Source: Fibrobacter succinogenes
GTDB taxonomy: Bacteria; Fibrobacterota; Fibrobacteria; Fibrobacterales; Fibrobacteraceae
Length of the DNA: 33,916 nucleotides
Direction of reading: 5' to 3'
NCBI GenBank assembly: GCA_902768325.1
Contig: CACXKY010000022.1
Coordinates: 1-33,916 of the forward strand
Shown: positions 1 to 33,916 of the stretch, piece after piece
How positions within the stretch are numbered: position 1 is the stretch's first letter
Layout of the letters: each line of letters opens with the position of its first letter
Notes under the pieces: generated by a model
What the model saw: the letters and a program-made list of their open reading frames with translations, nothing else
The model's database searches: none
Told to the model about the DNA's origin: nothing
Made by a program: the position numbers and the translations under genes

Positions 1-30
1 ACGCCCGAAGAACTTGCTGCCCGCCAGTAA
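1..30 (+). CDS. C-terminal tail of an upstream gene (partial)
   Basis: The first frame reads T-P-E-E-L-A-A-R-Q and stops at TAA (28-30). It could be the last nine residues of a gene that starts before the window. The hairpins at 30-50 and 76-107 just downstream fit the end of a plus-strand gene. Nine residues are too few to identify a family, and the other two plus frames also stop within 42 bases, so this is only a plausible reading. Confidence 0.35.
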   Translation, partial: TPEELAARQ

Positions 31-75
31 GCGCTAGATGAATTAGCGCTAAACAGCTTTAACATCGGATTAATA

Positions 76-107
76 AAAGTCCCGGAAGCGAATGCTTCCG
101 GGACTTT
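76..107. terminator. Strong hairpin terminator, probably bidirectional
   Basis: A perfect 14-bp stem (76-89 with 94-107) closes a 4-base loop. On the minus strand it is followed by TTTTATTA, so it suits the end of the small peptide gene at 139-300. On the plus strand it ends in only three T but could also stop the gene whose tail is at 1-30. A smaller 7-bp inverted repeat (30-36 with 44-50) precedes it. Confidence 0.75.
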
Positions 108-138
108 ACCCAACAATCAAGGAATTTCGGATAAGCTC

Positions 139-300
139 TTAGGCCTTGTGGTTCGTGACGCCACCGGCATTGAAACTGAATTCATCATTCCAGTTGTTTT
201 CATCGACGTCGTCTTCGCAACCACTTCCACACAGAATGGCATTCTGAATCTTAAAATCTACCAATTCCATTTTCGGAGCAGAATATTCTTTTTTCATCAT
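139..300 (-). CDS. Small 53-residue peptide with a Cys-Gly-Ser-Gly-Cys motif
   Basis: A short ORF, read from ATG at 300 (or the adjacent ATG at 297) to TAA at 139-141. The start is preceded by a G-rich GGGGGAA at ribosome-binding distance, and the terminator at 76-107 follows the stop. The N-terminal part (MKKEYSAPKMELVDFKIQ) is a charged, leader-like stretch ending in a hydrophobic AIL. A C-G-S-G-C motif follows at residues 24-28, then an acidic Asp/Glu/Asn-rich tail. It lies 15 bases after the secreted-protein gene ending at 316 and is probably co-transcribed with it. Short MKK...P.xE...V leader-like peptides are common in Bacteroidota and Fibrobacterota, and their role is mostly unknown. 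It could be a modified-peptide precursor, but no modification enzyme is in the window. No firm family assignment. Confidence 0.7.
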   Translation of the reverse strand: MMKKEYSAPKMELVDFKIQNAILCGSGCEDDVDENNWNDEFSFNAGGVTNHKA

Positions 301-315
301 TATTTCCCCCAATAA

Positions 316-1242
316 TTACTTCTGGATGACCTTCGTGCCGACAAACATGCCCTTATTTTCAGGCTTAGCGTTGAGCTTGCGGCCCTTCAGGTCGAACCAG
401 TGATTGACCTTCGTGATTTCGCCCGTAGAGGCATCCATGCGGACAATGCCGGTCAATTCACCATCGCCATCGATAAGGCGAACTTCGATAGACTCCGGAA
501 GTTCAATGGCGGCTTCGTCAGCAGACTTGGCAAGCTTACGGTTGCCAACATACTTCAAGTAGGCACGCAGGGGCGGGACATAGGCGCCAGCAGCGGCCTT
601 AACAAACTTGCCCGCAGAAACCTTACCCTTGTTCTTGGCGGCATAGCCATAGACCTTGCCAAGATCGGCATCACCATCTTCCCAACGGGTAAAGGTATAC
701 ACGCCTTCAAAGGACCATTCGTTTTGACCAACACCCTGATTAAAGAGCAGATGGCTTGTAATGGCATGCTGGGTTGCCGTAAACTTTCCCTTTGCCTTGA
801 ATTCAAGTCTATAGAGATCCTGGCACTTCTTGTTTTCAGTATCAACCTTCACCAGCGTGGGGCGGTTGGCACTGACCTCAGTAACCTTGTTGGCCTGAGC
901 AAACCACTTGCCATTTTCATCTGTAGTGAAGTTGGCAATGTCGTACAATTTCACGCAATCATTTTTTTCAAGCGTAAATCCCACCGGCAGAACGACCGTT
1001 GAGTTTTCGGTCAGTGCTGTATTGCGTTCCACGTAAACATTGAAACCGGTCATGTCACCGGCGCAATTTGCGGTTTTGTCAGAAATGTAAACCTTAGACG
1101 TATCGTCATCATTGTAGGAATTCAGAATCAGAAGTTTTCCAGACCTGTCAACGAAGCCGCCCGGAAAACTACATGTTTGTGCGCTGGCAAAAGACACCAG
1201 GCCAGAAATAATCATTATTTTGAGTGCAGTTGTAGCCCTCAT
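316..1242 (-). CDS. Secreted protein of unknown function with C-terminal sorting-like motif
   Basis: A 308-residue protein. The ATG at 1242 is chosen because AGGAGGAA lies just upstream; the open frame extends 38 codons further but without such a site. Residues 1-21 form a signal peptide (basic start, IMIISGLVSF core, cleavage near ASA-Q). The mature part has scattered cysteines and looks beta-rich. The C-terminus (about residues 276-308) contains F-D-L-K-G-R-K-L-N, then K-P...K-G-M-F-V-G-T-K-V. This resembles the short DLxGRxL...KGxY/F...GKK tail found on many surface proteins of Bacteroidota and Fibrobacterota. No catalytic domain was recognised. The gene is followed after 15 bases by the Cys-peptide gene, suggesting a two-gene transcript. 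Confidence 0.8.
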   Translation of the reverse strand: MRATTALKIMIISGLVSFASAQTCSFPGGFVDRSGKLLILNSYNDDDTSKVYISDKTANCAGDMTGFNVYVERNTALTENSTVVLPVGFTLEKNDCVKLYDIANFTTDENGKWFAQANKVTEVSANRPTLVKVDTENKKCQDLYRLEFKAKGKFTATQHAITSHLLFNQGVGQNEWSFEGVYTFTRWEDGDADLGKVYGYAAKNKGKVSAGKFVKAAAGAYVPPLRAYLKYVGNRKLAKSADEAAIELPESIEVRLIDGDGELTGIVRMDASTGEITKVNHWFDLKGRKLNAKPENKGMFVGTKVIQK

Positions 1243-1313
1243 TTGTTCCTCCTTTAATATGCGCCGTGAATTTAGCAATTGGAGAAAACTGCAACAACAT
1301 TTATTTTTGTTAC

Positions 1314-1346
1314 AAAAAAAGGAAGATTTCCGTCCAGGAATCTTCC
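1314..1346 (-). terminator. Rho-independent terminator of the flavodoxin gene
   Basis: On the minus strand GGAAGATTCC pairs with GG(A)AATCTTCC (plus-strand arms about 1321-1330 and 1337-1346, with one bulged base), followed immediately by a run of seven T. It lies 42 bases after the stop of the flavodoxin-domain gene, which ends at 1389. Confidence 0.8.
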
Positions 1347-1388
1347 AAATTTTCATTTGTCTTTTTTTTGTTTTTTAAAACTGACAAT

Positions 1389-2273
1389 TTACTTTTCTAC
1401 AACTATCAATTCTGGCTCACCCCTGCCCGGAAGCGGACGGAAAATCTTCACGTTCGTTTGGACCGCAGGACCACCGAAAGCGTTCATCTCGCAAGTAAAA
1501 AGAAAGTTTGTTCCGGCCACCACTTGTGTCGATACGCTGAGCGGTTTGAGACCCAGGTAAGCGTAGTCCTTGGTCGCAGCCATGAATACCGCAGAATCTT
1601 CTGCCGTAAGCGGACGCTGTTCCGAGAAACCGCCCATAAGCATTTCATCGGTCTTGCCCGCCTGCAAGTTTTCAAAGAACGTCTCGATCTCTGCCGTCGC
1701 CACTTCAACTCCGTTCTCGGCATTGATTCTCTTGTTCGAGATTCCGTATGCGAGCGTCACGTTGGCGTTCGGTTCCAGTTCCTTGAGTTCCGCAGCACTT
1801 GCCTTGCGGCCACCACTTCCATAAGTGCAGAACGGCACCACGACCTTCCCGCCCAAATCGACCGAGTCAAGGAAGGTATAAATGGGCGGAGCGAAGGTCC
1901 CGAACATAATCGGATAACCCAAGTACACCGTATCGTACTTCGCAAGGTCCGGTTTTGCGTTCACGAGGGCCGGCCATTTTTTGGTTTCGCGGGCCTCCCG
2001 AACGACCGCTATCGTACTGTCATAGGTGGACGGAAAGGGCGTTGCCAGGGTCAGTTCAAAAACATCGGCCTTCTTGGCCTTCTGGAACAGCCCGGCCACC
2101 TTCTTGGTGGCCCCCGTCTGCGAGAAATACACCACCAGCGACTTCGATTCCTTGGGGGCCGCACTGGCCTGGGTTTCAGCCTGCGCCTTGGACTGTGCAG
2201 ATTCCTGCCCGCCACAGGCCCAAAGGCCTAAAGCTACCGCCGTAGCCACGAGCATTCCAAACTTGCGATTCAT
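1389..2273 (-). CDS. Flavodoxin-family lipoprotein
   Basis: 294 residues. The ATG at 2273 is preferred over the ATG at 2279 because GGAG (2281-2284) sits 7 bases before the former and only 1 base before the latter. A lipoprotein signal ends in L-W-A-C with lipidated Cys20, followed by a low-complexity Ala/Gln/Ser/Lys linker (21-45). A flavodoxin domain follows. Its FMN phosphate loop S-Q-T-G-A-T is at residues 51-56, after the first strand SLVVYF, and later segments (YLGYPIMFGTFAPPIYTFL, VVPFCTYGSGG) fit the Flavodoxin_4-like family. About 90 residues (roughly 200-294) form an extra C-terminal domain I do not recognise. The protein is expected to be a membrane-anchored flavoprotein facing the periplasm. 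The electron donor and substrate are unknown. It has its own terminator and is divergent from the OLD-family gene. Confidence 0.85.
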   Translation of the reverse strand: MNRKFGMLVATAVALGLWACGGQESAQSKAQAETQASAAPKESKSLVVYFSQTGATKKVAGLFQKAKKADVFELTLATPFPSTYDSTIAVVREARETKKWPALVNAKPDLAKYDTVYLGYPIMFGTFAPPIYTFLDSVDLGGKVVVPFCTYGSGGRKASAAELKELEPNANVTLAYGISNKRINAENGVEVATAEIETFFENLQAGKTDEMLMGGFSEQRPLTAEDSAVFMAATKDYAYLGLKPLSVSTQVVAGTNFLFTCEMNAFGGPAVQTNVKIFRPLPGRGEPELIVVEK

Positions 2274-2388
2274 AGACATTCTCCTTTTCCGTTTTGCCAG
2301 AAATGATCCGGCTCACTTTGAATATATAATTTTTGTACTATATAAAAAAAAGCCGACCACTACAGAAAATTTTTTATACATTGGTTCT

Positions 2389-4167
2389 ATGCAACCCCAA
2401 GCCCTCAGATTATCAGAAATTACTATTTCTAACCTGCGTTCCATCCAAAAGCAGACGTTCCCTCTAAGTGGGTTCACCGCCCTCATCGGCTACAACAACG
2501 CCGGAAAGACGAACATCTTGATGGGCATCCGGTGGTTGCTTTCCCGTTTTTCCCTGGACATCTCCTTTTTCGACGACCCAAACATCCCCGTAGAGGTCGA
2601 GGGCGTCTTTGAAGGCATTACAGAGAACGTCTTGAACCGCCTGGGCGAAGAAAAGGCCGCAGAGGTGCAGCCGTTCCTGATAAACGGCATGCTGCGCATC
2701 AAGAAGGTGCAGCGCGTCCCGGGCGAAGTTCCCGACAACATCGAATTCTGGGCATTTATCCCGCCTAACCGCAAGGGCTCCAAAAAGAGCTGCTGGGAAC
2801 GTTGTTCTGAAAAGTTCAACTGTGCGTTCAAGCGCATGTTCCCGGAATCCATCGCCATCTGGGATTTCGAAGGCAACCAGGCGTTCACCAAGCTGCTGCA
2901 CGAGATTTTCAAGCCGCTGGAACGCCGTTTTGGCGGGGAATTCAACGAGATTTTGAACCGGTTCAGCGAGATGCTGAGCCCCGGTGGCGAAAACCAGGCC
3001 GCCGAAATCCAGAGTTTTGACCGCGAAGTGAACGACAAGCTCCGCCCGCTGTTCCCGAGCGTCCGCGTGGAGCTCGACATTCCCATACCGACGCTGGAAA
3101 CATTCCTCAAGACGGCAACGCTCAAGGTGATCGACGAAGACGATGGTTTCGAGCGCGATATCAACCGTATGGGCGCGGGTTCCAGGCGTGCCATCCAGAT
3201 GGCCCTCATCCGCTACCTCGCCGAAATCAAGAAGCACCACAACAACCATTACCTGAGCCGCACCCTCTTGCTCATCGATTCCCCGGAACTCTACCTGCAC
3301 CCGCAGGCCGTGGAACTCGTGCGCGTCGCCCTGAAGAACCTTTCGAACGAAGGTTACCAGGTCGTTTTCGCGACGCACTCCGCCCAGATGGTGACGAGCG
3401 AAGACGTAAGTACGTCCTTACTTATCCGCAAGAACCGGGAACGCGGTACCTACATGCGCAAGCGAATGGAAGATGCCGTGCACCAGGTGATTCAGGATGC
3501 TCCCAGCCAGTTGCAGATGCTGTTCAGCCTTTCTAACAGCAACGAGCTGCTTTTTGCCGACTACGTGTTGCTGACCGAAGGCAAGACGGAATGGCGCGTC
3601 TTGCCCGCCCTTTTCGAACGGATTACCGGGCAGAGTTTCGCACTGATCAAGTGCGCGCTGGTGCGACAGGGCGGTGTGAGCAATACGCGCAAGAGCATGC
3701 AGGTCCTTTCGGCGATGGACATGCCGGTACGCTCCATTGTCGACCTCGACTACGCCTTTACCACGGCCACCCGCGACGGCTTTTTGGAAGCGAATGATCC
3801 CGATATCAAGATGTGTCGCAACCTTTTCCGCGAACTCGCGTTCCATAACCACCTGCGGCTCGTGAACGGCCTGCCCGTCAACAAGCACAGCAATATTCCC
3901 GCCTCCAAGGCATACGCCATGATGGCCGCCATGCCCGAAGCGGACAAGCCCATCCGTAGCATCCACGCCAAGTTGCGCAGCCAGGGCATCTGGGTTTGGA
4001 CCCGCGGCGCCATCGAAGAGCACCTCGGTCTCGAAGCCAAGAACGAAACCGCCTGGAGCAACTTCATCGAGCGCAGCAAATCGCAAAACTTTGTTCGTAA
4101 TCTCCCCGATTACGAAAGCATTACGGCGCTCTGCCAGTGGATTATTGACGGCAGTCACGAGACATAA
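2389..4167 (+). CDS. OLD-family ATP-dependent endonuclease (AAA/ABC-type ATPase plus TOPRIM)
   Basis: 592 residues from ATG 2389; the open frame continues upstream but the conserved start of the ATPase domain follows this ATG. Visible motifs: Walker A G-Y-N-N-A-G-K-T (34-41), an ABC-like signature region M-G-A-G-S-R-R (261-267), Walker B LLLIDSPE (293-300), switch histidine in ATHSAQ (328-333). A C-terminal TOPRIM follows, with glutamate in LLTEGKTE (394-401) and the D-x-D of SIVDLDYA (449-456). This is the layout of OLD-family nucleases, known in phage exclusion and DNA repair. No UvrD-like helicase (GajB type) is adjacent, so it looks like the stand-alone class. The sequence before the start is AT-rich (poly-T, no Shine-Dalgarno). 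It lies upstream of prfA on the same strand. Whether it acts in defence or repair cannot be told from sequence. Confidence 0.88.
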   Translation: MQPQALRLSEITISNLRSIQKQTFPLSGFTALIGYNNAGKTNILMGIRWLLSRFSLDISFFDDPNIPVEVEGVFEGITENVLNRLGEEKAAEVQPFLINGMLRIKKVQRVPGEVPDNIEFWAFIPPNRKGSKKSCWERCSEKFNCAFKRMFPESIAIWDFEGNQAFTKLLHEIFKPLERRFGGEFNEILNRFSEMLSPGGENQAAEIQSFDREVNDKLRPLFPSVRVELDIPIPTLETFLKTATLKVIDEDDGFERDINRMGAGSRRAIQMALIRYLAEIKKHHNNHYLSRTLLLIDSPELYLHPQAVELVRVALKNLSNEGYQVVFATHSAQMVTSEDVSTSLLIRKNRERGTYMRKRMEDAVHQVIQDAPSQLQMLFSLSNSNELLFADYVLLTEGKTEWRVLPALFERITGQSFALIKCALVRQGGVSNTRKSMQVLSAMDMPVRSIVDLDYAFTTATRDGFLEANDPDIKMCRNLFRELAFHNHLRLVNGLPVNKHSNIPASKAYAMMAAMPEADKPIRSIHAKLRSQGIWVWTRGAIEEHLGLEAKNETAWSNFIERSKSQNFVRNLPDYESITALCQWIIDGSHET

Positions 4168-4207
4168 CCCCCACCAGGGGTGCAAATTTTTCTAAATTGT
4201 CATCCCG

Positions 4208-5275
4208 ATGAAAGAAAAAGCTCAAAAACTGATTGAAAAGTACGAGGAACTGGAATCGGAACTCGGGAATCCCGACGTGCTTGCCGACCAGGCCCGTTAC
4301 AACAAGATCCACAAGCAGTACAAGGGTATTGAAAAGGCCGTTATCAAGGCACGCGAATTCCTCCAGGTGACCAAGAACCTCGAGGAATGCAAGGAAACCC
4401 TCGGCGACAGCGACCCCGAGATGGTCGCCATGGCCAAGGAAGAAATTTCCGAAATCGAAAAGAAGCTGCCCGCCCTCACCGACGAGCTGCAGATCCTGAT
4501 GGTCCCGAAAGACCCGTGGGATTACCGCAATGCGACGCTCGAAATCCGTGGCGGTACCGGCGGTGACGAATCGGCCCTCTTTGCAGGCGACCTCTTCCGC
4601 ATGTACCGCGGTTACTGTGACCGCATGGGCTGGAAGATGACCATCCAGGATGCAAGCGAAGGTACCGTCGGCGGTTACAAGGAAATCCGCGTGTTCATCG
4701 AAGGCGATAGCGTGTACGGAACGCTCAAGTTCGAAAGCGGTGTGCACCGCGTACAGCGCGTGCCCGAAACCGAAACTCAGGGACGAGTCCATACTTCGGC
4801 AGCGACGGTCGCTATCCTCCCCGAAGCAGAAGAAGTGGACGTGGAAATCCGCGAAGCGGACATCCATATGGACACCTACCGTTCCTCGGGCGCTGGCGGA
4901 CAGTACATCAACAAGACGGACTCCGCCGTGCGACTCACGCACATCCCGACCGGCGTCGTCGTGAGCTGCCAGACCGAACGTAGCCAGCTGCAGAACAGAC
5001 TGCACGCCATGGAAATGCTGCGTTCCAAGATTCTCGACGCGCTCATCGCGAAAAAGGAACAGGAAGAAGCGGCCAGCCGCAAGGCCCTCGTCGGCACCGG
5101 CGACCGTTCCGCCAAGATCAGGACGTACAACTTCCCCCAGAACCGCGTCACGGACCACAGGATTGGCTTGACGCTCTACAATCTGGACAAAGTAATTACC
5201 GGCGAACTTGACGAAATCATCAGCGGTCTCCAGATGGCGAACGCACAGGAAAAGCTGGGTAAGTTCGATGCATAA
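4208..5275 (+). CDS. prfA: Peptide chain release factor 1
   Basis: 355 residues, the normal length for RF1, which recognises UAA and UAG on the ribosome and triggers peptide release. The catalytic G-G-Q is at residues 230-232 within [13 protein letters not shown]. The codon-recognition tripeptide after HRVQRV is P-E-T (186-188), matching the P-x-T of RF1 rather than the S-P-F of RF2. The N-terminal helical domain and the C-terminal [12 protein letters not shown] segment are complete. The ATG at 4208 follows a weak CCCC/GGGG hairpin and has no clear Shine-Dalgarno. The stop codon overlaps the first possible start of prmC, the methyltransferase that modifies this GGQ glutamine, a common pairing. 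Confidence 0.97.
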
Positions 5276-5291
5276 CGAAAGCAGGGCGCCC

Positions 5292-6176
5292 ATGACGGTT
5301 CTTGAAATCCTGAACCGCACCAAGGTCTTCTTCGAGAAGAAGGGCGTTCCCGACCCGTTGCTGGACGCGCAGTATATTATCAGCCACGGCCTCGGCATGA
5401 AAAACCGTATGGACCTGTACCTGAGTTTCGAAAAGCCGCTCACGCCATCCGAACTCGATACGCTCCGTCCGCTGGTAGCCCGCCGTGCCGCCCGTGAACC
5501 GCTGCAGCATATCATCGGCAATACCAGTTTCCGCGGTTTTTGCATCAAGTGCGACCCGCGCGCCCTAATCCCGCGCCCGGAAACTGAAGAACTGGTCGAT
5601 ATGGCCAAGGACAGCCTCAAGACTATCGAACAGCCGTTCATTGTCGAAATCGGTACCGGTACCGGCGCCATTTCCATCGCCAGCGCAAAAGAAATTGCGG
5701 GCGCCAAGATCCTCGCCACCGATATTTCTACGGAAGCGCTCGCGCTTGCCCGCGAAAACGCCAAGGAAAACGGCCTCGAAAGCGAACTGCAATTCGCCCA
5801 GGGAGACCTGCTTGACGCCGTCACAGCCGACATCATCGCCCAAGTTACCGGCGATAATGCCAAGAAGATAGACTGCCTCGTCGCAAACCTCCCCTACATC
5901 CCCGACGGGGAAAAAGGGAAGCTCCAGCCCGAAGTAGACAAGTTCGACCCCGCCCTCGCTCTATACGGCGGCCCGGACGGCCTCAATCTGGTACGCAAAT
6001 TGCTACAGCAAACCGAAGGGAAACTCTCCTCTGGCGCCTCCATCTTCCTTGAAATCGGTTCCGAACAGGCCGAAATGCTGAAAAACGAAGCCGGGAATTA
6101 CCCCTGGCTCGATTTCGCCGGAATCCACAAGGATTACTGCGGCAACATCCGTTTTGTCAGCTACAAAGCGAAGTAA
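5292..6176 (+). CDS. prmC: Release factor glutamine methyltransferase PrmC
   Basis: 294 residues from ATG 5292, chosen because AGGG precedes it and the family usually begins with this MTVLEIL-type helix. An in-frame ATG at 5268, overlapping the prfA stop, would add eight residues. The enzyme transfers a methyl group from SAM to the glutamine of the GGQ motif in release factors. Motifs: REPLQHIIG (69-76), IPRPETEELV (93-102), SAM loop EIGTGTG (119-125), acidic D-I-S (144-146). The catalytic N-P-P-Y is N-L-P-Y here (199-202), a substitution seen in some family members. It is translationally coupled to prfA and ends 2 bases before a convergent small gene. Confidence 0.95.
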   Translation: MTVLEILNRTKVFFEKKGVPDPLLDAQYIISHGLGMKNRMDLYLSFEKPLTPSELDTLRPLVARRAAREPLQHIIGNTSFRGFCIKCDPRALIPRPETEELVDMAKDSLKTIEQPFIVEIGTGTGAISIASAKEIAGAKILATDISTEALALARENAKENGLESELQFAQGDLLDAVTADIIAQVTGDNAKKIDCLVANLPYIPDGEKGKLQPEVDKFDPALALYGGPDGLNLVRKLLQQTEGKLSSGASIFLEIGSEQAEMLKNEAGNYPWLDFAGIHKDYCGNIRFVSYKAK

Positions 6177-6178
6177 TA

Positions 6179-6406
6179 TTACATCCCGACAGAGCAACCA
6201 AGAGCCGAAAGGACGTATGTCTCGCTTTCTCCCATGCGGTAGAAAGGCAATAAGTCTTCGTCGTCAACGCACGATTCGTCGAGCCCGTTCAACTGCAGTT
6301 GTTCGCCAATGCGGCGTTTGAATACCGAGAAACCATTGCTCCACGGAACCTCTTCCGGAAATTCGTATATCCTCGGTTCCTTCTGCACGCTGTTCTTCTG
6401 CTTCAT
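6179..6406 (-). CDS. Small protein of unknown function (75 residues)
   Basis: The ATG at 6406 has a good ribosome binding site (AGAGG, 7-8 bases upstream), which supports a real gene. The product has no signal peptide or membrane segment, is acidic in the middle (ESCVDDEDL), contains two cysteines and ends GCSVGM. No family was recognised. It is convergent with prmC, with only 2 bases between the stops, so neither gene has room for its own terminator. Its 5' leader carries a 9-bp hairpin (6426-6455). It may be the last gene of the mrp-to-rlpA string, 113 bases beyond rlpA, or be transcribed separately. Confidence 0.65.
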   Translation of the reverse strand: MKQKNSVQKEPRIYEFPEEVPWSNGFSVFKRRIGEQLQLNGLDESCVDDEDLLPFYRMGESETYVLSALGCSVGM

Positions 6407-6425
6407 ATTTTACCTCTTTTTCCAA

Positions 6426-6455
6426 GAAAGGCGCACAAACGTCCAAGCGCCTTTC
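6426..6455 (-). promoter_or_regulatory. Leader hairpin before the 75-residue gene
   Basis: A perfect 9-bp stem (GAAAGGCGC at 6426-6434 with GCGCCTTTC at 6447-6455) and a 12-base loop lie just before the ribosome binding site of the small minus-strand gene. No T-run follows on either strand, so it is a poor intrinsic terminator. It could be a processing or translation-control structure between rlpA and the small gene. The role is inferred. Confidence 0.4.
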
Positions 6456-6519
6456 CTCGGGGCAAAATATAGATTCGCAAGATGTCAGAAAATGACATTT
6501 TACGTTATTTTCAAAAAAT

Positions 6520-6972
6520 TTATTCAATAACGGTCGCAACGACTTCGGCGTGCCCGACCTTATCCAGGCCGATCTTCTTGCCGGCAGCTGCACTCAAGTC
6601 CAGGATTCGGCCATCCACATAGGGGCCACGGTCATTGACGCGTACGACGACGCTCTTTCCGTTATCGACACGCACGACCTTGAGCTTTGTACCGAAAGGC
6701 AAACTCTTGTGGGCGCACGTCATATCGTCTTGGTCAAAAATCTCCCCGCTCGCCGTTTTCTTGCCGTCAAAACCGGGGCCATAATAGCTCGCCTGGCCCG
6801 AAATCTTCATACCGACTTCGGCTTTTTCCGAAGAAGCGTAGTGCTTCGCCGGATCGCGGACAAAGCCCTTACGGGCGCTAATGCTCGAAGCCCCCGCACA
6901 CCCAGCCAGGCTCACCACCAACAGGGCAGCCAATAAACCGACAAGGAGCTTTAACGGGCTATTCGAAATCAT
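6520..6972 (-). CDS. rlpA: RlpA-like double-psi beta-barrel lipoprotein
   Basis: 150 residues from ATG 6972 (a TTG at 6996 would add eight residues with no better signal sequence). A lipoprotein signal (LKLLVGLLAALLVVSLAGC) lipidates Cys25. A short RlpA/barwin-like domain follows, from about residue 55 to the end: GQASYYGPGFDGKKTASGE, then C-A-H-K-S-L-P-F-G-T-K-L-K-V, R-V-N-D-R-G-P-Y, and GRILDLSAAAGKKIG. The family includes septal-ring lytic transglycosylases acting on stem-peptide-free glycan, but many short members lack proven activity. There is no C-terminal SPOR domain, so it is a minimal form. The start overlaps the end of the upstream TPR gene by 14 bases, which implies coupled translation. 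Confidence 0.9.
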   Translation of the reverse strand: MISNSPLKLLVGLLAALLVVSLAGCAGASSISARKGFVRDPAKHYASSEKAEVGMKISGQASYYGPGFDGKKTASGEIFDQDDMTCAHKSLPFGTKLKVVRVDNGKSVVVRVNDRGPYVDGRILDLSAAAGKKIGLDKVGHAEVVATVIE

Positions 6973-8881
6973 ACATGCTATTGTACGTATTTTCAAGGAC
7001 TTCGTCTTCCTTGCTCTTGACTTCGGCCTTCTTTTCTTCAGGAGGCTTGCTCATGCTTTCGTAATACTGCTTCGAAAGCTGGTCAATATGCTCTTCGCTC
7101 TGCTTGACACGCTTGCGCAGGCGTTCCAGCATGGCATCCGAATCATCGCCTCCACGGCGCTGGTTTGTAAGCAAGGCTGCCTGACGCCCCCACGGAGTGC
7201 CAGGATACTTGGAAGACAATTCCTTATAGACCATGATTGCACTGTCAAGCCTTTCCGGGCTCATCTGGAAATACATGGCCTTCATATAAAGCGCCTGCGC
7301 TCCCGTTTCCGTATTCGGGAACTCCTGATAGACGCTGTCAAAAGCAGAGAACGCAACCGCATACGCCGAATCCACCATTTCCATCTGGTCCAGCGGGATT
7401 TCGGACGCAACAGTCCACAAGCTTTCCGCATGCAAGTACCGTTCCTTCGCCAAGTCCTCGGGAGTCTTCGCCGTCACGCGCATTCCCAAGTTCGCCTGGG
7501 CCTGCTTTGCATACTCGGTATTGGGGTACTTCTCGATGATTTCCTTGTAAAGTTCTTCGGCCTTGTCTTCATCGCCCTTGAATTCGTCGTAAATGAACGC
7601 ACGGGCATACGTTGCGCGCATCACCTTCGCCGTATCCGCGGAATCCTTTTCGATAATCGCATCCAGGCGCTTCACCGCGCTATCCACTTCGGACAGCTTG
7701 AACAGGAACAGTTCCGCAATCTGGAATTCGTTACTGAAGAAGTTCTTGACATTCGGGATGTCGTCCTTCTTGAGGTCATCGTCATTCAGCTTGCGCAGGG
7801 CAAGGAGGCGCTTCAACGCATCGCGAAGTTCCCTACTCTTCCGGCCATATTCGCTAATCGTCCTCGAAATAAAGCTGCTATCGTAGTACACGATGGCCTG
7901 CTCATAGTTCATCGTCTTGGTCTGCTCGTAGTTGCCGAGGTTATAGTAGCTACGGCAGGCAAACTCGGTACGGGGGTATTCCGAATTCACCTTCTGCAGC
8001 ACGACAAAGGCGTCGGCATTGCGTTCCGCGGCAAACATGATTTCACCGATGCGCACCAGGTAGAACGGCTGCCTGTTTTCGTAGTCCGGCACCTTGTACA
8101 AGGCCTTATATTCGTCGGCCGCCTTCAGGTATTCCTTCTTGTTCGCAAGGCATTCGGCAGCCTGTTCGCCCGCCGTCTGGCGTTCACGCACGTTCAAAAG
8201 GTCGATTTCCTTGGCCTTGTAATGCTCGCGCGCCTTGTCCCAATTTTCTTTCTTGAAGTAGAGCCCCGCCAAGCGGAAATGCGCCTTGCCGCGCATGAAG
8301 GGCGTTCCCGACGTATCGGCGAGCACCGCCTCGAGGGCCGCAATAGCCTGGTCCGGGAATTCCGACTTTTCATCCAGCAGCGAAAGGAGGTTCAGACCCT
8401 GGAAATAATACGGGTGGGCCTTGTCCGATATGACCGGTTCCAAAGCGAAACGGCTGATATTGAATTCGTTGTTCCTGTAAAGGCAATAGGCGCGCTGGTA
8501 TTCGACCGCACGCATGGAATCGTAATCGGCAAAATAACGTTCGTATTCGTCGTACTTGATAATGGCCTTGCCCCATTCGCCCTTATGGCGGAAAGATTCG
8601 CCAATCAGGAACACGGCTTCGGCCGTACGCTTCTTGTTCTTGGGGAAGCGTTCCAGCACACGGGAACCCTTCTCGATAACCTTGTCGTATTTTAGGCGTT
8701 CTTCCGACGACGGGTAACTTTCTGTCTCGTCAGGAATGCTGTCCAGGCGGGCCGTACGCATTTCGGTGGCCTCGTCGTACAGGCGTTCCGCATTGAACAT
8801 GTGGTTCAGGTAGGCACAGCACGTGCAGCCTTCGAAAACGAAGGCCAGCGCCAAAAGTGCCATGTAGCGGATACGGAACAT
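6959..8881 (-). CDS. TPR-repeat outer-membrane-type lipoprotein
   Basis: 640 residues from ATG 8881. The first 20 residues resemble a lipoprotein signal (FRIRYMALLALAFVFEGC, candidate lipidated Cys19), followed by two further cysteines close by. The rest is built of tetratricopeptide-type helical repeats across about residues 60-600, e.g. AVFLIGESFRHKGEWGKAI, AHFRLAGLYFKKENWDKAR, ELYKEIIEKYPNTEYAKQA and ALYMKAMYFQMSPERLDSA. These recall BamD/YbgF-type envelope scaffolds. The tail is charged and helical (about 590-640). It probably serves as a periplasmic protein-interaction platform anchored to a membrane. It follows the other TPR gene by 38 bases and overlaps rlpA. A specific partner is unknown. 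Confidence 0.85.
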   Translation of the reverse strand: MFRIRYMALLALAFVFEGCTCCAYLNHMFNAERLYDEATEMRTARLDSIPDETESYPSSEERLKYDKVIEKGSRVLERFPKNKKRTAEAVFLIGESFRHKGEWGKAIIKYDEYERYFADYDSMRAVEYQRAYCLYRNNEFNISRFALEPVISDKAHPYYFQGLNLLSLLDEKSEFPDQAIAALEAVLADTSGTPFMRGKAHFRLAGLYFKKENWDKAREHYKAKEIDLLNVRERQTAGEQAAECLANKKEYLKAADEYKALYKVPDYENRQPFYLVRIGEIMFAAERNADAFVVLQKVNSEYPRTEFACRSYYNLGNYEQTKTMNYEQAIVYYDSSFISRTISEYGRKSRELRDALKRLLALRKLNDDDLKKDDIPNVKNFFSNEFQIAELFLFKLSEVDSAVKRLDAIIEKDSADTAKVMRATYARAFIYDEFKGDEDKAEELYKEIIEKYPNTEYAKQAQANLGMRVTAKTPEDLAKERYLHAESLWTVASEIPLDQMEMVDSAYAVAFSAFDSVYQEFPNTETGAQALYMKAMYFQMSPERLDSAIMVYKELSSKYPGTPWGRQAALLTNQRRGGDDSDAMLERLRKRVKQSEEHIDQLSKQYYESMSKPPEEKKAEVKSKEDEVLENTYNSMYDFE

Positions 8882-8919
8882 GGAAGTAAAGATACAAAAA
8901 AGTAAGGCGAGAGATATAC

Positions 8920-10635
8920 CTAAAATTCCTTCAGGTACCGGGTATAATCGCAGAGCTTGAGACCCGGAGGAAGGGCCGTCTTGTCGAAACGCACCATACG
9001 GACTTCGGCCGGCGTTCCAATAAACCGCGCAAGGATTTCGAAGTTGTCCTGCGTTTCCCACACGGCGGCATCGATGACGACTCCATCACCGCAGTCCGTT
9101 TCGCCCGTGCTGTTGCCAATACCCGAGATACGGGAATTCTGCCTAAGCAAGCGCGTAAAGACTTCCGGAGCGACCCCGAGGTGATTGCCTCCCGACGAAG
9201 AGTCGTAAACCGCCACATGGACTTCGCGGAAATGGTTCAGCGAGTCAAAGACAATCGTGTACGTATGCCTGTAGGGCGCTTCGTAGAAAGATTCCTGCCA
9301 TACGTTGGCCCTGACCGGCCTGAAATTCCCGATGGCATACTTCTTGAAGAATTCCCCAGGCGTCGCGCCATAGCGGACAAGGTAATGCCCGAGCATCGTC
9401 GTAAAATCGTGCTTGGTCGACGGAGCCATCGTCCCGCGAAGGCTATCAACGGCGCGGCTCAGATGTTCCGCCAAGCCCGTTTTGTTCACCACAGGCGCGG
9501 GCTTCGTCACGTTCGCTTCCTGGATGCGTTGCTGGATATCGGGATATTCCGGATCGCGATTCAGGATTTCACGGAACTGCGTGCGGGCGCGGTCAAATTC
9601 CCTTCCCTTGAGGAAGGCGAGCCCGAGGGCTTCGCGCAGCGGAAGGTTCTCCGGATATTTTTCGACAAGCGGTTCCAGAATATCGCAAGCGACCTGGGCA
9701 CGGTCCTTAGGAGAAAGGGCAACACCCGTCCCTGTACCCGGAGGAGACTTTTCTCCCAAGGTAGACAAGGCAACGGAAGCCTTCACGAAATCCGGGCGGA
9801 ACGCCAAGATGCGATGATAAAGTTTTTCGGCCACTTCAAAGCGGCCCTGGTATTCCATCAAGTAACCTTGCAACACAAGCAGCTCCACATCGGCAGGGAA
9901 CTGCGACAAGGCGTATTCCACAAGAGCGGCACAGCTGTCGAGCTGGCCCTGATCGTGGTAGATGTTCGCCATCAAAACATAGGTCCGCGGATCGGCGCCC
10001 GACGACAGGCTAATGGCGGCACGGCATTCGTTACCGGCCTGCACCAAGTGGCCGTCTTCTTTCAACAGGCGTGCGTACCAGAGGCGAGCCTCGTAAAGCG
10101 ACGGAGCCTTTTCGGCAGCCACGCGCGCCAGTTGCAAAGCGAGCGAAGAATTCCCCACCAAGAAGGCCTTGCGGCTATCCAGGTAAGACGAAAGTCCCGT
10201 GTTGGGGAAAAGCGCCTGGAGCTTCGCATCCAGCAATTTCATGCGTTCACGAGAAGGCTCGGTGACGGAGTCCATTTCGAACAAAGTATTTTCTTCGTTC
10301 CAGATAGCCCACAAAAGATCCGGATAAATCTGCACGACCGCTTCGAGAATTTCGAACGCGGCATGCATATTGCCACCGCGGAAAAGTTCAACGGCACGCC
10401 GCAGTTCGGCCTGCGTCTGTACCGGCAGACCGGACACCCCGGTTTGCAAGTCGGGAACATCACCGCGAGCCACAGACGTCCCGGCCGGGAGGCCGAACGG
10501 CACGGCTTCAACAGAAATCTTGGACGGGCCGAATTCTTCGTAAAGGCGGAAAGCGCCAAACGCAAGCAATGCGCCTACACATAGTGTGAGAAACAGGTAC
10601 GCAGCCTTTCTCGCAACAGCCGTCGAAGTAGCCAT
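8920..10635 (-). CDS. Membrane-anchored TPR protein
   Basis: 571 residues. The ATG at 10635 shares a base with the stop of the sigma-factor gene (TAATG), a strong sign of translational coupling and of this start. There is one N-terminal membrane segment (about residues 11-31, AAYLFLTLCVGALLAFGAF) with a short cytoplasmic start. TPR-like repeats cover about residues 70-370 (GGNMHAAFEILEAVVQIYP, ALSQFPADVELLVLQGYLM, KLYHRILAFRPDFVKASVA). The C-terminal 170 residues form a separate, probably beta-rich domain that I do not recognise, with Cys at D-C-G-D-G and L-C-D-Y. It probably projects into the periplasm. Its placement between a sigma factor and a TPR lipoprotein suggests a role in envelope function, but this is inference. 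Confidence 0.82.
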   Translation of the reverse strand: MATSTAVARKAAYLFLTLCVGALLAFGAFRLYEEFGPSKISVEAVPFGLPAGTSVARGDVPDLQTGVSGLPVQTQAELRRAVELFRGGNMHAAFEILEAVVQIYPDLLWAIWNEENTLFEMDSVTEPSRERMKLLDAKLQALFPNTGLSSYLDSRKAFLVGNSSLALQLARVAAEKAPSLYEARLWYARLLKEDGHLVQAGNECRAAISLSSGADPRTYVLMANIYHDQGQLDSCAALVEYALSQFPADVELLVLQGYLMEYQGRFEVAEKLYHRILAFRPDFVKASVALSTLGEKSPPGTGTGVALSPKDRAQVACDILEPLVEKYPENLPLREALGLAFLKGREFDRARTQFREILNRDPEYPDIQQRIQEANVTKPAPVVNKTGLAEHLSRAVDSLRGTMAPSTKHDFTTMLGHYLVRYGATPGEFFKKYAIGNFRPVRANVWQESFYEAPYRHTYTIVFDSLNHFREVHVAVYDSSSGGNHLGVAPEVFTRLLRQNSRISGIGNSTGETDCGDGVVIDAAVWETQDNFEILARFIGTPAEVRMVRFDKTALPPGLKLCDYTRYLKEF

Positions 10636-11480
10636 TAGAGCTCCAAAAAGTCGGCGAGTTTTTCTTTATGTTCCTTGCTCTTCTGCAAGCGGCGCAAGGT
10701 CTTGTTCTTAATCTGGCGAACGCGTTCACGGCTCAGGCGCAAATCTTCGCCAATATCCTTGAGGGTCGTGTCTTCCACGGTATCGAGGCCGTAGAACATG
10801 CGCAGGATTTCTTCTTCACGGCGCGGGAGCGAAGCAAGCGTTTCTTGAATGAGCTTCTTGCGTTCTTCCTTTTCCATGTCGTCATCCTGGTTTCCATCGG
10901 AACCGAGAACATCCATAAGGGTGCTCACGGAATCGGCCGACGAACCGGCATCATCGCCAATCGGGGCGTCGAGGGAGATGTCGACAATCTTTTCCATCAC
11001 TTCCACGATATCCCTTTCGTAAGGAGCGAACTCCTCCATCGAGATCGTCTTGTCGTAGTCACCGCCGTTCAACATCAGGGCGCGCTTGAAGCGGTTTACC
11101 AGGGCGAGCTTGTTAGGCGGAATTCGGACCGCCCCCACTTGTTCAAACAAGGCCTTCTGGATGGACTGGCGAATCCACCAGACTGCGTAGCTGATGAACT
11201 TCACATCCTTGTCCATATCGAAACGCTTGGCCGCCTTAAACAGGCCAAGGTTACCTTCGTTAATCAAGTCAAGCAGCGCCAAACCGCGGCCTTGATACTT
11301 ACGGGCGACACTCACCACGAAACGGAGGTTTCCGCGGATAAGGCGTTGGAGAGCGGACTTTCGAATTTCTTCGGTTTCGCCGTTCTTGATTATCGTAAGT
11401 AGCGCCGACTCCTCTTGCGGAGACAGCGTTGGATATCGATTCAAGTCGCGAAAATAAAGCGCTTCGTTAAAATCACTCAT
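10635..11480 (-). CDS. RpoD/SigA-family sigma factor (short form)
   Basis: 281 residues from ATG 11480; AAAGG lies just upstream, and the frame extends to 11528 without better support. Region 1.2 is LYFRDLNRYPTLSPQEE (8-24), and there is no long N-terminal region 1.1. Region 2 includes RFVVSVARKYQGRGLALLDL and the promoter-melting and -10 helix FISYAVWWIRQSIQ (95-108). Region 3 follows, with an acidic spacer (D-G-N-Q-D-D-D) before region 4. Region 4 has LPRREEEILRMFYGL and the helix-turn-helix LKDIGEDLRLSRERVRQIKN. The compact form matches the short primary-type sigma factors of Bacteroidota and relatives. It may be the housekeeping sigma or a close group-2 paralogue; one window cannot decide. 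It lies 58 bases after the DUF971 gene. Confidence 0.9.
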   Translation of the reverse strand: MSDFNEALYFRDLNRYPTLSPQEESALLTIIKNGETEEIRKSALQRLIRGNLRFVVSVARKYQGRGLALLDLINEGNLGLFKAAKRFDMDKDVKFISYAVWWIRQSIQKALFEQVGAVRIPPNKLALVNRFKRALMLNGGDYDKTISMEEFAPYERDIVEVMEKIVDISLDAPIGDDAGSSADSVSTLMDVLGSDGNQDDDMEKEERKKLIQETLASLPRREEEILRMFYGLDTVEDTTLKDIGEDLRLSRERVRQIKNKTLRRLQKSKEHKEKLADFLEL

Positions 11481-11538
11481 AACCTTTACACCTATCAATC
11501 CACCTAGTAAAAAACTTCGGTCAAACAAATATGGTTTT

Positions 11539-11835
11539 TTACTTCCGTTTCGTCAAACTATACAATTTGTCGTAAGGGTAAATTCCCGAGTTGTGACCAT
11601 CGCTAAAGGTAAGCCCTGCCGCATAACGACCTATCGACTGCACTTTGAGAAGTTTTATGTCATACGGAACCGTTACGTCGTCAAGAATTTTTTCGCCGGT
11701 ATGTTCATCGACGCACAACGCACAGGGGCATGCCAACCGAAGATCGCGGATTTCGCACGCCCCTCGGGAACCATCGTTCCACTCGAAGCCGAGTTTTCCG
11801 TCTTGCGTCCTGAAAACTTTCTTGGGCTGAATCAT
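11539..11835 (-). CDS. DUF971 (GBBH-like N-terminal domain) protein
   Basis: 98 residues. The start overlaps the mrp stop as ATGA and is preceded by GGAGG, so start and coupling are clear. The whole protein is one DUF971 domain: FEWNDGSRGACEIRDLRLAC, then C-P-C-A-L-C-V-D-E-H-T-G, a later I-G-R-Y-A, and F-S-D-G-H-N-S-G-I-Y-P-Y-D. Four cysteines (27, 36, 38, 41) may bind a metal, as the related domain in gamma-butyrobetaine hydroxylase binds zinc. DUF971 is often next to or fused with Mrp-type ATPases, which points to iron-sulfur cluster metabolism. The molecular function is not known. Confidence 0.92.
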   Translation of the reverse strand: MIQPKKVFRTQDGKLGFEWNDGSRGACEIRDLRLACPCALCVDEHTGEKILDDVTVPYDIKLLKVQSIGRYAAGLTFSDGHNSGIYPYDKLYSLTKRK

Positions 11836-12956
11836 ACGTCCTCCACCGGAAGTTCTTCAAATCCGTAATTGAAATTCTTGAGCACGCCGTCCCCCTCGGT
11901 GGCAAACATCGAAAGCGTACGCACCGTGGCGTCCGCCGCCTGCATAAACGCCTTCGCCGACTCGGAGTTCGGGTAACGGAGCACCGCGGGGGTTCCTTCG
12001 TCACCGCAGCCCGCCACCGCGGGTTCGAGCGGCACCTTCGCGATGAGCGGCACGCCCCAGCTCTTGGCGATGCGTTCTCCACCGCCTTCACGGAAGATGT
12101 TGTGGTGCTTGCCGCACTGGTCGCAGATGAAATAACTCATGTTCTCGACGACGCCCACCACGGGAACGCCCACGGAGTCGAACATCGCAAGTCCCTTGCG
12201 GCAGTCGGCGAGCGCCACCTCTTGCGGGGTCGTCACCACGACGGCACCGGCCATCGGGCAGTTCTGCGTGAGCGTAAGCTGGATATCGCCCGTTCCTGGA
12301 GGGAAGTCCACCAGGAGGTAGTCGAGCTTGCCCCACCGCACGTGGTGGATAAAGTGCTGGATCATCTGCGAGACCATCGGTCCACGCCAGATGGTCGCCT
12401 TGTCGGAGTCGGCGAACATGCACATGCTGACGATGCTGATGCCGCCCTTCGCTTCGACAGGCGCAATCGTATTGTCGTCAAAGACCTCGGGAGCCTTATC
12501 GATCCCGAACATGAGGCCCATGCTCGGGCCGTAGATGTCGGCGTCAAGGATGCCCACCCGTGCACCAGAAAGGCTAAGCGCCATCGCGAGATTCGCCGTC
12601 ACGGTCGATTTTCCCACGCCGCCCTTGCCGCTGGCAACCGCCACCACATGCGCCACTTCGCCGATGTAAGAAACCTTCGGAGCCTGAGCCGCCGTATTGG
12701 AGCCTTCCACGCGACCCTGGGCGGTAAACGTCACGTCCACCTCGCTTGCACCAAGCGACTTGACAATCGAGATGCACTGATCCTTGAACTGGTCGCGGAT
12801 CGGACAGGCGGGAGTCGTAAGGCGAAGGTCAAAACTCACCTTGTCACCGTCAATCTTCAAGTTCTGGACAAAGTTCAGCTCCACGATATTTTTGTGGAGG
12901 TCCGGATCCTGGACCGCCCGCAAGGCACTTAAAATATTTTGTTCATTCAGTTGCAT
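11832..12956 (-). CDS. mrp: Mrp/NBP35-family iron-sulfur cluster carrier ATPase
   Basis: 374 residues. The N-terminal MIP18/DUF59 domain (about 1-80) has the conserved D-P-D-L and T-T-P-A-C-P-I motifs. The P-loop ATPase domain has the deviant Walker A ASGKGGVGKST (108-118), GILDADIYGPSMG (135-147), VDFPPGTGD (216-224), and the cluster-binding C-D-Q-C (278-281). The family assembles or carries [4Fe-4S] clusters in the cytoplasm as a homodimer. The ATG at 12956 has no Shine-Dalgarno. It is the first gene of the string mrp-DUF971-sigma-TPR-TPR-rlpA. A dispersed-looking GC-rich stretch (12961-13010) separates it from the DJ-1 terminator. Confidence 0.95.
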   Translation of the reverse strand: MQLNEQNILSALRAVQDPDLHKNIVELNFVQNLKIDGDKVSFDLRLTTPACPIRDQFKDQCISIVKSLGASEVDVTFTAQGRVEGSNTAAQAPKVSYIGEVAHVVAVASGKGGVGKSTVTANLAMALSLSGARVGILDADIYGPSMGLMFGIDKAPEVFDDNTIAPVEAKGGISIVSMCMFADSDKATIWRGPMVSQMIQHFIHHVRWGKLDYLLVDFPPGTGDIQLTLTQNCPMAGAVVVTTPQEVALADCRKGLAMFDSVGVPVVGVVENMSYFICDQCGKHHNIFREGGGERIAKSWGVPLIAKVPLEPAVAGCGDEGTPAVLRYPNSESAKAFMQAADATVRTLSMFATEGDGVLKNFNYGFEELPVEDV

Positions 12957-12960
12957 AATA

Positions 12961-13010
12961 GGTCGGCGCGGCGCGCCTTTGAGCTAAGAGGTCGCTCGCA
13001 AGCTCGCTTT
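12961..13010. repeat. GC-rich stretch with short direct repeats upstream of mrp
   Basis: The segment contains the palindrome GGCGCGCC and a GCTCGCAAGCTCGC direct repeat, in contrast to the AT-rich DNA that follows (13011-13124). It lies where the mrp leader or promoter would be. It looks like a dispersed intergenic repeat, but only one copy is in the window, so this is a suggestion only. Confidence 0.3.
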
Positions 13011-13061
13011 GAAATATGGGTTTATTTTTCTCGGGGAAAATTTAGACTTTTTTGCAAGAGA

Positions 13062-13092
13062 AAAAGACATACACCGTTCGTATATGTCTTTT
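13062..13092. terminator. Hairpin terminator after the DJ-1/PfpI gene
   Basis: A perfect 10-bp stem AAAAGACATA (13062-13071) with TATGTCTTTT (13083-13092) and an 11-base loop, about 32 bases after the stop at 13125. On the minus strand the T-rich end reads TTTTTCTCTT, adequate for intrinsic termination. It separates this gene from the mrp string. Confidence 0.7.
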
Positions 13093-13124
13093 AAAGAAAT
13101 TGATTCCTCGGAGAACACCAAAAA

Positions 13125-13703
13125 TCAAATCTTGATTTTAGCGCCCATGAGCTTCACGAATTCGCGAACAATCGCCGTATCGCCAGGCCATGCCGGAGCA
13201 GTAACCAGGTTGCGGTCCACGACAGCTTCGTCTACGTTCACGGCCACATACTTGCCGCCGGCAAGAGTGATGTCCGGACCGACAGCAGGGTAAGCCGTTG
13301 CCTTGTAGCCCTTCAACACGCCAGCAGCCGCAAGCACCTGCGGGCCATGACAAATCGCTGCCACGGGTTTCTTCGCCTTGAAGAATTCCTTCACGATCTT
13401 GAGTACGCGTTCGTTGAGACGAATGTATTCCGGAGCGCGGCCACCGGTAATGAACAGGCCTTCGTAATCCTTTACCTTCACCGCATCGAAATCAGCCGTG
13501 AGTGCAAAGTTATGTCCGCGGGATTCAGCATAGGTCTGTTCGCCCAGAAAATCATGAACTGCCGTAGCGACCGTTTCGCCAGCCTTCTTGTCGGGGCACA
13601 CCGCGTCTACCTGATAACCCAGCATGGACATCGATTGGAACGGGACCATGGTTTCATAATCCTCGGTAAAATCTCCACAGAGAAGCAGTACTTTTTTTGC
13701 CAT
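13125..13703 (-). CDS. DJ-1/PfpI family protein
   Basis: 192 residues, usual family length. The ATG at 13703 has AGGAG six bases upstream. It has a flavodoxin-like fold with the acidic residue in the D-F-T-E-D-Y-E start region (about Glu14), the [12 protein letters not shown] segment (82-93), and the nucleophile elbow A-I-C-H-G-P-Q with Cys118-His119. Members are cysteine proteases, glyoxalases/deglycases or stress proteins, and the sequence alone does not choose between them. A cytoplasmic location is expected since no signal peptide is present. It has its own downstream terminator, and the gap of 157 bases from the ABC gene suggests its own promoter. Confidence 0.92.
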
Positions 13704-13791
13704 AACGCACTCCTGGTTGATTTGTAGTTTATTTTATTTTTTACAACCAACATAAAGTTGATTAAACATAAAATACATCAAATACTACAGG

Positions 13792-13815
13792 AACGTACGC
13801 AGGCGTACGTTTTTT
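13792..13815 (+). terminator. Orphan plus-strand terminator-like hairpin
   Basis: AACGTACG (13792-13799), a 4-base loop, CGTACGTT (13804-13811), then a T-run to 13815 make a textbook intrinsic terminator on the plus strand. No plus-strand gene precedes it: both neighbours (DJ-1/PfpI and the ABC ATPase) are on the minus strand. On the minus strand it lacks a T-run, so it would be a weak end for the ABC gene. Confidence 0.55.
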
Positions 13816-13860
13816 GGCAAAGCATTTTTAATCCAAAATGGAATAGAAACTTGAGCTATT

Positions 13861-15297
13861 CTAGCCTGAAAATTTCGGCATCCGCAACAGGTGCGTCATA
13901 CAAGGGGGCCATTCCTCTTCGTAGTGGCTCACCAAGATAATCGTCGTCTCTGTCGAAAGCAGTTGCAGCAGGTTGAAAATCTTTTCGCGGTAGCTGCCCT
14001 GCAATCCTTGGGTCGGTTCGTCAAGCAACAACACCTCGGGCGGGCGAATCGCGGCACGCGCCATCAGCACCACACGCTTGTCTATCGGAGAAAGGCTGCG
14101 GAACCGTGCATGGATATCATCAAAGCCCAGGTATTCGAGCCATTCCTTCGCCTTCGCACGTTCTTCCCAAGTGGTATTGTCCGCCTTGCAAAGGTTCGCG
14201 GTGAAGCCCGTGCACAGCACTTCGGAAAGGTCCAAGTCTTCGCGGTACTGGAGCGCCAGTTCCGGAGAGAAAAATCCGAGTTTCGCCTTGTGGTCCCAGA
14301 TGTTGAGGCCATGGCCAGGACGTTCGCCCAAAAGCGTAATATCGTTCTTGTAGATTTGCGGATGGTCGGCCGTGAGCATCCCGAGGAGAGTACTCTTGCC
14401 GGCACCGTTCTCGCCCATCACCGCCCAGTGTTCGCCCTTGCGCACAGTCCAGTTGAGGTTCTTGAGCACCACCGTATCACCGAATTGGACGTTGACGTTT
14501 TTGAGGTCAAAGAGGATTTTGCCCGCAGACGCCAGCGGCGATTGCTTCGTCCCTACGGTCCTCGCAATGACAATCTCTCGTCTCTCGTCTCTCGTCTCTC
14601 GTCTAAGATCCACAATCTCATAATCCTTCAGCTCGGCCTTCGTGTACTTGGGCTTCGCGGCAGCACTCGGGAGCGCTCCCGCATATTGCGTGAACGTCTT
14701 GTTCGCATACACGAACGCAGGGATTTCCGGCAGCAGTTCGTCTTCGCGGGCAAGGCGCACCGCCACATTCAGGCCCGGGCGTTTCGACAAGTCGACCACG
14801 CTAGACGCGAGGTGGCTGCGGTATTCCGGATCGAGCCCGCCAAACAAGTCATTGAAATAAACCCACTCCGGCCGCTCCATCCACATGCGCGCAAGCAATA
14901 CACGGCGCAGTTCGCCGTTCGAAAGGCTCAGCAGTTTGCGGTCGAGAATTTCCGGCGAAAGTTCCGCTATCGAAAGGGCTTCGTCCAATTTCTCGGGGTC
15001 GGTCTCCGGCCACGCCATATCGTCGATATAGCGGTCCGTCTGCAAGAAGAACTTCTTTTTCAAAAGCAAGTGCCGCACCAGCGGGGCCTCCTCATCGTGC
15101 AGGCTGATAAACCGCTGCTGGAAAAACGGTGCCAGAGCATGCTGGATTTTCCGCTGCATCGCTTCCGACATCGTGGAAACATTCTTCCGCTGGTTCAAAA
15201 AATGAGTAATGACCCTATCCAAGTCCTCGCCTTCGGTGCTGAAAATCTGCACCTGCGGGAACATCTCAATCAGAGCTTCAAAACGCTTGAATTCCAT
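13861..15297 (-). CDS. Double ABC ATPase domain protein, ModF-like
   Basis: 478 residues with two ABC-type halves and no membrane segments. Half 1 (about 1-215) has no Walker A but keeps a signature-like L-S-N-G-E (125-129) and a degenerate Walker B (WVYFND, 145-150, without the catalytic Glu). Half 2 (about 261-478) has Walker A G-E-N-G-A-G-K-S-T (295-303) and Walker B LLLDEPTQGL (423-432), but its signature is L-S-P-I-D (402-406). So one half supplies the nucleotide site and the other the signature, which would form a single composite ATP site. The layout is like E. coli ModF; a transport partner is not adjacent. The linker (about 233-256) is encoded by a dispersed repeat (14538-14601). The start ATG 15297 has no Shine-Dalgarno. 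The substrate or role is unknown. Confidence 0.82.
   Translation of the reverse strand: MEFKRFEALIEMFPQVQIFSTEGEDLDRVITHFLNQRKNVSTMSEAMQRKIQHALAPFFQQRFISLHDEEAPLVRHLLLKKKFFLQTDRYIDDMAWPETDPEKLDEALSIAELSPEILDRKLLSLSNGELRRVLLARMWMERPEWVYFNDLFGGLDPEYRSHLASSVVDLSKRPGLNVAVRLAREDELLPEIPAFVYANKTFTQYAGALPSAAAKPKYTKAELKDYEIVDLRRETRDERREIVIARTVGTKQSPLASAGKILFDLKNVNVQFGDTVVLKNLNWTVRKGEHWAVMGENGAGKSTLLGMLTADHPQIYKNDITLLGERPGHGLNIWDHKAKLGFFSPELALQYREDLDLSEVLCTGFTANLCKADNTTWEERAKAKEWLEYLGFDDIHARFRSLSPIDKRVVLMARAAIRPPEVLLLDEPTQGLQGSYREKIFNLLQLLSTETTIILVSHYEEEWPPCMTHLLRMPKFSG
14538..14571 (-). repeat. Dispersed palindromic-type repeat inside the ABC ATPase linker
   Basis: On the minus strand this reads GTCATTGCGAGG, ACCGTAGGGACG, AAGCAATCGC. 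It has ATTGC/GCAAT ends (14541-14545 with 14564-14568) and encodes V-I-A-R-T-V-G-T-K-Q-S. This matches the look of the widespread intergenic repeat that gives the spurious peptide VIARxEATKQS in many genomes. Here it is in frame within a real gene, comparable in principle to Rickettsia palindromic elements. Only one copy is in the window. Confidence 0.6.
14574..14601. repeat. Tandem heptamer TCTCTCG x4 inside the ABC ATPase gene
   Basis: Four perfect copies of TCTCTCG (minus strand CGAGAGA) run head to tail and encode the charged linker R-R-E-T-R-D-E-R-R-E. The unit length of 7 is not a multiple of 3, so gain or loss of one copy would shift the reading frame. It abuts the palindromic repeat at 14538-14571. 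Confidence 0.9.
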
Positions 15298-15375
15298 GTG
15301 CCCAAATTTAGAAAAAGGGCGGAAAGGGGGTAAATCGTCCCGTTTAGGGCATTACCGGGCAAAGCCCAAAACACG

Positions 15376-15395
15376 CCAAAAACGTTCCAAAAACG
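15376..15395. promoter_or_regulatory. Two CCAAAAACG direct repeats, one helical turn apart
   Basis: CCAAAAACG occurs at 15376-15384 and 15387-15395, an 11-base period that would place both on the same DNA face. They lie about 80-100 bases upstream of the ABC gene start. A regulator site is possible; no regulator gene is near. Confidence 0.35.
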
Positions 15396-15540
15396 GCTTT
15401 TTCGCGCTCCAGGCACATTCCCTACCGTCAAACCAAGTTCCCCACCTCCATATAGAGTTTTCCCCATTCCATCCACATTATAATCACAAACAAAGTCATA
15501 TTTCGTTAATTTAGACGTCAAATCGTAAACAAAATTGTAC

Positions 15541-15554
15541 ATACAACGTTGTAT
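15541..15554. promoter_or_regulatory. 14-bp perfect palindrome, possible operator of the orphan gene
   Basis: ATACAACGTTGTAT is its own reverse complement. It lies 55 bases before the ATG of the 1292-residue gene in AT-rich DNA where a promoter is expected. A dimeric helix-turn-helix regulator is the usual reader of such sites. This is inference from position and symmetry only. Confidence 0.45.
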
Positions 15555-15609
15555 TTTAACGAAACTTGTATTTTATATTAACAAATACCCCTCAAACAAA
15601 GGAAATTAT

Positions 15610-18600
15610 ATGAATTCCGTAACAAAGAAGAAAAAGACAATCACAGTTAGCAACTTGCTAAAGACCCCCGCCAAGATCACCCTTTTCAACGATATCAAGT
15701 CCATCAAGCAGGAACCCTTGGCCATTTCAAAGTCCAGAACCAAGGTTCTCTTGTCGAGTAGCGGCATGGTCTATGCAGCAAGAGCAAACGTCTACAAGTC
15801 GAACATTTATTCTTTTGAAATCACCCCCGACATCCATAAAGTCGTTATTTCTAACGTCGCAGCAACCCCGGCAACACTCGAGAAAGAATCCAACCGCATT
15901 CTCGCCAGCATTTCCGTAAGGGACATCCCCGATGCAGGCGATGCAAACGCCCTCAAGGAAGAACTTCGCGCCGAACTGATTAAATACGGCTATTCCAAGA
16001 ACGCCGCCGAAGAAGAACTCACCGGTGCAGCGACAAACATCCAAGACTGCGCAGATCCGTTCCTCGGATCGAACACTCTGTTCATGCAGTCCGTCCTTCG
16101 CATTTCGGCCCTAGCCAATTCCAACGGTACCGTCGAATTCATCATTCCCCCGGGAACCTTCATGGGAAGGAAAGACAAAAAAGTCTACCTGTTTGTTTCG
16201 AGCACGACGACCCCCACCGTCACGCCCTACACCTTCCCGCAGGACAAGCCCTACTTCTATTTGGAACCCGCGGCAGAAGCCCTCACCGTAGGCGACAAGC
16301 TGGGCAATTCCAAGATCATGCTTGGCGAAGTCCATCTCGGCAAAAAGACGATCGCCGGCATCTACCTGTGGAAAAAGCCGGCCACCAAAATCAAGTCCAA
16401 CGGAGAAGACGTCCAGACACATCCGGCCCTATTCCTCCCGCTGGAGCAGCCCAAATTCCTCAAGCCAGCCGTCACCTACTTGCAAACAGCCCTTGCCAAG
16501 AAGAACCCCGGGAACATCGCCAACATTCTTGAAAAGATGTTCAAGAAAATCAAGCTTCCCCTGCTGAACCTCAAGATATACGAAGCGGCCATCAAGGTCC
16601 CCGTTTACGTCAAGAACGACAAGCAGTTCTACTCGTTCGTCTGGAGGACAAACGACCTCGTTAAAGACGAGTACGTCGAAAAGAACATCGCCCACCCCAG
16701 AAAGCACCTCACTTACCAGGGCCTGTACGACAACTTCTCTATCGGCCAGATTTACAACAGCCTTTCTTCCTTCATCTCCACGACAACCGAATACGCCATT
16801 GACCAAGTCGTGAGAGGGCTTCTCGCACAGCCCACGGGCAAGAAGAGCATTTCCATTGACGGCATGGTGCGTTCCCTGATCGGAGGCGCCATCCTCGAAG
16901 GGCAGGAACTCACTTTCGTTTCCGCATCTGCAGAAACGAAGGATACCGATTTCGAGAGCAAGGACACGCGACTGACTCGCGACTACCTCTATTCCATGGT
17001 CTATTCCGGTCCCGCGGACCAGTCGACAAAGGACCAGTTTAGCGGAGAAGGATACCTGTTCTTCGATTCTCCCATCCACTACAACCATCCCAAGGTGGTC
17101 CTGGGCAGGGAACTCGATAGCGATCTCGTAAAATTCCTCAAGGAGAAAGGCGATTACAGCTTTGTCAAGTACCTCGTTTCGCTCCGGCTGCGCACGAAGC
17201 GCGCCAAGATGCTCCTCTCCGACTATTTGAACCTCGGTGACCCCGATGACAAGAACGACAGTCGTCCGACGTCGGGATGCCTCGCCCTGCAAGCCCTCCT
17301 AAAAGACATCTTTACCGAAGTCCAGCGTTACGGTGTCAACATTGATTACGTCTACTCTGACCTGGAAAGGATTTGCAATACGGGATGGTTCCTGAGGGCC
17401 CATAACCGCATCAACCACCGTTACGAGCCGCGGACCTATGCTCCGAACCTCTTCAACATCAGCCTGAACAAGACCAACGGTGTCATCGACAATCAGAAGA
17501 TGTGGAACGCCATCTGCGAAACCGAACGTTTCCAGAAAGAAATCCTGCCCAAGCTCGTTTCCAGGGGTTTCCCCCCGTACAAGGAACCGGCTGGCCAAGA
17601 TGACTTCTACCTGTCCATGGTCAACCAAGCCTTCTGGAGACAGCAACCGGCACAAAGGCCGAATTTCGGATACTGGCTTGCTCAAAATTACGCCACACGC
17701 CGCCAGCTCAATATCTGGGACTGCGTCATGACGGAATATATCGCAGAACTCCAGCAGACGTTCGTCATGGACATCTTCACCAAAATCAATCCCAAGGTCA
17801 AGTACAGCACCTACGCGCAGGCCTCCGCCAAGGGCCACACCCACTACGGAGCATACGGACTTTACCTCGAACCTTCCTTGGGCGGAAGCATCAGCCTTCC
17901 CAAGACCATGAGTTCCAGCGCCTCCCTATACGGCGGCTCTATACCCTATGGTCATTGCAAGTTCAATCTTGACGACTACCGCTGCTATATTGAAGACAAG
18001 TCTGCATTTGCCTTCTTCAGGGACGAAATCAACCGCATCCGCGCCGACAAGAGCAACAACCCGAACGGCATTATGCCCTTCTACTCTTGCCAGTATTACA
18101 GGAAGTACCACGATCCCGCATTCGACCAGAACACGTTCTACAAGGACATCCTTTTCCATACCTGGATGTGCCAGCCGGACCAGATGATTGCCTACTTCAA
18201 TTACGACTCAACCATCAAGAGTGCGTTTGAGAAAGAAGATTCAAAGGACCATCGAAAGGACTACTTCCGCCAATGCTACCAGGACACCCAGAAAATCCTG
18301 GACGAGCTCAACTCCATCATCAAGGACCCCATCGTCAAGACCCTGAACACCAATCTTGTGAACGAATGCGACCCGTTTGTCTTGACCGGTATTGAGACGA
18401 AAACAGACCGGATATGGCGTTTCACCTTCAACGTTGCCAAGAAAGCTTCGCTGAAGAAAGAGAAAAACAACGTAATCATCTCGGTTTCGAAAAAGGTGAT
18501 TTCCTTCGCAAACGCGACCGTTCTCAAGAAGGACCCGACCGGTTGCTGGATCAAGGCCCCCAAAAAGACGAATGCCGGGATTCTCAGCGAAAAGGACTTC

Positions 18601-19488
18601 TTTGAAACGGCTCCTGCTTATTACGTAGAAAAGCCTTTTGAAAAACAGCCAGATCCGTTCATCGCCTTCGATGCAGATCGATTCGGTCACTGCAAGCACC
18701 TTTTCTGGCATGCCCAAGGAACAATGGTCTTCGGCGAAAATGCACCCGACCAGATTTGGGAAGCCAAGATCATGTTCGACAAGATCACGCCCAATTCCCG
18801 GATTTTCAAGATTAACGTCTCTGAACTTGAAGGCGTCAAGGTCGGCGTATGGTATACCTTTACCGCAAAGGTTTCTTGCCCGCGCCCCACCTTCATCTTC
18901 GGAGAAACGGGAAGTGACAAGGACAAGCGCGTCGAAATAACGCTCACCTACCAGGGCGATGGCGTAACAAGGACTAAAAAATACTCCTTCGAACGGGAAA
19001 CTCCTTACAAGCCGATTACCTATTTTGAACTGGGGCAGAACGCTTCCGGTAAGGAGACCGACACCATTCACTGCGAATACTTCAAGATTCTCGTTGACGG
19101 GAAGAATATCCGTGCCGACATCTTCCGCGAAAGCGATGGCGTGAATATCACCAGGGTGAACAGGGGCATTAACGAATTCAAGGATTACAACTTGAAAAAC
19201 ACCCCCTGCACAGAGCCCTTTGAAATCAAGGTGTCCTGGTTGAACGCCACAAATAAACCCGAGACCTATACCGTATGGATCGAGAGCGTAAAGAATATGT
19301 TGGGTCATTTCTCGTCACAGAAAAAGATTGCCACGGTCAAGGTAAATGCCAATGACCAGGGCTATATGGTTTTGCCCGAGCAATCCGTGAATAGGGGCAT
19401 CAAGAGCATCGCTGTCATCATCAAGGACAGCAAGAACAATATCGTGTTCAAGGCGACGAGCATCGTCGCTCCGCTCATCCGCTTATAA
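15610..19488 (+). CDS. Large orphan protein, 1292 residues, unknown family
   Basis: The ATG at 15610 is chosen for AAAGGAA seven bases upstream. No signal peptide or membrane segment is visible; the N-terminus is basic (VTKKKKTITV). Residues 1-250 look beta-rich. The middle (about 370-900) alternates helices and short strands and is rich in Tyr, Trp and Phe. It has acidic, barrel-enzyme-like segments such as NIDYVYSDLE (577-586) and ILFHTWMCQPDQMIAYFNY (847-865), preceded by FFRDEINRIRAD. Residues about 1010-1150 resemble a concanavalin/LamG-type beta sandwich (TMVFGENAPDQIWEAKIMFD, then GVWYTFTAKV). The end (about 1200-1292) looks Ig-like. A modular carbohydrate-active enzyme is a weak guess, made odd by the missing signal peptide. 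It stands alone with its own upstream palindrome and terminator. Confidence 0.85.
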   Translation: MNSVTKKKKTITVSNLLKTPAKITLFNDIKSIKQEPLAISKSRTKVLLSSSGMVYAARANVYKSNIYSFEITPDIHKVVISNVAATPATLEKESNRILASISVRDIPDAGDANALKEELRAELIKYGYSKNAAEEELTGAATNIQDCADPFLGSNTLFMQSVLRISALANSNGTVEFIIPPGTFMGRKDKKVYLFVSSTTTPTVTPYTFPQDKPYFYLEPAAEALTVGDKLGNSKIMLGEVHLGKKTIAGIYLWKKPATKIKSNGEDVQTHPALFLPLEQPKFLKPAVTYLQTALAKKNPGNIANILEKMFKKIKLPLLNLKIYEAAIKVPVYVKNDKQFYSFVWRTNDLVKDEYVEKNIAHPRKHLTYQGLYDNFSIGQIYNSLSSFISTTTEYAIDQVVRGLLAQPTGKKSISIDGMVRSLIGGAILEGQELTFVSASAETKDTDFESKDTRLTRDYLYSMVYSGPADQSTKDQFSGEGYLFFDSPIHYNHPKVVLGRELDSDLVKFLKEKGDYSFVKYLVSLRLRTKRAKMLLSDYLNLGDPDDKNDSRPTSGCLALQALLKDIFTEVQRYGVNIDYVYSDLERICNTGWFLRAHNRINHRYEPRTYAPNLFNISLNKTNGVIDNQKMWNAICETERFQKEILPKLVSRGFPPYKEPAGQDDFYLSMVNQAFWRQQPAQRPNFGYWLAQNYATRRQLNIWDCVMTEYIAELQQTFVMDIFTKINPKVKYSTYAQASAKGHTHYGAYGLYLEPSLGGSISLPKTMSSSASLYGGSIPYGHCKFNLDDYRCYIEDKSAFAFFRDEINRIRADKSNNPNGIMPFYSCQYYRKYHDPAFDQNTFYKDILFHTWMCQPDQMIAYFNYDSTIKSAFEKEDSKDHRKDYFRQCYQDTQKILDELNSIIKDPIVKTLNTNLVNECDPFVLTGIETKTDRIWRFTFNVAKKASLKKEKNNVIISVSKKVISFANATVLKKDPTGCWIKAPKKTNAGILSEKDFFETAPAYYVEKPFEKQPDPFIAFDADRFGHCKHLFWHAQGTMVFGENAPDQIWEAKIMFDKITPNSRIFKINVSELEGVKVGVWYTFTAKVSCPRPTFIFGETGSDKDKRVEITLTYQGDGVTRTKKYSFERETPYKPITYFELGQNASGKETDTIHCEYFKILVDGKNIRADIFRESDGVNITRVNRGINEFKDYNLKNTPCTEPFEIKVSWLNATNKPETYTVWIESVKNMLGHFSSQKKIATVKVNANDQGYMVLPEQSVNRGIKSIAVIIKDSKNNIVFKATSIVAPLIRL

Positions 19489-19518
19489 CAGCTTCACGAA
19501 AATAGTAGCCATATCAGA

Positions 19519-19548
19519 AACTCCCCGGATTGTTCCGGGGAGTTTTTT
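19519..19548 (+). terminator. Strong intrinsic terminator of the orphan gene
   Basis: A perfect 11-bp GC-rich stem (AACTCCCCGGA, 19519-19529, with TCCGGGGAGTT, 19534-19544), a 4-base loop and a run of six T to 19548, 30 bases after the stop. On the minus strand it has only TTT and may help end the convergent esterase gene. Confidence 0.9.
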
Positions 19549-19567
19549 GAGGTGTGGATTTTAGTTT

Positions 19568-21088
19568 TTAGAACTTGCTGAAGAAATCCCAGGTGGTCTG
19601 CGGAACCCAAGACTGCTGCTGGCCAGGATCCTTGTGGTCCCAGATGTGGCCGCCGCTCTGCGTGCACCAGCGGACCGGGAAACGTTCCTCGACCGTGGTG
19701 TAGTCGTAGCACTTGTGGGCCGCATTGCGCTGAGCCTCTTCGGCACGTTCGTTCTTAGCCTTGCCGCCTTCGGAGTTGAGCGTCAAGATGATGTCGCGTG
19801 CGGCGCGGCCCATTTCGGGAGTACAGAGGTTGTCATCGAGGCCGAGAACGCCCATCCAGCCGATGCCCTTGTTCTGGCGCTGCGGCAACCAGATGTTGCG
19901 TTCGGCGGTTTCGTACACAGCCACGGCGCGCAATACGTCCTGATGGTTCCAAGAAAGACCGTTGCTGAACATGGAGCCGTAGCTGAAGCCTGTAGAGAAC
20001 ACGCGGCTGGAATCGATGCAGAAGTTGCCTTCGAGCATGGCGAGGAGTTCGTCGAACAGCAGGTAGTCATCCTGTGCCCACGGCGCCTGGTTACCGTTGC
20101 CCTCGGGAGCGACGAAGATGACGGACTCGTCCTTGTCAAACTGTTTGAGGCCATAGTAGCCTTCATCCTGCACACCGCCGGCCCAGCCACCCATGCACTG
20201 CATGCCAAAGATGAGCTTGTACGGTTTGTTCTTGTCGTAGCTCTTGGGGATATCGATACGCACGGTACGCGTTCCCTTGCTCCACTTGAACTCGATGTAG
20301 GGCTTGTCGCCGCGGTACTTGTAGTCGAGCTTGGTGTCCTTGCCGCAACCGCGCGTAGGCACCGGATCGTTCTTTAAGCCCCAGCCGTATTCGTACTGCG
20401 GCTGCGGAGGCGTTTTCTTCTTGAGCGTGAGCGCAAGAGTCGTGTCGAGATTGTTGAGCTTGACCGTGAGCGTGTCGAAGCCGTCGGCAACAACCTGCAG
20501 GTTATCGCTGTCACCCACCTTGAGGAGCGCCTTGGCGCTATTCGTTTTGCCGAATGCCGCATTAAAGCTGCCGTCGGCCGTGAACTTGAACGTCTGTTGG
20601 GCGCTGCCTACGCTTACGCGGGCAAAATACACACCCTTCGCGCGGACAGAGGCATTCATGTCGACCGTGCCGGAACCATAGAGGGTTTCGCTGAGCAATC
20701 GGTTACCGACCATGTCGAAAATCTGCACCTGCACCGGGGCGCTTGAGCCCTGCGAGAACGAGAGCACCCCGCCGTTCACGGAGAGGTAACCCAACGAAGA
20801 ACGCTGCAGAGCAATGGCTTCCGAACCGCCCTCGCAACCCGGAGTGCCAGCAACGCACGGTTCGCCCTGGCCAAGGGAATCGCCCGGGGTAACGGGATCA
20901 TCCTGATGGAATGTAAAGGCGCCCGACGCATCGGTCTTTGTCTGGAGCCCTTTCTGGACCAACGCCACCGAGGCGCCGCTCACTGCAGCGCCCTTTTCAT
21001 CGGTCACTTTTCCGTTCAGGGTGAATGCACTTGCCGAAATGGCCATTGCAAGGCCAAAAGACATACCAGTATACAGTATTCGTTTCAT
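19568..21088 (-). CDS. Secreted CE1/feruloyl-esterase-like hydrolase with internal sorting-like domain
   Basis: 506 residues. The ATG at 21088 has AGAGG nine bases upstream, while the ATG at 21097 directly abuts that site. Signal peptide: MKRILYTGMSFGLAMAISAS-A. Residues 22-65 are a carboxypeptidase-regulatory-like beta domain (LNGKVTDEKGAAVSGASVAL). Residues about 117-170 resemble a type IX type-A sorting domain (VQVQIFDMVGNRLLSETLY, then RAKGVYFARVSVG), here internal rather than C-terminal. The catalytic alpha/beta-hydrolase part (about 255-506) has the nucleophile elbow G-F-S-Y-G (Ser369), Asp418 or 419 as candidate acid, and His481 in S-G-G-H-I-W-D-H, as in CE1/LpqC-type esterases. It probably removes acyl groups from plant polysaccharides outside the cell; the exact substrate is unknown. 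It is divergent from mqnC. Confidence 0.88.
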   Translation of the reverse strand: MKRILYTGMSFGLAMAISASAFTLNGKVTDEKGAAVSGASVALVQKGLQTKTDASGAFTFHQDDPVTPGDSLGQGEPCVAGTPGCEGGSEAIALQRSSLGYLSVNGGVLSFSQGSSAPVQVQIFDMVGNRLLSETLYGSGTVDMNASVRAKGVYFARVSVGSAQQTFKFTADGSFNAAFGKTNSAKALLKVGDSDNLQVVADGFDTLTVKLNNLDTTLALTLKKKTPPQPQYEYGWGLKNDPVPTRGCGKDTKLDYKYRGDKPYIEFKWSKGTRTVRIDIPKSYDKNKPYKLIFGMQCMGGWAGGVQDEGYYGLKQFDKDESVIFVAPEGNGNQAPWAQDDYLLFDELLAMLEGNFCIDSSRVFSTGFSYGSMFSNGLSWNHQDVLRAVAVYETAERNIWLPQRQNKGIGWMGVLGLDDNLCTPEMGRAARDIILTLNSEGGKAKNERAEEAQRNAAHKCYDYTTVEERFPVRWCTQSGGHIWDHKDPGQQQSWVPQTTWDFFSKF

Positions 21089-21227
21089 ACCAAACATCCT
21101 CTTTTTGTACTATAAAGATATATCCTCCATCGTGACACCGCTCACATCCAAATTCAAAAGCCATGGATAATAAGTCCACGGGCATTTGTTTACAAAATCT
21201 GCCAAAAAAACTTATTTTTGGGGTAGA

Positions 21228-22262
21228 ATGGACACTATTCTGCAAAAAGCGATTGACGGAAACCGCCTTACCACGGCGGAAGCGCTCGACATATTGAAGA
21301 ACGCCCCATGGACAGAAGTGGCCGAAGCCGCCGACAAGGTGCGCAAGCGCATGCATCCCGAAAACAAGGTGGGCTACACCGCCTTCCGTATAGTGAACTA
21401 TACGAACGTCTGCGAAATCACCTGTAGTTTTTGCAGTTTCTGCCGCCCCGCAAAGAGTCCCGAAGCCTACGTACTTACTTTAGACGAAATCCGCCAGAAA
21501 ACAATCGAGGCCAAGGCGAAAGGCGCCGACCAGATTTTTTTGCAGGGCGGAGTCAACAAGGATATCCCGCTCAGCTACTACACCGACGTGCTCAAGATGC
21601 TCACCCACGAAATGGGCGTGAAGGTGCGCGGATTTTCGCCGGTGGAACTCGTGCGCATCGCGGAATTCAACAAGATTACCTTAGACGAACTGCTCGACAT
21701 TTTAAAGGAAGCCGGACTAACGTCCGTGCCGGGCGCCGGCGCCGAAATCCTCTCCGACCGCATGCGGCAACTGCTGTCGCCCAAAAAGCTCCCCGCCCAG
21801 CAGTGGTGCGACACGCTCGCCGCCTGCCACAAGAAGGGACTCCCCGGCAGCGCGAACATCGTTTTCGGCAGCGTCGAGACGCCCGAAGAAATCGTCGAGC
21901 ACCTCGAATACGTGCGTGCCACGCAGGATATCGCCCAGGGATTCAAGAGTTTCGTGGTATGGACGTTCCAGCCGCAAACGGACAAGTTCCCCATCCGGCA
22001 CGTACGCGGCGACGAATATCTCAAGCTTTTGGCGCTTTCCCGCCTGTACCTCGACAACATCCCGCATATCGAAGTATCGCTACTCGGGATGGGACTCTCG
22101 CTCGGCGAACTCGGACTGCACTGCGGTGCCGACGACATCAACAGCATCGTCATCGAAGAGAACGTATTACAGAATCACGGGCTCACGACCATCGAGGCCG
22201 CGGAAGAATTCATCAAGAACGCAGGCTTCACCCCGTACAGACGAAGCCTGAATTTTGACTGA
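21228..22262 (+). CDS. mqnC: Cyclic dehypoxanthinyl futalosine synthase, radical SAM
   Basis: 344 residues from ATG 21228, preceded by GGGGT; the frame is open upstream to 21186. The radical-SAM cluster motif C-E-I-T-C-S-F-C (CxxxCxxC) follows the IVNYTNV strand. FLQGGVNKDIPLSYYTDVL, GAGAEILSDRMRQLLSPKK and the late segment LLGMGLSLGELGL... are typical of the MqnC/MqnE family. The AEILSDR form favours MqnC over MqnE. It makes cyclic dehypoxanthine futalosine in the futalosine route to menaquinone. No other mqn gene is in the window. There is no good plus-strand terminator after the stop. Confidence 0.92.
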   Translation: MDTILQKAIDGNRLTTAEALDILKNAPWTEVAEAADKVRKRMHPENKVGYTAFRIVNYTNVCEITCSFCSFCRPAKSPEAYVLTLDEIRQKTIEAKAKGADQIFLQGGVNKDIPLSYYTDVLKMLTHEMGVKVRGFSPVELVRIAEFNKITLDELLDILKEAGLTSVPGAGAEILSDRMRQLLSPKKLPAQQWCDTLAACHKKGLPGSANIVFGSVETPEEIVEHLEYVRATQDIAQGFKSFVVWTFQPQTDKFPIRHVRGDEYLKLLALSRLYLDNIPHIEVSLLGMGLSLGELGLHCGADDINSIVIEENVLQNHGLTTIEAAEEFIKNAGFTPYRRSLNFD

Positions 22263-22303
22263 GCCCTTTACCTAAAAAACGCCCATTCCCCCTCTCTTCT
22301 TTC

Positions 22304-22340
22304 AAAAAAAACACCGGTCCGCTTATAAAGCTAGACCGGT
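22304..22340 (-). terminator. Terminator of the 20-residue peptide gene
   Basis: On the minus strand ACCGGTC, then an inner GCTT-type stem, then GACCGGT, G and eight T. Plus-strand arms are 22313-22319 and 22334-22340, with an inner GCTT/AAGC pairing and the A-run at 22304-22311. There is no T-run on the plus strand, so it serves a minus-strand transcript. Confidence 0.85.
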
Positions 22341-22383
22341 TAATTACTAGAGAGAGAGTTTTTTAAAATTGCGCGGGCGGCGA

Positions 22384-22446
22384 TTAGGCGCGCTTGGCGT
22401 ACTTCTTGAAGCTCTTGACCAGCAGGGCGGCGAGAATGCAGTACAT
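22384..22446 (-). CDS. Tiny 20-residue hydrophobic/basic peptide
   Basis: ATG 22446 to TAA 22384, sequence MYCILAALLVKSFKKYAKRA. AAAAGGAG (22451-22458) lies four bases before the ATG, among the best ribosome binding sites in the window. A TTGGCG-17-GATAAA promoter-like pair lies upstream and a strong terminator downstream, so all parts of a stand-alone gene are present. The peptide has a short hydrophobic stretch (residues 2-10) and a basic amphipathic end (K-S-F-K-K-Y-A-K-R). This resembles small membrane-active or membrane-bound peptides such as type I toxins, but no antisense RNA gene is evident. It lies between mqnC (convergent) and batD (divergent). Function unknown. Confidence 0.6.
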   Translation of the reverse strand: MYCILAALLVKSFKKYAKRA

Positions 22447-22476
22447 GTGACTCCTTTTATCCTTATTTTTCGTCGT

Positions 22477-22505
22477 TTTATCGCTTTTTTAAATCAGCGC
22501 GCCAA
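22477..22505 (-). promoter_or_regulatory. Promoter-like boxes before the 20-residue peptide gene
   Basis: On the minus strand TTGGCG (22500-22505), a 17-base spacer and GATAAA (22477-22482) resemble -35/-10 boxes. The expected transcript start near 22470 leaves a short leader containing the ribosome binding site. Matches to consensus are partial, and Fibrobacter promoter rules may differ. Confidence 0.35.
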
Positions 22506-22657
22506 TATTAACAAAATTTTACTAACGCGTCAAGGGTAAAAAAGATATATATTTATATTTTTCGGCCAATTAAGGCCCAGCCTTCCCCAAAAAGAATGAC
22601 AGATATTTAACACTGCCAAAACAATCGCGAGGCCGCATTTTTGGTAAATTTGGGGAC

Positions 22658-24463
22658 ATGAAACGAATCCTGTTGACCTGTTTATCCTTAGTTGCCCTCC
22701 TGAACGCCCGTCCCTCCCTCCAGCTAGACCGGGAGCGGGTAGAAGCAGGCCAGACTTTCGGTCTACAACTGGTCATGCCCTTGCAGGAACTCCCCGAAAA
22801 CAGGGGCGTCCCGCAGATGGAAACCCATAACGGATTTACCTTCCTCGGGCTCGACAGTAGCGACCAGGTCATGCGCCCCAGCATGGAAGACATGTTCAAC
22901 TCCTTTTTCAACGGCGGCGGAAGGTCGTACAAGGCCCGCATCTACAATTTCAAGCTCAGGGCCCCTAAAAAGACCGGGCAGATGGACGCCGGCCAGATTA
23001 CCTGGGAAATCGACGGCCAGGTCCAAAATATCAGCGGCAAGATTCCCGTGAGCGTGCAGCGCGCCTATACCGACGACGCCCTCGCCGTGAGCCTTACCGC
23101 AAGCAAGAAGACGATTTACGAAGGCGAACAGTTCTACGTCACCCTCGGTTTCCATACCTACGAGCATTTCGAAGGCGGCCTCCAGGCCACCGACATGAGC
23201 ACCGGCAACGACTTCATTGTCCACCGCAGCGACTTGAACAACATGGAGTTCAAGCCCGTCGAAGGCAGCCGCCGCGAGATGCAGGCAAGCGCCAAGTTCG
23301 CCTGGCTCAGCCCCACCAAGAGCGGTAACCTGCAGATTCCGCCGTTCAAGTTCAAGTATACCAAGCGCGGCGAGCCGAAAATCGTCGAAGAAAAGAAACA
23401 GATGGGCGGCATGTCGTTCTCGAGCCGCACCGTCAAGCAGGAATCCATCGAGGCCGAGGCGACCTCTCCCATTATTAATATCACTGTGAAGCCGCTCCCT
23501 GCCGAAGGCAAGCCCGCAAACTTCTCGGGTATGGTGGGCGACTACAAGTTCTCCGCCGAATTCGACCGCACAAACCTCAAGGTGGGCGAAGCGCTTACGC
23601 TTTCCATCAACATCCGCGGTGACGGTACGCCGGGCACCATCGCCGACCCGAAACTCCCCGACTTCGGCGACTTCCGTTCCGTGCCGCCCGAAAACAACAT
23701 CAGCAAAAAGATTACGGGCAACAAGGTCATTACCAGCAAGGAGATCCGCGTATTCCTCTATCCCAAGAAGAAAGGCACCTTCACCATCCCCGAAATAAGC
23801 TATAGCTGGTTCAACCCCGCCAAGAAGAAATACGAAACCGCCGTGGCGGGCCCCTGGACCATCGAAGTCGAAAAGGGAGACGCCTCCGCCGAAGCCGTAT
23901 TCCAGGCCCCCGTGGTACAGGGCCCTGCCGCCGTGCAAAAGCAGGAAATCGAATCCCTCGGTTCGGACATCCGTTATATCCACGCCGTCGGCAAGGCACA
24001 CGATTCAGCAAGGCCCTACAAGAGCATCGCCTTCTGGATCATCTTCGCGGCCGCCATCCCGTTCTATATTCTTGTAAACCTTGCTATCACGCGCCGTCGC
24101 AAGCATAACAACGATGCCGCCCTCGTGCGTAAAGGCAAGGCCGACAAGATGCTCAAGGCCCGCTTTGCAAACGCCCGCGCCGCCCTGAAGGAGGGCAATG
24201 CCAAGGCGCTGTATGCCGCGCTCGAAAACGGCCTGATCGACTACCTGAGCGACCGTACCAATCTGGAATTCAAGGGCATGACCCGCCCGCAGATGAAGGA
24301 AGAACTTTCAAAGCTCGGTGTAAAGGAAGAAACGATTGCCGCCATCGACAGCTGGCTCGAAAAGTGCGCCTTCGCGCGGTTCGCCCCGGTGAACCCGAGC
24401 GCCGAAGAGCAAAAACAGATGCTCGCCGACGTCGAAAAGCTGTGCGAAGGGCTGAAAGTTTAA
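22658..24463 (+). CDS. batD: BatD-like membrane protein
   Basis: 601 residues. The ATG at 22658 is preceded by GGGGA. It has a signal peptide (RILLTCLSLVALLNA). A long periplasmic part of tandem beta-sandwich (oxygen-tolerance/BatD) domains follows, e.g. ALAVSLTASKKTIYEGEQFY and FSAEFDRTNLKVGEALTLSI. A basic segment (YPKKKGTFTIPEISYSWFNP) precedes one membrane helix (about 455-475, IAFWIIFAAAIPFYILVNL) and a helical cytoplasmic tail. BatD belongs to the Bat system, first linked to aerotolerance in Bacteroides, and usually works with MoxR, BatA/B and BatE. Here it is directly followed by batE, but batA/B and moxR are not in the window. Confidence 0.9.
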   Translation: MKRILLTCLSLVALLNARPSLQLDRERVEAGQTFGLQLVMPLQELPENRGVPQMETHNGFTFLGLDSSDQVMRPSMEDMFNSFFNGGGRSYKARIYNFKLRAPKKTGQMDAGQITWEIDGQVQNISGKIPVSVQRAYTDDALAVSLTASKKTIYEGEQFYVTLGFHTYEHFEGGLQATDMSTGNDFIVHRSDLNNMEFKPVEGSRREMQASAKFAWLSPTKSGNLQIPPFKFKYTKRGEPKIVEEKKQMGGMSFSSRTVKQESIEAEATSPIINITVKPLPAEGKPANFSGMVGDYKFSAEFDRTNLKVGEALTLSINIRGDGTPGTIADPKLPDFGDFRSVPPENNISKKITGNKVITSKEIRVFLYPKKKGTFTIPEISYSWFNPAKKKYETAVAGPWTIEVEKGDASAEAVFQAPVVQGPAAVQKQEIESLGSDIRYIHAVGKAHDSARPYKSIAFWIIFAAAIPFYILVNLAITRRRKHNNDAALVRKGKADKMLKARFANARAALKEGNAKALYAALENGLIDYLSDRTNLEFKGMTRPQMKEELSKLGVKEETIAAIDSWLEKCAFARFAPVNPSAEEQKQMLADVEKLCEGLKV

Positions 24464-24481
24464 TTGATGGATGATGGTTTT

Positions 24482-25249
24482 ATGAAAAAGGTTTTGTCTG
24501 TTTTATTTACAATCGCGATGGTGTTCGGTTCGGCCGCATACGCCGCCGAGAACTGCGCCGGTATTGAAGCCGGCGCCAAGGCCTACAAGGAGAACGACTT
24601 CGAACGCGCCATTGACGAATGGCGTACCTGCGTCGACAACGGCATCCAGGACGCCGACCTGTTCTACAACCTGGGCAATGCCTACTTTAGGAACGGCAAT
24701 CTCGGCTTCTCGATATTCTATTACAAGAGCGCCCTCCGCCTGCACCCGGGCGACGAAGATATCTTGCACAACCTGAAGTTTGCGCAGGCCATGACCCGCG
24801 ACAAGGTGGACGAAGACGAAGAAGAAAATCCGATCCTTTCTGCGCTTTTCAAGACCCACCACGCCCTTTCCCTGAAGGCCCAGCTATTCACGTTGCTCGC
24901 AATCTTCTGGATAATCGCGTTCGTAAGCATCGGCCGTAGGCTTACCGCCGGCGAAAAAGCGAAAAACATCTGCACGGGAATCGTCTTTGCGCTTTCGTGC
25001 ATTTTCTGCGTCATCGGCGCAAGCGCCGGTTACAAGATTTTTGTCGCCGAAACGGACATCACGGGAGTCGTCACCGCCAAGGACGCCGACGTCGTGAGCG
25101 CCCCGAGCGACCGTTCCCAGACGCTCAACACCCTTTCCGAAGGCACGAGCTTTGAAGTCCTCGGCGTCCAGGGGAACTTTGCCGAAATCCGTCTCGGCGA
25201 AAAAGTAAAGGGATTTGTAAAGCTCTCCGAAGTCGGGATTGTGAAGTAA
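24482..25249 (+). CDS. batE: BatE-like TPR and SH3-domain protein
   Basis: 255 residues from ATG 24482, which gives a clean signal peptide (MKKVLSVLFTIAMVFGSAAYA); an ATG at 24467 or TTG at 24464 would add a few residues. TPR repeats cover about residues 25-105 (ADLFYNLGNAYFRNGNLGFS). Two membrane helices follow (about 133-150 and 168-188), then a bacterial SH3-like domain to the end (VVSAPSDRSQTLNTLSEGTS). This is the classic BatE layout. It begins 18 bases after the batD stop, so the two are an operon. It converges on sprA with 24 bases between stops and no clear terminator. Confidence 0.9.
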   Translation: MKKVLSVLFTIAMVFGSAAYAAENCAGIEAGAKAYKENDFERAIDEWRTCVDNGIQDADLFYNLGNAYFRNGNLGFSIFYYKSALRLHPGDEDILHNLKFAQAMTRDKVDEDEEENPILSALFKTHHALSLKAQLFTLLAIFWIIAFVSIGRRLTAGEKAKNICTGIVFALSCIFCVIGASAGYKIFVAETDITGVVTAKDADVVSAPSDRSQTLNTLSEGTSFEVLGVQGNFAEIRLGEKVKGFVKLSEVGIVK

Positions 25250-25255
25250 AACGCA

Positions 25256-25295
25256 CCAACTAATGACTATTGGCTACGGCCAACAACTAACCAAC
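25256..25295. repeat. Short repeat element overlapping the sprA 3' end
   Basis: The segment has two CAACTAA copies (25257-25263 and 25284-25290) around a small perfect hairpin TTGGC-TACG-GCCAA (25270-25283). The sprA stop codon (25274-25276) lies inside it, and the last six residues of the predicted protein (L-V-S-C-W-P) are encoded by it. It looks like a low-complexity intergenic repeat; copy number elsewhere is unknown. Confidence 0.55.
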
Positions 25296-28200
25296 TTCTC
25301 GTGAATCTGGCGGTATTCGATGTAGCTGCTCATCGAAGCGATCCTGTTGAACTGGTAGCCGGCACTCGGGCGGATGAACCATTCATGCGTACGCGAGGGC
25401 ACCGTGCGGTCCGTTAGCGACAATTCCGGATTATAGGCGACATAGTTGTAGCCATCTTCCCTGAAGTCCTTGAAGATGCCGTCCGTACCGCTATCCTCGT
25501 TCCACATATCGTATCCCGGATCCGGGTCGTATTCCTTGCGGATAGTCTTGTTGTAATCGTAACCGGCAGTCAGTTTCAGGTCAAGGTCGTTTTCAAGCTT
25601 GAAGTACCACTTGAAGAAGTGGAAACCGCGCTTGAGCTTGAGCGGGTAAGAAATGGTGAAGTCGTCGCCGATATTGAACGCGAAGTCGTTATACAGCGAA
25701 GTATGGATCCAGGGCGTTTCCCAGAAGAAATCGGTCGTATCCTTTCCGTTGCCGAGGGAATCCGGCCAGCTCGTGATGCCGATAACTTCTTCCTTGGGAC
25801 GGCGGTCCGTCGATTCGATCTTCATGCGCACGCTGTTCTCGATACGGATGTTCTTTTGTGTCAAGAACGTGAGACGGATAAGCGGGTTGAAGTTCAACTG
25901 GTCGGTCCAGGTGTCTTCGGCGCTCTGGAACGGGCGTACGGTCGTCGTTCTGGTAAAGTCGAAGCGGTGGCTTGCAGTCACGCTCCTGAAGCTGTTGAGG
26001 ATTGACACCCTCTGCGAGAAGTTCGGCACGTTGATGCCGATGCCAAAGCGCGGCCACATCGTCGTCGTATCGATGTACAGCGGGTATTCGCGGGACTGCG
26101 AGAATTCTTCCCTCCACTGCAGTTCGCTTGTCACGCCGATATCCCAGATGGGCAGCGTAATGCCGGTACCGACCTGGAACTGACGGGAAACGGAATGGCG
26201 GAAGTTGCCCTGGTATACAAGCGTATCTACGTGGCGGTTCCTGTATTGGGCGAAGTCCACATAATCGTCTCGATGGTCAAGGCCCATATCACCGGTAACA
26301 ATGTTCCAGAAACCGCGATTGCGGTAGCCGTTGCCGATACCGAGGCCATACAGGTAGTATTCGAACGGCGTCACGTTCTGTTCTTCATAGAGCTGGGACA
26401 GCGTGAAGTTTTCACCCACCGTGTTAGTGCTCGTCGTCCAGCCGAAGCGGATTTCACGCCACTTGACCTTGTCGAACGCACGGGCAATCACGTTTTCCTT
26501 GCCGAAGGAATTCGCCAAGTCCAGAATCCTGAAGGTCGGAGAGAATTCGAAACGGTTCGTCTGCGAAATCGTCCAGAAGTTTTTCTCGATGCTGGACTCG
26601 TCATAGAAGCTGAAGTCATCCGGAATCGTCTTCTGCTGCGTAAAGTCAGAGGAGAACGTCGTGGTGAACGGCAAGAACGGAATCAAGCGCGGGTTAAAGC
26701 TAACCTTGAACTGCTGGCTACGGGCACGTTCGTTACGCAGAATACCGTAAGCACGGCCGAATTCACGGGTACCGACGCTGTCCACCTTGTAGAACGCCGT
26801 CGAATCGTAAAGGATCGTATAGGAATCCGGATTCTGCATATCGATGGCGAGCGTATCGCCATTCGGCCCAAGCTTCGGAATCGTGTCGTAAGGAATAATC
26901 ACAAGGCTGTCGCGGGACACGTAAACCTTGCGGTCGGTATGGTCGTAGTCAAAGATGACATCGCTTGCAAAGAGGCCGCCATCGTCCGGGCTGAAGAAGT
27001 TCTCCTTGACAAAAGCTTCGCGGTCACCACCGCCAAACATATCACGCTTGATGTTCAAGGAATAGCTTGTGGAAAGGAACGACAAGATATTCCAACGCAT
27101 GTTCAACTTATGAGTCAAATCCGCCGTATAGGTTACCACCTTGTCTACCTGCGGTTCGACGAAGTCCGGGTCGCGATCCTGGTTTACGTTGCGGATGTAC
27201 GTGAAGTCGAACAGGGTCAAGTCGAACGTCTGCGGCCACGGTTCAAACTCCGTCTTCGCGAAAGCCTTCACAAAGGAATTGTCGCTCGTGGCAAACGCGT
27301 CGAACGGCTTGAACTTGAACATGGTAAAGGTACCGAGTTTATATTCCAAGATCGTGTGGTACGAATAAACCGAGTCGGCGCTCGTCGTCGCACGGCCTTC
27401 CGACTGGCTGTAAGAATAGCTCATGGCAGGGCGTTCCAAAAGCACCTGTGAAAGGACTTCGCCCAGCTTGGTATCGGCCGCCTTATAATCCTTGCTATAG
27501 CTGATGCTGAACGTTTTCGTGCGCGTGTAGCTTTCGTAACCCTTCGATTCGCCTTCGTCGCGGAGCTTGTTTTCCGTCTTGTCCGAAGTCACCGCCAACT
27601 CGTTCTGGAACATGTCCCCGACCAAGTCCGAGAAACTGCTCTTTTCAAGAATCATATCGTCGGAAGGCTTCATGTAGGGGCGCTTGGTCGTGCTGTTGTA
27701 GCCGAGGTTCATCGGGATATGGAATCCAAGGCTATCGTTCAAGAACTTGTTCAGGCTTATATTAATGTCGGCCGCCACATCGAGCTGGGAGGCAGCCTCG
27801 GACATCTTCGGCTTGGGAGAGCCGCCCGTAGAAGAAAGCGTCGCGAAGTTTCCATCCTGATAACGCACCGCACCGGAAAGCGAAATGAAGTCGGCAAAGT
27901 TCACCTGGGCCGACGTACGTGCCGCATAGCCCCAGTCGGTATCCATATCCGACAAGCGCAGGTCATCGATCCAGAAGGTACCCTCCAAGTCGGCGGGGTT
28001 CGCCGAGGAATCCGCGATAATGACGAAGCGCATCCAGTCCACGCTCGTAATGGAGGGGTTACCCACGAGCTTCAATTTTTCTTCGCGGTCTCCGCCAAGG
28101 TTCTTTACCGTAGCTTCGGTAAACGGCGGGTGACGTCCGCGCTTCATATCGGAGAAATCGGAAAGGTCCATCGCGAAGGCGTTGTCGAGCCAGTTCTGTT

Positions 28201-31200
28201 CATGGCAATCCTGGTCGCGCGTGCAAGACTTCGCGAGGTTCACCGGGCGGAAGCTCCATTCGTAGTAATCGCTCGAGCCTTCCAGGGAGCCCTCACCGAA
28301 CTGGATGGCAAAGCGCACCGGAACCCTTTCCGCCTTCGTCTTGTAATGGATTTCCATCTTGATGGACTTATACGCCGAGAAGTCCTTGGTATCCGTATCG
28401 AAAACACGCGTCACCCCGACTTCCTGGCCCGGGGACATATTCTGGTAATCGAGTACAAGAGCCGTTTCCTTAAGCGGCGCATTCGTTTCCGAATCGCGTT
28501 CCGTCTTCGTATTCGGCGACTTGATGTACTCATTGGAATTTTCGCGGTTGTTAATCGTGGTGACCTTGATAAAGCTCGTATCGCGGGTCGCCATCGATTC
28601 CTTGATGGTCGATTCCACGCCGTTCACTTCGGCAATCTGGGAATGTTCCGACGAGCTCGTCTCGTAGAGGTCGGCCACCGTCGTTTCTTCCCAGGAGTTT
28701 CCAAGAATGCCCAGGCTCACAATCTGGACCTTCGCTTCTGCGACACCCGGGGTAAGGCGGCCAATCCATAGACGCGTGTACTGCGCTTCGGAAAGAATCG
28801 TACGGTAATCGCTCCCGGTCGCAGAAACGACCGTATCGTACTGGTTCAGAGGAATGCGCCACTTGCGCCAGCCATTCTTGAGTTCTTCGTAATTAGCCGG
28901 GTCCGTATCGGAAAGATCGATGCGGTAACGGACATAGCTGATTTCGGTATCGAGAGAACCGTTCTTGTTGATATCTTCGGTATCGTACGTGCGTTCACCG
29001 GAGTTGTTTTCCGTACCGTTGATGTTCACCGGCGGATCACTTTCGTCTTCCAGGTCATCGTCGTAATTATCACGGGCAATATCCGTCGTCGACGCATCGG
29101 AATTGAGCGTCGTGTAATCGGTATAGATACAGCCCGAAATACGGCAGTCCCAAACACGGCGGATTTCATCGGAACCGGAACGTGCATCAAGGCCCTTGTC
29201 GTGGAGCGCCGTCGTCGAACCGAGATCGTTTTCACCGTTGTATTCACCGTTAGGTGCAAAACCGCTAATAGAAATATCTTCGCTCACCAGGCCCAAATCG
29301 ATGAAGATGGAACCCACATTACCGCGAGCGACCACTTCCACGTATTTCATATGGCTCAGGTCATGGTAGTAGCTGCTATTCGGGCGCATGATACCGCCCC
29401 AGGAATTGCCCACGAGATTATCGTTTGCACGGAGCGTCATCTTGAGCACGGTCAAATGCTGGTTGTCGACATCGGAGTTACCGACGTTCGGATAGATGTA
29501 CTTGTACAGTTCCGTGCTGTTGCTGTGCCAAATAAATTCACCCTGATGGCGGTAATCCAAATTCTCGATGTAGGTACCAAGATCATCAGCCACGCCGCCC
29601 GGAGGAGACGCCTGGTACCACGACAGGCGTGACAGCGGATAGACAAGGCCGTTCGCCGTCGATTCAAAGTCTTCGACCAGGGCTTCCCCGCCATCGCTCG
29701 TATTCGCGTTATGGCGGCTCGCCGCAAATTCAGCTTCGAACTGCCAGCCCGACGAAGCCGTCGTGTTGATGCCCGGAATTTTGTTGACCAGTTCCGTCAA
29801 GGCGGAAACGGTATCTTGCAGGCGGAGGTTCATGCCCCACAAGACGCTGTTGAACGGTTCGTTGCCGAGCGTCGGCGTTTCGGCTGTCGTGCTTTGGCTC
29901 TTGTACAAGGCCGTCACACCGAAGACAGAGCCGTCACCGAAGCCGTAACGGTTCAGCGGGAGTTCTGCACGGGCGCCCAACAACAGCTTGTTGTTGATTT
30001 CGAACAGCGGTTCGCATTCAAAAGTGACCTTGATTTCCTTATTCGGATCAAGCGCACGTTCGCTCAAAAGTTCAATCTGTCCCAGCTCGTAGTTGACTTC
30101 GTAGTCGACGCCACGTGTAAGTACGGTCGAGCCTGCGGTCAGCTTTTCTGTGCCGGGAGAAATATCCATACAAGAGCCCGCACTTACGGAATGGCTCGTA
30201 TTCGGGTCACGCACGCTAATCGTCGAATTGCGGCGCTTACCGACCGACTCGAAGTAGAAGCGGCTCGTATAGCGGTTCAAGTTGTAAACAGGCAAGTCGT
30301 ACAGCTGCGCCATCGCATTCGTAGAGTCCAGCAACCTCAATGGTTCCAAGCAGTTCTGGCGGGCACGTTCCGTCGTTTTCGACCCGGAGTATTCCGAAAG
30401 CGGTTTACAAGGCAGCCACATTTCTCCCGTAAAGTTACCGCTGGCATCTTTCTTGAAAATCGAAGCGTCATTGACCAGCGGGCTTCCCGAAGAAGAATCG
30501 GCCAGGCCCAAAGTCTTGAGGAACGATCCTGTAATGCCGGACTTGTTCTTCATGCGCAGAACAAAACCGCTGCTGCTCGCTTCAGTAATTCCTACAGAGT
30601 ACACGTTACGCAACATCAGCTTGTCAATATCCGTCAGTTCGGTAAGGGACGCATCCCACTGGATCAAGACGACCGTCGCGCCATCACGAATCGTCGTTCC
30701 TGTACGGCCAGTCCCGTCATTGCTCCAGCTGGCGGCCAACAGCGTACTGCGATTCACGCCGTTCACCTTAAGGATACCCGTCTTGGGATCATAGCTAAAG
30801 TCCGACGTGGGGACCTCGACCATGCGTTCCACCAGTTTCTCGATAGTCTTTCCCGAAGGCGTCTTGTAGACGACCGTGATATTTTCAAGGACGTCCTTTG
30901 ACATGTTCATCGCACTGCGCTTGTAGAGTTTGAGGTTCGTCGCCGGATAACTGGACGTCGTCTTGCCCGCAATGGCCGCGTTGATATAATTGCTCCTCGC
31001 CTCGTGGTTCAAGAAGTAATAGCGGTACGCAATGAACTGCTTGTCCAGAATCTGGAATTCCGTCGTCGTCTCGCTGGCATTGATCGTATACTCTTCCTGA
31101 CTACCGCCGTCCTGCGACGCGATTGTCGTGAGTCTCCAGTCCCCCAGTTTCCATTCCGCCTTGATACCGAACAGGCCCTGATGGTTCTCGGAATAACCCG

Positions 31201-32044
31201 TAAGTTCCGTGCCGGTCAGCGCAAGCGATGTCGTACCGGCTTCTACGCGCTGCAAGATGTAATCTTCAAATTCGTCCTTGTACGATTCCTCGTACACCAC
31301 GCGCACCTGGTTCTGCACACCGAGGCCGCTTTCCACGTTGTTGATCTCGACCGTGATGTAAGGGCCAATCTTACCCTTCACCATAAAACTCGGGTCGTAA
31401 GTCAGTGTCGGCGAAGGCCAGAGGCTCGTCTTGGTACTGCCCTCGGCATCGTCCTTCTCGCCGTATCCCTTGAGGCGGATATCCATGGTACCCTGCAGCA
31501 TCAGCTTGGGCTTGTCGAGACCGAAGTCCCTCATCCACGCAGGCATCGTCACCGGAATCGTGATATCGAACATCGAACCCGTCTCGGGCGTTTCGTAGCC
31601 GTCGTCCCTCTGCCCGACAAGGCCGTTGAGCCACAGGTTCTTGCGACCCACATCGTACATGTCGGCCACGTAGTCCGTCAGTTCCGGATAGTGCGCCGTC
31701 CATAGCGTCGTCGTATCGCGCGAAACGCCATTCACGCGCTTCTCGCTCACGTCGAGTTCACGGGTCGCGATATTGATGTCGTGGCTGAACACCTGGCCCT
31801 TGTTCGACTTCATGAGACGTGGAGACGCCCCGATGCCGCCAAAGGGAAGCAGGCTGTTCAAAGGGGTCGCCGAAGGCGGGAGTTCCATGTACTGGTACGT
31901 CGGTTGCCATTCCGTTTCAGCCGGGTCCGCAGCCGGTTCTTCAGCAGCAGAACTCGAAGACTGCGCCCATACCGAAACACCCGTCCAAAGGAGGGCGGCA
32001 GAGACGAAAAAACCCAGATGGGTTCTATGTAAGAACCTTTTCAA
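25274..32044 (-). CDS. sprA: SprA/Sov-like outer-membrane translocon protein (type IX secretion)
   Basis: About 2256 residues from a TTG at 32044 (2278 from TTG 32110). No in-frame ATG lies before the signal peptide. The TTG at 32044 gives a normal signal peptide (KRFLHRTHLGFFVSAALLW...WAQ). The mature protein is a giant SprA-type protein: an N-terminal FDITIPVTMPAWMRDFGLDK region, repeated SprA blocks (GKIGPYITVEINNV, NKLLLGARAELPLNRYGFG), a central VEDFESTANGLVYPLSRLSW segment, and a long C-terminal half of amphipathic beta strands. SprA forms the outer-membrane channel of type IX secretion in Bacteroidota; a similar role is inferred here. It appears monocistronic. The C-terminus ends in a repeat (L-V-S-C-W-P), so the final strand may be altered or lost. 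Confidence 0.93.
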   Translation of the reverse strand: MKRFLHRTHLGFFVSAALLWTGVSVWAQSSSSAAEEPAADPAETEWQPTYQYMELPPSATPLNSLLPFGGIGASPRLMKSNKGQVFSHDINIATRELDVSEKRVNGVSRDTTTLWTAHYPELTDYVADMYDVGRKNLWLNGLVGQRDDGYETPETGSMFDITIPVTMPAWMRDFGLDKPKLMLQGTMDIRLKGYGEKDDAEGSTKTSLWPSPTLTYDPSFMVKGKIGPYITVEINNVESGLGVQNQVRVVYEESYKDEFEDYILQRVEAGTTSLALTGTELTGYSENHQGLFGIKAEWKLGDWRLTTIASQDGGSQEEYTINASETTTEFQILDKQFIAYRYYFLNHEARSNYINAAIAGKTTSSYPATNLKLYKRSAMNMSKDVLENITVVYKTPSGKTIEKLVERMVEVPTSDFSYDPKTGILKVNGVNRSTLLAASWSNDGTGRTGTTIRDGATVVLIQWDASLTELTDIDKLMLRNVYSVGITEASSSGFVLRMKNKSGITGSFLKTLGLADSSSGSPLVNDASIFKKDASGNFTGEMWLPCKPLSEYSGSKTTERARQNCLEPLRLLDSTNAMAQLYDLPVYNLNRYTSRFYFESVGKRRNSTISVRDPNTSHSVSAGSCMDISPGTEKLTAGSTVLTRGVDYEVNYELGQIELLSERALDPNKEIKVTFECEPLFEINNKLLLGARAELPLNRYGFGDGSVFGVTALYKSQSTTAETPTLGNEPFNSVLWGMNLRLQDTVSALTELVNKIPGINTTASSGWQFEAEFAASRHNANTSDGGEALVEDFESTANGLVYPLSRLSWYQASPPGGVADDLGTYIENLDYRHQGEFIWHSNSTELYKYIYPNVGNSDVDNQHLTVLKMTLRANDNLVGNSWGGIMRPNSSYYHDLSHMKYVEVVARGNVGSIFIDLGLVSEDISISGFAPNGEYNGENDLGSTTALHDKGLDARSGSDEIRRVWDCRISGCIYTDYTTLNSDASTTDIARDNYDDDLEDESDPPVNINGTENNSGERTYDTEDINKNGSLDTEISYVRYRIDLSDTDPANYEELKNGWRKWRIPLNQYDTVVSATGSDYRTILSEAQYTRLWIGRLTPGVAEAKVQIVSLGILGNSWEETTVADLYETSSSEHSQIAEVNGVESTIKESMATRDTSFIKVTTINNRENSNEYIKSPNTKTERDSETNAPLKETALVLDYQNMSPGQEVGVTRVFDTDTKDFSAYKSIKMEIHYKTKAERVPVRFAIQFGEGSLEGSSDYYEWSFRPVNLAKSCTRDQDCHEQNWLDNAFAMDLSDFSDMKRGRHPPFTEATVKNLGGDREEKLKLVGNPSITSVDWMRFVIIADSSANPADLEGTFWIDDLRLSDMDTDWGYAARTSAQVNFADFISLSGAVRYQDGNFATLSSTGGSPKPKMSEAASQLDVAADINISLNKFLNDSLGFHIPMNLGYNSTTKRPYMKPSDDMILEKSSFSDLVGDMFQNELAVTSDKTENKLRDEGESKGYESYTRTKTFSISYSKDYKAADTKLGEVLSQVLLERPAMSYSYSQSEGRATTSADSVYSYHTILEYKLGTFTMFKFKPFDAFATSDNSFVKAFAKTEFEPWPQTFDLTLFDFTYIRNVNQDRDPDFVEPQVDKVVTYTADLTHKLNMRWNILSFLSTSYSLNIKRDMFGGGDREAFVKENFFSPDDGGLFASDVIFDYDHTDRKVYVSRDSLVIIPYDTIPKLGPNGDTLAIDMQNPDSYTILYDSTAFYKVDSVGTREFGRAYGILRNERARSQQFKVSFNPRLIPFLPFTTTFSSDFTQQKTIPDDFSFYDESSIEKNFWTISQTNRFEFSPTFRILDLANSFGKENVIARAFDKVKWREIRFGWTTSTNTVGENFTLSQLYEEQNVTPFEYYLYGLGIGNGYRNRGFWNIVTGDMGLDHRDDYVDFAQYRNRHVDTLVYQGNFRHSVSRQFQVGTGITLPIWDIGVTSELQWREEFSQSREYPLYIDTTTMWPRFGIGINVPNFSQRVSILNSFRSVTASHRFDFTRTTTVRPFQSAEDTWTDQLNFNPLIRLTFLTQKNIRIENSVRMKIESTDRRPKEEVIGITSWPDSLGNGKDTTDFFWETPWIHTSLYNDFAFNIGDDFTISYPLKLKRGFHFFKWYFKLENDLDLKLTAGYDYNKTIRKEYDPDPGYDMWNEDSGTDGIFKDFREDGYNYVAYNPELSLTDRTVPSRTHEWFIRPSAGYQFNRIASMSSYIEYRQIHEKLVSCWP

Positions 32045-32172
32045 GGACAACAGACACAAAATACAGAATTCAGCAACGCCAAATTCATCGGAAAGTTGAA
32101 TTTTTGCCAAATTAGCAAATTTTCACCTTGCAAAACAGTTAAAAACCCACAAAAGCGGATGTTTTTCCCGAA

Positions 32173-32206
32173 CAAAAGAAAGGCGGCCTGCCAAAAGCAG
32201 GCCGCC
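32173..32206 (-). terminator. Terminator after the AIPR-family gene
   Basis: A perfect 10-bp GC-rich stem (GGCGGCCTGC, 32182-32191, with GCAGGCCGCC, 32197-32206) with a 5-base loop, followed on the minus strand by TTTCTTTTGTT. It lies 24 bases after the stop at 32231 and insulates sprA from this gene. Confidence 0.88.
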
Positions 32207-32230
32207 CTAAATTTTCAACCGTAAAAACGA

Positions 32231-33916
32231 CTAGAGGAACAGCTCGATGCCGCCACGGCACTTTTCCCAAGTGCGGTTCTTCTTGACCAGAAGATCCATC
32301 ATCTTGTCGTAGGTGGCGGTGTTGCTGAAGCCCTTCCACAGGCGGCGTTCCACGGATTCACCGCTATCCTTGTCGATAGTGGTAATCGTGTCGTAGTAGG
32401 CCGGATTGTCCTTGAACTCGTTGATAAGGATTCCCTTCAGGTCTTCCGTATAGATCTTGGATGCGTACCTGAGGATGGAATCGTTGAAGTTGAGTTCGTT
32501 TTCCACAAGCCATTCGAAATCCTGGATCGGATCGCCGTAGACGAGCCAGTGCTTGAGGGCGAGAGCCACCACGAGATCCTTCACGGCACTGCGGAAGATG
32601 AACTTGTCTTCCAGGCGGCCGTTGAACGTAATCTTGGTCAGCGGGTTATCGTCGTTCGCCTCGATGGAGACGCCCTGGCCCGGAACGACCTTGCGGATTT
32701 TGATGGGCAAGCGGCTCAAAAGCTGCCAGGCCTTCGTGAAGGCGATGGTCTTGCGGACAAAGTCCTTTTCCTTTTCGGGAGCCACACGTACGAACGCGCC
32801 GAAGCAACGCTGGTACAGGGTTTCCTTATCGAAAATGCAGTCGCTGGAGCGGCATTCGCTGAGCTTGCCGTCCATCATGAAGAGGGTCTTGGCAAGTTCG
32901 GGGCGCATACGCACTTCGAGCTTACGGGTACGTGCCTTGAGGCGCACACCATCCTTGTAAACGTAGGTGAAGCCTTCTTCCTGGTAACGCTGCCAAATGA
33001 AGAACTGCAGGTCGTCGGCGGCACGCAGGTGGTAGCTGAACACCGGGTTCTGGCGGTTGTTCGCCATGGTCACCTGGTTCAGGAAGTTGTCGGCACCGGG
33101 GTACGGCACCACGACCTTCACGAGCACCATCGGGTTCACCGGCTTCTTGCTCTTCTTGGCGTACTGTTCGTACGTGAAGAGGGACTGGGCGCCGTTGATG
33201 ATCTTCGGGCGTTCAATCACGAGCACCTTCTTGCCGTCGCGTTCCTTCGCACGGAGGTCGTCGCCCGTAAGGGTCATACCGTTGTGCAGGAACGGGAAGT
33301 CGTCGAGGTTCACGTTCTCGTCGTCGTTCCTTTCCATCGTCTGGAAGGCGTCGATGAGGGCCGCGTTCGTATGAGTGAGGTTACCGAGGTAGGTACGGAT
33401 GTTGCTCGAGACGATAGCCATGTTGTGCTTCGTCTTGAGGCGCTTACCGAGGGCTACGTGGTAATCGAAAATCGTGCGGATCGGGCAGAAACCGAGGAAG
33501 AGTTCGCCGTGATCGCTAGTGAGGTGGAGCGGCTCGGAATCCATCACGATTTCGAGCTTGTCATCGGCGCTGCGCAGGTCCTTGGTGAGGTCATCGTGTT
33601 CGGCGACAATTTCGAGCTTCGCCTTGACCTCGTTCTTCCAGATGGAGAGCTTGCGGCGCATATCCTTGAGGGTGCGTTCCAGTTCGGAGTCCGTCACGTC
33701 GCGGCTGGACTTGGTACGCAAAACGGTAATCTGGAGCGTTTCCATGTACGGGCGGCTGGCCGGGGTATCGGAATCCTCTTCTTCGTCAGCATCGTCCGAA
33801 ATCTTGTTGACCGCCCACGGGTCGGCCTCTTCACGCAGGGAAAGGAAGAACGGATTTGTCGGATCGCTCGTGCGGAAAACTGCAATCTGGAGCAACTTGA
33901 GGTCGGCATTCAGGTG
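32231..33916 (-). CDS. AIPR-family protein (abortive infection phage resistance domain), partial
   Basis: The frame is open to the window edge, so the N-terminus is missing; 561 residues are visible. The core motif order matches the AIPR family: SSNIRTYLGN, then FPFLHNGMTLTGDDL, then IERPKIINGAQSLFTYEQY, and VTMANNRQNPV. AIPR proteins were named for abortive infection against phage and often sit near restriction or defence genes. No partner is visible here because the window ends. An acidic segment (D-D-A-D-E-E-E-D-S-D) about 40 residues into the visible part, and a charged helical stretch (about 75-120), precede the core. The gene ends in a strong terminator. The role in this organism is inferred. 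Confidence 0.82.
   Translation of the reverse strand, partial: HLNADLKLLQIAVFRTSDPTNPFFLSLREEADPWAVNKISDDADEEEDSDTPASRPYMETLQITVLRTKSSRDVTDSELERTLKDMRRKLSIWKNEVKAKLEIVAEHDDLTKDLRSADDKLEIVMDSEPLHLTSDHGELFLGFCPIRTIFDYHVALGKRLKTKHNMAIVSSNIRTYLGNLTHTNAALIDAFQTMERNDDENVNLDDFPFLHNGMTLTGDDLRAKERDGKKVLVIERPKIINGAQSLFTYEQYAKKSKKPVNPMVLVKVVVPYPGADNFLNQVTMANNRQNPVFSYHLRAADDLQFFIWQRYQEEGFTYVYKDGVRLKARTRKLEVRMRPELAKTLFMMDGKLSECRSSDCIFDKETLYQRCFGAFVRVAPEKEKDFVRKTIAFTKAWQLLSRLPIKIRKVVPGQGVSIEANDDNPLTKITFNGRLEDKFIFRSAVKDLVVALALKHWLVYGDPIQDFEWLVENELNFNDSILRYASKIYTEDLKGILINEFKDNPAYYDTITTIDKDSGESVERRLWKGFSNTATYDKMMDLLVKKNRTWEKCRGGIELFL

Follow-up and report, generated by a model that had tools for sequence, protein, structure and literature searches.

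A conserved mini-gene for a 20-residue, putatively membrane-associated peptide in Fibrobacter

The minus-strand open reading frame (ORF) at 22384-22446 of the window, by which we mean the whole 33,916-nucleotide stretch of Fibrobacter succinogenes DNA that was analysed, is a real, conserved protein-coding gene whose expression is predicted. Its product belongs to a known kind, the small proteins, and represents a new, previously uncatalogued family within it. Our preferred reading, to which we assign a probability of roughly 0.6, is that this is a monocistronic gene for a membrane-associated accessory or regulatory small protein of the fibre-digesting bacterium Fibrobacter. Its transcript might in addition be a dual-function RNA. 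The whole mini-gene measures about 200 bp, with all of its elements on the minus strand of the window, and is convergent with mqnC and divergent from batD. The features are as follows.

21186-22262, plus strand: mqnC, a flanking gene, which scores exactly at the TIGR03699 cut-off
22304-22340, minus strand: intrinsic terminator by folding, an ACCGGTC...GGACCGGT stem-loop followed by eight T residues
22349-22359, minus strand: CU-repeat element ACTCTCTCTCT in the 3' UTR, recognized by conservation of CTCTCT after the stop
22384-22446, minus strand: ORF of 20 amino acids plus the stop codon TAA, peptide MYCILAALLVKSFKKYAKRA
22451-22458, minus strand: Shine-Dalgarno (SD) sequence AAAAGGAG, 4 nt before the ATG
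22447-22498, minus strand: A-rich 5' leader, with a putative start site near 22498
22505-22533, minus strand: promoter from a sigma-70-type scan, with -35 TTGACG (22533-22528), a 17-nt spacer and extended -10 TGT-TAATAT (22510-22505)
22658-24463, plus strand: batD, a flanking gene

A sequence-only reading of this DNA had proposed a stand-alone small-protein gene, and every box, the SD, the ORF and the stem with its eight T residues are found in the sequence where that reading placed them. The 21-codon ORF it described reads as 20 residues plus a stop at 22446-22384, and the SD that it placed four bases before the ATG has SD-like counterparts (AAGGA or AGGAG) in most orthologues. Likewise, its stem and eight-T terminator is present, and a hairpin followed by a T-run is detected in 63 of 71 distinct 3' regions, compared to 4 of 350 shuffled sequences; a weaker version can be seen in several of the eight regions that were missed. 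This combination is far beyond chance: about 70 distinct orthologous loci show the ORF, the SD and the hairpin with its T-run. A stand-alone gene is strongly supported by its own promoter, SD and terminator, by the purifying selection that acts on the peptide and by its synteny.

The promoter is the one element for which the sequence-only reading has to be replaced. It had taken TTGGCG (22505-22500) and GATAAA (22482-22477), 17 nt apart, as the promoter boxes. Both boxes exist, but a better promoter, the conserved TTGACG-17-TAATAT, lies upstream of them. TTGGCG shares its first base with the end of the real -10 and overlaps the start-site region, while GATAAA is missing from many orthologues and has no room in loci whose whole leader spans 23-29 nt (leader lengths range from 23 to 105 nt between loci). 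The promoter consensus CCCTTGAAACGTTAGTAAAAATTTGTTAATATTGGCGC, which comprises the -35, the 17-nt spacer, the extended -10 and a G+C-rich stretch directly after it (TGGCGCG in the window), is common to 50 distinct loci. No second copy of this element was found in the genome by two pattern searches, the second of which used a pattern one base out of register but allowed three mismatches, enough to absorb the shift. The spacer sequence CGTTAGTAAAA (window 22509-22533) is kept in most clades, beyond the need of a sigma factor alone. Given this conserved spacer and the single occurrence in the genome, the sequence suggests a putative dedicated regulator or an unusual promoter architecture. The promoter region also holds an imperfect dyad, TTAGTAA-N4-TTGTTAA, which may be a regulator site.

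Lack of conservation of the ORF in close relatives had been named beforehand as an outcome that would overturn the small-gene claim. The ORF is kept in these relatives, and the claim stands. When 60 relatives were searched at the DNA level, most of the Fibrobacter genomes gave a match to the region, and the core of similarity consists of the SD and the ORF only. An initial peptide profile found the gene in 63 genus genomes, and the loci beside batD in the remaining genomes exposed a divergent second lineage with the same promoter (MYCLLAYLIVKQLKSGKALI; pattern MYCLLAYL[IV][VI]KQ[LI]K[SA]GKALI). The profile widened to include it detects orthologues of 18-21 amino acids in 68 of 80 genus genomes, and in 36 of the 40 with a completeness of 90% or more, with no convincing match in other genera of the phylum. 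When 84,980 species genomes were scanned with the pattern MYCILA[AV]L, which a distant relative with an altered N-terminus would escape, matches appeared only in Fibrobacter and in one "Fibrobacterales" record with identical synteny. No plasmid matched the peptide gene.

The peptide gene is divergent from batD in every locus whose sequence reaches batD. On a batD tree, labels of three states require 3 changes, compared to 13.3 in shuffles, and this fits vertical descent of the gene with a few losses. Since 12 of the 80 genus genomes are without the gene, and four of these (G116, G125, G129 and G036) are about 99% complete, the gene is not essential across the genus. A weak match in G036, where the batD-linked copy is missing, is not a homologue, and weak paralogues at G000:C129 and G029:C6 are chance matches that sit within a membrane-protein coding gene. 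Four loci that lack the peptide gene have entirely different DNA upstream of batD, either with ORFs that look pilin-like or peptidase-like or with no obvious gene; in four others, mqnC and batD are simply close together. In three loci that do carry the peptide gene, several partial, divergent BatD-like ORFs adjoin it in a row, as if batD had been duplicated and then degraded.

Two complete copies are present in 15 genomes, each with a promoter and, usually, a terminator, and the second copy, where read, precedes a malQ-like gene (malQ was identified by eye). One viral-contig match (L205, IMG/VR) has the sequence of a malQ-side second copy and adjoins phage-like genes. We do not regard it as a viral gene, as it is apparently the host flank of a prophage, and its arrangement suggests that the prophage inserted between the two copies of the peptide gene.

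Selection was measured as pooled pairwise dN/dS over 58 distinct ORF sequences that encode 28 distinct peptides. Codons 2-11 give a ratio of about 0.10 and codons 12-19 one of 0.23; a comparison between the two lineages yields 0.37 for codons 2-11. The peptide is under purifying selection. Residues M1, Y2, C3, L5, A6 and K11 are invariant and form part of a near-invariant face, M-Y-C-[IL]-L-A-x-[LI] plus Lys11. The second lineage retains M-Y-C-x-L-A-x-L and K11, while its encoding codons and its tail differ. Length changes occur in frame only, between 18 and 21 amino acids. An ORF that arose by chance, or one that lies by accident in a non-coding RNA, might be entertained given the very short length of the ORF and the reduced synonymous change at its 5' end, but dN/dS values of 0.10-0.23, zero frameshifts in 58 distinct ORFs and the retention of an amino-acid motif between two lineages despite different codons make this explanation exceedingly improbable.

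The composition of the peptide divides it into two halves. Residues 2-10 are hydrophobic and the tail is basic and amphipathic: the mean Kyte-Doolittle value is +2.7 for residues 1-10 and -1.6 for residues 11-20, the net charge is +5 and the tail moment is 0.77. Judged by this composition, a "membrane-active" peptide, as the sequence-only reading had it, is plausible. In folding predictions, the SD and the start codon show little structure and are on average less paired than the remainder of the ORF.

Under our preferred reading of an accessory or regulatory small protein, the mRNA would be well transcribed without a dedicated activator and would be readily translated, because the A-rich leader is predicted to leave the SD and AUG mostly open. 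The peptide, by its composition, would associate with the inner membrane. Since nine hydrophobic residues cannot span a bilayer, residues 2-10 would more likely enter a single leaflet or bind to a membrane protein, with the Lys/Arg-rich tail lying at the cytoplasmic face. The peptide could then serve as an accessory or regulatory part of a membrane complex, which it would contact through the M-Y-C-[IL]-L-A-x-[LI] face and Lys11. Only its position next to the gene makes BatD a candidate partner, and the function of Bat proteins is itself unsettled (PMC3557215). Two familiar partners can be set aside. No CydA scored above the cut-off in the 80 genus genomes, and KdpA gave only weak partial matches, nearly all to model positions of about 320-520, with none in many peptide-bearing genomes. 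The absence of CydA from the genus and the lack of a convincing KdpA therefore remove roles as a CydX-type or a KdpF-type subunit.

A short hydrophobic peptide with its own promoter also brings to mind a type I toxin, that is, a membrane-depolarising peptide restrained by an RNA antitoxin. The length, hydrophobic stretch, positive tail, Cys residue and tandem complete copies (15 genomes) resemble those of Ibs, Ldr and Zor (PMC8309996). However, an antisense promoter across the ORF is not conserved, being present in at most about 8 of 68 loci at any position, and no long complementary match was found elsewhere in the genome. The window mRNA folds no better than shuffled sequences, and no fold that sequesters the SD was found. 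The gene also occupies a fixed chromosomal place with vertical descent, and its sequence conservation is stronger than that described for type I toxins (PMC8309996). Given the open SD and start codon, the unstructured mRNA and the lack of a conserved antisense promoter, we find no support for a conventional regulated type I toxin, which we consider possible but distinctly improbable. A secreted peptide with an antimicrobial or signalling role would be compatible with 20 residues, a net charge of +3 to +6 and an amphipathic tail, but there is no signal peptide, and the neighbours examined (mqnC, batD and a TPR gene) include no exporter or immunity gene. The core-like distribution and invariant N-terminus are also unlike those of rapidly diversifying bacteriocins, and we judge this explanation to be very unlikely.

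Part of the conservation is probably carried by nucleotides rather than amino acids. Synonymous variation is unusually low in codons 2-7, and the L5 codon is CTC in 52 of 53 distinct main-lineage ORFs; by comparison, among the 42 invariant Leu columns in MqnC and BatD, just one has a codon used at 90% or more. The use of TGC for C3 is less remarkable, as Cys favours TGC anyway. This low synonymous change at the start of the ORF makes it likely that part of the constraint acts on the RNA or on translation initiation. A second nucleotide signal lies between the stop codon and the terminator: 43 of 71 distinct loci carry CTCTCT in the first 45 nt after the stop, at positions 11-30, whereas in 400 kb of sequence from a relative it was present at 1 of 122 other sites that resemble terminators. 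Together, the reduced synonymous change in codons 2-7 and the CU-repeat point to a constraint on the RNA that a protein-only model does not explain.

These signals count in favour of a dual-function RNA: besides encoding the peptide, the transcript would use the CU-repeat of its 3' UTR for base pairing in trans. In many two-copy genomes, the CU-repeat is confined to the batD-side copy. In most genomes, a gene whose T9SS-sorted, secreted product has about 300 amino acids carries a complementary sequence, AGAGAGAG, directly ahead of its start codon; such leaders were seen in L155, L158, L161 and L174 (position about 1500). Of the 80 Fibrobacter genomes, 70 match a pattern for AGAGAGAG-type leaders, with roughly one match each, a count in which not every match is confirmed as a T9SS-sorted protein gene. 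However, genomes that lack the peptide gene or the CU-repeat (G116, G129, G036, G024 and G128) carry the leader equally, so that pairing between the two is unsupported, and no co-variation of the CU-repeat with the leader was found across the 80 genomes. The CU-repeat is also missing from the MYCLLAYL lineage, the AVLL clade and many malQ-side second copies. We regard a dual-function RNA as unlikely, though with an appreciable chance of being correct. A more elaborate form of it is doubtful: a genus-specific dual-function RNA that would combine a uniquely conserved promoter and a near-invariant membrane peptide with a CU-repeat that silences mRNAs with AG-repeat leaders, such as that of a T9SS-secreted surface protein, its RNA role having been lost in some lineages and split between the copies after duplication.

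The peptide gave zero matches in Pfam, NCBIfam, PHROGs, PADLOC and PDB sequences, searches that have little power with such short queries, and an Rfam search of the region returned chance matches only. No paper contains the string MYCILAALL, and no literature on the peptide was found. Since large small-ORF catalogues take ORFs from 30 nt upward (PMC11364881), the bare sequence may already be in such a catalogue, unannotated. Its absence from every annotation library searched illustrates how genes of fewer than 30 codons slip past gene callers. The gene offers a tractable case, with its conservation, fixed neighbourhood, mappable promoter and natural losses in complete genomes, and it bears on the functions of the shortest bacterial proteins; it comes from a phylum for which very little is known of small proteins or regulatory RNAs.

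Among known systems, the E. coli Ibs, Ldr and Zor toxins share with the Fibrobacter gene a length of 18-35 amino acids, hydrophobic and charged residues, an own promoter and, sometimes, tandem complete copies. The Fibrobacter gene differs from them in its lack of a detected antisense RNA or SD-sequestering leader, its fixed place and its much stronger conservation. Subunits of the CydX, KdpF and AcrZ type are likewise very short, conserved, vertically inherited hydrophobic peptides, but the hydrophobic part of the Fibrobacter peptide is too short for a membrane span, and the genus offers neither CydA nor a convincing KdpA. SgrS and RNAIII are dual-function small RNAs that combine a small ORF with a pairing element, and the Fibrobacter transcript resembles them as a short transcript with an ORF, a conserved unpaired-type element and an intrinsic terminator, whereas in this peptide family the candidate pairing element is not universal and the candidate target leader does not co-vary with it. 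SpoVM of Bacillus is a 26-amino-acid amphipathic peptide of the membrane surface; unlike Bacillus, Fibrobacter does not sporulate, and its peptide is not known to be related to SpoVM in sequence. Compared by description rather than by sequence, the Fibrobacter peptide is like SpoVM in being short, with a basic, amphipathic second half.
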